Part shown: positions 1 through 64,000 of the stretch, in pieces
How the letters are laid out: every line of letters begins with the position of its first letter
How positions within the stretch are numbered: position 1 is the first letter of the stretch
DNA from: Patagioenas fasciata
Taxonomy: Eukaryota > Chordata > Aves > Columbiformes > Columbidae
Direction of reading: 5' to 3'
Assembly: GCF_037038585.1 (NCBI RefSeq)
Contig: NC_092523.1
Location: 32,217,501-32,281,500 of the forward strand
DNA: 64,000 nt
Notes under the pieces: generated by a model
Told to the model about the DNA's origin: nothing
Database searches by the model: none
Seen by the model: only the letters and a program-made list of their open reading frames with translations
Position numbers and translations under genes: made by a program

Positions 1-3000
1 CTCATGCTTTTTAAACTGGATACCAGATGTCGTCAACAGTTCAATGGAGTCCTGAGCATACATATCTTCTCTAAAAAGAGAGAGGAAGCAAGCTTTCAAA
101 ACCTACAAACCTCAGCGATCAAAACCCTAGTAAAGTGGGGTTTTTTTTATTCATTAACAAACGTAACTTTGTTTGGTGTTAATTACTATTTCTCATAGCT
201 TTTGTCAACCTTCACTAGCATTTCATCATTCTCAGTACCTCCATTCACGCCTCCTTCAAAAAAAACCTAGTTCCTGCTGCTCTTCTAATTATCTAGAACT
301 CCCCCTCTTGCAAATCTACAGAGGAAAGTTAATGTATGAATACAAATATATTACAAATAAGATTAATTACTTAAACTGTGACAGAATAGTTGAAGCACTA
401 ATATCTGTTACATTATCGAATTAATAACAGCAGACTCCAGATCGTAGCCCTGCTGTAAGTTCTGTACATAATATTTGCCACACACTTCTTGAGATTTAAG
501 CTTATGTAAACATTTAGACATATGCTTATCAAAACTTCCTACTCACTGCAACTGAAAACACATGCTCCAACTAGTCGATCCTTAAAAATCAGATAAGCAA
601 CCATTTTCTTTCTATATGACCAACTTCAAGTTGTCTTTAAGAGCCATATTTTGAACATAAAATGTAATGGGAGAGGAAAAAAAAAAATCCATGCCTTGCC
701 TGAACCCCTTTTATCCCTGTGTTTATTCTCTTTACTGCTAAAATTTCATAAAATCATAAGTATTTTCTCATTAAATAGATAGGGCTTTTTTTTCTGAAGT
801 AGAATATACATCACCATAACAAAGACGTAGAATAGTCAGCTGAAAATAAAAATCAAATGTGGCTCTAATTAGTGTATTCTTATTACTGTCCACAACATAG
901 TGTTCTACAAAGTGCCTTCAATGTACAGTTTTCAATTTTCAACCAAAACACAAAAAATAAAAGACAACCAATATATCAAACGTGACTGGCTAGATTCAGT
1001 CATAGCCTTATATTCCTTATTCCTAATAGCACGTCATCATTCATCAGAACATACAGATACAACACATCTTGAGAATGGATCTTTTTTCCTTCTTCCCACA
1101 CAGCTGCTCATTAGTACTCGAGCTTTAAGGCATCAATTTGCCAACACCTGTCCATTTCCATAACACATTAAAGAACACATCCAAAACAAACATGCCCATT
1201 TTGCAAAAAGTTTTAATCCTAGCTTGTTGCTCTGCACTAATCAGGTGGATAGTTACCTCAGAGAAATATTTATGCTCTTTAAAAGCACACTGTAACAAGA
1301 TCTGGCTGGAACCACACACAAAAAAATTACCTTCTAGGAACAGCCAACAGCTGTTTTGCTTTAGGAGCAGAACACTTGGCACAGTGCCACTTCCCAAAAG
1401 GAAGTTTAGAAACAGACAAAAATAAGTCCTTTCTCCACTCCTATAGGAAAAAAATATTTGCGTTTCATGCAACACTTACTTAGCTCACTTTATTGTATAA
1501 AAATTCCCCCCCAGCGAACTATTAACAAGTTAGCTAAGTGACTACCTAGATCTTGGCTTACTAAGCTGTCTTATCTATGCAACATCTGGCACAAATGGAC
1601 GGAAAACTACTTTTGTTTTCAGCTGTTTGACGTTAAGTAGACTACGAAGCTCAGAAAATGAATAAACGTAACACAGGTTCTTCTCGGATCACAGTTTGGA
1701 AGTTATTAACTCATTCCTCCTCATCTTTCTCCCATACTTAGCAGGATTAGTCTATTCTTCTATAAAGACAATGGATAACTTCCACCCTGCACTTACATGG
1801 CTGGCTAAGTTTGGAGATACCAAAACATAAAATCTGCACTTCTTCTGCTTTCATCAGGTGCTTCAAACTAAAAAGAGCATGTCACTCCTCAGACTAAACT
1901 GATTAGTGACAAGCCACAGCACTGTTTGTTTAGAAAAGATCATGAAAGACAGCAGCAGTTTTCTCTTTGTAAGAACCCTGATTACTTTGAAAATAAGTCT
2001 TTATCTGCAGAAAAAAGGTCTTTTCTCCAGACCTTCCTTGTGAGCTGCAGTTCTAATTCACATAAAGTCTTCCAGTTATCAGCTTGTAACACAACTGAAA
2101 AAAAACCCCAAACACAACAACAATACAACCAAAACAAAAATGAACAAAAAAACCCCCACAAAACAAACCCATAAAAACCCCAAACAAAACACACCATAAA
2201 AAGCAAACCCACAAACAACACCCCTCCCTCCCCCCCCCCCCAAAACCACCCCACACCAAAACAAACAAACCAATCAACCCCACAAGCCTTCAACACGTGT
2301 AAGTTTGATAAGTGTTCGCACCAATACTCAATTCAGGCCATAGAAGAGCCTATCAAACCAATTATATTTACTTCAAGAAAAAAATTCAGGAGGCTAGTCA
2401 CCTTATCAGCTACCCGCTAAAGATATAATTAGAACTCCACATTAAGTATCCTATCACACTGGAAAAGAAAGTACATAATACAATTCCAACAGATAATAAA
2501 AATTGGCATGCTTTTTAACCAACACTTTATACGAGATAATGCAGAACAAAAAGCTCCACAGGAGTTACACTCTAAAATCAGTAATCCTTTTCAACTTCCT
2601 ATAAAAAAATTCAAATACAGTACCTTAATACAATAAGTTGCTTTTGAAGCACAAGAAAAGCTGCTACAGTACTAAAAAGACGACAGAATTTTATCTACAA
2701 CATTATCTAGAACCTGTTGTGAGCATTTTAACCAGAATAATATTTTTTAAAGAGGACAGAGCGCAATTGCTTTAGACTTTATGATAGCATCTGTCCTACT
2801 TCTCTCTTAGTCACTTTGGTAACTTTACAATTTTTTCTTCATGTTCGTATTCTCCATTAAAAATTTGCAAAGAAACAACATGAGACTTTTCACTTAACTA
2901 GTAAGAGTTAAACTAAGTTTAGATAAAAGCACTTTGAAATGCTATGTATGAAAATGCAGGGCTAACTCTTGCAATAAGCATAAATGCATCTTTTTAGAAA

Positions 3001-3239
3001 TTTTGTTGGAATTACTTAGCATTTTTGACCAAATTACCAACAGTAAGACAGACCGCACAGAAGTGAGGGAAAAAAGCACACGTCTGGCCAACAACAGTTT
3101 TCCTCACTGTAAAGCATCTATAGTATTCCCATCACACACACAAAAAGACTTGCTGTTACAACTTTCACAACATATAATACATTTTCAATAACAGTAAGTC
3201 AGCAACATACATTCATTAGTACAGCTATTTAACACTTAC
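1..3239 (-). other. CNOT7: CNOT7 intron 3 (partial, runs off the left edge)
   Basis: Non-coding AT-rich sequence lying downstream (minus strand) of the CNOT7 exon that ends at 3240. I looked for the next CNOT7 exon, which should carry the rest of the nuclease domain, and found no open stretch that fits, so exons 4 onward lie to the left of the window. The intron holds a striking A/C-rich low-complexity tract at 2095-2285. The open frames seen here are short and non-conserved in character, and I call none of them genes. Confidence 0.8.
2095..2285. repeat. A/C-rich low-complexity tract (GT-rich on minus strand)
   Basis: About 190 bases consisting almost only of A and C on the plus strand, with blocks such as ACAACAAC, AAACAAAC and a run of about a dozen C near 2230-2241. 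In the CNOT7 transcript (minus strand) it would be G/U-rich and would include a G run. Similar tracts occur at 19565-19715, 55165-55250 and 58235-58305. It is most simply a decayed simple repeat. The minus-strand open frames across it are compositional artefacts. Confidence 0.8.
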
Positions 3240-3433
3240 GTTAAATTAAATTTAAAATTAAATTGCCAAGTTGAAGTTCCTGGAGGGTATTCTCCTTGCT
3301 CATTCATAAACGTCAGTCCTAGTTGAATTATTTTTAGCAAGTCTACATTGCAGCGTAGTAACTGGTATTGATAGTCTGCATTGCTTCTGAATTCTCCAAT
3401 AGGCCTTGCAACTACTCCTGGAAATTCTGTATC
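3240..3433 (-). CDS. CNOT7: CNOT7 coding exon (second coding exon, codons 40-104)
   Basis: 194 bases with an AG acceptor just above 3433 and a GTAAGT donor just below 3240. It encodes the start of the DEDD nuclease core, beginning [11 protein letters not shown] and ending in F-K-F-N-L-T, with the Thr codon split by the intron. The reading frame joins the previous exon exactly at a codon boundary. Confidence 0.95.
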
Positions 3434-3841
3434 CTGTAAGAACAGAATTAAAACTTCAACAAAAGGCATCCAGAAAAAGTTTACATTGCTCATTCTTCAA
3501 AAAACATATTTCAAGCATCTAACAGTTTCATAACTGAAGAGTACTCTAAGTTTAGCTTTTAAAAGGTAATAGATTAGGATCCTAATGTTTGTACACTATT
3601 AATTCAACATTAAGAATCCATTATGCTTTCAATGAAAATGGACGAACAATTTTATAGCTTCAACTTACTGACAAGTCATGTTTTTTGCAGTAACTTGCTA
3701 GATAAAGATCAAGTGCCCACTTACCATAGCTACATAGTTATACTTCCGTATAACCTGACGAATTTTTTTCATCTCTTCATCCAAGTTACAAGCCCAAACT
3801 TCACAGATTCTTTGGCTATGGTCTACAGTAGCTGCTGGCAT
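3240..3841 (-). CDS. CNOT7: CNOT7, CCR4-NOT deadenylase catalytic subunit (5' coding part only)
   Basis: CNOT7 (CAF1) is the DEDD-family 3'-5' exoribonuclease of the CCR4-NOT complex and shortens mRNA poly(A) tails, mainly in the cytoplasm. Two coding exons are seen: 3725-3841 (ATG to codon 39) and 3240-3433 (codons 40-104, last codon split). The second opens with D-T-E-F-P-G, which carries the first two catalytic acids of the family (Asp40 and Glu42 by this numbering). It continues with the characteristic ARPIGEF and the [10 protein letters not shown] region. Splice sites are a GTAAGT donor after codon 39, an AG acceptor before codon 40 and a GTAAGT donor after 3240. The remaining two thirds of the protein (about 285 residues in vertebrates) is left of the window. 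The gene is divergent from VPS37A and shares its CpG island. CNOT8 is the close paralog. Synteny with VPS37A and MTMR7 favours CNOT7. Confidence 0.95.
3434..3724 (-). other. CNOT7: CNOT7 intron 2
   Basis: A 291-base intron with a GTAAGT donor and AG acceptor on the minus strand. A plus-strand open frame that spans it and the neighbouring exon is a shadow with no support. Confidence 0.9.
3725..3841 (-). CDS. CNOT7: CNOT7 first coding exon (codons 1-39)
   Basis: The initiator ATG is the complement of 3839-3841. The exon encodes 39 residues beginning [10 protein letters not shown] and ending NYVAM, the conserved vertebrate N terminus, and the donor is GTAAGT. The exon extends upstream into an untranslated leader to about 3932. 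Confidence 0.95.
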
Positions 3842-3932
3842 AGTGGGGTGTTTTAGAGACCATACATCAAAAGCTACACTTGACCGAGGAGCAGTTTCAT
3901 AAAGATGACTTCAATTACTTATACTTTTAAAC
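3842..3932 (-). other. CNOT7: CNOT7 5'UTR part of exon 2, with three upstream ATGs
   Basis: The leader runs from a strong pyrimidine-rich acceptor (CTTTGTCTTTTAG reading on the minus strand, junction at 3932/3933) to the ATG. It has three upstream ATGs. The first opens an 8-codon frame with stop at 3874-3900. The second opens a 4-codon frame with stop at 3853-3867. The third, starting at 3863, overlaps the main start out of frame and stops at 3816-3818. This suggests restrained initiation at the main ATG. The acceptor position is inferred from consensus only. Confidence 0.6.
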
Positions 3933-5216
3933 CTAAAAGACAAAGAAAGTATGAAGTGTAAACTTTTATTCTTCACGTATCTGAAAAAAATGCTTAAACA
4001 CCAGGATCAAGCTTTATTCTTCAGAATTCCATAAAAGAAGCACAACATAGCCACCAAAATCATGTGAATTTCAGCTATTCGAGTTTAGATTACTATTCAA
4101 AACTAAAACCCCATGATTCTGTTCGTAACTTTCTTGCACAAAGCCAGAGAAAGCGAGTACGGACACTAGTTCGACAACAGATGTGGTAATTCAGGGTTAT
4201 TCCTCCATGGATTAGAAGCTACATTCCTGGGGATCCCACGGCTACGTCCAACACGAAACGAAGCGGTAAAGTGACTCTGAGCCTTACGCCAAACCCGGGG
4301 ACACTGCGGCCGACAGAGAGCCGTCCAGGCAGGCAGTCTCCCTCGGCAGGAGAAGTTTCTTCAGCTCGTACGGGCCGCGGTAAGCGGATGAGCGGCGCGA
4401 AGGGACTAAAGCGCGGTCCGACAGGCTCGGACCCGCGCCCCGGCTGGGTTTCCAGGCGCCCTCTTACCCGTACCAGGCCCTAGAAGCAGCCCAAGAAGCC
4501 GCGGAGCCCACCCGGCGAGCAGCACCCCTCGGCGGGTGCGATCGGGAAGGGGCCGCCGCGGTTATCCCCCAACTGGCCGGCCCAGCGCAGGGCGCTCCCG
4601 AGCCCGCCTCCGGTGGCAGCCGCGCAGCCCGCGAAAACTGCACCCACTGCCAGCAGCCGTCAGGCTTGCCGTTAAGGTCTCGGGGCCGCCAAGGGGCTAC
4701 CGCGGGCCCGAGAGGGGCACAGCAAGACCGAGGGGAGAGGCTCTGGGCTGGCTCCCTCCCTCCCCCCGCCCGGCTCGCCGCGGCCGCGCCCCCGCCCCTC
4801 GCTCACTCTGTCGGTCGGTCGGTCGGTCGCTCACTCACGCTGCCGGGCGGGCCGGGCCGGGGAGGGCCGCGGCGGGTCTGGCGAGGTCCCGCGGCGGCCC
4901 CGACGCCCCAGAACCGCCAGTCGCCGCACGAGACGCAGGAAGCGCTGCCCCCGCCGCACAAAGCCATTACATCATCGCCGCGCGCTGCGGCCTTTCCCCC
5001 CTCACCTCTGACCGACGGCGGGGGCACCAATCGCCGGCCGGGCCGCCCCTCCTTCGCCCCGCCCCGTCTGCTCTCGGCCGAGCGCGCCGCTCCTTCCTTC
5101 GCTCTCCCACGGCACACGTCACGGGCGCGCGGCGGTGACGAAGCCTGCGTCCCGCCGTGGGGGCGGGGCTCCGCCGCTCGGCCGCGGGACGGGCGGAAAG
5201 GAGGCGGTGCCGCCGC

Positions 5217-5226
5217 GCGCATGCGC
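5217..5226. promoter_or_regulatory. NRF1-type palindromic site
   Basis: GCGCATGCGC is a perfect match to the core consensus of nuclear respiratory factor 1, a common activator of TATA-less CpG-island promoters. It sits 66 bp upstream of the VPS37A ATG, and its central ATG is also the start of the upstream frame noted at 5221. Confidence 0.65.
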
Positions 5227-5295
5227 GAGGGTGCGAGGCCGGGGTGCGGAGCCGCCGGTGCCCCGCGCCCGCCGGGCGCTGCCGCGGGAGCATGA
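5221..5295 (+). other. Upstream ORF of VPS37A, stop overlaps the main start (ATGA)
   Basis: An ATG at 5221 opens a 24-codon frame rich in Gly, Ala, Pro and Arg. Its TGA at 5293-5295 overlaps the VPS37A initiator at 5292-5294 as ATGA. If the transcript starts upstream of 5221, ribosomes would end the small frame exactly on the main start, a layout that permits reinitiation. Whether 5221 lies inside the mRNA depends on the unknown start site. Confidence 0.45.
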
Positions 5296-5419
5296 ACTGG
5301 CTGTTCCCCCTCGCCAAGGGCGGCGGCTCCGGCTCGCCCGCCGCGCCGCTGCCCGCCCGCACCAGCCTCCAGCAGCAGAAGCAGCGGCAGATCGAGTCCC
5401 TGCGCGGCGCCCACGCCTC
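5292..5419 (+). CDS. VPS37A: VPS37A exon 1 (coding part)
   Basis: Encodes MNWLFPLAKG then a Gly/Ser/Ala/Pro-rich stretch and the conserved TSLQQQKQRQIESLR. It ends in TC before a GTGAGT donor, with the Ser codon completed in exon 2. It is GC-rich because it lies inside the CpG island. Confidence 0.95.
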
Positions 5420-8400
5420 GTGAGTGGCCGTGGCTGGGCCTGGGGCGGGGGAGGGGGGCTGACGCGGGACCGGCGCCGCCCGGAGCCCCAGTTGGGGCCG
5501 CGCCTCGGAAGGTGGCGTGTGTCCCCGCACGCACACCCAGGGACGGGATTGCGCCCCGTCCGCTCCCGGTGCGGCCCGGCTGCAGCCCAGGCCGGACGGG
5601 AGCGGCCCCGGGGCAGGGGCGCGGGTGCGCGGCTGGAGGACAGTGGGGAGCAGGCCCGCGGTGGGGAGAAACCCGTGTGGGCGGTGCGGCGGGACGTTGC
5701 ACCTGGGAACCGAAAGCGAGATTTGCTGCCGGGACGGCGGGGGGGTTGGGCCTTCCCGGTGGCCGGGGGTTTGTCCGTGTGGCTTGGCCGGGCCATCGGA
5801 CCGAGATTGCCGTGCCGGAAGGTCAGCTAAACGATTTAATGGGTTTTAAGGTCTATTGCATGTGATGGAATAAAGTGGTTGTAGGAGCATATTTCTTTAA
5901 AAGTTAAGAATAAGACATACGGTATAAAGGAGCCATGTCTCTCAGTGGTCTTGTCAGCAGTAGCAGGCCTACTGGCTTTACAAACTGTTTTTCTGAGGCA
6001 TAGTGCTAACTTGCTGATAACTGACAGTTCCTCAGTAACTTGTTTAGGTGCTCACTGGAGGCAGGTGGTTTTTTTCCTGTTCAACAACCACACTTTTTAG
6101 AGTTAAACACTTTCCTTTATCTTGAGATGCTCTAGCTTTTCGGTATGCTGATCAGTTTTGCCTGATCATCTTTTAAAAGGAGATCTGCACTTTATATATT
6201 TCAAGTTATATTTTCTGTGAACATGTAGGCGTTCATTCTTCCCAGGATGTCTGTTGAAGTAGAATGACAGAAGCCTCCAAAAGTCATCCAGACAAAGAAA
6301 ATATAATATTTTCAGTTATGTCAGACTGAGGCGAGGAGTGGAAGAGGAACTGATTTTATTTCTAGTTTTGATAACTGCAGTTCACTCTCTACCCTAATGT
6401 TTTGAATTATCACACAGTAGACATAAGTATGACAGCATTACTAAGTACTGTTGCTTGCTTGAACTTAAATCTGCTCAGAGCCAATTTCGCAACTGTTTTT
6501 GAAGGGTGGATTACTTTTCTAAGGAGCTGTCTCCATGAGTATGCAGCAGCTTATCTAAGTAGAAGTTTTTGTTGGACTGGCCTTACTTAGCCTTTTATTT
6601 CTACCATTTTTTTCTCTACTAGAGAGGTGAGCTAACCCCAAGTTAAGTCCTCAGAAAAGGTGATCATTTTTTGTCAAGGTCAGCTCACGGAACTGTTTTA
6701 CTGCCTGCTGTGCAGGCACCACTTCAAGCATATGCAGAGAGGGAAGGGGCAGTGCAGGCAGGAATGGAGATAAGGAGTGGGGAGGTGGTAGCTGATCAAA
6801 TGTAACTTTCAACAATGTGAACTGGCCTGCCTGATCTCCCTTGAGGATAGGTGTAAAAAAAAAAAAAAGGTGAATGAAGGAGTGGATTCTACCAAAGCAT
6901 AACGTTTTCGTAATGGATTCTTATTACCAAATTAATCTGAATAACTGTCTTGAATTCTGTGCTTCTAAAAAGATGTTTGTAGTTGGTAGAAGTTATGAAA
7001 AAGTTTTTTTGGGGGGCGGGAGGGATAGGACTGGTGTGCTTGCTTGTGGACTCCACACCAGCACAAATCTTTAGGATAGGAATACACAGGAAGCATTGCA
7101 ACAACGTTGTTTCCTAGGCAATAATTAAATGAATGCTGTTCTAATGTGTTTGGGGTTTTTTGTCTGATAAGTATATTTTATTGTTCGTTTATGCATATCC
7201 CAGTTGCTCCTTCCTGAAATACTCAAAATTCTGTGCATGGTGTAGTTTCCAAAGTTACGTAAGTTTGGTTGGTCTTCATAGGTAATAAAAGCTCAGGTAT
7301 ATGTGATCTTAATTTCATTGCAGTAGTCAGTCTTCCTGTTCAGGATCCCTGACAAGTTGGGAGCTTGAAATAAAGTTTTTATGTTTAAAAAACAGTTTTC
7401 TTACATTTGCTGTTGTTCTAGACAAAGTTAAGAACATGCCATTTTTCCAGCATACCCATTCCCACTTGGGGAAGGGACAACTAAGTTTATTGGTTCAAGC
7501 TTTTGCCCAAAGGAGGTTATAACAGTTTGGATACCTCAGTGAGATTCTGGATTTCTTGTTTCTCTCTCCCTATTGTCCTCTTCCTCCACAGCTCCTATAG
7601 GTTGTGCATGTCAGTAGAATATAATTATATACCCTTCTCAGAAGGATTTTGTAGCAGGCTATTAAAATGAGTGACAGATGATTACAGGGCAGGAATGTGC
7701 ATGAGAGATTCCAAGGAGAATCCTTCAGTTAAGAATGAAGAGGTGGTGATTCCATTTTGTTTTAAAGCACTAAATTGATTTGAGTTCTCTGGTGCTGAGG
7801 ATGCCTGAGAATTTCTTCAAACCGTGTGTGATTTCACACCAATAGAACAGATTCTGAGTTGTCTGTGAGAGGCATAAGGTCGCACTGCAGAAAGCAAGAT
7901 GTGTAGCAAGATTTGTGTCTTAGTCCATTTATTGCTGAAATTCTGAAAACTAAAGTTTTAAATTCTGTATGCAAATAATGCTTTGGAGGGATACAAAACA
8001 TTCCTAGCAGTACACCTAACACACATTTGCAGGTAATATGTTTTGGGTGTTTTTGAGGAAGTAATTGTCCAGAGTATGCCTGGCGATGGATGGATGAAGG
8101 GACATTTCTGAAGCTGGGTACAGAGAGGCTTTCTGGGAACTCCCAGTGCCATTATTCACAACTGGAGCTGTGTTCCTGCCCTTTATAAGGGAGCCTTAGA
8201 GAGATGAGGGAGAAGAATACTCTTAACAAGGTGCAGGCAGGAAAAATACTTGGAAGAGGAACTAGTCTGCTTTTTAAGTGTGTTTTGATTGAGACATTAT
8301 AAGATGAAGACTATTTTCTGCCCTGCTTTCTCTCTCAGTCCTAGCTTAGGTATGTTCATTTTGTCTGGAAGTTCTGCTTCTGAGCTAAGTCTTCTAATCC

Positions 8401-11400
8401 TCCTCCTTCTCCACATTCTTCGTGATGCCATCTTTCGAAAATGTCTTGCTGTGCATACAGATAGCTGAGTGCTTTGACTGTTGAAATCAACTTCCTGTTA
8501 AAGCAGCTGATTCAAAGATTTTTCTCAGGAACTTACCTGTTACAAGAGGAGCAAATTTGGATTCAGGCATATTGGATTTCATTAGATACACGTTTCTTCA
8601 CTCAGTGCTTTTGGAGGTGTCTGCAAGTAGCTCTTCTCCAGATAGTTCTTGAAAATATCTGTGCAAGTGCATAGAACTTGGTTCATGAGGAAAAAACAAC
8701 TGTTAAATAGTAAGCTAATCTATTAAGGAAGGTCTAGTGTAATGTATGTTTTAAATATTGATCTGTAGGCAGTGTTGCAAAGCAATACTTGTGAACCAGG
8801 TGTAGTGCCTTGGCAAAGTAAATGATTTATCAGATAAAATCAGTATATAAAAAAATCACTGGTATTGTGTCTTAAGTTAAGCCAGTAAGTAGAGAAAAAT
8901 AAGTTGAGATCATTGTCAAATCAGTCAGTAGCATAATTTCTCTGCCTTTATTTCCATTGCTTGTGATCATGTATGAGGTTTTAAAGTTTAATCTAATATT
9001 TTTTACATTAATCTTGGTATCCAGTATAGCATTCTGAAGCATAATGACTCACTCCAGCACTTTAAATTTTATTCTTACAAGGCTTGTCAATGCTAAACTA
9101 AATACAAAAGTCTGAGGTCATGCCTTTTTTTAGACTTTAGAGTGTTATATTGACCATGAATTGGATGCTAACAATTTCTTCTTTGACAGCATTACAGAAA
9201 TTCAGAAAGATGTGGAATATCGACTGCCGTTCACTGTAAACAACTTGACAATTAATATTAACATGTAAGTAGAGTGAGATATCTCTATGCACATCTTGAA
9301 AATAAAAAATGTTCTTGGAAAAAAGTAGTAATACAACATAAATGGCTCCCATCTCATAACTAATTTCAGGAACTATAACCTGGATTTACATTAGTAGTTG
9401 TGCTGATATGAGTGAAAGTAGTTCTGTACAAGATGCAGATGGTCAGCTGAAAGCAAAACAGTATTTTGCTGTGCTCAGCTCCTAAGATACCTGTGTGGTT
9501 TTAGTTGAAGGTAAGTAGGAGAAAACACTTTAGGGTTTCTGATGACTTTGAATCCCCTACAGATGAAAAACTTAACTAGTAGTTTATTAATCTGCTGTAG
9601 TTCCTTGTACTAACTCTTACCCCAGTGAAGCTTCTGGATCATAACTTGAGTGATTTATTGTAACTTTTTCTATGCACTTACTTTGGGGAGTGCTTTTGCT
9701 CTGGCAAATATTGGTGATATTCTGTGTACAAGTTTTCTATTGCTTTAACCTGATAACTTGCCTGACTTTCTTGCAGGTTACACTACGTTGTCTTTGTAGT
9801 AATAGCATTTGTATTAGAAAATATTCTTGTTATGCTACAGCTTTTTCTTTATCCCTGGACATAATTGCTTCATTGTTATACTGCAGTTTTGCCCACTAAA
9901 TGCTCTCTTCAGTTCTGTGGAAGTCTAGTATTCTAATCTGTCTGACTTCTAATTTTGTAACTGATAATCCTCTTGTATGCTTCACTCTGTATTTCTCCAT
10001 AACTCATCTCATAGAAAAGTAAGTTTATGTAATTAATAGTACTTTTTCTCTGCGTAAGAAGCCTTCTTATGCAAACTTTATGATATGTAGCTGTAGTAAT
10101 GATGGTTCCTGTATTTGCAGCTTGCTTCCACCTCAGTTTCCTCAGGAAAAACCAGTCATCAGTGTTTTTCCACCTGTGAGACATCATTTGGTGGACAAGC
10201 AGGGAGTATATGTGACCAGTCCGTTAATAAGTAACGTATGTATAATTTGTAGCTTCCTATGTATCTACTGTTGATAGCAATTTTAATACATGTCATACTA
10301 GATCATTGCTAATACTTCTGGTGATAAAAAGCAGGGATCTGGAAATAAAAATTCAGTAGTGTTCAGTATACGACTAATTTTTTTTAACTGCAACCATTAC
10401 TGAGTTTGGTATTCCATACATCTAAAATTATTTTAAGTTATGATGGCTTAGAAGGTTCCTTTCACTTTTATTTTAAGTACCAATAGCACAGTTCTTGTTT
10501 CTCTATAGCTATTCCAATTAAGGGAGAAGGATTATTTAAGATTGTTCTGTAACATAGTTCTTTTTCTTGTAATCCTGTTAAAAAGATGTAAAGGTTTTAG
10601 CTCTAATATGCAGGATTTTAATATGCTGGGGTTTGGGTGGTTTTGTTTTGTTTTCTCTGCCAACAAGGATGTGGTAGTTTTTTTGTTGTTTGTAGAGTGG
10701 TGTTATGACTTTTTTAGAATGCAACTAATGATGCTTTTTTTCTCAGACTTAAATCTTGATAATTTTTTTTTTACCCTCAATGTAACTTGATAACTAAGGT
10801 GGATTTTTTTTGTTTTGCATCAGAAATGTTATACTTCATTGATTCTCCATTGTTAATGGAACATATAAAATGCTTGTAGTTTCTGTTCAGTTTTGGGTAT
10901 CTTTATAACTTTATTTGGAGCTTGTGTAAGTACAGTTTACATTAGCTGATATGTCTCTGAAATAGCTTAGAGCACTGTTATGTTGATATAATACATAGTC
11001 AAATTCAGCATGTTTTGAAACTGTTGGATTCCAGGAATAATTTTTCTCCTACATCTTGCTGCTATAAGTTTTTTGAGTTTTTGTTTTGTTTTTATCAGTT
11101 TACAATGCACTCAGATCTTGGAAAAATCATTCAGAGCTTACTGGATGAGTTTTGGAAGAATCCTCCAGTTCTGGCTCCTAGCTCAACATCATTTCCATAG
11201 TAAGTATCTATTAACATGATGAATGGAGTTATGTGTATTAACTTACAATTTTTAAAAAGAGATGAAACCAAATATTAGGAGGGCAGAAACAGGAGTAATG
11301 TAGCGGATGACTTGGGAGACATAGATTTCCCACACTTGCACAGTTTCATGCTTGATGGCATGATTGTTTTGAGAAGAAACGCTAGGATTCTTCAGAGTTA

Positions 11401-14400
11401 CTGTATCAACATGCTGATGTAACTTCTATTTTCTTGAAAAAGAATAAATATTTACATTATCAGGTGAAATCTTGAATTTGCTGTACATCATGATTTGAGC
11501 AGTCATGCTTCCTTATATTCTGTTCATGATCTCCCAGGCTTAGAAGCAGCTTCTCTTACACAGTTGTGCAACAGAAATTGTGCAATTTAAATAATTGTAT
11601 TAAATATGCAAAAGTGGTCTGAGACATTACAGCTTTATCAGTACAACTATGGTTCTTGTGGCTGACAATACTGGGTTTAGATGCAGCTGTAGCTGGGAAT
11701 TTAAAAAAAATCATTCATATTGTTTAGAAGTAGTTATGTGTGTGTTGCTCAAGCTCTTAAATGCTATACTATTAGTAACAATTAATGTGTGACATGAGTG
11801 CAATCCTAAGGACTTTTAGATGGAAACAATTTAAATTTGTGCTCATAAATTTTTGAGACATAGTTTCCTTATAATTGAGAGTGTGAGTGTGCGTTTGGCT
11901 GCTTTACAATAATATAGTTTAATGGAGTTGTACATTATGGTAGAGTATAAGACATAAAATAGACTTAGTATGTTGGAAGTAAGTGAGAACAGAAAATGCA
12001 AGATTTATGATGTTTTAAAAATTCGATATTATGTCTTTGTATATGGTCTAGTAATTATAATTCAAACTATTAGAAATGTACTGTAAGCAGTAGGTTGCTC
12101 ATGGTCATGTTTTGTTTGTTTCTTTGTTTTTAGCCTTTTCAACAAACCAGCTGGAATGCCTCCTTATGCTCCTCAGGGGTTTCCATTTCTTCCTCCATAC
12201 CCACCTCAAGAAGCTAACAGAACAATGGCAGCCATGCCGGTTGCTGAAGCAGTTCCTTCGAGCTACACTGCAGACAAGCCTGCTGCTCCCTCTTATGGCT
12301 TGATTGCTGATCTGCCACTGCCTGTTCCGACAGCAGAAGCTGTGCTTCAGGTCTGTACACTGAGTTTTGCTGCTTAAGCTTTTGGACTCTGAGTATAATT
12401 TCCCTCAGGGCTGCACAGGGCATTGCTCATGCTAGGAAGATGAAACTTTTATTCTGGCTTTGATTGAAAGTTTTTTAGAATGAACTTGGAGTCAGAGCAA
12501 CAAGTTAATCTTTCTGAGTTTTAGTGAAACTAGTGCCATGCTAAATGTCTTTGAATATACTTATACATAGTGCAGCTGTGACTGTTTCTCCAGCCAGAGA
12601 AAATGAGATCCTTTTCTCTATATGGGATTTCCTGCCCAGAACCTATCAGGTGAGAACAATGTGCAGTCTCAAGCCTTTATGTGTAGAGTATTTATTTCTC
12701 GGCTTCATGCTTCAAATAGCTTCTCTTCAGGGTTATTGTATGTGTGTACTTAAAAACTCCCTCTCACTGGTGCACTCGGAGGATTATTTTGAATATTCTC
12801 CAAGAACTTTACATCTAAATGTTTAGTCTTTAGTCAAATCTTGTCTCCAGAAACAAAAGCTTTCTTCATCTCGAAAGGCACTTTTCTTGTTTTATAGAAT
12901 TAAAAATTTCTGCCTTCTGTGATGACAGACTTTTTTTTTCCTTGCCCAGGAAGTTTTTTTGCAAGGGATTATAGGTTTAAAAACCACATGAGAGAGATCA
13001 ATATGTCAATCCTTTTCTCTCTTCCCACTTCCCTGAGTTAAACTGCTCCCATGTGTTTCCTGGGTCATCTACCTGTTGTCAAAAGGAGGACATAGCAAAA
13101 CAGTATTATTTTCCTCCAAAATTGACTCATCTTTTATGACACACCTTCCCAAACATCCCCAGGTATTTTGTTGCCATGGTTGAGTTATCTTCTGTTCAGT
13201 AACTAGTGCTACTACTTCTTAGTGCTTTCCTGCTTTTTTTGTTACTGGCAAATACTCATCTGGTTTTGGGTTAATCAGGTTAAATAACAAGAAATTTCTC
13301 TTCAAAAATCTAAGCTTTTCTAAACTTCTATTTAGGTGGGCCAGAATGGATGTACTTACAAGATGCCTGATGTTCCTGATACCTTTCCAGAACTTTCAGA
13401 ACTGAGGTAAATTTTCAGAAGGTAGCAAAATTTTCCATAGCTATTAAAAGGCAATTACTGCTGGTCTGTATTTGCTTTTTCTCAAAAGTCTGTATGCATC
13501 ACTGAAAGGTTTTTGTAGAAATTATAAATAGGAGACCTACCTCTTACCAACATTGTAGAGCCAGCCTTGTGTTCAAATGTGGTGCTTGTTTAGGGTTTTC
13601 TCAGCAGGAGCAGTACCTTGGAATTCAACACCAGGAAAAAGTGCATTTATTTTTACTTTTTCTAACTGTCAGTGTTCTGCTGTCTTATGGGGCCTCACCA
13701 GGGACTTGATTTCTACTAATACACTAAGCGTAACTTTTGAAGGAGGAAAGAGGACAGGGAAATGGATTTAAAAATGGTTTGCAAATAGACTACTTGATGA
13801 GCAGCTCACCACAGGTAAGGGGGTTTGGCTTAGATAAATCCAGGTGGTAGATGTGCCAGCTGTCCCAATGAAAATCACTTCCACATCTACATACTTCACA
13901 TACATATTATACAAAGATTTGCATCAAAAGCATATCTTGTCACAATTTTTAAAAAAAATTATTGGTTATTGTTCCCAGCAATTTGCTCAGATCTAATGAG
14001 ATGGCCTCCTTGATCAGTTATCGGAGATTAAATAGATTACAAATTACCTACTAATTCTGAAAGACTTTTAGGAGATTGATTTCTTTCTCATCTCACATCT
14101 TCATGGTAGTGTCATAGTTCAGTGAGTTTTCAGTCTGTCCTTGCGAAAAGGAGAAGACCTTTGGCAAGAACGACTTCTGGGTTGGTTTGTTTGTTTCCCC
14201 TGACACCTTCTTAAGAGCCTGTTTAATTTAGCTAAATCAGCTGTAAATTCTAGCCGTATCCTTATTATGTAGCAGACAATTAGGAGGTTTGCGGGGTGGG
14301 GGGGAAGTACAATTTGTTTGTTTAAACAAAACTTTCTAATCAAGTTGGGTCCTTCCAGGAAGACTGGTTTAAAATTCCAGGATTATTCTGGTGGTAAAGT

Positions 14401-16581
14401 CACAGATAGCATTCCAGCTGTGCTGAGGAGCTCTTCTGGGTGTAGGTGGCAATGTCTGGGTAGTCTGGGGAGAAGGACTGAGACCAGCTGGGTGGGTGTC
14501 TGGTAGCTGGCCAAGGTCAATCTGTTACATTAGCATTAAAAAAACACTTTATAGGCAAGTAAGGCTTTTAACACACTGCTTTTTAAGCCTAGTGCTGCAG
14601 AAAAATTAGTGGTCAAGTGTCATGTATCTGTTAAGTCCCAATGAATGCCTCAAACTTTTGTCTTTTGGCAGAAACAAGTAACTCTACACATGGTATTTGC
14701 TGTTAGCTTTAAGTCTTCTTTCTTTCTGTTTGAATGTAGTATATCACAGCTGACCAATATGAATGAGCAAGAGGAAATGTTACTGGAACAATTTGTGACT
14801 CTACCACAACTGAAGCAAGTCATTACTGATAGAGCTGAGTTAGTGAAAAGCATTGAGGAGCTGGCAAGTAAGATGTCAAAACATTAGCATCTGTCGCTCT
14901 GTTCTGTTATACAAACTGAATCCTTTTAAAAAAGTAGTAATAGTGACTTTATTTTACAGAAAAGAACTTGTTGCTGGAGCCTAGTCTTGAGGCAAAAAGA
15001 CAGATGGTCTTGGATAAAGTAAGTGAACAATAAAATCTTTTTCAGAAATAGTAATTGTAATATTCTGGTTTTTTCAGGAGTAAAACAGTCATTTTTGTCT
15101 TCCAGTATGAGCAACTCACACAGATGAAAGCAGCCTTTGAAAAAAAGATGCAAAGACAGCATGAACTTAGTGAGGTATAATCTCTATATCGTATTATCCT
15201 TTAAGAATACTTCACTAAAACTGAAGTTGTGATTTGTATCTTTATCCACAAAGAATAGTCTCTTGGTTGAGCTCTAGTTTTGTATGAAATAGATTCACAT
15301 CAGGTTTGAAATAAAATAGGATGAAGTACCAAACAGTTTGAAAGCAAAACAGTGTTATGACTGCACGACTGTGGTTTTGGGTTGGGTGGTTTTTTTGACA
15401 CTAGAACAGAAGCAAAGTTGGAAGAAGGGAGTGTGATGAGCATTTAGAGCTGTTCTTAAGTACAACCCTGGGTTGAATCATTTCCAATTTAACAAGTTAT
15501 GCTGTTTCTTGGAGGTGAAGCTTCATCTAGGCACTTAAGTTTTTATGTAATAGTTTTGTTCTATTTCATATATCCCATATTTATATAGTCACTTAATTTT
15601 CTTCTTGGAAATGTAAGTTTTAATGGACAGTTTAATATCACATAAGTGTTTTTATTTTCTTAGAGTTGCAGTCCAAGTGCTCTGCAAGCAAGACTTAAAG
15701 TAGCTGCTCATGAAGCTGAAGAGGAATCTGACACTATTGCAGAAGACTTCTTGGAAGGCAAAACAGAAATAGATGACTTTCTTAGTAGTTTCATGGAAAA
15801 GAGAACGGTATGTAATATACAAGTCATTCTGATCTGAGAGATATACAACACATAGTGAATAAATTTAAGACTTAGAGCGCTCCTGTGATACAGAACAGTG
15901 CTTCAGTAAGCTCCAACAAAAGAAAAATACATCTCTAAGTGGCTTCAGTCTATTTAAAATACAATCTGCATTCTGAAGGCACATATTTTCAAGACAGGAC
16001 TGCAAAGGTCTCATATATTAGACCCTAGTCCCATGTGGTTGCAGGTATTTTTGTGCCACTTTCTTCTGTATCCTATGTAGATATCAGAAAGATAGATACT
16101 TGGATAATTTTAATTTGGTAAGTTGACATAGAATGACATATTAAGCAGCCTTAATGTTCAATTTATTAAACTTGTTAAACTAATTATTCTGTTGATACCT
16201 ATCACCAAATAAGTAATTGAAGTTCAAAGGCCACCATTCTTGCTCATACTGTGACAAGAGAACTTACCAGTGCCTTTCTTTAAAGATGTGTAATAAATGC
16301 GTTTCTCTTGTAAGCAGTTGTGGGTGAAATATGTTATCAATATAGACAGTTGTTCAGCCAGAAGCTTGGAGGGAGAGTGGTTCTCAGGGTTTTCCTTTTT
16401 AAAAGAGCCTGCGAAGCTGCTAAATCATTGAAGAGAAACTGTAGTATGCGTTATAAAAAATTCTTTTCAAAACTCTTTCTTCCTATGTCTTGTTTTGTAG
16501 CTCTGCCACTGTAGACGAGCCAAAGAGGAAAAACTTCAACAGGCAATAGCAATGCACAGCCAATTTCATGCTCCGCTATAG
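5292..16581 (+). CDS. VPS37A: VPS37A, ESCRT-I subunit (complete, 11 coding exons, 395 aa)
   Basis: VPS37A is a subunit of ESCRT-I with TSG101, VPS28 and MVB12/UBAP1. It helps sort ubiquitinated membrane proteins into multivesicular bodies and helps close autophagosomes. Coding exons are 5292-5419, 9190-9264, 10121-10235, 11099-11199, 12134-12350, 13336-13406, 14740-14867, 14960-15018, 15106-15174, 15664-15807 and 16501-16581. They join in one frame of 396 codons including TAG, close to the roughly 397 residues of the mammalian protein. Residues about 45-150 are the UEV-like N-terminal region specific to the A paralog. Residues about 140-215 are Pro-rich (PPYAPQGFPFLPPYPPQ). Residues about 235-395 form the coiled Mod(r)/VPS37 C-terminal domain that binds TSG101 and VPS28 and ends in FHAPL. 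The start is chosen because MNWLFPL matches the family, with A at -3. All introns are GT-AG. No frame damage is seen. Confidence 0.97.
5420..9189 (+). other. VPS37A: VPS37A intron 1
   Basis: The 3.8-kb first intron. Its first 400 bases continue the CpG island. The rest is ordinary AT-rich intron with short homopolymers (A run near 6855-6868). No exon, RNA gene or clear transposon was recognised. Confidence 0.85.
9190..9264 (+). CDS. VPS37A: VPS37A exon 2
   Basis: 75 bases with acceptor TTTGACAG and donor GTAAGT. Encodes (S)ITEIQKDVEYRLPFTVNN and LTINI, the first part of the UEV-like fold. Confidence 0.95.
9265..10120 (+). other. VPS37A: VPS37A intron 2
   Basis: 856 bases of AT-rich intron. 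Nothing further seen. Confidence 0.9.
10121..10235 (+). CDS. VPS37A: VPS37A exon 3
   Basis: 115 bases with acceptor TATTTGCAG and donor GTATGT. Encodes LLPPQFPQEKPVISV, then PPVRHHLVDKQGVYVTSP, the core of the UEV-like region. It ends at a codon boundary. Confidence 0.95.
10236..11098 (+). other. VPS37A: VPS37A intron 3
   Basis: 863 bases of T-rich intron with several poly-T and GTTTT runs (10620-10820). No other feature recognised. Confidence 0.9.
11099..11199 (+). CDS. VPS37A: VPS37A exon 4
   Basis: 101 bases with acceptor TTTTATCAG and donor GTAAGT. Encodes FTMHSDLGKIIQSLLDEFW then KNPPVLAPSS, the end of the UEV-like region. The last Tyr codon is split. Confidence 0.95.
11200..12133 (+). 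other. VPS37A: VPS37A intron 4
   Basis: 934 bases of AT-rich intron. Nothing recognised. Confidence 0.9.
12134..12350 (+). CDS. VPS37A: VPS37A exon 5 (Pro-rich linker)
   Basis: 217 bases with acceptor GTTTTTAG and donor GTCTGT. Encodes the Pro-rich linker including MPPYAPQGFPFLPPYPPQEA and the faster-evolving segment to PLPVPTAEAVLQ. Low-complexity linkers such as this are the most variable part of the protein among vertebrates. Confidence 0.95.
12351..13335 (+). other. VPS37A: VPS37A intron 5
   Basis: 985 bases of intron. Open frames are short and unsupported. Confidence 0.9.
13336..13406 (+). CDS. VPS37A: VPS37A exon 6
   Basis: 71 bases with acceptor CTATTTAG and donor GTAAAT. Encodes VGQNGCTYKMPDVPDTFPEL and SEL, a conserved bridge to the C-terminal domain. 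Confidence 0.93.
13407..14739 (+). other. VPS37A: VPS37A intron 6
   Basis: 1333 bases of intron, nothing recognised. Confidence 0.9.
14740..14867 (+). CDS. VPS37A: VPS37A exon 7
   Basis: 128 bases with an AATGTAG acceptor and GTAAGA donor. Encodes SISQLTNMNEQEEMLLEQF then VTLPQLKQVITDRAELVKSI, the start of the helical Mod(r) domain. Confidence 0.95.
14960..15018 (+). CDS. VPS37A: VPS37A exon 8
   Basis: 59 bases with acceptor TATTTTACAG and donor GTAAGT. Encodes KNLLLEPSLEAKRQMVLDK of the coiled domain. Introns of 92 and 87 bases flank it. Confidence 0.95.
15106..15174 (+). CDS. VPS37A: VPS37A exon 9
   Basis: 69 bases with acceptor GTCTTCCAG and donor GTATAA. Encodes YEQLTQMKAAFEKKMQRQ and HELSE. 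Confidence 0.95.
15175..15663 (+). other. VPS37A: VPS37A intron 9
   Basis: 489 bases, nothing recognised. Confidence 0.9.
15664..15807 (+). CDS. VPS37A: VPS37A exon 10
   Basis: 144 bases with acceptor TTTTCTTAG and donor GTATGT. Encodes SCSPSALQARLKVAAHEAEE through FLSSFMEKRT, the most conserved part of the Mod(r) domain. Confidence 0.96.
15808..16500 (+). other. VPS37A: VPS37A intron 10
   Basis: 693 bases, nothing recognised. A plus-strand open frame that runs to 16514 ends inside the last coding exon in another phase and is a shadow. Confidence 0.9.
16501..16581 (+). CDS. VPS37A: VPS37A exon 11 with stop codon
   Basis: Acceptor TGTTTTGTAG. Encodes LCHCRRAKEEKLQQAIAMHS then QFHAPL and TAG at 16579-16581. 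The stop is followed at once by GTAAAC, so the exon probably ends on the last base of the stop codon. Confidence 0.96.
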   Translation, partial: LCHCRRAKEEKLQQAIAMHSQFHAPL

Positions 16582-16811
16582 GTAAACTGCTGGTTTAATA
16601 TTTGTGGTGATTTATTTTTGTTTTTAAATAATTTACATCATTGTCACCCACTTAGGAATTGCCAACTGCAAATGGATTTGTTACAATACTTAGTGTTCTA
16701 ACAATGCTTTCTGTGGAAATCAAGTATGTACTGAATCTGTTGTTGGTTGTATTTGAAACATAACTTCTGAAGGAATTAAAAACTTCTAATTATGGAAATT
16801 TGTCTTTACAG
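16582..16811 (+). other. VPS37A: Probable 3'UTR intron of VPS37A
   Basis: A donor-like GTAAAC directly abuts the stop codon, and 230 bases later CTTTACAG precedes an AC-rich segment at 16812. The stop would be less than 55 bases from the junction, so splicing here should not trigger nonsense-mediated decay. The call is inferred from splice consensus alone. Confidence 0.5.
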
Positions 16812-17455
16812 ACTTCCTGCAAACTACACCTGCCAAGAGAATAAGTGAAAAACCCAGTGAAGCACACTTTTTAATGACTATTATTTGCAAATAAGCATTT
16901 CATCTTATGTGCTTGTATTTATAGAAGAAATTGTATACAGAGTTGGGATGTTTTTTGTACAAATTAGAATGTCTCTTTATATTCTCATTGTACTCAAGAA
17001 TCCTTCTATTCAATCTTTGCACTAATTTCCTGTATTTATTGTTGATAGTTCTTACTATATTTAAGTTCCTGCTGCTATACTCCATTCTTCAGAGATTAAA
17101 TATCTACACATGTAATTTTGACTAGCTTTTTACATTTTTTTATAAAAACATAATTCATATCTTTTGTATTTTGAACTTTACACATAGATTTGGCTTGATC
17201 TATGGAAGAGTTTGAGATAAATGATGATAGGGCTTTGGAAACCGAAGAAGTTCATAATCTGAGATGGACAATGGATTCACGAGCTGTCGTTTCCTGAAGC
17301 CAAAATGGTTAAGAACAAGATTTTTTACTTCTAAGTAATAATACAAAACTAAGTATAGCCTGTATTGTGTTTTGAAGAAGTAGGTTTGCATTAAGCAAAG
17401 GGTATGTTGGAACAAATTACATGGGAATCAGAATAAATGATCTCTGCATAGGTTT
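16812..17455 (+). other. VPS37A: Probable VPS37A 3'UTR
   Basis: AT-rich tail after the presumed 3'UTR intron. AATAAA at 17432-17437 is followed about 15 bases later by a GU-rich stretch (17450-17472), a reasonable cleavage signal. Further AATAAA hexamers at 20085, 20843 and 21225 could serve longer isoforms. Confidence 0.45.
17432..17437 (+). terminator. Candidate polyadenylation signal of VPS37A
   Basis: AATAAA followed by a GU-rich element including GGTTTGGTATG. It is the closest good signal after the stop. The real cleavage site is unknown. Confidence 0.4.
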
Positions 17456-17637
17456 GGTATGTTTCTTGGTAGCACTGATGCACTTGATTTCAGGAGTGGC
17501 TTGATACCTACCACTGTAATTAAAAACAATTTTCATGAAACAATTTCATTTTCATATATTTTTACTTAAAGGAGAAATAATCAGGTCACCTGCCAGTTTC
17601 TGTTTTATGCAATATGAATATCTTCGTCATGCGAGGA

Positions 17638-17800
17638 ACTCAAAAGCACTTTACAAAAATTAGTTCTCTGTGAAGTAGCAGTTATTTTTTCCTAATTTTA
17701 AGGAAGAAAAACTAATTTAGCTGGGTTTGCACAGTGTGTTATGTTAAGGTCAGTGATAGAATTTGGATGCTAGACTTAACTCTGCCTTTGAATCTCTGAA
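17638..17800 (-). repeat. MIR/CORE-SINE-like remnant
   Basis: The plus strand reads like the reverse of a MIR. AAAGCACTTTACAAA is followed by a GTGA-AGTAG-TATT block, an ATTTTA-GGAAGA-AAACT block and then AAGGTCAGTGATAGAATTTGG, matching the familiar order of that ancient SINE. The call rests on recalled consensus order and not on an alignment. Confidence 0.4.
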
Positions 17801-19564
17801 TCTTACCTCAGGTGAGCTGACTTCTTTTTAGGATGGGAATATATCTACTGAGAATGAATAGGACCAAGTGCAGTATTCTATAGGAGAAAAATACAACTTC
17901 TAAATACATGCATGTATGTTCTCTGTTGCTCTTGTAAAAAGGCACGTTCTTTTTCTTAATCTTGTCAGTGTGTTAGGTGTTCATGGAGAGAGTCAAGTTC
18001 CAGAAGAACAGAAGGAATTCTGAGAGATCAATAAGATAAAGTACTGATTAAGTAATCTGTCAGGAATCCTGCTGCTTTCTCACCAGGAAGCCGTCTGGAG
18101 ATAAGACTCTTAGCCAAGACGCGACCTATGTGTTGCCTAGACAGGGTCATGGAACATCAGAAGTTCAACTTGCAAACTAAAGCATGTCCGTCCAAGTGAG
18201 TTCTTTGCTGCATCACTAATCTTCAGTCACTCCTAAATGTGATGCTCTTCTAGCAAAATGCAATGAGGTGTATTTCTTCTGAATTGGAGAAAAGGGAGTA
18301 AACTTGGAGTTACAAAAACTATGTGCAAGAAGTCTTCCACAGGCTAGTGAATCTTCAAATGCAGCTTTCATCTCAGCCCTTTCATACTTTACAGTACTGT
18401 GGTTGTCTGTCTTAAGATACGGCCTTTCAGGAAAAATGATCTATTCGCTGGTATTTTATGGCATTTTTCTTTTTAAAGCTGGTCCACATTCTGAGATTAG
18501 GTATCCCAAGCAAATAGAACTATGGTCCAAATCAAAGAAGATATTTAGATGCCTGAAAAAATAAATGGGTTTTAAATGCCATGGTTAAGCAATAATTTTA
18601 GAGTATCCTCTTGCAAAAAAAAAATTCCTTTGACTGCATTATACTGCTTGTATATTAACATAGCAGTTCTGCAGTTCTGCTCATGTGCTAACTAAAGTCA
18701 TAATTAAAAATGAGATCATGTAGTTTTCCAAGTGCTTCTGGACGTAAGTGCCTGAGTAGTGTGATTTCTCCAGCTCTGGAGAAAAAGTTAGATTTAAGTA
18801 ATGAGTGTTACCTTTTTGGCAGACTCTGCCTGTTTCTGTGCTGAGTGCACAAGTTGTTTTGGATCTTTTTCAGAATGTCTTGCTAACAAGCTTAAAGGCT
18901 AGACATACAATCCTCTACAGGGCTGGTTTGTTGTTGTTGTTTCTTGCTTGTAAGCAGAGAAAAGAACGGATGACCAAACATCCAGTCCTCTTCCTGAGTT
19001 GGGCTGGTATTTTCTTTATACATTTTATAATGGCATGGGATGACAAACTTTTGTCCTCATCTGCCTCCTCCTCTTGAATGTTATCTGGTGTAATGTGGTG
19101 CTCTACTGTGACTGAACTCTCTAGCCAGGTCACTTTCAGGGGATTTGCTTTCCAGACGAGTACAAGTTCTCAACAATTCAGCTTTTTCTCTTGTGTTACT
19201 TTTGTGAGCAAATCTACAAATTCAGGACATCGCTGTGGAGTCCTGATGATGATAATGGAGGAGAGTCTAGAAGAAAATGTCACTGTTGAATGCAAGTTCT
19301 TAGTACAGTGTTTCTTGTTTGGGGATATGGAAGTTTAAGGTTGTCTTTTTTCGCTTTTTCTATTCTCTCATATCTTTGTTCATACTCCTAGGATTTTTTT
19401 CCCCCTATTTTTTAGCCCCTTCTGCAGTCACAAACCCATCCTCTAGAAAAGAAGCACAGAAGTCTCTGTATTCAACAATGGTATACGGGGTCAGCTACAG
19501 GTATCTTGTCACACGCAGGAATGGCCAGCCTGTTTCTGGCCCTTAAAGGACGAACCATCCTGCT

Positions 19565-19715
19565 GCTGGTTTCTGTTGGGTTTTTTGGTTTTGTTTGTTG
19601 TTGTGCGCTTTTTGTTCGGTTGGTTTTTCGTTTTGTTTTGTTGTGGTTTTGAGTGTGTGTGTTTGGTTGGTTGTTGGTTTTTGTTTGTTTTTTTCCTTTC
19701 ATTTTGTCCTACACT
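19565..19715. repeat. GT-rich low-complexity tract
   Basis: About 150 bases nearly free of A and poor in C on the plus strand, made of GTTTT, GGTTGG and TGTGTGTG blocks. It is the complement in composition of the tract at 2095-2285. Open frames through it (Phe/Leu/Cys/Val-rich) are artefacts. Confidence 0.8.
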
Positions 19716-22700
19716 GGTTGTGCCAATGCAAACATTTTTACTTATAGGCAGTCTTCATACTTTGACCAGAAGACTTAGAACACTAATAACACTCTGTCAG
19801 AGTTGGGTTTTTTGGCTTCTAGCATGCTGGTAGTTCACTGTTAAGCACATTACTTACCTTATTTTGCTGAAATGTGGCATGTAGGTGTGAATCCAGCTTT
19901 AAACAGTGCCCTATGAAGTGTAAGAGAATGGCAGCTGCTGATAGATGCATATTCTAAAATCTCTTGAAATGTGTCAAGTGAGTTTTTAAGCAATCTGGAA
20001 TAACAGGCTACATACAGTGACTTGTTTGTGGCAAGCCTTGCGCTGTGTCATGCTCATGCTGACGTGTTCCAAGTGAAAAAGTGAAATAAATGAGCAAGAA
20101 ACACAAGAGTAAGGAGGTGGCTTGTCTCTGGTGTTGCGGTAGTTTGGGCTGGAGATGTATTGTAGCTGCTAATTGAGTCTGGGTTTTGCCTAATTTTAAT
20201 ATCTAATCTTACTGCTAAATGTTATCTGTAGCTGAGTTTAGGCCTTTTGTTCCTACCTGAGTCAAGTAACTACTTAAATACAGAACTGAATTATCCACAT
20301 AGCAATTGTAACTGATGGTATTGCAGACCAGAGACATTTTAAAACACAAGTCTGAAATTAAGTAGGTTTCATTTTATGGTGATCTTGTATACAACTGGTG
20401 TTAATAGTACATTCTGCTGGCACTTAGAAAGTTTTCCTAGATTTCATAGTGTGTTTGACATGCAAACCTTTCTGAAAGACTGGGCTTGTCAGGTATATAC
20501 AGCTATGCTAGCCACCACTACAAGCAAGAGACTGCAGTAACGTTAGTTCTAAGCAGTATCAAATGACCCACTATCATTCTGTTGTTTGCTCTGTACATAC
20601 TCCTGCAGCTTTGCCACTTTGGACCTTGACCAAATGTGAAAGTTAGAAATCTTCCAGTCTTGTTTCTGTTCAATATCTTACTGCTCCCTTCAAAGACTAG
20701 GACAGATCTTTCTAAAAGAGAGATTCAAGAGACCTTCAGGTAAAACTGAATTAAAACTCTGGCAACAAAGTTAAGTCAGTTCTCACAGCCTTATTGTGTA
20801 TGTTATTCTGAACAGTAAATACTGTAATATGTTAAACTTACAAATAAAGGCTTTGGGATACTTAATGCATTTTGTAATTGTCCAGCTTACAGATAGACTT
20901 GGGCATTGCAGGACTTGTTGGGTGGATACAGAATTGTGTTGGATGCAGTAAGTGACTCAAACAAATAATCTTTGTGTTGTGGTTTGAGCTTTTCCTGTTT
21001 AACCCTTTTAACAGCAGTAACTCCTGGAGCCACCTGCACTAAAATGGGCTTCAAAAACCCATATTGCATCTCTGACTACTGCTTAGGTAAATGTCTTGTT
21101 TTGGTCAGATACCTGTAGCAATCAAATTTATATGTAGTACTAAGCTGCAAAGAAAGCTTGTATCTCAATAATAAGGGAATACCTTAACATAAAGAACTCT
21201 GTGTTATTTGGTTTTTAGAAACAGAATAAATTGATCTGAATCATCTTGACAACCAGCAGACTTAAAAATGAGTCCTTGCTTGAATTCAGTCACAGTGAGT
21301 CTGGTGAACCTATTAGCTTCTTCCCAGAATGATTTGTATTAAAACACCATTAAATTTTATTTCAGGATTTAACATGGTCTGATTTGCTATCTCCAGGTGT
21401 TTTACTGGCAATTCAAATGATACATGTGAAGCTGAATGCTTACTTTACCTTTCCCTCTCTTCACCCCACTCTGGCAATGTTTCTGGCCTCTCTGAATTTG
21501 GTGTTTGCTGTACACTCGGCCTTAGATCTTTGGCAGAATTTTCACTGATCATAGTATCATGATAAGTTGACCTACTTTTAACTTTCCTCACACATGTTCC
21601 TGCCTTCCCAAATGAATCGTCAGTGTCTTACCTGTCCTTGGAGGATTTTTCAGTCACTGTGGTGTTTACCTGTGTCTATGCTACAGAGTGTAAGAGTGAC
21701 CAGCCAACCTAAAAGCTACATGCAGCCTTCAGTTTACACATAGAAGCAGGCCATTGCCTCAGCTGCAGTGTTTGTGATAAACTTGAGGACTCTGTGTGCA
21801 GGTCAGGGCACTGTCCACAGAAAAGCACCAAGTTAGCTGGTCAGCAGTGATGAAATGCTCATCCTCACTGCAAAGGCTACCTGCTGGTTGCTGGGTTTTT
21901 ATTGTTATTCGTTTGTCATCAAACATGTCATGTTATGTAAACTGGTGCTCTGGCTAGCCCCTGTCTTCAGAGTATGTGGTTCCTTGCCTTACTGCTAATT
22001 TTACAGAGCTTTCCTTCCCTGCTTCCCTCGTTTTTTTTTTTCTTTCCTCTTTTTCCGTCCTTTCATGTTCTCAGGTGTAAGTTGTACCATCCAACTTTTT
22101 AATTTTATTTCTCAGCTTTTCAGAATCCATCACCAGTTTTACCACCTTTGTGTCTTGTATAGAGCTACCAATAAAAGCAGCCAGTTCTTTCTGTCCTTCA
22201 GATGGTGATCTTTTGTAGAGAAAACTTCAGCTCTTTGATCCCATTGCCGTTGCCAGTGTCCTTTAGATGCATATTTTCATACTAAACAACAGCCTGAACT
22301 TAGTGAGGCTAAAATTACACCACAAAAATGTGTGTCTTATTTCAAATTACAGTGGGCTCATGCCAAAGTTTCAAGGATTTGCAGCAGAGGGAAGATCCCC
22401 ACAAGGCTACAAGAAATCAATGTAGTTCATAGTGTGGTTTTCTCATGCTTTTTGTTTCAAATTCCCTAAAAAAAAAAAAGGAGTGGGGGGCAGAGTGTAA
22501 CACGTTCCCATATTATTAACTCAGATGACAGTGCCTCAGTTTTCTTGGTTATCAGTCTCCATAGCTTAAACTACTGAATTCAAGTATTGAAGTAGGGAAT
22601 ATACAAAAATCCCTTGATTTGATTGAGAGTTGAATTACAAAAATTGGGAAAGCAAACCTTGATTTCATTCACCAGTGTGAGATAACGCTAAATGACCCAA

Positions 22701-23984
22701 GTGTTTATTTGGTAGTGCTTCTCAGCAGGCTAATATGCCACAAATACATACATACAGTGAAAACAGTAGTAGCTAATGCAAAATTCCAGGTACGGAAAGA
22801 CACGTCACAGAAGGCTGCTAAGCAAAGGCTTAATATAAAATATTAATATGTTAATATTTTGGTTGTAAAGTGAGTTACAAGGAGTTGCATAAGCGACATG
22901 AAGACAGTGCTTTGAATTTGCATATATTCCTGTTTTGCATTTATATCTAGACATGTCTAATAGAACACAATACCATCATACACAATTTCACATTTTAAAG
23001 ATCTGCAATAATATTGCTCATTTCCAAACTCATTTTTAGGCAGAATATTTGTTTTGTTTTCATTGCTGACTCTGCAGCATGTTTCTTAGTTTGAGAAAAT
23101 CCATTCAAAATCTCCTTTAATACCATGTATTTCACAGGTTATGTTCAGAATATGAAACATTTTTAAAAGTACAATTAAAATCAGGGATTGTGTTTATTAA
23201 AAAATTCATAAATATTAAAAAGCAGAAGGCTAAATTCTCAATAGAGTCTAAGTTATAGTTGTATTTATTTCAATTGAGCTACAATGATTTATCAAATTGA
23301 GGATCTGGTCTTTCCAGTATAACACTGAGATAAATCTTGCTGATAAGAATTGATTTATTTGTTCAAAGACAGCAGCTCCCTTAAGAGGATATATTAATAA
23401 TACTGAGGTTTACCTACCCATTTTTAATAGAGTAAGTTCATAGAAGTGAATGAAAAGCTATTCATAGAATCACAGAATGATAGAATTCCATAAAAGCAGA
23501 CCGAATAATAAAATCTAAAGCTTCTAAATTGAGGTATATTTATATCATTTAATTCTGCCTGTAAGTCTCTATTTGAAGGAGTAGTATGAAATGCAGTCAA
23601 AGTAAACTTACTTACATTATTCCTGCTTTGCTTTACTAAAGTTCAATACCACATTGTTTCCAAGCAGGTAAAAACAGCCATGTGAGTTATATTTTTAATG
23701 GCTTGCTTTAATTCAAAATAAACAAACAAAAAACTTGGAAGAATTACATCCTGGTATGGAGGCCTTTGTAATGTTTCAAAACATCCCAGATTTTAAACAT
23801 TTTTCCAGTAGTTTACCTCCCTGCCTATGATTATGAAAGCTATTACTTCTCTTAAAAACCATGAAAATGCTTAAACCGAACAAGATTAAACTTCCTGTTG
23901 TGGTGAATCAGTCTTTCTTAAAATAGCACTGCCATGTGCTGCTCAGGTTGGGAAATACTACGAAGGAAATTTTGTGTGAGGATA

Positions 23985-24003
23985 AAACAAACAAACAAAC
24001 AAC
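23985..24003. repeat. (AAAC)n microsatellite / GU-rich element on minus strand
   Basis: ACAAACAAACAAACAAC on plus, GUUUG repeats on the MTMR7 RNA strand. It lies 16-35 bases past a minus-strand AATAAA and would serve as a downstream GU-rich element. Confidence 0.5.
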
Positions 24004-24018
24004 TTTGATTGTGGTTGG

Positions 24019-24024
24019 TTTATT
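24019..24024 (-). terminator. Candidate polyadenylation signal of MTMR7
   Basis: The complement reads AATAAA, followed on the minus strand by the (GTTT) run at 23985-24003. It would give a 3'UTR of about 1.1 kb. Other hexamers (for example 24237-24242) are possible. Confidence 0.4.
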
Positions 24025-25102
24025 TTTAATAATAAGATTTGGAAGAAATATTCTTTATGACAGTTCCTTCATGAACATAACCTTCCTTTAATTCTGAATT
24101 TGGAGTGATGCTTTCATAAGCGATTTTTTTGTAAGTGATTTTGGGCTCTCTGTTACCTCTACTGTATATGTACCTCACTCCTGCCCAAATAAAACATTCT
24201 CAAGTAAGAGTCAAAATAGGCTGGAGAACTCAGGGGTTTATTACCTTCAGAATTTTACCTTTATGGGTTGGTTGGAACAAGGGTAAAATAAAATAAAAAA
24301 AAAATCTGAGAAAAAACATCAAGAGGCTAGAGTATACTGCCTAATGTACCTTTAATTATAAAGGGATCCTTTACCACAAAGGCTTTGTAAGTATTGTTGT
24401 ATTCTTGAAGACTTGATCACAGAAACTACTGAACTTTCAACATTGGTTCAGACTTGAGTACACATGGGTTGCATTCACATGCAGCAGCAGCAGCTGCTTA
24501 CCAAAGGGTGTTTTTGCAGGATCAAAGCTTCATTTCTCCCCTAAGCAAGCATGTCTGTTTTTTAGTTTTGCATTGCCTTAAAGGATTCTGGTAAGAGAAT
24601 ATGCAAAATAATTGTTGGACTCCAAAATCTAACACCTCCCATTAAAACAAACAAACAAAAATGGATAATATACAGAATATGTCTGAAGACAAAAGAGCTC
24701 TACAAACCTAAGTTTTGACTGATTCACCAGTAAGACTAACACTAATCTTCAACCTTGTCCCTATGCCTAAGAGAGCCCTTTGGAATCTTTGTAAAATTGT
24801 ACAATAAATAATGATGGAAATGTACAAAGTAAGGAATAATTATGTACAGCACTGATAAAATTAAACGCCACACTGGCTTAACTAAATATAACAGCAGATA
24901 TTACCTTTCTTTAGCATTATGTCATAGGACTAATGATGGCTTGTTCTGCTTAGATCGTTACTTACACAATTGCACAGTTCCCTTTCTTTGGATTATTTCT
25001 TTAGGCCACAGACTGTTCCCATTCCTTCATCTGGTGAAAAGATGTCATTCCAGATTGTGAAAGAGTCAACTTCACCGGGATCCTTGCTGTTGTGAAGGTA
25101 TT
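24025..25102 (-). other. MTMR7: Probable MTMR7 3'UTR
   Basis: Sequence between the MTMR7 stop codon and the best downstream poly(A) signal. AT-rich with short CAG and CAAA runs. No conserved regulatory motif could be assigned by eye. Confidence 0.45.
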
Positions 25103-25462
25103 TCAGACTGCCAGATATACGGCCTCGTCTGAATCCTTGCCGCTGTCTTCACTGGGCAAGCAGCCACCCCCACTTGGGGACCTACAGCTTAAGTCCTCCA
25201 CACCAGACTCCTGGTCACTGTTTGCTGAGAGGTCGGGGTCAGAGCTTTTCAGGTTGTCCTGTGTCAAAATCAGGGCTGAATCATCTTCATCCCCTTGTGA
25301 AGGGCTGCGGGATGGGAATGATTTCAGGTCGTTGCTGTACTCCTGGGGAGTGTTAGCTAAGCTGTTGCTGGACGTAGAAAGCCCTGGCTGTTTGTTTCGG
25401 TCTTGTTGCTTACTCTTGACTTTATTACCATTTAATTGTGATTTCTGAAGATTCGCCAGCCT
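25103..25462 (-). CDS. MTMR7: MTMR7 last coding exon (C-terminal tail)
   Basis: 360 bases beginning [20 protein letters not shown] and ending SDEAVYLAV plus TGA (complement of 25103-25105). The tail is hydrophilic, Ser/Asp/Glu-rich and largely disordered, with [20 protein letters not shown] and [14 protein letters not shown] blocks typical of MTMR7. The plus-strand open frame over this exon is its shadow. Confidence 0.95.
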   Translation of the reverse strand, partial: RLANLQKSQLNGNKVKSKQQDRNKQPGLSTSSNSLANTPQEYSNDLKSFPSRSPSQGDEDDSALILTQDNLKSSDPDLSANSDQESGVEDLSCRSPSGGGCLPSEDSGKDSDEAVYLAV

Positions 25463-28400
25463 CTGAAATTCAAAAAAAAAAAACCAACAAACCAGGGTGT
25501 ATTACATGGACACACTCTGATGTCTTTGGTCTTTGCCTTAAAAAAAAAAATAAATAAAAGAAGAAAATAAACTAAGTTCAGAGCCCAAGCCCCTTAAACT
25601 GCCTATTTGCATTTATAGTGTATGAAGAGTGTAGAATTTATCACAAACCAAAGCTCAATTACAGCAGCCTTCTGAGTTACAATTCCTTCTGAGTTACAGA
25701 AAGATAGAAAATTTCTTTCAGGAGTAGTACTTCTGCAACAACACAGGTAAAATTTTATCCCTGAAGAAAAAAATCCATTGTTATGTCTTAAATGCAAAAC
25801 ATTAATGGTAATTTATGTGAGAGCAAAGATGACAGCTGAACACCCTCATACCAGAAAAGGGTGTAGCATGCAGGGACTGTACAGAGTAAATACGGAGTTA
25901 GGTTTCCTTTACCATCAGTTAAGTCTGCGAGATCAAGTGTTTATTACCTCTCCTAAGACCTCCAGCTCTTCTTCCAGCTGCTGAGTTTCTTCCTTCACTG
26001 CCATCAGATAATCTGTAATTGACTGTCGAGGATGAAGCCCCTTCTCAAAGCGGTTGTACATCCCACTCCAGAACCTGGAATTGATGGGAAGGTCAGCAAT
26101 TTTCTTATTTGGTGAGGTGGCCCCAGAAGACTTAAATACACTTTTTTTCCAGATGTTGTCCTAAATGGACCATCATTTTGGATTATTTATCTTTAAAGTG
26201 CATACACATAAGTTAATTGAATATTTGGTAAGATTTATGGTTCATTTGCATTGTCTCTGTCCTTTAGACACAACTGTGTGGACATACACAGCTTGAACCA
26301 GTTTCGGTTCACACAACAGAAAGGTGAATGTACCTTTGACTTAGATCACATGGCTGAGGGTGGCTCCCTGAATGCAAACTTTTGCTGTATTATTTTCTTG
26401 TTCTACACTATGGGCTTTAGAGCAATGGTACCTATAAAACAGCCAAGGTTAAATACAGTTTTTCATAATCCTGGTTCTCAACCGTTGTTTAACTTCCCAT
26501 TAAGTGAACTGTGAAATTTGGTATGTTTGGTTTTGTCTGAGTCTGAGGTGGGGTGAAGTGCAGCTACTCAACAGATTTTTTTATTATTATTATTATTTAA
26601 TTATTTTTTATTATTTTTATTTTATTATTTTTTATTTATTTTTACTTTTTTTTCCCCCTGTAAAGTTGAAAATCAGGAGTAAAAAAGTGTGGCATCCTGT
26701 TCTCTTAAAATCTAAACTGACATTTTAAACTGACCCAAGAAAATTGCATGAAGCATATACATTGGCAAGTTCTCTTCCTGTTCAATGGAATGTACTTGAC
26801 AAACCCTTAGTTACACAGCCGTGCTGATTTTTCATTTTCAGGAGGAAAGGACTCGAACTGTAAGTCCATAGCTTACTGTAGCACTCCTTCTGCCTTGTCT
26901 TCCTGGCAATAGGTGACCACAGCCAGACTCTGAGTAAGTAGGTAACTAGTTCACCAGACAGGTTAAGTAACCAAGAGACCTGCCCCCAGCTGCAGCCAAG
27001 GAGCCAACAGATATTTTTGGAGCATATGCGTGCTCTTTGGTGGTTTATTATTCCTGCTCCGCTCGTATTCTATTGAAGTCACACTTCCCCTTAAGTTATC
27101 ATCTCATAGTTCACACATGGAAATCTTTACACATCCAAGTAATTCCATTAAGATCAACAGGATTATTCATCCAATGGAGGACCTGCAATATCAGTACTTC
27201 TTTTATAAATCCCACTATGCTAAAGAATAGGTTTAATGACTATTTTTACATTGTTTTAAAGTGAATGTGACCTGGAACAGTAGATGTGAAAAAATTCAGT
27301 TTCTGTCATTTAGGATATTTATTGACTTTTAACAGGTCCTTTTACTTGCAATTGGGAAACAAACTGGACAGTTTAACTTAAATAACATTTTTGATTAATT
27401 TCTAATTAATTTCTTCTGTTTGTTAAGATTAATTGCACAATTACTCAGAATGTCAATAATAACATTTCCAAAATTATGATATTTTGTTGTTACAATTTGA
27501 AAAGACTTAAATATCAGGTAAAACTTACTTCATATATTTTGCAGTATAACAGCAACATCAGGAAAGTCTCCTTTTTGTTTTGCTAAATCCTTGTTTTAGC
27601 AATGAAACCATATGATTTCTTGAAATGTCCATTTTTAATTTTTTTATACCAACTGATCCAAATAAGCACCACAAAATCTTGGAATGTAAGATGTTTAAGC
27701 AACTTTAAATTTGGAAACCACAGACAAGAACAGAACTGAAAGAGCCATTTCTCAGTGGAAGAAGTGAGCAACCATGAAATTAGGACACAACTATCAATAT
27801 AGCTTTAATCTTAAGCTGCTTTTCAGACTAATACTCTGTTGTGGAATGGTGCAGAGGTGTCGGCTGACTATGGGCACACAAAGAATGAACACATTGCATC
27901 CCAGACTGAATTCATTCTCTGTAAGCTACCTTATGGAGTGAAAAATATTTAAATATAAAGGTACTCTGTTCTGTACTAACACAGTGTACAGTTCTGAATA
28001 GCAAGTGACACTACCTACTTGTACAAGAAGTTGCAGGGAGCCATCTGGGGGTGCAGAGTCCCTTGAGTTTGGCTGTGGTCTGATCTATATAAAGGATTCA
28101 GGTAATCAGCACGATTTTTCCACAAGTGAGCCCACAGTGAATATGTTCGTTCTTGGATTCTGAAAAAAATACATTAAGTAAAAATATATTAAAGTCTCTA
28201 CTACAATTCAGGTATAGCTAAAGCTTAAAGAAGATGTTCTAGTGTTTTGATTTTAAGTGGATTGTGACACTGAAGCTGCTCTGCATTTGAGCAGTGAAAA
28301 GGACCAAAAGGAAGCAGCAAGTGGTAACTCCCACCTTCCTCTTGCTGCTGCTGACACGATTGGGATGCATGAGGAAAGCAGAGGGTATCATGAGGAGCCA

Positions 28401-31400
28401 AGGCACCAGGAAGCAAATACAAACATCAGCGCTGCCAGGAATGATATTATTGTCTCTATTTGGGCCTGAGGGCTGGTAGATTAACGCATAATTGCCTTGG
28501 GGCCAAAGAGCAGAAGGACAGATTTCTGAGTCAGTCCTAGGAAGGGCTACCAGATAAAAAGGCTGTTTGTAAGAAAGTATTGGAGAGGTCAGGACTGAGG
28601 TGTTGGCTGGGATGCTCATGAGATCCAAAACCATGTTAAACCACAGAAGAGCAGTGATTCTTAAACTGAGATCTTAACTAGTTAATAAGTTTTTTGTATT
28701 AGAGCTACAGTGACAGCTTGCCTTGGATGTTGTTAATGCTGCAATGAAGGCAGGGCCACATGGCTGAAGGGCTAATGCTCTGGGCAGTTTTCACTAATCC
28801 CTGTCACACACCCTGTGGATTACATTCCTAGCGGAGCCACATTGCAGAGGATAAACTTAGAGGATCAACTTTTTTTCAGTATTAATCTGTGTCATCAGCA
28901 GATGACAGCCAAGAAGTCTGCACTGCGCCTTATGAAAGCACATACATGGAGATGTCAAATGTCTGACTCCTCAATACAACATCACCCACAGATGCCACAC
29001 ATGAATATACTATTAAAGAAAAGACTTTCATACTTCAGCTCTCGTCTCTCCTTCTGGCTGTTACACAGGAAATTCCCAAACTGGCAGGAATAGATGTGAT
29101 GCTGTATGTGGATGAGGAACCTCTCATTGAACTCAAAGGCACAAGGAAACTGTTCCATCAACTGCCAAACACACTCGATGAACTGGTCAATAACAGGGGA
29201 TATCTCCTTCGGATCTCCATCTAAATTGCCATATCTAAACAAGATAAGATACATTCCGTTATAACCAGGAAAACTGAATTAACAGCAATGAAAACAAATA
29301 TTTGCATTTAGTATACAAGTTCCATCATAGGCATTCATTTCTAAAATCTCAACTACTAGAAGATTTTTATTTACAAAAATTCATGGAGCAGAATGAAGGC
29401 AGAGTTTATCAAGCATAAATAAAGAAAACAAAAAGCCACAAAACATTTACAAGTGTTTTGTTGCCTTACAGTTACTAACAGCTGCCTGCTGCATAGCCAT
29501 GTTTTAACGCTATTAATATAAAGTTATGCCGAAGTAACATAAGTCATCATAAGAATGACTGCAACGACTTTAAAAACCAAGCTTAGACCTTCTCTCAATG
29601 GCGGACCATTGCCAAAATCAGAAAACTGAACAGGAGAGGAACAGAAAAAGCTTGGCAGAAAACAGTTTAAAGCTGCCCTCTCTTGGTGAAATTTTTAGAA
29701 AGTGGTAAATGTTTAACATGCTACTGTGTATGTCAAGTGAACATCAAATGTTCTATCTATAGAGATGTCTTTTGGAACCACCTGCAATGGGGTACCTTGA
29801 AGAACAGGAGCCTGAAAATATGAAACACATAGAAGTAAAAAAAAATTTATAAATATGAAAAATATTTATAATATTTTTATAAGAAGAAGCACTTTCAATC
29901 AATTATTCTGCTTATCATGTGTGTACGTGCATGCAGAATGGAACTCCATAAACATCTAAAACTGAAACCTCTAATTCTATTATTATTATGCATCACAGAG
30001 AATATAGCAATATGGTGCTGCAAACCAAAGCTATCAGTGGTGATTACATTTAATAATATCTTCCACAACTGATAATAATAGATATCTGACTGTATCATAT
30101 TAACTGTAGTAATTCTTGCTGGAATTTCACAGGTGGTGTGGAGCTGCACAGTTTTCCTGAAAGTTTTCTTGGTGTTTTTTGGAAACTAGAACATGAATTT
30201 TTATTCAAATCAAGCAATATAATGTAATTATATTCCAGTATAAAAATCACGTTTTATATTTTTACGGAAAATAAAAGGAAATACAAAAAAGAAGGAAAGT
30301 GTGGATATTTATCCGTGTTTGAACATATGGAGTCTTCAAATATTTTAATCACATTATAGTACTCATATAATGGATGTACAAAATAGCTTGTCCAGATAGA
30401 TAACTTTCCACTTCCCTTTACGTGATATTTCCGAACAAATCCTACTGTTTTCGTTTGAACAGAGGATAATGGGAAGAGTGTATTTTTTACATGCTACATA
30501 ACTTGCAGACATGCCTAAGATTAAGTACTGTCCTGCAAGATGTAGTCTTTGCTGAACAAGGACTTAGGTGGGAAGTCTTGGCACTACTGAAAGATCTGCT
30601 GGAGTCCCAAGGGATTTTGCAAGCCACATACATGCTTTCTTCTCACAGGGATCTCTCAGTGCCTGAGGAAACTGCAAGACCAGCACTCAGAACTGCCAAT
30701 AGCAGTTGTGGAATGCGTATATAAGAAAAGACTGATATGAAAATATTCCCCTTTGATTTTTCCAGGCAGATGAATTGTATAGTAGGAGAAAAGGGTATGG
30801 CTGTTTCCTGAGGGCACGCTGTCGATATGCTTTGATAGGCAACAACCAAGTAAAATTGGAATGGCAGCAGATACAGACTACACAAAAATATCTAGAGAAA
30901 AGCTTAGCACCAGCTTACCTGTGGTTAAATTTGTGACCAAAGGAAACCCAGTCCTTTTCAATTAACACCTAAAATGAGAATATTGCATTCAGTGTTGTAG
31001 AGCAGAGCTAATGTGTTAAGCAGGCAGAAGAGTGGTGTAAACAAGCAGTATTGGAATCCCAGATAATTCTTAGAATAAGCAGAGAAGTTAAAAGTGAGAA
31101 TGATGTAAGAAAGCAGTATTGGAATCCCAGATAATTTTTAGAATAAGCAGAAAAAAAAGGAGTGATGAGCACTGCTGCCAGTTCAAGGGAAAGTAGCACT
31201 CTTCATGGTTGCAGATAGGATGCCAGTATTTCCACACAACTTGAGTTAGCTTGATACATCATTTTCTAAAACAGAACCTAAAAATGTCTGTGGCAGGATG
31301 CAAACCCTCCTCTCTCTCTCTCTGCTGCTTGAGGCTAACAGCTTCTTTTGTTTGGCCCCAGAGCACCCTGGCCAGGGCCATTAGGAGAAGGGAGTGCCGA

Positions 31401-33520
31401 GGCTTCAGGGGCACCCCACAGCCGGTGTGGGGGTGCAGAGAAGCTTCTGGAATGCCTACAGTCAGATCTGATCAGCCTATAAAAACGGGACTCTCGTCGA
31501 GACTCCGCCCATTGTCGCGGGTCTCTCAGAGCACGAGCGAGATGCTGCCGCTGAGAGCCCCCTGCGCAGGATGGAGACTCCGCTTGCCTTGCCACCACGG
31601 GTGTGAGTAAAACTTCTCCTCGCAGGACTGCGAGTGTATTTATACTTCCTGTGCACATATGCACATGTAACTTTCCGTGCTCAATATGAGCACGTGTAAA
31701 ATTAATCCTCGCATAATCACGGGTGTATTTTCCTTCCGTGTTTAATACAAGCATGTGTAACTTTCCGTGCACATTTGCACGCATACTTTCCGTGCTTAAT
31801 ACAAGCATGTGTACTTTCCGTACACATTTGCACATGTAACTTTCTGTGCTCAATACGAGCACATGTATAAATGATTTCCTCGCACAATCGCGAGTGTATT
31901 TTCCTCCCGTGCTTCCACATAAGCATGTGTAATATTCTGTGCACATTTGCACGTGTAAGTAAATTAACCCTCGCAGGATTGTGAGTGTATTCTAGATTTA
32001 CCCTCGCAGAATCACGAGTGTACTAGCTCTCCGTACTCACTACGAGTACGTGTATCTCTTCAAGAATAATCCCGCACTGTGTTCAGGCAACTGTGTACTC
32101 CTCTGGAACTCAGGGATGGCTCCGGCATTGTTTTGGGTGAAGCCACATGCATGCGCTCTGTGGACCTCCTGTTGTATTAGTTGCTGCCTCTTAATAATTT
32201 TCCTCAACTGATATCCGAACCTGTATTTAAGTCACTTTTGGAGTGCTAAAACCCTGTTTCTCACCAGTATAATAAAAGTTGTTTTGGACCCTGTTGTCCC
32301 TTAAACTAATCTTGGGGTGCCTCCATGACAATGTCTCTAACGTCTTTTTAACATGTGACCAGTAACTTGATAAGCAGCATTCCTAGCTTCTTTACCAATA
32401 CTGATTTGCTTGAGAAAGGAACAGATTTTCCAACACAGCTGTTCATTGCAGTCTAATGTCTAAGGAGCACACACTTCTGACACTCAAAATTTGACTGATC
32501 CTTGAAAATTAATACAAATTATTGCTTGCATGAAAGCTCCTTGGGATATGAGAAAGCTCCTTGGTCAAGGTTAGGGAAAACATAGTGGGTGCCCAACTGA
32601 TTCCCACCTCTGATGACATTTCATACAGAAACTGGAAGACTGTAATTTGGACACATAAAAACTCTCCTTTCTAAATAAAATTTTTTAAAAAAGTATATTT
32701 AAGAAAAGTTTATTTCCCATTAAAAATAAAGACATATATCTTTAATGATGCATAATACTTCATTTACTCTGTGAAAGAGAACCTGCTTACCATGAATCCC
32801 TTCATAGTTCTGTAATATGGATCCAAGAGAAGGCTTGCTACAGAGCAAACCTGGGCTGTCCTATCCCAGCCATCAGAGCAGTGAACAAGCACACTCACAC
32901 CTTCCTCAGCCACAGCCTAAAGAGACAGGAAAAAGTCAGAAATTTCACAAGCAGAGAGAAAGGCAATGGTAGGTAAGAGATAGCACAATATAGAGAGTAT
33001 CAGTGTGGGAACTGGGAAACCTTGTTAATTTCTTTATTCTGCCACAGAGTTCTCAAATTACATTGAGTGTTATTCCTCTCATTTGAAAAGTCTTAATCTT
33101 TTCGCATCCCATGCAATATGGTGGCTGCAGCATCACCTGTTTATGCTCCACTACAGGAGGATGTGGGATCTGTTTCAACAAAAATACATCAGTTTGCCAG
33201 AGCGGACAGCTGCTTAGAGCAGATTCAGATGCTGCTAATGCTCAAATTAATAAACCAGCAACAGAACAGCCATATTTGCAATATGGCTCTTTATTTCCCT
33301 TCTTGATGCTAATATCGATAAAGGCAATGTCTGTTTCCGATGCCAGTGCTAGCACAGATGTTATTACAGCACACTGCATTGCACACTGATGAAGGTTTGT
33401 GTGGTGATACTGGTAAACTTCCACATCTAATAAGCAAGATTATATTAGCGTCTTTAATGTAAACAGCTAGGGAGACACTAAGTTCTCCGAAGTCTGCTGT
33501 TGCATTATTTTTAAAACTTG

Positions 33521-33561
<41 letters not shown>

Positions 33562-36500
33562 CTGAGGGGTTTGGCCTTCGTAATTTCTAAAGAAAACTAA
33601 ATTTAGAATGTAGGGAAATAAAATAGGTTAGGAAAGATACTGCTTAGAAAAATAAACATTTAACTTCAGCTTGGGCTTAATAGGGAATGAAGAATAATAA
33701 TAAAGTATCTATGTTTATCTCAAGAGACAAGTAAATTCTGCCAAAATAGAACCCTGTGGGCAGGAGACCAATAACTGAGAACAAATAAAAACAAGTCAAA
33801 GTGCATGTCTGAGGAGGCACGAGGCTAGAAAGCATATGGATAAAATATATTTTTTCTGGATGGTATTTTAAGACTAGCCACTGGGGAAAAGTTGGCAAGA
33901 GCTAATGTAAATGACCTGATTTCTATTAGCTAATGAAAGCTAGTAGGGCTGGGAGAAATAATAATGTGTCCATTTGTCCTGCAACTGCTGTTCAGGTAAG
34001 GAACTACAGTTGCCTGTTGAGCAGGAAGGAGCAAAGTAAGAGAAATGCAGTTACTCAGGACGGAAACCCATGAAGTTTTATCCATATGTAGCAGATCATG
34101 TGAATAAGAAGGCTTTAAAAAATTGTCATCGTAATCTTAAAAATAAGATCTGAAACAGTAAAAGGCAGAGCACAAGGAAGGGGTAATAGAATTAAAACTA
34201 CTGATGATAGATGACAAATATCTACATTACTTTGGATGGGATTAGGAAAAGATATTTTTTTATCAAAACCAATAATTGTTGTCTGAAACGGTTCTCAATA
34301 AAGTAAGTGTAGAAGATGCTAGAGAATTTGGTCATGGCGACACACAGGAGTTGGTTAAGGGGGTGAATTTAGCTGGTTGCTAAATAACTCAGAGGGGATA
34401 ATGCAGTAGATAATATTCCTATATCACAGCTACCATGCAAAAAAGTAGTCCTTGAACAGAAACATTCAACAAAGAAAATGTCCAGAAACCAGTGGAGGAG
34501 GCAGAGGAAACGGAAAGAAACGGTGACAATCTCTGCTGGGGAGTACAGTAAGAACATTCAGGTGTTACCTGGTGTAACAAGATACAGGGCAGAAGAGGCT
34601 TTCGTACATTTGAAGTCTTCAGTGCAGAAGATCACATTTTTTTAAAACTATATTAGCAGAAATCCACGTGACAGCACCTAAGAATTATTGTCATATTTGA
34701 AGCATTGCAACATGGGGTTTTTTTTCAGTTACAACATCACTGAAGATAACGCAAGTTACCCATGTGCAGAGAATTTTGTCCTCACTTCCTGTACCTGGTT
34801 AGTCCAAGTTTTGTTCTTATTTTATACACTTTACCTTTGCAATAAAAATGCCAGCATCCATAATGGCTTTGATATGCTTCAGCCAGCCAGAATTTTCTAG
34901 GCCCCACAGAAAATCACTCATTGAAGGCGATTTCAGCTCACAAACTGCAAAATAAACTACATCTTAAATGCAGAGTAATTATAGTCCCCTAAATTTTCAC
35001 TGACTGTTCAACCTAAGAGTTATCTCTTCAAATATCCACCATTTAAAACATCCATCTTTTAAAAAGAATGGCTACTTCACAGCCAAACTTTACCGTTGAA
35101 AAAAAGGTTATATCTAAGAAACAGGGCTAGGTCAAATTTCACCCAATATGTTGATTTCGGTTAAAAAGAGAAGCTGTCACAAAGCCTGTTGCAAACAGTT
35201 TACCAACTACATCCTTGTCTGCAGCACAGATTTTCCAAAATTGTGTTGGGAGCAAAGTTTTCAAACCCCTGAGAGGGGATTTTCTCAATAATGAGGGCTT
35301 GGAAGCAGAAAGCATACAATTTCTGCTATGGGACAGACAGGCAGCAACCCAAATTGGGCCACAGCCTCCTGTTCCCAGCCACGGCTGGTGATGAAGCTCC
35401 GTTAGAAGAGGCCCACCCAAACCAGCCTTCAAAATCACCACAGGTGGTGGTGTTGGAGTTAAAGTGATTCACTCAACAGTTCTTCATCCCTGAATGAAAC
35501 CTTATTATAACTTCATTTGTAGCCAGAAAGTATTCTGATGGTGAGCAAAAGCTATAATTCATCAAGGAAAATATTTTCCTGAAAGCTTTCCAAGCTCTAT
35601 ACCATGTTCAAAGAAAAACAACAATCAAACAAAACAAAAAAACTCCCAGTAAGTGTCTATCCTGGTGTATCCAAGTGTTTATTTTTTAATATTGTAAAAT
35701 TTGTAGCATCAGAAGAAAAAAAAAAAAGGCCATCAGAACCTAATTCAGATGCCTCTATCCAGCAGCAAACAAATACTCAACAATATTTGGTTAAATCTAT
35801 TTTCAACAGTGAGATACTAAATTCACCCAATAAATAGACCACACATTTATTTTGATCCATGTAGAATTATACTGTCTTTTAAGGAAAAATATATTAACCA
35901 GTGAAATTCATTTAAGAAATACAGTTAAAAATGTCATGGGTTTTATGGAGTTAATGTATGATCTGTGAATGAATAATGTCTTAGCAGATCTCTTGTCCTC
36001 TGGAAATCTTTTAAAAGACTCGGGTAATTATGGCCATTATGACCAGTGGCAAAACTTTAGTTTCCTTCAGTGTAACTGGAATTTAATTTTATGAATTTAT
36101 ACCATATCTGAATGTATCCAACTGTCTTAATTCCATTTAATTCAGAGGCAAAATAGCCTAATGTGTTCATACAAAGTCTTGCTATCTTTGTATGTAGGGC
36201 CTCTTTGAGGTGTTTTTTTTTTAAAGTCATTTTTGAAGGATATTTATAAAAATGCATGGATAGCAGCACTGAAAGCAAACAGCTTTTCACATGATTAATG
36301 CTCCTGTGCAGATGGGAGCACAACTAATTAGTAGCTGAATTCTGGCTGAAGCTGCCATCTCTGTTTACAAAAGACCAAGGTAAGGCTGAAATAGTGCTTT
36401 GCTCATTCCCACTACCAAATTAGAGTCAATATTTACCGACCACTTCACTGAGCAAAGTTCAGACTGTCCTAAAGGCATATGCTGGATATTTCACATGATT

Positions 36501-39500
36501 TTGGCCACCAATCTGGACCTTAATACTGACTTCAACTACTAATTCAACTCTGAGGCTTAACCTAAGGGGGAAAGGTGTTTCCATCTCAGCAAAGGAGGTA
36601 CCAAACTTTGGAGAAATAAGACCCACTCTACCTGCTCTCTGAGCACAGGAAAATCAAGAACCCCTGGGCAGAGCTCATAGCAACCCAGCGGTGCTCACTT
36701 CCCCAGGAGGGGAGGAAGAAACAGGGCACGTGGTGGAAACTGCCTCTTCCACCAGCAAAAGTGCCTGGGAGGGATGCTGAACCAGCTCCCCTATTTCTGG
36801 CAGCACAGTTGTAGGTAGAGGAAATGTAAATGGTGTGGGCCAGACCCTCAGGCTCTCTTTCTTGCTGATCTGCCGCTGAAGTCCAAGGATCAGGGCGCTG
36901 CTCTTACATCAACAACTACTCTTTCTGATATCAAGGGAGGAGAAGCTCACATTTGCTGTCTAAATACAGATGGGGAGCCTGTGGGGATCATCTTCTCAGT
37001 GCACAACAAACGGGTTAAGTCTTGTTTGGCCCCTGGATGTACAGCAAAACTCACTCCATCACAAATTCCAAACAGCAGCCTCAGTCAGCCCTTGAATCTT
37101 TACTGAGAAAAGTCTTTGTGCAGCATTTGCTTCTAATATTAAAAATTATTTCAAGGAGGTTCTGCATAGGACCAAAATTATCACAAGGATTTTCACATAC
37201 ACCTCTCTTTCAATGAAAAAAAAAATCAATACTATACTAAAGCAATATGAGGCAGAAGAAACAAAAGTAAAAATATTTGGTTTTTTTCTGGAAAGAAATT
37301 CCAGCGTATTGAAATGCATTTTACTTCCAGAGTACAGTCAAATCTCAACATTTTTTGCATATTCTGAAAATATTATCTTACAAATTTAATCATTTTATAA
37401 TGCTGACACATTTAGCCAAAAATTAACATTATACAGGAATAAAAACATGTTAAATATAATTGATAGAATTAAAGTCAGTAGAATCACAAAGCTGAAATTT
37501 TTTTTTTTTACCTACTAAAAGAAATTTTTGATATAAGTTTAAATTAATTTCTTCAGCCTTTTCCTAAAGAAACATCATTGAAATTGACACACTCCTAATG
37601 TAAGTGCATTTTCTGATGGAAAACTGAATAATCAATTTTTGTTCAAATTTCCTAAGCATTAGAAATTATTTAAAATTATATATTGAAAATAACCTGCAGT
37701 CTCTCATGTGAAAAAGATCCTCCAACCTTAGTTTCTGCTTAATTCCAGTAAGCTGAATAAAATTGCCCTTGCACTCCTGCACCACGTCAGACCCATTATG
37801 TCTTGGTGTCCTCTTCCCCATGCTGTACACTTCCAAGCAACAATACAGCACATATTAAACTAAAATCAGTTATCATCAGCCTCATTCATATTTTCAAAGT
37901 TTTTTATGTACCTTATAACATCTCACAACAGAACACGAGCAGCAGACACGTTTTGTGATGTTTGTAGTGTAACATGATGTTTTACCTTAGAGAGTCACCT
38001 AGGTATGTTTAAGCACTTCTTGATAAAAATGTAAAGTCATATTAAATATGTGTTATCATCATCCTGGACAGCCTTTTCAGTTCTGGTTACCTTTGCATAT
38101 GTAAGTCAGGTAATAAATACCCCTTTAATGGTCACCAGAGAAACAGATGAAGGGACACTGGTAAAAATGGAAAAAAACTACACAGTACTTTACATGAGAA
38201 AAGCCCTGCTCATACACTGAAACTCTTAAGATTAAAAAAAAAAAAAAAGTACTTGAGAGCCTCAAGTACCTGAAACTGGAAATTAGAGAAGTTAAATCTG
38301 CAATCTTATCAGCAAGGTCACTAAATATGAGATTTCAACATGGCAAATACAAAACCTATGATAAAAGCAGATGTTTTGAGCATATGGCTCATTTAAAAAT
38401 AAATGCTAAGAAGTTATGTCCCCAAAGCACCTTAAAGTGTTAAATGCATTAGAAATTACCTTGTTACATGTCAGTTTGGGCCAAGAGTCTGTCTCATGAA
38501 CTTTTGGCTCAAAAAGAATACATGGCACTGTCCCATGTAGCCAGGCTGGCTGTTTACTATTTTAACTTTGATGGTCTTAAGCTGAACAAATAAAGCAATA
38601 AGTTTATTCACCTGACCTCTCTCCTGGCCAAACAAGACTTTGCAATGAACTAAAAATCCTTCTCGTTTCCTTACTGAGACCTTTAGAACAAAGAATTAAA
38701 TGAAAATAAGTCATGAAGAGAGCGACTGTTTCATCTGCATCACATTTTACTGCTGGTTTTCATAAACTGCTCTTCTTTGAAAACAGAGCACAGCTCTCCT
38801 GTCATGGAAAAGGTAAGCCCTTCTTGGATCTAAAATTCACATTTGCACACAGACCATGGGAAACAGTTGAAGAATAAAAGAGCATGGGCAGCACATCAAG
38901 TCAAGAACAGCTAGAGCAAGCTCATGCAGGAGGTGACAGAAAGTGTTGGTGATATACATGAAGTAAATTCTGAGATTCTGTGGAATGGAGTGAGCACTAT
39001 TTAGTATTTGCTTGTTAAAAATAAACAAGCCCTTGAGGGTCAAGGATGGCTTATTTATTCTTACCCATTTCCCAGAAGGTCTCTAGAAAGTAATCTAATC
39101 CAAATATTAAATGGCAGTACAGATGTGGTCGTTTAGACACTGATAACTAGTTATAAAACAATTATTATTAATTTGCATGAGATTATGAAGGTTCTGAATG
39201 GTTATTCCCATTGACTGTGAGTTTCATAAATAAACCTGGTGTGACAGGGCGTAAGTTGCTATTAAAATTCAGAGTCTAAAATGACTAGCTTATTGACCAC
39301 ATATTAAAAAAAAACACCAAACCATAGGTATTCTGAGCTTTAAAAAATATATTTTTTTTTTTTCATTATACCATCAAAGTCTAAACTGCAAAAGGAGATG
39401 TAGCAGAAGTAAGGTGTATTGAAGTCAAATGAATTTTGTCATTAAAGTAAATGATGTCTGGCTTTCATCCATGAACCAAGATGTTTGTATGACCACGAAA

Positions 39501-42500
39501 TCACCACTAGTTGGGATGACACTCCATTGCACAAGTCCCATTAGCCAGCAGGCAGCTACACACAGCTGCAACAGGCAGAGACCTCTTTTCATACCCATTT
39601 TCACTGCTGCTGCTTTCAGAGCAATTATCCTGATTTGTGTAACAGAGGATGAAATCTTTCCTTTAGTTTTCAAGAAAGAAACATATTACCTTCAAGCATT
39701 TTCTGCAGACTATTTCTCATGACATGGATGTTCTCAATGCCTATGAATTGGAACTTGATGTTGGAATAATTGTCTTCATTTTCATATCCCTTCCCTGCTG
39801 CTCTGTTTGCCATAGCATTGAGCTGAAAAATTAGGGAAAATTGGATTAAATTCAGTAGCAAACAGATTATTTTCAAAACAAAGCTCACAGTATCCTGCAG
39901 TAAATCAGAATTATTTGAGTCAGGGATAAATAGGAAGCATTGGGCACAGTGTCAACACAATGGATTAGGAATCGGGGATCTGTTTACAGCCTATTGCAGG
40001 GTGCTGGGCTGCTGAGACTGACCTCTATTTCACACACTTTGAGTGTTAACTTCATTAGTGTGGTTAGACACAAACAAACACAGCCTATGTAGGGTTTCTC
40101 TGCGAGAGGGTAAAGGTTTTAATTTGTTTTTAAAAGGTTATTCTGATTTTGGTTTGAGTCAGCATTATGTTTACTTGCAGAACACACCCAGGAGGTGGCA
40201 GTGTCATATCTGCCGTGCCACTGTTTCACAGCTTATGGACACTGTAATGTTGCCCAAATTACTGTGTTTTACTGCTCAAATCATCCAAAAATTTATACAG
40301 CTTACTTCTTTGAAGTTTGGAATAATGAAGAGGGAGTTGGAGTAGTTTTTCATAAGTTTATAGCATCTTGGCTCTAGTTGTGTGAGACCACAAAATATTT
40401 GAATTGACAAAATTACCACAAATATTTTCATCTGCAATGCAGCACTCTTAAACATTTCGCTGTGCTTCAGCAGAAAATACATTCAGCTGGAAACTGGAGT
40501 TTTGTCTTTGAATCTGTTACTTGCTTCCTGGCATGGGAAAAGTCACTAAATGTTTCTTTAGTTCAGTTTTCCCAAGCATAAAATCAAGGGTTTTTTTCAA
40601 ATTTTCCCCCCTTTTGAGATTCTTGGGGGAAAAGAAAAATATCTTCCAAACCCCTTATGCCAAATGTTGATCTCTGAGCTGAAAACAAGAGCTGATGGAA
40701 ATGAATTAAGTAGTTTTACTTTACTACCTTTTTTTTTTTTCCTTTTAAATTTCCTATAGCAAACTCTCACTGTCCAATAGACAGAATTGTCTTTTTGCAT
40801 GAAGTCTCTGCTCTTCTATGAAATGGATGCTCTAAGGCTGGGGTGCCTTTGGACTTCCCAAGAAATATGAAGGCTCCAGGAGTAACGAAGCAGCCCACAT
40901 AGCCGAACCTCCACACTTCCAAGCCCAACTAACAGCTTCTGCTCAGGAAAGATTCTAGAATTAAATAACTACGGGTATTGCACATCCAGATTGGAGGGCC
41001 CTAATAAAGCTTTTGGAGAGACCTTATGAGATAGCAGCTGGACAAAAAATTACTCCTCTCCATTGCAGTGAGAGCCAATGTTCACGAAAAATTAAAGTGT
41101 CTCTTAGGCATTGCCTAGGGGAAAAGAGGCTATGCAGATAACTCGGTTTCCAATTTATTTCCCAGTGTTGCAGGCAGTAATATTGATTTGCTGCTTCTGT
41201 GGTCACTTCTGAAACTCACAATAATACACTTCAGTGCTCAGCTAATGGTATCACAGGATATACACAATGTGTCCTCTCCCAATGTCTTCCACCCCAAACG
41301 CACATACTCCAAATATTCAATTTTAATTTGGAGCTGAGCGCATGCAATTGAGTAGGACCGATTGTCCGTTGCCAACTTGTCTTCAGCTAAGATGAACAAG
41401 TCTAGCTTTTTTATGTCATATGTCAAAATATGGACCAAATTTGACCTCTAAACTTTCAAAGGGAACAGCTAAAGACTACAAGCTCTTTATGCCATTATAA
41501 TCTTATTTAGATACACAAGCAAACAGGCAGGTGAGACTGCTTTTCAACTATTTTATCCTGACCAATTTAATATGTGAAGATAGGGGATTTTTTCCCATCT
41601 TCACACTTTCTAGTACAGCCATTCCCATGAGAACCTGGCAATAGAAATACATAGTTAAATTCATGGAACACCATTAAGAACTGAAACATTGCATTAATTT
41701 CGTGATAAAACAGAAGGAACTATAGTCTAAGATAGGAACTGAAACAAAAAAAAACCCAGCATTTTTCATTTAAAGTCTTAAGTAAAACTTCTTTTAATTT
41801 GTAAAATGCAATTCAGGAAAGCAGAAAGAAAGTCTATCAACTAGCAGTCTGCTGGTATTTTGACTATCAATGAACAATAAAAAAAGATACAGCCTGTGAA
41901 CAGCATGTCCTTTAAGGACAGAGTCCTCAGTGTGACTTGCTAGAAAGATATAAATTATCTGCTGAATCCTAATCTTTCTCTTTTGAAGTAGACATCAGTG
42001 TTCTGATACAAACAAAATGAAGCAGTCTCTCTCTGCAATAGCATAAAGGTTCAGGAAAAAAGATCTGTACACATGAGTCTAAGCCACCACAAACCCCCTG
42101 AAAACCTATATGAAAAACATCTAGCCCCTAAACGACCTAATCCTTAGTACAATAAATGCTATTAACTGCCTCTCCCACAGAGCAATTTTATCACAGAAAT
42201 CCTTCATTAAGACAGTCTGAAAAAGCCCTCTTTAAAAGCAAATAAACATAAGGTTAAATTTGCAAGGCTTTCTGACACTCATTTATTTTAAATATTGTCA
42301 GTTGCCAAAATTTGCAGTGCCACAATATTTACTAACAAGTTTTCCACATCACCTACCAGAATTCCATCTGTTGCTCTTAAAGTAGTTGTTGCAAAGCTCT
42401 CTAAATTGTGCCTGTCCTTGCTTAATCTCAGCGAATGTGCAGAGACAATCTCTAAAGGGAACAGACCTCACTTGCCAGATTTGCTGGCATCTCCTTTAAT

Positions 42501-45500
42501 GTGGAGAATAACCGGGTCCACTCCTGTTATTAAGAATTATAGAACTAATTTGTTTTACTTATAAGCAGTAAGTTTATATTAGCTTCTTCTGTAAACACAT
42601 AGAAGGATGAGAAAATGAAGAAAGACAGTAACCTAAGTAAAGCTCTGCATACGGTCATCCTGGTATATTTAAATGAAATGGAAATAAAACTTTCTTCCAC
42701 AGGCAAAGCTTTTGTTTTGAAGATTATCAAGCACAGTGAGGGACAGCATATGAAAAGCACTTGGGAATTCTGAATTGACTGGCCCACCAATATTCATCAT
42801 CTTTGCAAGGAACCAGTTCTGGTGAGAAAAGAAACAGGTAGTTTTTTAGCTTCCTAGAGCAATGGGAAACCCTGCACCAGACTGGATAACTTACTTTGCA
42901 TTTATTAAAGGTTTCCTGAGGAACGCCAGGAACAGCTTGGACTGATACCTGTCACTTCCTATGTATTCTAGACTTATACATGCCTTAGGAACTGCAAGAT
43001 TAACTGTAACAGCTGTATTTGGCTGTATTTTGAACAGCTGTATTTTTATTAGCAGTAACAAGGCTGTATTTGGCACCTGAGATCACAGGAGGTTTCGGCA
43101 ATCAGTCTGTTCTTACAGCACAGGTAGAGATAAGTAAGAATCTGTGCGTAAAAATTTCTTTACATCAAAACTCTTTTTTTTTTTTGGTTTCCAGAGCAGT
43201 TCAATGAAAACAAACAGTTTTCATCTGCTGACTGGCTCCTGAAGAAGCCAATGTTGCTGGAAATATGCCTTAATTCATGACTGAGAGAATCAATTTCACT
43301 TTCTCCATTTAAAGTACAGGGTTTTTTCACTGCACACAGGAGGTGTCTTGCCAAAGTAATTTACCAGAAAAGTTTACAGGGACCTTCCTGTTATTACCTT
43401 GCAAAACACCATTAACAGCCAAGTCAGTAAGTGTTTAGTAATATATCCCATCAATGAGCAGCCTCCTTATTTAGAGAAGAGTACCAATATCATCAGCCAG
43501 GAAATGCCAGGGTATAAATATTATCACATGCAGAAAGCTGTTAAACAAGCATTATTTGGGCAGCCAGATCTGCACTTCCTACCCAAAGCCCGCACTGAAC
43601 ACAGTTGTACAGATCCTTTCCTAGTGCTCATCACAATCCATTTTCTTCAGGACCACAAGTAAAGTGGGGCCATCTTTGTCTTCCCAATAAAAAGGAGGGA
43701 ACTGAAGGTCAAAGTAGCCACCAAATTACAAAGTGCAATGGCACATCCCTAGGCCCTGATTTCCCGGCTACTGCCTCCCTTTAGAGCTCTGAGCTCTCAG
43801 CACTTTCCCACCAGCCCCCAGATCTTCAGTCAACCACCAAACAGTCAGGTTCCTCATTTCTGCTCCAGATATGCCAGGTTTGCCCTTCCTCTCTCCATTC
43901 CTCACATTTCTCAGCTTTAGCCACCTTGCCCTTGCAGGGTCTGTCTCCTGATCTCAGGATTCTGAAACAGCTTCCTTGTTCCTTTTCCGTAAGCCTTTGC
44001 TTTCATTTTTTCTTTTCTCCTGCTACAGGTCTGCTAGAGGTTTTGTGGAGATTTGCCCCTTTGGTTTCCTTTTCTTCAGATGCTTTGGTAACTTCAGCAG
44101 AGAAGCTACTGATAGTGTAAGAAAGAACATATCCCTGCTCCCACCTCCAGGCACTGAAGCCTGTCTGGTCCTCATCACCTTGAGCTGTTTGCTAGCATGC
44201 CACATTTGGACAGAATTTTTATTAGCTTTCATTCTCTTCTAGATCATTACTGAATTTCTGTGTTTCTGCACAGCGTAATTGTTCTTAAGGTTTTATCTTG
44301 GCCAGATTTTAGCCAATTATAGAGATATGGTGTCTGAGATCACCCTTTACCGCACTTCAGATTCTCTTTCAAACACGCAGAATTGCTGCAGATATTCAAA
44401 GCAGGTCTCCTCAATTCTTGTAACCTGAGTAAATGGTATTTCCTTAGCGTCATGCATAGGTTGTTGAAATTTTCCCACTTGCAAGAGAAATTTGCATGAA
44501 AAATTTTACTATAAGCTGGCAGAAGTTTGCAACATTACAAAAAACTGTAAATACAGTTTTATAATGGGAATTATTTTTCACTAGCCTCATCAGTAACATA
44601 GTTACTGATAGCTCCTCTTTGTATGGAAACAGTTACTATTCCAAGTTATTTATTTTTCTGCATCTTAACATTTTGTTAAGAACAAAAAAAAAAAGCAGTG
44701 TAAAAAAAAATGCTTAAGAGATAAAAATGTGGGCAAGGTTCCTAGTTAAGATTCCTCTGATAAATCCTGATTTACCTGTGGAGTTGCACAGGTGCAACTA
44801 ATGTTGGAATTATAATCAGTCACTTGGGCCGTGCATCTTCTCTAATTTATTCAGCAGAGATTCAGTCTTGCTACATGCAAGAAATTTAATGTACTTACTT
44901 TGGGTCGAGTGTCAACAACGTATATGAAATCACTTCCTGGGTTTGCTTTTCTAATGGCCTGAAGCATCTGCTCATCCTCGAGGCATCGTGCACTAAAGCC
45001 AGATAAAGGCTGGCTGCTTCTACATATTGAGGCCTGCAGAAAAACAGACAAACAAAAAACCCAACATAGTCATTAAGCAGAATTATTTCACACCCATAAG
45101 CAGCTCATTAGATGTTTCCTCAGGTGTACAGTTACATGGGAAGGGCAGAATAGTAAAATGAATTACATACTAATAAACACAATATTTTTTAGATGTCAAC
45201 GAAATATTAAAACAATACAACCCTATTGGCCAAAGTCTAGTCTTGAATCTAAGTTTTAAAGCTATTTTAAATATAATATTTCCCTAATGTGGAATAAATT
45301 CTCAAAGGTGGTCTATAGAGGATGTGACAGGTACAACATTACAATCACAACACTGACATAACATAAAAAATGGGCCATTTTGCACTGTCACTCGGGCTCA
45401 CCAGCTATGATACTGATGACATCCAACTTGCACCAATACATGCTTTACTAAACAGCCTGAGGCACAATGAGTCCAGGAAACAAAAATGCACACCATGAAG

Positions 45501-48500
45501 CTAGATCACTGGTGGTGGTCTGTTTTTAGAGCTGCCTCTGGAGAAAGACCTTACTGCACGGGAAGTGGGTCAGGCAGCCTGACTCCTGGGTACAGTTATC
45601 AATCAGTGCTGTTGAAGAAGGCAAGAGAGTTTCTCCACAGACCCATCAGGATCAGACCTCCTGATGAAACTGGGAAAGAAGGAACAATGTGTGAAATAAG
45701 TGAGCAGGGAGGTTATTTCTGCCAGGCAGAGGGCAGCTAGATTTGCAGAGGGCAAGGGTCTAATACATGCACTTTCTAAGCACTGGACAAAAGCATGAAG
45801 AGAATCTGTCTGCTGAAGACATGCAAACTGCCCTCCAGACTATTTATGACTGAGAGAAGGGACATGCTCATTTTGAGTCAAGTCTTTGAACTATCAGTAG
45901 TTAGTCAGTAAAACATGGATCTTTGATACAGAAACCCCGAACTGCGTGAAAGCAAGCAGATTATTAGTCTTGCTTGCTGATCACCACACATTCCAGTGAT
46001 TTATAATATGCTTATTTCTCCTTTGCATGATGCAAAAGGTGCATATGAACATGTCCACAACCTGTCATTTTAACAGGAGGACATTCCTCTCTCATCCATA
46101 GTGCACCATACACAAGGCACCATACACATAGAAATCAACTTAGGGTTGCAGATGAAGGTTAGGATTCAGGAAAGTATGGGTTGGAGCTCATTACATTATG
46201 TCATCACCGGTATGAGAGAATTGCTTGTCTGTCAAGTTAGGTTTGGGTTTAAGATCATGTTTAGCCACAGACTAAGAAACATCTGCACTGCCAGTAATGC
46301 AAACTGGGAAGAAAAGATGAGCTAGCGACCATTAGATATGGGAATCGTTACCCGTGATATCCGTAAACAGATCACCTCTTGCTGACCCAGGCCAATTGCT
46401 TAGGATGAGCACATATGTCTATGAAATTTCCTGGGCTATGTTTAAAAACAAGGCTAGAGATATGGTCATGCTTTGCTATTGCACCTGTTCACCAGATAGT
46501 TCCAGGGTCTGAACTTATCATCACAGAATGTTAGGGATTGGAAGGGACCTCGAAAGATCACCTAGTCCAAATTACCCACTGGAGCAGGAACACCTAGATG
46601 AGGTCAAACAGGAAGGCGTCCAGGTAGGTTTTGAATGTCTCCAGAGAAGGAGACCCCACAACCTCTCTAGGCAGCCTGTTCCAGTGCTCTGGCACCCTCA
46701 CTGTGAAAAGGTTTCTTCCCATATTTAAGTGGAACCTCCTGTGTTCCAGTTTGAAACCTTTGCCCCTTGTCTTATCACTGGTTGTCACCGAGAAGAGCCT
46801 GGCTCCATCCTTGTGACACTCACCCTTTACATATCTATAAACGTTAATGAGGTCACCCCTCAGTCTCTTCTTTTCCAAGCTAAAGAGACCCAGCTCCCTC
46901 AGCCTTTCCTCATAAGGGAGATGCTCCACTCCCTTAATCATCTTTGTTGCCCTGTGCTAGACTCTCTCAAGCAGTTAAAATTATCATATTCACACAGATC
47001 CTGTAAGATGCAGATTCAGATGTCACATCATCGTTGAATTTGTCATTACTGAAGAGCTATGGGAAATTTGGGTACGAAAGATTGAATGAGTGGCACCCGT
47101 CACCCCTGCATGTGGCAAACCTCTTCCCAACCTGCTGTTACCATCACTGTTCGATGTCCACTGTCACAAACCTTACCCCAATCCTGCCCCATTACTTTAA
47201 CTGGCAACTCATGCCAACCTCCAAACTCACAAGGAGGTATTTCCACCAAAATTTCCAATCTCTTTTCAAGCCATTCAAACCATGAAGGAGCCAGGGGTAA
47301 ATACAATACTTCAAATGCTGGTAGTCAGAGCCTTAACCAAGCACAACAGGGAAAAGACTTAGGCTGAAGCTGTGAAACTAATCCAAACTGGATCACTTGA
47401 TATTGGAATCTACCTGATCCTTGAGACCTCTTCTTTCACTGAAATTTGAAAATGTTCAAGTGTTTTGAGTCCTAGATATCTATGTTTCGACATAGTTCAC
47501 TATGGAAAGTGATTAACTTCAATATTTCATTATGGTCAAAATTTTCAAAGATAATATGCAGTTTATGCAGGGGCTGTATTTCCTATGTAAACAATCCTAT
47601 CCTGTTTTGTTGTCAAATTCATGGATCTTTATAGATGCAGAATTTGGATTAAATAAGAGGTAAAGAAAGAGTCAAAATAATGTCTCATTCCTTCCTTCTG
47701 AAGCTTATACCTATGATTTGGGCCACTGTAAAGATAAGTCTTCCATGGGGACTGTAGTTTACGATTCCTGCTTTGTGACACTGGATGAAATACCTCCCAT
47801 GCTGCGTGGCAAATTCTACGGACACCCTCTAATCCCACACTGGCTCTGACTCTTGGGAAGTCCTGGCCACCCCCCAGCACAAGGGAAGCCCTCTCAATGC
47901 AGTTGCCAGTATGGGACTGAAACAGGAGATACTAGACACACTGATCTTTTGTGAGTACAAAGGGGACACCATTTTCCTAACTGATGATGACACCTGAGCT
48001 AAGCCAGTCCTTAGGGGGATGGGACACAAATGTAAAATCAGCCAGTCTGTGGGATCCTTCAATCCAAGGGTCTTCCTCTCAGCTGCCAGAAAGAGAAATT
48101 CACATAGTCTAGATACAGGGTTTTTTTCCAAACAGTTACAGCCAAGTGAGGCAGTTCCTCACTCTGCCCTGAGAATATCTGTCATGGAGAGGAGAAGGTG
48201 ACACTACTCGCTCTTATAGACAAGGAGAGTCTCTTCGACCAAGATACGATGCACTGTTCAGCAAAAATCTGGTAGCTCTTTCATCTGTCCCTCTTGGGTC
48301 TATTCACAGATCTCTTCTTCATAGGCTACTCCTGATTTTGTAATTGTTGTATGTATAGTTTTTCCTCCTCCTTCACTTTCTCTCAGGCTGTGGCTACCAG
48401 ATGCTAAATTGCTCTCTTCTCCTCCCAGTCACCTGCTAAGCTGCATGCTACTGGCCTTCACTCTTCTGCCACCTGTGTTTCAGGACCTCTTGTCCTGCTC

Positions 48501-51500
48501 CACTTCCTTGTGATACAGAGATAACATTTCTGTGTGTTAGATGGATGATAAAGCTGCATTTAAACGACTGTATTAAATGCCTATCAACGAACTAAACATA
48601 ATCATGGTGTGTGCTCGTATTGTACAAACCACACTAACCAGACTACTCTTAACATCTTTTCTTTTAAAAAAAAGAAAAAAATAGTCACTGATTTCTTCTT
48701 GTGAAAGCTTACTAGGAGAATTATGAAAGCAAGGCCAAAATGATCAAACACTCCAAAGTTAGAAATTCACATTTACATTGTTATCCTTGCAGTAGTAGGA
48801 AAGTGCTGGGAAACGCCTTCGGCTGCGAAATTTAGAGCTTCCCACTATGATGTGTGCAGTCGCAGACTTTGGTACATACACTTCCGTAGGGTAAGAGTCA
48901 CAGACCTGTGAAAGGAAACTCTGCTTATTTGGTGTACAAAATACAAGCAACATTATCCATCTCTACAGCAAAAAGGAAACACCAACAAACTCTAACCTTA
49001 GGCAATATTCCATCTCTATTGAATACACATCACTCACATCACTAACATTTCTTAAAATAGTCTTTTGAAGCTGGAAAGTATTAATTCTAATTTACAGGTG
49101 ACAAAACTAAAGCAGAAGGGTTGAAGGGCTATATTTCCAAATGTTAATTCATGCCTCATTGAGAACGGACAGGCAGAACATACTTTCATACCAGAAAAGA
49201 TTCATCATTATGTACAGCAAGGCTGTATTTACAGCTGTGGTTTCCTCTGTAACAGAATTTGGAAGGATGGGAGTGGGTCATGTTCCCAAACACACCTCTG
49301 TTATAATGGCAGGGGACTGTAGAGCTAATTTTTTCAGCAAAACTCATAATAATAATAAAAGACAAAAATAGGGACTTGGAGAAAAGAAATTAAATCTGTA
49401 TGAAATGAGGATACCAGAAGGCAAGCAGCCCTGGCAATGCCCACCACTTCTGAAAGGAAACCAATGAGCCTGAAAAAAAGCCCAGAATTTCCTCTGAAGA
49501 CAAGTGGGACACAAATGGGGTCGTGGTCTAACTTTCTTTTCCTGATACTGCCTGTAGCATTCTGGCTGGGGTCAAAAGGAGACCAAATATCCCTCTGGGA
49601 CATTCTGAGATGTCTAAAGGCATTAGGATGCCCAGGAAGAAATAAGGTTCAGAGAGAGCCAGAGATACATAATGAGGGAGAAAGAAAAGGAAGGGCTTGT
49701 GGTTACAGATGCTTCTGTGGTGAACTGGGTTTTATTCATGATGCCATTTTTCCTATGCTGTATCTTAAAAGAGGTCAAACATATTCTCTGCTTGTTTTAA
49801 CAAAAAGAAAACAAACCCTGACAGCACATTCAGTGTTCTCTGAGAACTTCACAGGCCTTCCTTAACATGGATGTGCTCCAGCAACAGAGCCAATGGAAAA
49901 ACTTCCTTCAGAAATACTTTGGTTATTATTTCTCACAATTAATTAACATTCTAGGGACTTCAGTTGTACAAGACAACTAGGCAGGACAGCAGGCAGCTAA
50001 GAAGAGACATGACCTGTCAGATGACTGTGAAATATACTAACAGTCAATCACAGAGGAAAAACACTAATGTCAATCACAGAGGCTTTGATGGCTAGTGAGG
50101 AAAAAGTATTGCCAAGTTCACTGTTTCAAGTGTTGTTTGTTTGTTTGTTTGTTTGTTTAATTTAAATGAATGTATAGTAATTTTATATAACCCTACATGT
50201 CAGGAAAACGCTCATTCAGACATAACATTAAGTATGATTTAAGCTTCTACTGAGGCAGCTAAGCTCTAATTTTTAAAATTTACTGCATACAAGTTTGCTG
50301 TGCTTAATTTCCACATGCATAAGACAAAGATACATCCCTTTTACGTGCCTTTTTATGTGAAAGCATGGAAGAACTGCACCTTACTACATATATGTACAGC
50401 ACTGAGCACAAAGAGACTCAGCATTAAGCACTTTGGTTGATTCACTTTACACCCTCTGTAACAGAAAAATCACTACGACTCACTCCGTAGTCTCTGTTTA
50501 CATCACTAATCTGCCAGTAGTTGTTTGGAATACCCATCCGATTATATTCTTCATTGAGGTCCACAAGCTTCCAGCCTTGTTCTCGTTCTTCTTTATCTAA
50601 TTTTGGATTGAATGAGAAACAATACAGCTCTTCGTATTTAACTGAATAGAAAGAAAGCAAACAAACAAAAATAGTAAAACACTTCAGATTTCTCATAGTG
50701 AAATCACACTTCAAAACCAAAATTTGTTATTGCCCTTTTTGTAGTTTCTCTTTTAAAATAGTATGCTTTGCTAGACAAAATGCATATCCTGGCTTATAAC
50801 TACTTTCAAGTATATTTTAAAAGTACTGTGCTGTTTTGTTGCTTGTATGTGTTGCAATATTTGTGCCTTACTAATAATGCTATTTAAAGTATACTGTTTT
50901 GCTAGACCTCTTCTCCACTGGATTGTAAAGGCCTCCCTCAGCACAAAGACAGTGATAATATGCTTTCATCCAAAGAAAACAAAAGTCAGTGCCAGAATAA
51001 GCACTTTTTCTGCAAAAGAATTTGCTGGCCAGAGATAGCTTAGAAGTCCCTTTATTAATGTAACATCTGTCCTGTGACAAAGACAAAAGTTCTGAACAAT
51101 GAACTATATAGCACAATCTTCCAAAAATGAACTAACTCAGAAGACTTTGTCCCTAGATCGGGAAGTTTCCAATAGATTAAATGAATTTTTAGTTTTGTAG
51201 ACTGCAAAATTCTGTCTTTCATTTATTAGCAAAGACATTCGTGATACAGGTGTTGTAATAGTGTAAAAATAGCATATGTTATATCAATAATTTCATCATG
51301 AACTCATTTAAGTGACTATGCTACCTACCAACCTTGGTCAAGGACCATATAATAAACTTTGTTGGTGCTGCAGTTTTTAACTTTTTTTAGGAGTATATCT
51401 ATATTTATGCAAATGAATGCCTTAATCCTGGTGACCAATAGCAGCCAGACACCATTACCATTAAATGCCAACTGTCACTGATAACACTACTTAGCATTTA

Positions 51501-54500
51501 GCTTGAAATCAACGTTCTCATTGCTACTTAAGATACTACAATATTATGTCACAGGGGTATGTTTCATCCTGACCAACAGAAAGCTTTAACTTCAGAACTG
51601 AAGTAAACTGTAAGTTGAGTCCTCCCTGATTTCATAGTTCCTCACTGATACCGGTGCTTCACAATATAATTTTAAGAAGATCAGTAAATGAAAACACTAC
51701 ACTTTCTTTTCTAATAATCTATACCTAATAAGCAGAGTATTAAAACACTAGAGTAAGGAATTTTTAGATATAAAAATAACAACAACAAAAACAACTACAA
51801 TATTAATAACAATAAGGCTTCTACCTTTTTCAATAGGAAGTCTTTTGTATTTTGTTTATGCCTTTTAAAGGTGTAATTTAGATTATATTTAGCTTTTTAA
51901 AATTTCAATTAAAATGATTGTATATACACACAAAAGTATGAATCTAAGAAAAAAAAAATCATGTTAACTTTGTCAGGAAAATACTGAAAGTCAACAAAGT
52001 CATGAGTGAGGAGAAAGAAAATGATTTGCACATTGTCTTACAGTTCAAACTCTGTACTCTCTGATTTCAAACTTCTGTCATGGCACAGACTAGGAAGACA
52101 GTCGGGTTTATTTCTCATCTGCTAACATAAAGTTTTAGCATAATCCATAAATCCAATCTGAGCTCATTTTAATACAGTGTTTTTGGCAGTAATCTGAGCT
52201 CTTGTTTTTACTGCTTTGTTCACAGAAGAACTTTCCAACTGCTGTTCACAGGCACATGGGAAGCCTTTAAAAATCCACCTATTAAAATACATATGGGTTA
52301 TTTATGACAGAAGTCTGACTCAATGTAACAAATATTATTACATGGTGATATCTACAGGTGGTAACAAAAATGTTCAAGTATTAATAGTCAGTTCCTTAAA
52401 GATCAGTTATCAGCTCTTCTCTAGCACTTCTAGGACCTTCTCTACTTTTTCACAGTTATTTTACCATTAGCATCTGTAATCCTATTATTACACCTCTAAT
52501 AACTCTTATGGTCAGCTTGTTTCACAAAATGGGTTAATTAAGCAAAAAGGTCAAATTCAGCTGACAGCTTACCTTATTAAAATGCTATTAACAGCTGACA
52601 AGAATAAAATCAAACATAAATTTGCTCCTTTAGTGTAACTAGGCTATCAGATAACATAGAATATATGAAGCCAGTACAAAAGACAGGTTCTACTCAGGTT
52701 CAGCTATGGTAGAATGAATGGCAGAGAGTGAAAAACAGAGACTGAGTGAAATTTTCTCCTCATAGAGTAAAGATGATCTTATAATGTTGAGTATTACCTC
52801 AAGAACATACAGCTTTGCGCTCAGACAAAAAGACACAGCAGAGCACTGTCAAGGTGTGTTTGGCTCGATCTCCAATTGGAGTCTTCTAATTTTAAGTAAG
52901 CAAGATTTTATCCTGCCTCACAGGAAGACCAGATGTTTTGCTGGAGAAGGAAAACTACTGTGCAGCTGAACTATGCAAAGAGCTGATTCTGTGCTGCTCT
53001 TATTGCATCTTCTTCATCCGAACCTTCTTGTCCATTGCAGTCTGCCACTGGACTTGTATTCAGGGTCCATAGCTATTCTGCCCTTGGTCACTCTGCACGC
53101 CTGTATTGAAGCGTCCTGTTCTAGTGTGCTGCAGTACACACACCTCTTCTCGGCTCCGAGGAAAGTCCATTACAGAAACACATTCCTTCCAGCATGCATG
53201 AACACATACTTGCAACTGTCGCTCATAGAATTAATCCAGATTTACATCAGCAGAATCACTGACTGAATTTGTTTCATTGTTTTTAAATTTCTCTGATTAC
53301 TTTCATCTTGCATCACCTAGTATATCATGTTATATCCACTGCAGTTGTATATTACTACTACTACTTCTACTATCCTAATTATAGAAGGTACTTTATAAAG
53401 TTCAGTAGCTGTGCTCACTGACTGCAGTTTTTTTACCTCTCTACATGCTAGATCATAGAGCAGAATCGTAGAATCATTTAGGTTGGAAAAGACCCTTAAG
53501 GTCATTAAGTTCAATAGTAAACCTAACAGTACAAAGCCCACAATAAGATAAAATTGGTGTTCTCCTAGCAAGATAAAAATTAAAGACAGTGTTATCACTT
53601 CTGTACAGACTGTGGTAAATGTTTTCTTTGCATACTGTCATGGTAAAGGACAGAGGTTGGTGTTGCATTTCTACAGTTATAATTTAAAACAAACAATCCA
53701 GAAGCCTTGTCAGCTAGGTCTTACAAGAGTAGTTATAATGCAGAGAATCAGATGTTGGACTTTGTTGCAACATTTGGATTTTCATTGAAAAGAGAAAAAG
53801 TTTAAAAAGGAATTTAATCTGAATTCAGAAATTCAAAAAGTGCACATTCAAAACCTAGCTAATAATAGGCATAGGCAGTCCAGTGAAATAAATCACCTAT
53901 TTGCTGCAAAAGCTTTCACTGATTTTTAAGAAATTTATGCACAGCACAAAAAGGGAAAATTCAGACATCAACATGATCACTAATTATATCCCAAGTTTTT
54001 CATTACAGTAGGAACATAAAAATTCCCTTTATTTAGAGACTTGAAAGTATTTTCCTAAATTCATGTTTACACAAGTCATCAAGTAAACAAGTTACACATA
54101 GAATTATAGGGTATCTTATGGCCAATGATAGCCTAGAGCATAATTTTCAACAAAAATTCATGACATACTTTGTGGAATGAACTACTTGTTATGACGTGAT
54201 TTCTTCATTGCTCTATAAGTGATCATTTTAATAAGCTCATCTGCTCAGGGACATTTTCTCTCATGACACGTCTCTAATAAAGCCTTTTTTCTTAAACTGC
54301 AAAGTGTGAAGATACACAGCTACATTTCTTCCATTACATTCTCCCTCTTCAGGACAAGAATTGACTTTTGTGCCTATTTCCATCTCGTACCTGGTCGTGT
54401 CAAACGTATCAGAGATATGTAAACATCATGGCAGTCTCGTTCCTGAGGAATGACCAGCTGGATGACCTGGAAGTTCTTGCAGCGGATCAGCAATGGGCAA

Positions 54501-55751
54501 CCAGTGGCAGTGGTGGCCTGCTTCTCAATAGAGGAAATTTGGCTGTGAAGAACCTGCAAGAGAATTGAAATTGGTTATGTCAAATTATTCAAATCTTTAG
54601 GAAGAAAAATAATTATTTATAATTACGTATCAGGGCATGCATTGTAGTGTCCACTATTATTAGAGAAAATTCTCCTGTAGTTTTGTTTCTACCTTCAGCT
54701 CAGGCTCAAGTAGTGCCTGATACATCACCTGCAGACAAAGAAGTGTTTCTGTATTGTTTCAGCTGCTCAGTCATTAGCCTGGCTCCGCTATCCAAAGCTG
54801 TCTGTTCATTTGCTTTACTGTAAGCTAACAGTTGTCAAAAAAATGGGCTTTTTCCATCTATCTATACACTGAAAAGGTGAACCAGCACCAGTTAAATAAG
54901 GCTAAAATGTTGGCCCTCCTCATCAGCAGAATGGTAGTCCTGATGTAGTTTTATCTGCTGCATCAGATGAGATGAAATCTTACAAGAAGAATCCAGAGAG
55001 GAATAGTGGGACCAAAAGAGGATGGAGTTAATAATTAGTACAAAACTGGACAAAGGATTTGTAATTAATCGACATAAAAGACTCTCAAATGATATGACAT
55101 TGGAACTATATCTGCACCTATATGTATACAGGCAACTCGTTACAGGTTCATCAAAATACCACGTTATTAAAAAAACAAAACAACCAACAAACCAAACAAA
55201 AAACCCACAAAACAGACAACAAAAAACCCACCAACCAAAACAACAAAATCACTGATCCAGAACAAGCAGTTAGAGAGAGCAGCAAGAGGTGACTGAGTCA
55301 TGCTACTAATTCACATTCAAAGCATTTCTCCTCAGTTCTTCCTGGATGATAGGAGCAACACTGTAGTTTACAGCAGCTGTTCCTTGGTCGGTCACATCTG
55401 ATATTCATATGGTGAAGGTCCTTCTATTCCTCTTACTGTGTAGCAATGTCCAGAATCCATTGAAAATTTTCAAACATTACCACATTGGAATTTCACATGC
55501 TTTGAAGTTATAAAAGCATCCATATAAACTAATTTACTATGTTTAAACTGTTTTGCAAGTTATTTTTAAATTGCCATCAATAAAGTGTCTCACACTTAAC
55601 AGCTAACTGAAAAAATAAAAATACATACCCAAGTTTCTTTACGAGTTTCAGAAACATTCTCCACAAATATGACATGGGTAGCTGTTAAATACAAGGTTCC
55701 CAATGCAGCTTTTCTTGAAGATAAACGATCAAGTAACCGAACGTTTTCCAC
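25103..55751 (-). CDS. MTMR7: MTMR7, myotubularin-related phosphoinositide 3-phosphatase (all but exon 1)
   Basis: MTMR7 removes the 3-phosphate from PI(3)P and inositol 1,3-bisphosphate and acts with the inactive partner MTMR9 on endomembranes. Thirteen exons were placed, all GT-AG and in one frame: 55629-55751, 54391-54553, 50484-50641, 48777-48905, 44899-45033, 39690-39822, 34835-34944, 32791-32916, 30919-30968, 29034-29234, 28019-28159, 25948-26074 and 25103-25462. They give 651 residues and a stop. With the about 8-residue first exon expected off the right edge, the total is about 659, matching the family. The order is PH-GRAM (to about 110), phosphatase domain with HCSDGWDRT (Cys about 338, Arg about 344, CX5R intact), coiled coil ([11 protein letters not shown], about 527-537) and a Ser/Asp/Glu-rich tail. 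MTMR6 and MTMR8 are the nearest paralogs. Residues and synteny with VPS37A favour MTMR7. An ERV LTR sits in the intron just after the active-site exon. Confidence 0.97.
25463..25947 (-). other. MTMR7: MTMR7 last intron
   Basis: 485 bases with two A-rich runs (25472-25484 and 25540-25552). No other feature. Confidence 0.9.
25948..26074 (-). CDS. MTMR7: MTMR7 exon with coiled coil
   Basis: 127 bases encoding (K)[19 protein letters not shown] then [20 protein letters not shown]. The heptad-like Glu/Leu region is where MTMR6/7/8 proteins pair with MTMR9. Confidence 0.95.
26075..28018 (-). other. MTMR7: MTMR7 intron
   Basis: 1944 bases of intron. The only notable structure is the AT-rich (TTA/TTTA)n tract at 26577-26650. 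Confidence 0.9.
26577..26650. repeat. (ATT)n/(TTTA)n AT-rich microsatellite
   Basis: About 75 bases of only A and T, in TTATTATTATTA and TTTATTA units, followed by a poly-T stretch. Confidence 0.85.
28019..28159 (-). CDS. MTMR7: MTMR7 exon (end of phosphatase domain)
   Basis: 141 bases with a TTTTTTCAG acceptor and GTAGGT donor. Encodes [20 protein letters not shown] then [17 protein letters not shown], the conserved C-terminal edge of the myotubularin phosphatase fold. Confidence 0.95.
28160..29033 (-). other. MTMR7: MTMR7 intron
   Basis: 874 bases, slightly richer in GC at 28240-28640. Open frames on both strands here lack any recognisable family and are not called. Confidence 0.85.
29034..29234 (-). 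CDS. MTMR7: MTMR7 exon (phosphatase domain, [10 protein letters not shown] region)
   Basis: 201 bases with acceptor CTTGTTTAG and donor GTATGA. Encodes [20 protein letters not shown] through [10 protein letters not shown], including the very conserved [10 protein letters not shown] and [10 protein letters not shown] blocks of active myotubularins. Confidence 0.97.
29235..30918 (-). other. MTMR7: MTMR7 intron
   Basis: 1684 bases of AT-rich intron, nothing recognised. Confidence 0.9.
30919..30968 (-). CDS. MTMR7: MTMR7 50-base exon
   Basis: A short exon with acceptor ATTTTAG and donor GTAAGC. Encodes [16 protein letters not shown], a signature of the family after the active site. It is too short to appear as a long open frame and is placed by frame and homology. 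Confidence 0.95.
31030..31165. repeat. Two-copy tandem duplication, period 68 bp
   Basis: The 41-base core beginning AAGCAGTATTGGAATCCCAG at 31043 recurs at 31111 with only small differences, and the flanks (ATGATGTAA versus GTGGTGTAA) also match. It is a local two-copy duplication about 120 bases from the left end of the LTR. Confidence 0.9.
31284..31288. repeat. 5-bp target-site duplication, left copy
   Basis: ATGTC immediately before the LTR's TG terminus. It is repeated at 32331-32335 right after the CA terminus. Confidence 0.75.
31478..31485 (+). promoter_or_regulatory. LTR TATA box
   Basis: TATAAAAA in a CG-containing context, 189 bases into the LTR. Initiation would be expected near 31508, upstream of the hairpin array, so the array would be transcribed into RNA. 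Confidence 0.65.
31619..32054 (+). repeat. Array of about 15 short hairpin (inverted-repeat) units inside the LTR
   Basis: Units at 31619, 31650, 31676, 31708, 31737, 31766, 31791, 31819, 31845, 31879, 31909, 31938, 31970, 32003 and 32032 each have a left arm, a loop of about 3-8 bases and a complementary right arm, and nearly all are followed by TGTA. Arms fall in two classes: CTCGC.../...GCGAG (units 1, 4, 10, 13, 14) and YGTGC or CGTAC types (the rest). Clear examples are CTCGCA-GGAC-TGCGAG, CGTGCTCA-ATA-TGAGCACG and CGTACTC-ACTAC-GAGTACG. Units 2-6 repeat as units 8-12 at a distance of 169-172 bases. Unit arms differ yet remain paired. Confidence 0.9.
32271..32276 (+). terminator. LTR polyadenylation signal
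   Basis: AATAAA inside GTATAATAAAAG, about 15 bases before a GTTGTTTTGG GU-rich stretch. It is in the usual place for the R/U5 border of a retroviral LTR. Confidence 0.65.
32331..32335. repeat. 5-bp target-site duplication, right copy
   Basis: ATGTC directly after the CCATGACA end, identical to 31284-31288. Confidence 0.75.
32791..32916 (-). CDS. MTMR7: MTMR7 active-site exon
   Basis: 126 bases with acceptor CTCTTTAG and donor GTAAGC. Encodes [20 protein letters not shown] then [29 protein letters not shown] is the myotubularin CX5R signature with catalytic Cys and Arg both present and the two Asp residues of the loop intact, so the product should be enzymatically active, unlike the MTMR9-type members. 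Confidence 0.98.
32917..34834 (-). other. MTMR7: MTMR7 intron
   Basis: 1918 bases. The only notable element is an uninterrupted run of 33 T at 33524-33556. Short open frames near 33118-33389 are unsupported. Confidence 0.9.
33524..33556. repeat. Poly-T tract of 33 bases
   Basis: An uninterrupted homopolymer, likely length-polymorphic. No recognisable retrocopy lies next to it. Confidence 0.95.
34835..34944 (-). CDS. MTMR7: MTMR7 exon (phosphatase domain before active site)
   Basis: 110 bases with acceptor ATTTTGCAG and donor GTAAAG. Encodes [20 protein letters not shown] then [17 protein letters not shown]. Confidence 0.96.
34945..39689 (-). other. MTMR7: MTMR7 intron
   Basis: 4745 bases of mostly AT-rich intron. 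A GC-richer patch lies at 36560-36990. A 14-base A run at 38235-38248 and short homopolymers are the only repeats seen. No exon or RNA gene found. Confidence 0.85.
39690..39822 (-). CDS. MTMR7: MTMR7 exon ([12 protein letters not shown] region)
   Basis: 133 bases with acceptor TTTTTCAG and donor GTAATA. Encodes [20 protein letters not shown] then [20 protein letters not shown], hallmark sequence of active myotubularins. Confidence 0.97.
40505..40600 (+). repeat. MIR-like SINE remnant (3' half)
   Basis: GAAAAGTCACTAAATG, TTCAGTTTTCCC and ATAAAATCAAGGG occur in the order and spacing of the MIR/CORE-SINE segment that reads '-GTCACTTAA...TCAGTTTCCC...TAAAATGGGG'. Recognised by eye, not aligned. 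Confidence 0.45.
43009..43073 (+). repeat. Cluster of four GCTGTATTT repeats
   Basis: AGCTGTATTT, GGCTGTATTT, AGCTGTATTT and GGCTGTATTT occur within 65 bases at irregular spacing. A small decayed tandem duplication is the simplest reading. Confidence 0.7.
44899..45033 (-). CDS. MTMR7: MTMR7 exon ([15 protein letters not shown] region)
   Basis: 135 bases with acceptor TTTTTCTGCAG and donor GTAAGT. Encodes [20 protein letters not shown] then [20 protein letters not shown]. The family-wide R-S-S-Q-P-L and DTRPK motifs are intact. Confidence 0.97.
45034..48776 (-). other. MTMR7: MTMR7 intron with CR1 insertion
   Basis: 3743 bases. It contains the CR1 fragment at 46522-46975. The open frames at 47034-48201 have no recognisable family. 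Confidence 0.85.
46522..46975 (-). mobile_element. CR1 LINE fragment (3' end, decayed RT C-terminus)
   Basis: On the plus strand the left end reads ATCACAGAATGTTAGGGATT then GGAAGGGACCTCGAAAGATC, the reverse of the avian CR1 3' terminus. On the minus strand a 115-codon open frame (46594-46941) reads the conserved end of the CR1 ORF2 protein. It has [21 protein letters not shown] and [15 protein letters not shown] motifs and ends in a short 3'UTR. The copy is 5'-truncated, as most CR1 copies are, but the retained open frame suggests a moderate age. Confidence 0.9.
48777..48905 (-). CDS. MTMR7: MTMR7 exon ([12 protein letters not shown] region)
   Basis: 129 bases with acceptor CTTTCACAG and donor GTAAAT. 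Encodes [20 protein letters not shown] then [20 protein letters not shown]. The [13 protein letters not shown] block is a signature of the phosphatase domain. Confidence 0.97.
49070..49140 (-). repeat. MIR-like SINE remnant
   Basis: ATTCTAATTTACAGGTGACAA, AACTAAAGCAGAAGGGTTGA and AGGGCTATA follow the familiar reverse-MIR order '-ATTTTACAGATGAGGAAACTGAGGC...'. By eye only. Confidence 0.4.
50131..50158. repeat. (GTTT)n microsatellite
   Basis: About six perfect GTTT units on the plus strand. Confidence 0.95.
50484..50641 (-). CDS. MTMR7: MTMR7 exon (linker from PH-GRAM to phosphatase domain)
   Basis: 158 bases with acceptor TTTCTATTCAG and donor GTGAGT. Encodes (V)[20 protein letters not shown] then [20 protein letters not shown] and [12 protein letters not shown], conserved in MTMR6/7/8. 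Confidence 0.96.
50642..54390 (-). other. MTMR7: MTMR7 intron
   Basis: 3749 bases of AT-rich intron containing a short CR1 tail (53462-53555). Other open frames unsupported. Confidence 0.85.
53462..53555 (-). mobile_element. Short CR1 LINE 3'-end fragment
   Basis: AGAATCGTAGAATCATTTAG then GTTGGAAAAGACCCTTAAGG TCATTAAGTTCAATAGTAAA is the well known reverse complement of the avian CR1 3' tail. Only about 95 bases are preserved. Confidence 0.85.
54391..54553 (-). CDS. MTMR7: MTMR7 exon (PH-GRAM domain)
   Basis: 163 bases with acceptor CTCTTGCAG and donor GTACGA. Encodes [20 protein letters not shown] then [20 protein letters not shown] and [14 protein letters not shown], the core of the PH-GRAM lipid-binding domain. 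Confidence 0.97.
54554..55628 (-). other. MTMR7: MTMR7 intron
   Basis: 1075 bases containing an A/C-rich low-complexity tract (55165-55250). A plus-strand frame over that tract (Lys/Gln/Pro/Asn-rich) is an artefact. Confidence 0.9.
55165..55250. repeat. A/C-rich low-complexity tract
   Basis: Consists of AAAC, ACAAC, CCAACAAACC and AAACCCAC blocks, nearly free of T. GU-rich in the MTMR7 transcript. Confidence 0.85.
55629..55751 (-). CDS. MTMR7: MTMR7 exon 2 (first exon seen)
   Basis: 123 bases with acceptor ATTTGTATAG and donor GTATGT. Encodes [20 protein letters not shown] then [20 protein letters not shown] and W, the start of the PH-GRAM domain. The initiator exon (about 8 residues in mammals) should precede it and was not found between here and the right edge. 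Confidence 0.95.
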
Positions 55752-57959
55752 CTATACAAATAAATGACAGAGGGAAAAAAAGAAATAATTAGGTTATGAC
55801 ACAGCCTGCCATAGTGAGATCTTAACATCCACATCTCCTCCATTACAAAGTAAGTTCTCTTCAGTACCATATGAAATTACTACCAGAAGAGAAAATACAG
55901 TTATATTATGTGACCTGTTTCCAGATCTGCCTTAATGTTCATTTTCCCCTCCTCTTGTGGTACCTCTGTACCCAAAAATCTGTTAGCAAAGACTTCCAAA
56001 GACAATTTCTCACTTGATCTCTTCCATTTTATCTCACCTTACCAAAACTCTGTGATGTAAGGCAAGGCCTGGCCTTCAGCTAAACTCTAGCTGCATGTTG
56101 TCCATTCAACCCATTCCAGAATTATCAGTGATACATAGGAAGCTAAATTAAAAAAAAAATCATAACAATAACCAGGAGCTGGAAGTAGTAGAGTGTCTTT
56201 TTTCAGTGGGCCTCACTCAGGCTCCTGGGCAAGTCTCCATTGCTACCTCAAAAAGATGTTTCAGTGTTTGTGCCTACGGTCATATTAGGGCTGACAGCAG
56301 TGGCCACACCAGAAATTTTTGCCTTCAGTCACTTTACAATGGAAATCAAGGATTTCACATTTGCTACGCTGCCTCATTGGACACAAAACGGATGTTCTCT
56401 CTTTGTGATACTCCTGATAAGAAGCGAGACCATAACATGTTATTAACTCAGATAACCAGCTTGTGGCTTGCACACCATCAGTATTTTGTATATGACATGT
56501 GTCAGAGGCATTTGTCTGATTTGATATTAAATGGGATAAAAACCTGCCTAAAACAGTCAACAGATTGTTACCATGGATTTAGTTGGTTTCTCACTGCAAA
56601 AATTTTTAAACAAAAATTAGACACTTTTCCTAAAAAAAACCTACCTATTTCAAAGTTAAATCAAGGAATGTTGATGGCAAATATCATATAACTTGTAGTA
56701 AATTATCCAAAAGATCTCTTCTGGTTTTATAATGTTGGAATTACACCAGAACATACGCTTTTCACGCAAGCAGCACAGATCTGTGCAGCCTGCCCACTGC
56801 TACAAAAAAGATCTTCACCACACTGGCTGATCGTTTGTACCTCGTCTCTTCAACACTATACATAAGACTTACAATTTCTTTCATATACCTAGTCATTTTC
56901 AGGACTTGAAGCTGATAACTGTTGAAGAGATATGTCTCCATTAAAATCATAACGAGTTAGTCTTGTATCTGAAGTACAGAAGCTGACTTAAGTGTTGGTC
57001 TGAAAAAATGGAAGGTGTGGTGGGGGAAGAACAAAGTTTAAGAAGACTTTATCACTTTTGCATTGAAATAAATGTAATTTTGCACCAATTTCCTGAAAAT
57101 CAGAATTGGGCACAACAAATACAAATAGAAAAGAGTAAGAAGATGAGCAAAATCAACTTGATTTTTAATAACGAAGAGATTCCAGATTACAGTGACAGAA
57201 ACTTCCAAAAATGCTCGGAGATGGGATGTAGCCATGTATTCTCAAAATTTTACAGAAATAGTTCCACTGAAATCACACCAGAATAAGAATGATGCCAGCA
57301 TCTAAGAATTACATGTTTACAATGTGTATTCCAAACAGATTGCACTATTTTAAAAACAGGAGTAAAGAAATCCTTAAAATCAAAATAGGCCAGTTTGGTA
57401 GCAAAATGCTTAAAAGCAACTGATTAGTGAAACCAAGTCTTTTCCCTCAAGGCCAGATATAATCTGCTTTAAACAAAAATAAAAGAGCTAGAAAGCATGG
57501 ATAAAGTCTTTTCCCAGGACTATCTACTTCAGAGGTCATGTATTGGGGTGGGGAGGAATGGAAGAAACACAGCATTAACCCAGTAAGCAATCAGTAGTAA
57601 GCAAAAGAGAAGATAGAAAAGAGCAGGAATGATACAAACCAAAGATGTATGCAGTCCTGAACTCTAAAAAGAACCCACAAATAACAACAACAATAGGTGA
57701 GATTTGTCTGGACAAGCAAGGTACCTACACTGCAGTCCAGCCAACGAGGACTCTGCTGGACAGGCTCTGGTGGTGCACAAGGCAATCATCACCCCAGATA
57801 ACACCCTACAAGCTGAGGTAGTTTAGACCAGGAAACACCAGCAAAGTAGACATCCCCTTGCTTGCTTTGAAACCGCCATCATTGGCAGGTGCACCATGCA
57901 TTTGGTGAACAATTTTGTAAACAGGGAATGTTGTTCCTCATTTACTTTGTGCCACGCAT

Positions 57960-60360
57960 GCTGTTACAGATCCTTCCCTCCATCCTATAATTTCCAGGCT
58001 GGAGAGCCCAACTTTATGTAGTTGTGACCTTTATGGAAGCTATTCCAGACAAGCTCTTCCACATTTCTGGTCCTACAAGAGGTCTACTTCTTGAGATGAG
58101 GACAAAAGTGCAAACAGAATTCAAGATTTGGGTGTACAATAGGTTTGTGTAGTAGAACAATGATGTTTGCTGTTTTGTTCTCTATTAGATTTTTAAAATT
58201 CTTCAAACATTGCTTGCATTTTTGTCCTCTGCTGAATACAGTGTTTTGTTTGTTTGTTTGTTGTTTTGGTTGATTGGTTGGTTTTTTGTTTGTTTGTTTT
58301 TTAAGAAATACCAATTTAAACTCAAAGTCATGTCTACATACATAAAACCTATCCATGTGTATTATTTTACATTTATCAGTAATTAATTTAGTCCATCAGT
58401 ATCATGAGGTATTGCTGCAAACACCTACAGCAATCTATCACTTTCTTTAACTGAATAATGTATCAGTGAACTTCGCTACCTCTGGCCTCTCCTCCCCTCC
58501 CTCTGTCTTTCAAAACATTTTTAAATTGAACACCACAGGCTCTTAAAGACCTGTTGGATCTCTAGTGATGAATTCCTACCAGTGCAAAATGGACAATATA
58601 GTCTTACTATTTGCTTCTTAATTTTTAACTTGTTACTACTGAGAGGCCTGTATCTCTTATCCTATGATACTTCAATTTCTCTAAGAGCCTTTGATGAAGG
58701 ACATGCTTAAATAAGTTTTGGAAAACTGACTAGCTTCTATTGAATAGACCTACCTCATCCCTTTGTTCAGTTATTTTTTGAATAATTTTTTAAAGATTCT
58801 GCATTCCTCTATGAAAGCTATGCTGGTTCTTCCTAGTTTTATTGTACTTATTCATAAATCTAGTGATTTAGAAGGAGGCCTAGGGAGTATTTGCAGCTCC
58901 TATTAATTTTGTCAGATTAGGTATCATATTTATCACCTCCATTTTTTTCAGACCAGGAAACTTTTAAGCATCACACCATTGTTAGTGACTTGAGAGTTTT
59001 GTACTCTAGTTCTTTTAACCTGCATGGATACAATCTGGCCCTGGTAAAATTTTACAGTTTATTGTTGCCAGTTTCTTCTGAAATCTCTTCTAGTAATGCT
59101 TTTATCGGTGACAAATCTTCTGATATGCTCTTGACAGAGAAATACGCCAGAATAGGTATGGCCCTAAATACTTTCCCTACCTTGATCATTTACTAGCCCT
59201 GTAGATTTTCTGTCAGGATTTTACCTACTAAAGACAGCCTGGAAATGGCTTTACTATCAGTTTTTGCCAAGCTTTTCTTCAAAGTCTCTTTTGGCCTGCC
59301 TTATTTTGTTTATACATTTAATTTGGTCATGCTTTATTTTCTTCATTTAGGCACAACTTCAACTTGAAGAAAGCCCTTTTACTTCTAATAATACTTTTAA
59401 TAAGAGACATCCTCTTACTCCTTCATCCTGCTGTTTAGCTATGCAAAACTTTATTTGTCCTTTAAAGTCTTTTTTCTGGAAGTCAAATTGCAGTGAGCTC
59501 CCATATTTAAACAATCTTCATGACTCTTATAAACATTATAACATTTGTCTCTCTTTATTTTTAAACAGTTTTTGCGTTTTTATGTAGTTTCCTCTTTGAA
59601 GTTAAACATTGCCATGGGAGACTTTTTTCCCCCCTTTTTTTAAATTTGATTTCAAGAATACTCCATCTAAATATGTTAGCTGCTGTCACACAGTGGTTTT
59701 AGCTTTATTTTGAACCAGTTTTTTCTGTTGCTGCTTAAAACCGGGTCCTAGAGCTATTTAGAATTACTTTTTTTTTCTTTTCCAAGAGGAACAAATAGCC
59801 TCTGTATAAGCAATCATTTGCAAAAACTAAAATTTTACTCTGAATCACCTCCCAGCCCATTTACACAATCTCAGTTGTTTCCCATTGTTATTGCATTTTC
59901 TGCCTTCATGCCTGTTTGATCTTGTCTAGGTTGTCACAAGCAATGTCATCATTTAGGTAGGACAGTTAGTACTACAGTCCTAATACTGTACTGCAGTCCC
60001 ATGGTGCTACAGTCCTACTTTTCATATTTAGTTTTGTAATTTCAATATGTAGGTACTCTTTGTTTTTCTTATGTAGTTAATCTATGAGATTCAACTCAAA
60101 ATTTTCTTCAAAACAAAAAATCTGCTCTTTGACAGGCATTACTTTCTCAATCTTTCCCATGTAATTTGTCACTGATATTAGCTTGTCACGTTGATTAGTT
60201 TTCTTCCACTAGATTTTTAATGTCTCTATTACATCAACCTTTTCTTTTATAACCAGTAACTCTAGATTTTACTTTTTTTTCCAGGCTTTCAATATTTGTA
60301 CAGAAACACAAATATATTGGGTCCGTCCAACTGTCTGTTTCTGGTTAAGCGGAGCTCTTG
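57960..60360 (-). mobile_element. Ancient CR1/L3-like LINE remnant
   Basis: On the minus strand 59266-59328 reads DQIKCINKIRQAKRDFEEKL, a CR1-type block just before the reverse transcriptase. Further along, about 59019-59046 reads LPGPDCIHAG, matching the RT entry motif (S/G)PDGIHPR. The order (linker, then GPDGIH, then 3' sequence to the left) is right for a minus-strand LINE. The left part (58000-58450) resembles the 3'UTR of old amniote CR1/L3 elements. Many stops and indels show it is long dead. Ends are approximate, and the recall of consensus is from memory. Confidence 0.55.
58235..58305. repeat. GT-rich low-complexity tract
   Basis: GTTTGTTTGTTTGTT, GGTTGATTGGTTGG and poly-T blocks, inserted within or expanded inside the old LINE. 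Confidence 0.85.
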
Positions 60361-62530
60361 GCAATTTCTATTTACTTGAGAATATTGAATTTTTCATACT
60401 GACAGAATTTTTTGTGACACAGCACAACATCCAAAATATCATATGTTTTCTGCGTTCTAGCAAGAGTCTCTTAGTTTTTCAGTGTGGATAAGTACAACTC
60501 AGAATGAGTTCTCCTTCCATGCTCAACAAAGGAAAAGTACTGCTTGTGAGATGATATAACAGACAGAATTTTTAGCAAGCTGTTATTTTTCCTGGCTTTA
60601 AAAAGTACAGTAAGAGTCAATTAAAAATAAAGAGAACCTCAAAATTTGGCTCAATGAAATTAGCACGATTGATTGATTAACCTTGCCTAATTCTCATGTG
60701 ATATATGTCAATCTGTGATTTGACTATGAGGAAAATAAAGCAGGTTTACTAACAACTTGCCTCATGAACGACTTTCTCATATCTAGTGTAATTTCCAAAG
60801 GGAAAGGGAACTGCTTACATCTAAACTCTACTTGGATTCAAATCCACAGTTCTGATTTATAGTAAGTGGCATGAAGTGCCTTCAGGAGCAATAAGGATCT
60901 CTTAACTCTCACAAGCTTGTTCTAAAAACTCTCTGCACAACCACCTACATAGATTTATGTGGTTTTCATCTGAGCTTCATCTATGTTTCTTCTGCCTAGT
61001 TTTCAGATACTCAAACTTTCTGGAAAAAATCAGTATATTTCACCCATGGACAGGAAAAAGAGAAAATAAAAAATAATAATTAAAAAAAAATAAAATCAGT
61101 CTTAGATTTCATTCTGCTGACCAAAGGATTCAAAGCAGGACCCTTCCTTCTTCTTCTCCACCCTCTCGATCAGGAAAAGAAAGCCAAGTCAAACAGTGTC
61201 TTTAAATGGCCTGGAGGGAATGGGAATATGTTTATTTCTACAAGAGAGGAACATACATTGCAATAGTGTTTTGGAAGAAGCTGAGTTTTTCTATCTCAAA
61301 AGCAACAGCCTGCTGAGAAAAATGAAATTAAATATCATAAAAAGTCACTGTAGTAATTCGTCTCCTTGTGTTTCTCCAAAAAGTGCTCCATTTTTTTCAT
61401 CAAAACTACTGTAGACTTTATTTGAGAACCTAAAAAATTAGGTATGCAGTGACACACATCAGGAAAAAGCATACACACATGCTTTGCCTAAAATAAACAG
61501 CTGTTGGGAGAGACCAGTTCAGAAAATGCCAGGTAAAGAAAGAAAAGAGCAAAACCAACCTGTAGAACTGAGAGCTAGAAGGCCTCAGGAGTGAAAAAGA
61601 AACCATCAGCCAAGCCAGTCTGGAGAGTGGCATCTAAGAAAAAACTTCAATCATTTATTTGAAGCTGTTGCCTCCATCATTTTTTTTTCTGATGACTGTG
61701 GTTGTCTAGGCTTAAAGAAAAGACTGCCAAGAGATTTATTTCAATGATTCCAACCCCTTACATGGAGATAAATAAAGTTGGCCAGAAAATCTATTTTCAA
61801 TGCAACACAGATGACAGAAAAGAGAAGGCAAAAATAGAAGTTAAAGGGAATGCAGATTAAGAACAGATGGAAAGCACTTTTTACTCAGAGAATAGACATG
61901 ACAAATTACTTATGAACAAGGTGGCCAAGAGGTCATTCAAGAAAAAGATGTCATATTAGGGAAAAAAATGGGCCAAAGGTTTATTCAGGCACAACTCCCA
62001 CCAGTTTCAATGGGACTCCCACCAAAGAAAGAATGGTAAAGACAGGACCCTGGAAGTCTTCAGAAAAGTTGGTGTGCCAAAACATTATTCCTAAAAATAT
62101 CCATGTACTCTGATTTGTTTTCACTCTTAGTATAGATTACTTCTTGAATAAGCTCTAACTACATGGACTCTTTTCAAGTGCTTATTGAATATGCTACCTT
62201 CATTCTCACTTCTTTAAGATGTATCAGTATCTCCAAACCCACAGCAGCATCACAAAAAATGCAGAATTCACTGCTACTTTTTCATGCTCTTTATAACTGC
62301 ACATGGGAAAGCTCCTTCAGATACAATATCAGATTAGACTGTGAACTCAGAATCGAGTAAGGAAACAAGAGAAAAGCAAAGCTGTGCAGCAGATTGGTAA
62401 CACTGGAAAAAACTATGCCTTGGAGCCTCAGTCCCAAGCCTCTCCACATCTCTTTGCTTCATGACACAACACCACTCGCCTACAATAGAGAGATGTTATT
62501 TGGCACAAAATGGTCTCTACTGTGGGATTT

Positions 62531-62549
62531 AAAAAAAAAAAAAAAAAAA
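62531..62549. repeat. Poly-A tract
   Basis: About 19 A in a row on the plus strand. A second A run followed by GAGAGAGAAAGAAGAAG lies at 62850-62895. Confidence 0.9.
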
Positions 62550-64000
62550 GGTATTAAAAACCATCTCAGAGTGTTTTATTCTCACTACACTGGTCTTTGG
62601 TCTTCATGTTTGCTTCCCTTCTATTAGCTAAACCTGAAGTAAAAGTGACTTTAACTGCCCAGTTCTGCCATGGTAATTGCCAAGCTGCACGTTACAATAA
62701 TCACTGTGCATCCGGAAGGAGAACACAAGGCAAAAATCCTATCCGGAAGCCAAGAACAAAATAGCTCTGCTTCCCTCTATCAGCAAGTGCTCCCAGCTCC
62801 TTTAAGAGGAACAGTTACAAATTTCTCTAATTCGTTACCATACACATACCAAAAAAAAAAAAAAAGAGAGAGAGAAAGAAGAAGAAAGAAAAGGCCAGAA
62901 AACCCTCCCAGCCTTGACTAAGCTTCTAATTAAAGGTAAGCAAGGAACATCTGAGCTCAGATCACATCCTCAGGAGCTTCCCTGTTGTTCAAACAGTTAA
63001 AATGCATTGCTGTACAACAAAAGCCTGTTAGAGCAAGTGCCAGATAAAAGCTGATCAAGTACTTTGACATTTGACTGCACCAAGGAGTTTTTATGATTCT
63101 TCAAGAGTTCTACTTTCACAACAGTCTGTGACCCAAAGCCAAGGAACAGGGAGGGCCCATTAGGTTACTGGCACACATGTAGTCCTAGAAAGGCTTCTTC
63201 TCGTCCGTCCAGGTCTCCATCTTCCCCTGGGCTCCTATATTGTCCAGGAATTTCAGCCACCTTCTCTACTCACCTTGTGATGTTACACATGCGAGTAAAG
63301 CCAAAAAGAAACTGAATCCTGGGAAGGCGTGACAGGGCTCTGACCGGCTTCAGCACTGCAGGCATGCAAAACCTAAGGGAAGAGCTTCTGCAAGCCAAAA
63401 GCCTGAGCCTAATGAGAAAAAAGGAGCACAGCTGGTATGGTTTGAGGCCAAATGGAATATTTGAGCTTTCTTCACCCTGGTTGACCCCAGCTATCCCTGT
63501 GTTTAGTGTAATTCCTTGGAGTGAAAAAATACAACATGCGAAAGACCAAGTGCTATTACATTTTTGCTTTCACACAAAGATACTATAGTGCTGTATTCAT
63601 GAAACAAAATATAATAAGTGATCTTTTTACATAATCTTGGAATAAGAATAAAGGAAAACCAAATTGCCAGTTGATGCTCCCATTTAATGTGGTTTCTATT
63701 CTATTTCATGAGAAACATGAAAACTGTAGTTGATCCTTGTAACTTTTTATATTTTCATCTCTGAAAAGATTTCCCAAGTACAGTAAAGTAATGCACAATC
63801 CATCTGTAAGGTGGAGTCAGATGGCTGCATATGTCAAAATAATCAACAAAAGCCAAAAATACAAAAATTATTACATATAAGTGGACACCTTAAGCTATGC
63901 ATTGTAAAAAACCTGACAGGATAAGGGAAAATATTCAAGAAAATTCTAATTGAGCCTAATTTACAAAAGGACCAAAGTGAAACTGGAATACTGGAAAAGA

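What the first reader, a model, noticed from the sequence alone, without database searches (positions are those of the whole stretch)
31619..32054. An array of about 15 non-identical hairpins in a retroviral LTR
Seen directly: successive short inverted repeats at a spacing of about 28 bases, with stems of up to 8 bp (CGTGCTCA/TGAGCACG, CGTACTC/GAGTACG, CTCGCA/TGCGAG). Arm sequences change from unit to unit but stay complementary, which ordinary tandem repeats do not do. It lies between the LTR TATA box and the poly(A) signal, so it would be transcribed as a row of hairpins at the 5' (and 3') end of the element's RNA. I know of no LTR described with such an array. Possible roles (inference): an RNA export, packaging or stability element, a protein-binding array, or protection from silencing.
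Basis: partly seen in the sequence, partly recalled or inferred. Interest (0 to 1): 0.9.

Follow-up and report, generated by a model that had tools for sequence, protein, structure and literature searches.

The report
Variable hairpin array in retroviral LTR
A fossil retrovirus-like repeat carries a row of short, different hairpins in its terminal repeat; sampled related copies have rows of different lengths built from the same few hairpin types, and what the row does is unknown.

Summary
Window 31617-32054 is a row of 15 non-identical palindromic units, mean spacing 29 bases, in a solo LTR (31289-32330, target duplication ATGTC). No shuffle matched its folding energy or hairpin count. First-look candidates in the genome exceed 2,000; 40 per search were scored. 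Of 70 loci, 69 gave arrays (62 distinct) of 6 to 16 units in five main classes, mostly with a pyrimidine-C before the stem and TGTA after it.

Stems change but stay complementary between classes, and once at one array position between samples. Within units, copies show mainly uncompensated CpG decay, as fossils should. One internal piece encodes reverse transcriptase, RNase H and integrase. Best reading: a repeated hairpin-UGUA RNA element in a long transcribed R region. Against it: a second TATA-like motif (32224) would put the array in U3, and the main non-Watson-Crick pair, A.C, would be a wobble pair only on the antisense strand. A functionless palindromic minisatellite remains a strong rival.

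The parts
31289..32330 (+). Solo LTR, 1042 bp, TGTGGCAGG...CATGACA
   Evidence: Of the 40 loci, the best alignment ends at LTR base 1042 in 36, at 1041 in one and at 1035 in three; flanked by ATGTC on both sides
31284..31288 (.). 5-bp target site duplication, left (ATGTC)
32331..32335 (.). 5-bp target site duplication, right (ATGTC)
31478..31485 (+). TATA box candidate 1 (TATAAAAA)
   Evidence: sequence; variable in copies (25 distinct forms of 31476-31488 in 37, three copies lack the stretch)
31603..31608 (+). Splice-donor-like GTGAGT just upstream of the array
   Evidence: sequence; GGTGTGAGTAAAA or TGTGTGAGTAAAA in 31 of 37 copies; splicing not shown, and one guessed spliced junction has no match in the genome
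31617..32054 (+). Array of 15 hairpin units, order A B C A C B C B C A E B A A F
31619..31634 (+). Unit 1 stem-loop, class A
31650..31665 (+). Unit 2, class B
31676..31694 (+). Unit 3, class C, 8-bp stem
31708..31723 (+). Unit 4, class A
31737..31755 (+). Unit 5, class C here; class E at this place in most copies
31766..31781 (+). Unit 6, class B (tail CATA instead of TGTA)
31791..31809 (+). Unit 7, class C
31819..31834 (+). Unit 8, class B
31845..31863 (+). Unit 9, class C
31879..31894 (+). Unit 10, class A
31908..31927 (+). Unit 11, class E (called C)
31938..31953 (+). Unit 12, class B
31970..31985 (+). Unit 13, class A
32003..32018 (+). Unit 14, class A
32032..32050 (+). Unit 15, class F (called C)
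32224..32231 (+). TATA box candidate 2 (TATTTAAG); if this is the promoter the array lies in U3
   Evidence: sequence; TATTTAAG in 35 of 37 copies
32271..32276 (+). Poly(A) signal AATAAA
   Evidence: sequence

Best explanation
Shown: the array belongs to the LTR of a large endogenous retrovirus family (reverse transcriptase, RNase H and integrase in one internal piece; 5-bp duplications). In the copies sampled it is a fast-changing row of 6 to 16 palindromic units of about five classes, mostly with a pyrimidine-C before the stem and TGTA after it. Inferred: in the active element the row was transcribed as part of a long R region (from TATAAAAA at 31478 to the poly(A) site after 32271), right after a splice-donor-like site. 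It acted as a multivalent RNA element, a string of short hairpins joined by UGUA-bearing linkers, bound by an element or host protein on unspliced RNA (packaging, export or 3'-end formation). What is selected is hairpin shape plus linker rather than stem sequence or exact unit number. Unit number changes because reverse transcription can slip or switch template between units.
For: Hairpin excess: in 59 of 62 distinct arrays none of 100 shuffles reaches the observed count; mean 9.1 against 2.1 hairpins. Unit classes differ by paired changes: CTCGC/GCGAG, CGTGC/GCACG, CGTAC/GTACG. In class C the whole-stem score is reached by 0 of 1000 within-class shuffles, and the innermost pair is C-G in 69 and T-A in 61 of 143 units. 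At array position 3 it is C-G in 32 of 34 set-1 arrays and T-A in 18 of 25 set-2 arrays, counting those that begin ABCA. L071 has a unit with the ACAATC loop seen in class A and the CGTGC/GCACG stem of class B. The tail is TGTA in 633 of 825 units and is the commonest tail in every class. In one copy, L097, an ATG-led open frame starts about 33 bases after the LTR end, so the leader would be nearly all LTR. 3' flanks under 3% apart already differ in unit string in 42 of 48 pairs.
Against: No transcript data; the start site is unknown, and TATTTAAG at 32224 would put the array in U3. Within classes A, B, E and F covariation is weak or absent: 11, 84, 442 and 505 of 1000 shuffles reach the observed value. 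Outside the pair positions that hold CpG, A.C cells (346) outnumber G.U cells (83) about four to one on the + strand, mainly next to the loop; A.C would be G.U only on the antisense strand. The antisense strand folds as well, and single units fold slightly better on it in all five classes. Single hairpins are weak (class means -4.4 to -7.1 kcal/mol on the + strand; shuffled -0.8 to -1.3), and pairing between units competes: in the 10 of 62 arrays tried, 2 to 8 units exceed 0.5 probability of their own stem. The spliced-junction pattern gave no match. The unit templates used for parsing are palindromic, so class statistics carry that bias; the scans do not. Replacement of a whole unit could mimic the double change at position 3.
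Confidence: 0.37

Rival explanations
1. A palindromic minisatellite without function: units multiply and are lost by slippage or strand transfer in reverse transcription or by unequal exchange. Arms are kept complementary by a mutational process (quasipalindrome correction, one arm copied from the other by template switching), not by selection.
For: Unit number differs between copies with 3' flanks only 1.5% apart; hybrid units with the left half of E and the right half of B occur in L050 and L069 (by eye); outside CpG, arms vary like loops and spacers; both strands fold alike.
Against: TGTA and the pyrimidine-C flank are shared by all main classes although slippage does not need them; half units are few apart from the last unit in some copies (by eye). 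Neither is decisive.
Confidence: 0.33
2. A DNA-level enhancer: the promoter is TATTTAAG at 32224, R is about 40 bases, and the array is a U3 row of palindromic binding sites. Classes B, C and E join arm and tail to CACGTG when undecayed (E-box; recalled motif).
For: [quoted passage not shown] TATTTAAG lies 47 bases before AATAAA and is kept in 35 of 37 copies. The array is CpG-rich, observed/expected 1.2 against 0.27 in the window. PMC2664473 notes HML2 transcripts starting close to AATAAA (passage).
Against: Class A, the commonest (321 of 825 units), and class F do not make CACGTG; arms change too freely between classes for one DNA site; this copy keeps only 2 CACGTG.
Confidence: 0.2
3. The structure acts on the antisense strand: an antisense LTR transcript, or the minus-strand cDNA made from R during reverse transcription.
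For: The main non-Watson-Crick pair outside CpG positions is A.C on the + strand, that is G.U on the antisense strand: 346 against 83 cells. At class A pair 6 the states A-T, A.C and G-C occur (145, 155, 17 of 321), a wobble path only on the antisense strand. Single units fold slightly better antisense in all five classes. The longest stop-free frame is longer antisense than sense (median 93 against 60 aa over 62 arrays).
Against: The excess A.C sits next to loops, where pairing may not matter; class A pair 2 shows the reverse (T.G in 32 of 321).
Confidence: 0.1

Closest known systems
Alfalfa mosaic virus / ilarvirus 3'-UTR coat-protein-binding hairpin series
   Same: A row of short hairpins separated by a conserved four-base motif; there AUGC, here UGUA. 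Passages seen in PMC5382211 and PMC5504059.
   Different: Unrelated positive-strand plant RNA virus; there protein binding is reported, here nothing is tested; here unit number varies from 6 to 16 in the sample.
Structured R regions of retroviruses (HTLV-1 Rex-responsive element, lentiviral TAR and poly(A) stem-loops, HML stem-loop in R)
   Same: RNA structure in R linked to 3'-end formation and gene regulation (PMC2664473 passages); residual conservation in long R regions of gammaretroviruses, class III and lentiviruses linked to stem-loops (PMC3601003 passages).
   Different: The passages seen speak of one or a few stem-loops, not a row of modular units; PMC3601003 gives about 180 bp between TATA and AATAAA for class III, here about 790 if the first TATA is used.
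LTRs with tandem subrepeats of variable number (such as ERV9/LTR12; recalled)
   Same: Variable-number short repeats inside an LTR.
   Different: Those are repeats of binding sites (recalled); the units here are different palindromes with compensated arms.

Membership tests
LTR of an endogenous retrovirus | TG...CA ends with target site duplication | tested here: met
   50 of 62 loci with a recognised start have an exact 5-bp duplication, of 70 loci examined. Counting repeated places once (window locus twice, L025-L029, L061/L062) this is 44 of 56.
LTR of an endogenous retrovirus | Linked internal region with pol | tested here: met
   L098: RVT_1, RT_RNaseH_2, RNase_H and rve above Pfam cut-offs, in three separate open frames; the piece ends at a 3' LTR start
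LTR of an endogenous retrovirus | TATA box and poly(A) signal | tested here: met
   which TATA is used is open
ERVL / class III endogenous retrovirus | 5-bp target site duplication | tested here: met
   also compatible with some class I elements (recalled)
ERVL / class III endogenous retrovirus | No env between integrase and 3' LTR | tested here: inconclusive
   One piece (L098): about 0.73 kb from the end of the integrase frame to the LTR; the one frame scanned there (96 aa) has no Pfam match
ERVL / class III endogenous retrovirus | Reverse transcriptase groups with class III | not tested
   no tree was made
ERVL / class III endogenous retrovirus | Primer binding site type | tested here: inconclusive
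   TGGCATAGTCGAGCAGGAT six bases after the LTR end in one copy, L097; likeness to tRNA-Ser is recalled
AMV-like hairpin series | Row of hairpins separated by a conserved short linker | tested here: met
   TGTA after 633 of 825 parsed units. Likeness of layout only, no kinship claimed.
AMV-like hairpin series | Coat protein binds hairpin plus linker | not testable with these tools
   needs binding assays
Known Rfam RNA family | Match at gathering score | tested here: not met
   0 matches in the whole window

The most novel reading that the evidence does not exclude
A retroelement whose LTR carries an evolvable hairpin minisatellite: a modular, variable-number row of hairpin-UGUA units, selected for structure and valency rather than sequence, acting as a multivalent RNA-binding platform on its genomic RNA.
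Probability: 0.28. Interest if true: 0.8.

Novelty: new variant of a known kind. Interest (0 to 1): 0.55.

Why it matters
Structured R regions and LTRs with tandem repeats are known apart. A row of interchangeable hairpins with compensated stems, varying from 6 to 16 units among natural copies, would be a ready-made allelic series for asking how many RNA-binding modules a retroelement needs, and whether palindromic minisatellites in LTRs are selected or are by-products of reverse transcription.

Tried and rejected
Covariation among copies of one unit: rejected as evidence for structure; variation is mainly CpG decay, with TG and CA about equal (105 and 100 cells at pair 1 of B, C, E, F and pair 3 of A). 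Lower substitution in arms than in loops: not found. IMG/VR pattern scans: five contigs with one match each, taken as chance, and none. Protein route: the 218-aa antisense frame found one relative, P0001, 160 aa, from an unnamed assembly (37% identity); two further protein searches gave nothing new. Among 95 fetched loci the best-scoring match to P0001 has 58% identity, so another lineage or species is possible; a whole-genome search with it did not complete. L090/L099 first looked like a reverse-transcribed spliced RNA; rejected, because similarity to the internal sequence seems to run on upstream of the acceptor and the place reads as a rearranged LTR. L037/L040/L044 begin at 31519, near a possible start site, but may simply be truncated. 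One guessed spliced LTR-internal junction: no match. A primer-site pattern gave one match, taken as chance; it could not have found the site later seen in L097. One window pattern of mine was written wrongly and matched nothing. Papers: besides search listings I saw passages of PMC3601003, PMC2664473, PMC5504059 and PMC5382211 only. Absence from print rests on the searches, in open-licence papers only.

Full report
What was checked. The array at 31617-32054 is real. It consists of 15 units at a mean spacing of 29 bases, all in one orientation by their tails. Ten hairpins with stems of at least five Watson-Crick pairs are found without any template, against 2.4 on average and at most 8 in 1000 dinucleotide shuffles; no other of 636 tiles of the window reaches ten. 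Folding energy of 31600-32070 is 6.9 standard deviations below shuffles, and the antisense strand is the same. Rfam has no match at gathering score.

Where it lies. The array is inside a solo LTR, 31289-32330, with ATGTC on both sides. The LTR lies, opposite to the gene, in an intron of a myotubularin-related gene on the minus strand; three exon peptides read from the window, joined, match MTMR6 and MTMR8. The genome is 1.45 Gb in 359 contigs.

Copies. The LTR query gave 2363 first-look candidates in the genome, of which the tool scored 40; the 3' flank alone gave 2448, 40 scored. I used all 40 of the first and the 30 loci cut out for the second (one is the window itself). Of these 70 loci, 69 gave an array (L057 lacks the 5' flank); 62 arrays are distinct. 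Both samples are best-scoring ones and so biased to the window's kind. In set 1, 32 of 35 distinct arrays parse to 15 units and 3 to 14. In set 2 the 27 distinct arrays have 6 to 16 units. Copies with 3' flanks under 3% apart differ in unit string in 42 of 48 pairs. Loci L076-L100, fetched later for other questions, are not in these counts; one of them, an LTR on contig C24 (L100), also carries a row of such units by eye.

Units. Template parsing gives 825 units: A 321, B 212, C 143, E 98, F 48, G 3. The templates are palindromic, so this step favours palindromes; the template-free scan does not, and in 59 of 62 arrays none of 100 shuffles reaches the observed count. Over all units the outer five pairs are 84.8% Watson-Crick, against 67.4% (maximum 69.3%) after shuffling 3' arms. 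Within classes the excess is clear only in C (0 of 1000), slight in A (11) and B (84), and absent in E (442) and F (505). The tail is TGTA in 633 of 825.

Compensation. Between classes the stems differ by paired changes (T-A/G-C, C-G/T-A, A-T/T-A, G-C/A-T). At array position 3 the innermost pair is C-G in 32 of 34 set-1 arrays and T-A in 18 of 25 set-2 arrays, counting those that begin with ABCA. This is the best case of a double change at one place, though replacement of a whole unit by another would look the same. Copy-to-copy changes inside a unit are mostly CpG decay, not compensated. Outside CpG, arms vary like loops and spacers and slightly less than the rest of the LTR (p 0.03). That is expected of dead copies and says little for or against structure in the live element.

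Results against an RNA reading on the sense strand. Outside the pair positions that hold CpG, cells with A.C number 346 and with G.U 83. A.C is a mismatch in the sense RNA and G.U in the antisense strand. Most lie next to the loop. Single units fold slightly better on the antisense strand in all five classes. In base-pair probability runs on 10 of the 62 arrays, 2 to 8 units per array form their own stem with probability above 0.5 when long-range pairs are allowed; with a span limit of 60 it is 6 to 11.

The element. A pattern search for the LTR start behind GGGG gave 20 rows at 17 distinct places; at five of them, all on contig C47, the LTR start is preceded by the same internal sequence (L095 and L096 look like duplicates of each other). 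L098 holds reverse transcriptase, RNase H and integrase frames. L097 holds the end of a 5' LTR, six T, a primer-site-like TGGCATAGTCGAGCAGGAT and an ATG-led frame soon after; that frame has no Pfam match. Five-base duplications and no env match in one piece suggest an ERVL-like element; no tree was made.

Mechanism. I commit to a transcribed, multivalent hairpin-linker RNA element as the likeliest single reading (0.37), only just ahead of a palindromic minisatellite kept symmetric by mutation (0.33). The layout resembles the alfalfa mosaic virus 3' end, where stem-loops separated by AUGC bind coat protein (PMC5382211 passage). That is likeness of layout, not kinship. The promoter is the pivot: TATAAAAA at 31478 or TATTTAAG at 32224.

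Verdict. A real, unusual feature and a new variant of known kinds (structured R regions, LTRs with variable tandem repeats). The function is open and testable.

Noticed in passing
Ribosomal DNA was suspected but the rRNA search did not complete.
   Followed up: partly
L090 / L099, contig C47 about 50.70 Mb: An LTR rearranged at LTR position 909/910, with about 0.5 kb of internal 3' end plus the LTR start lying there.
   Followed up: partly
window 31335-31991, minus strand: A 218-aa stop-free antisense frame runs through most of the array; a 160-aa relative (P0001) is listed from another assembly. In 28 of 62 arrays the longest antisense frame over R5 plus array is 100 aa or more.
   Followed up: partly
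window 31617-32054: CpG observed/expected is 1.2 in the array against 0.27 in the whole window.
   Followed up: no
G000 contigs C29 (L037, L040, L044) and C47 (L025-L029): Near-identical LTR copies with the same flanks at several places on one contig, pointing to duplicated blocks.
   Followed up: no
window 31029-31165: A 68-bp direct duplication just upstream of the LTR.
   Followed up: no
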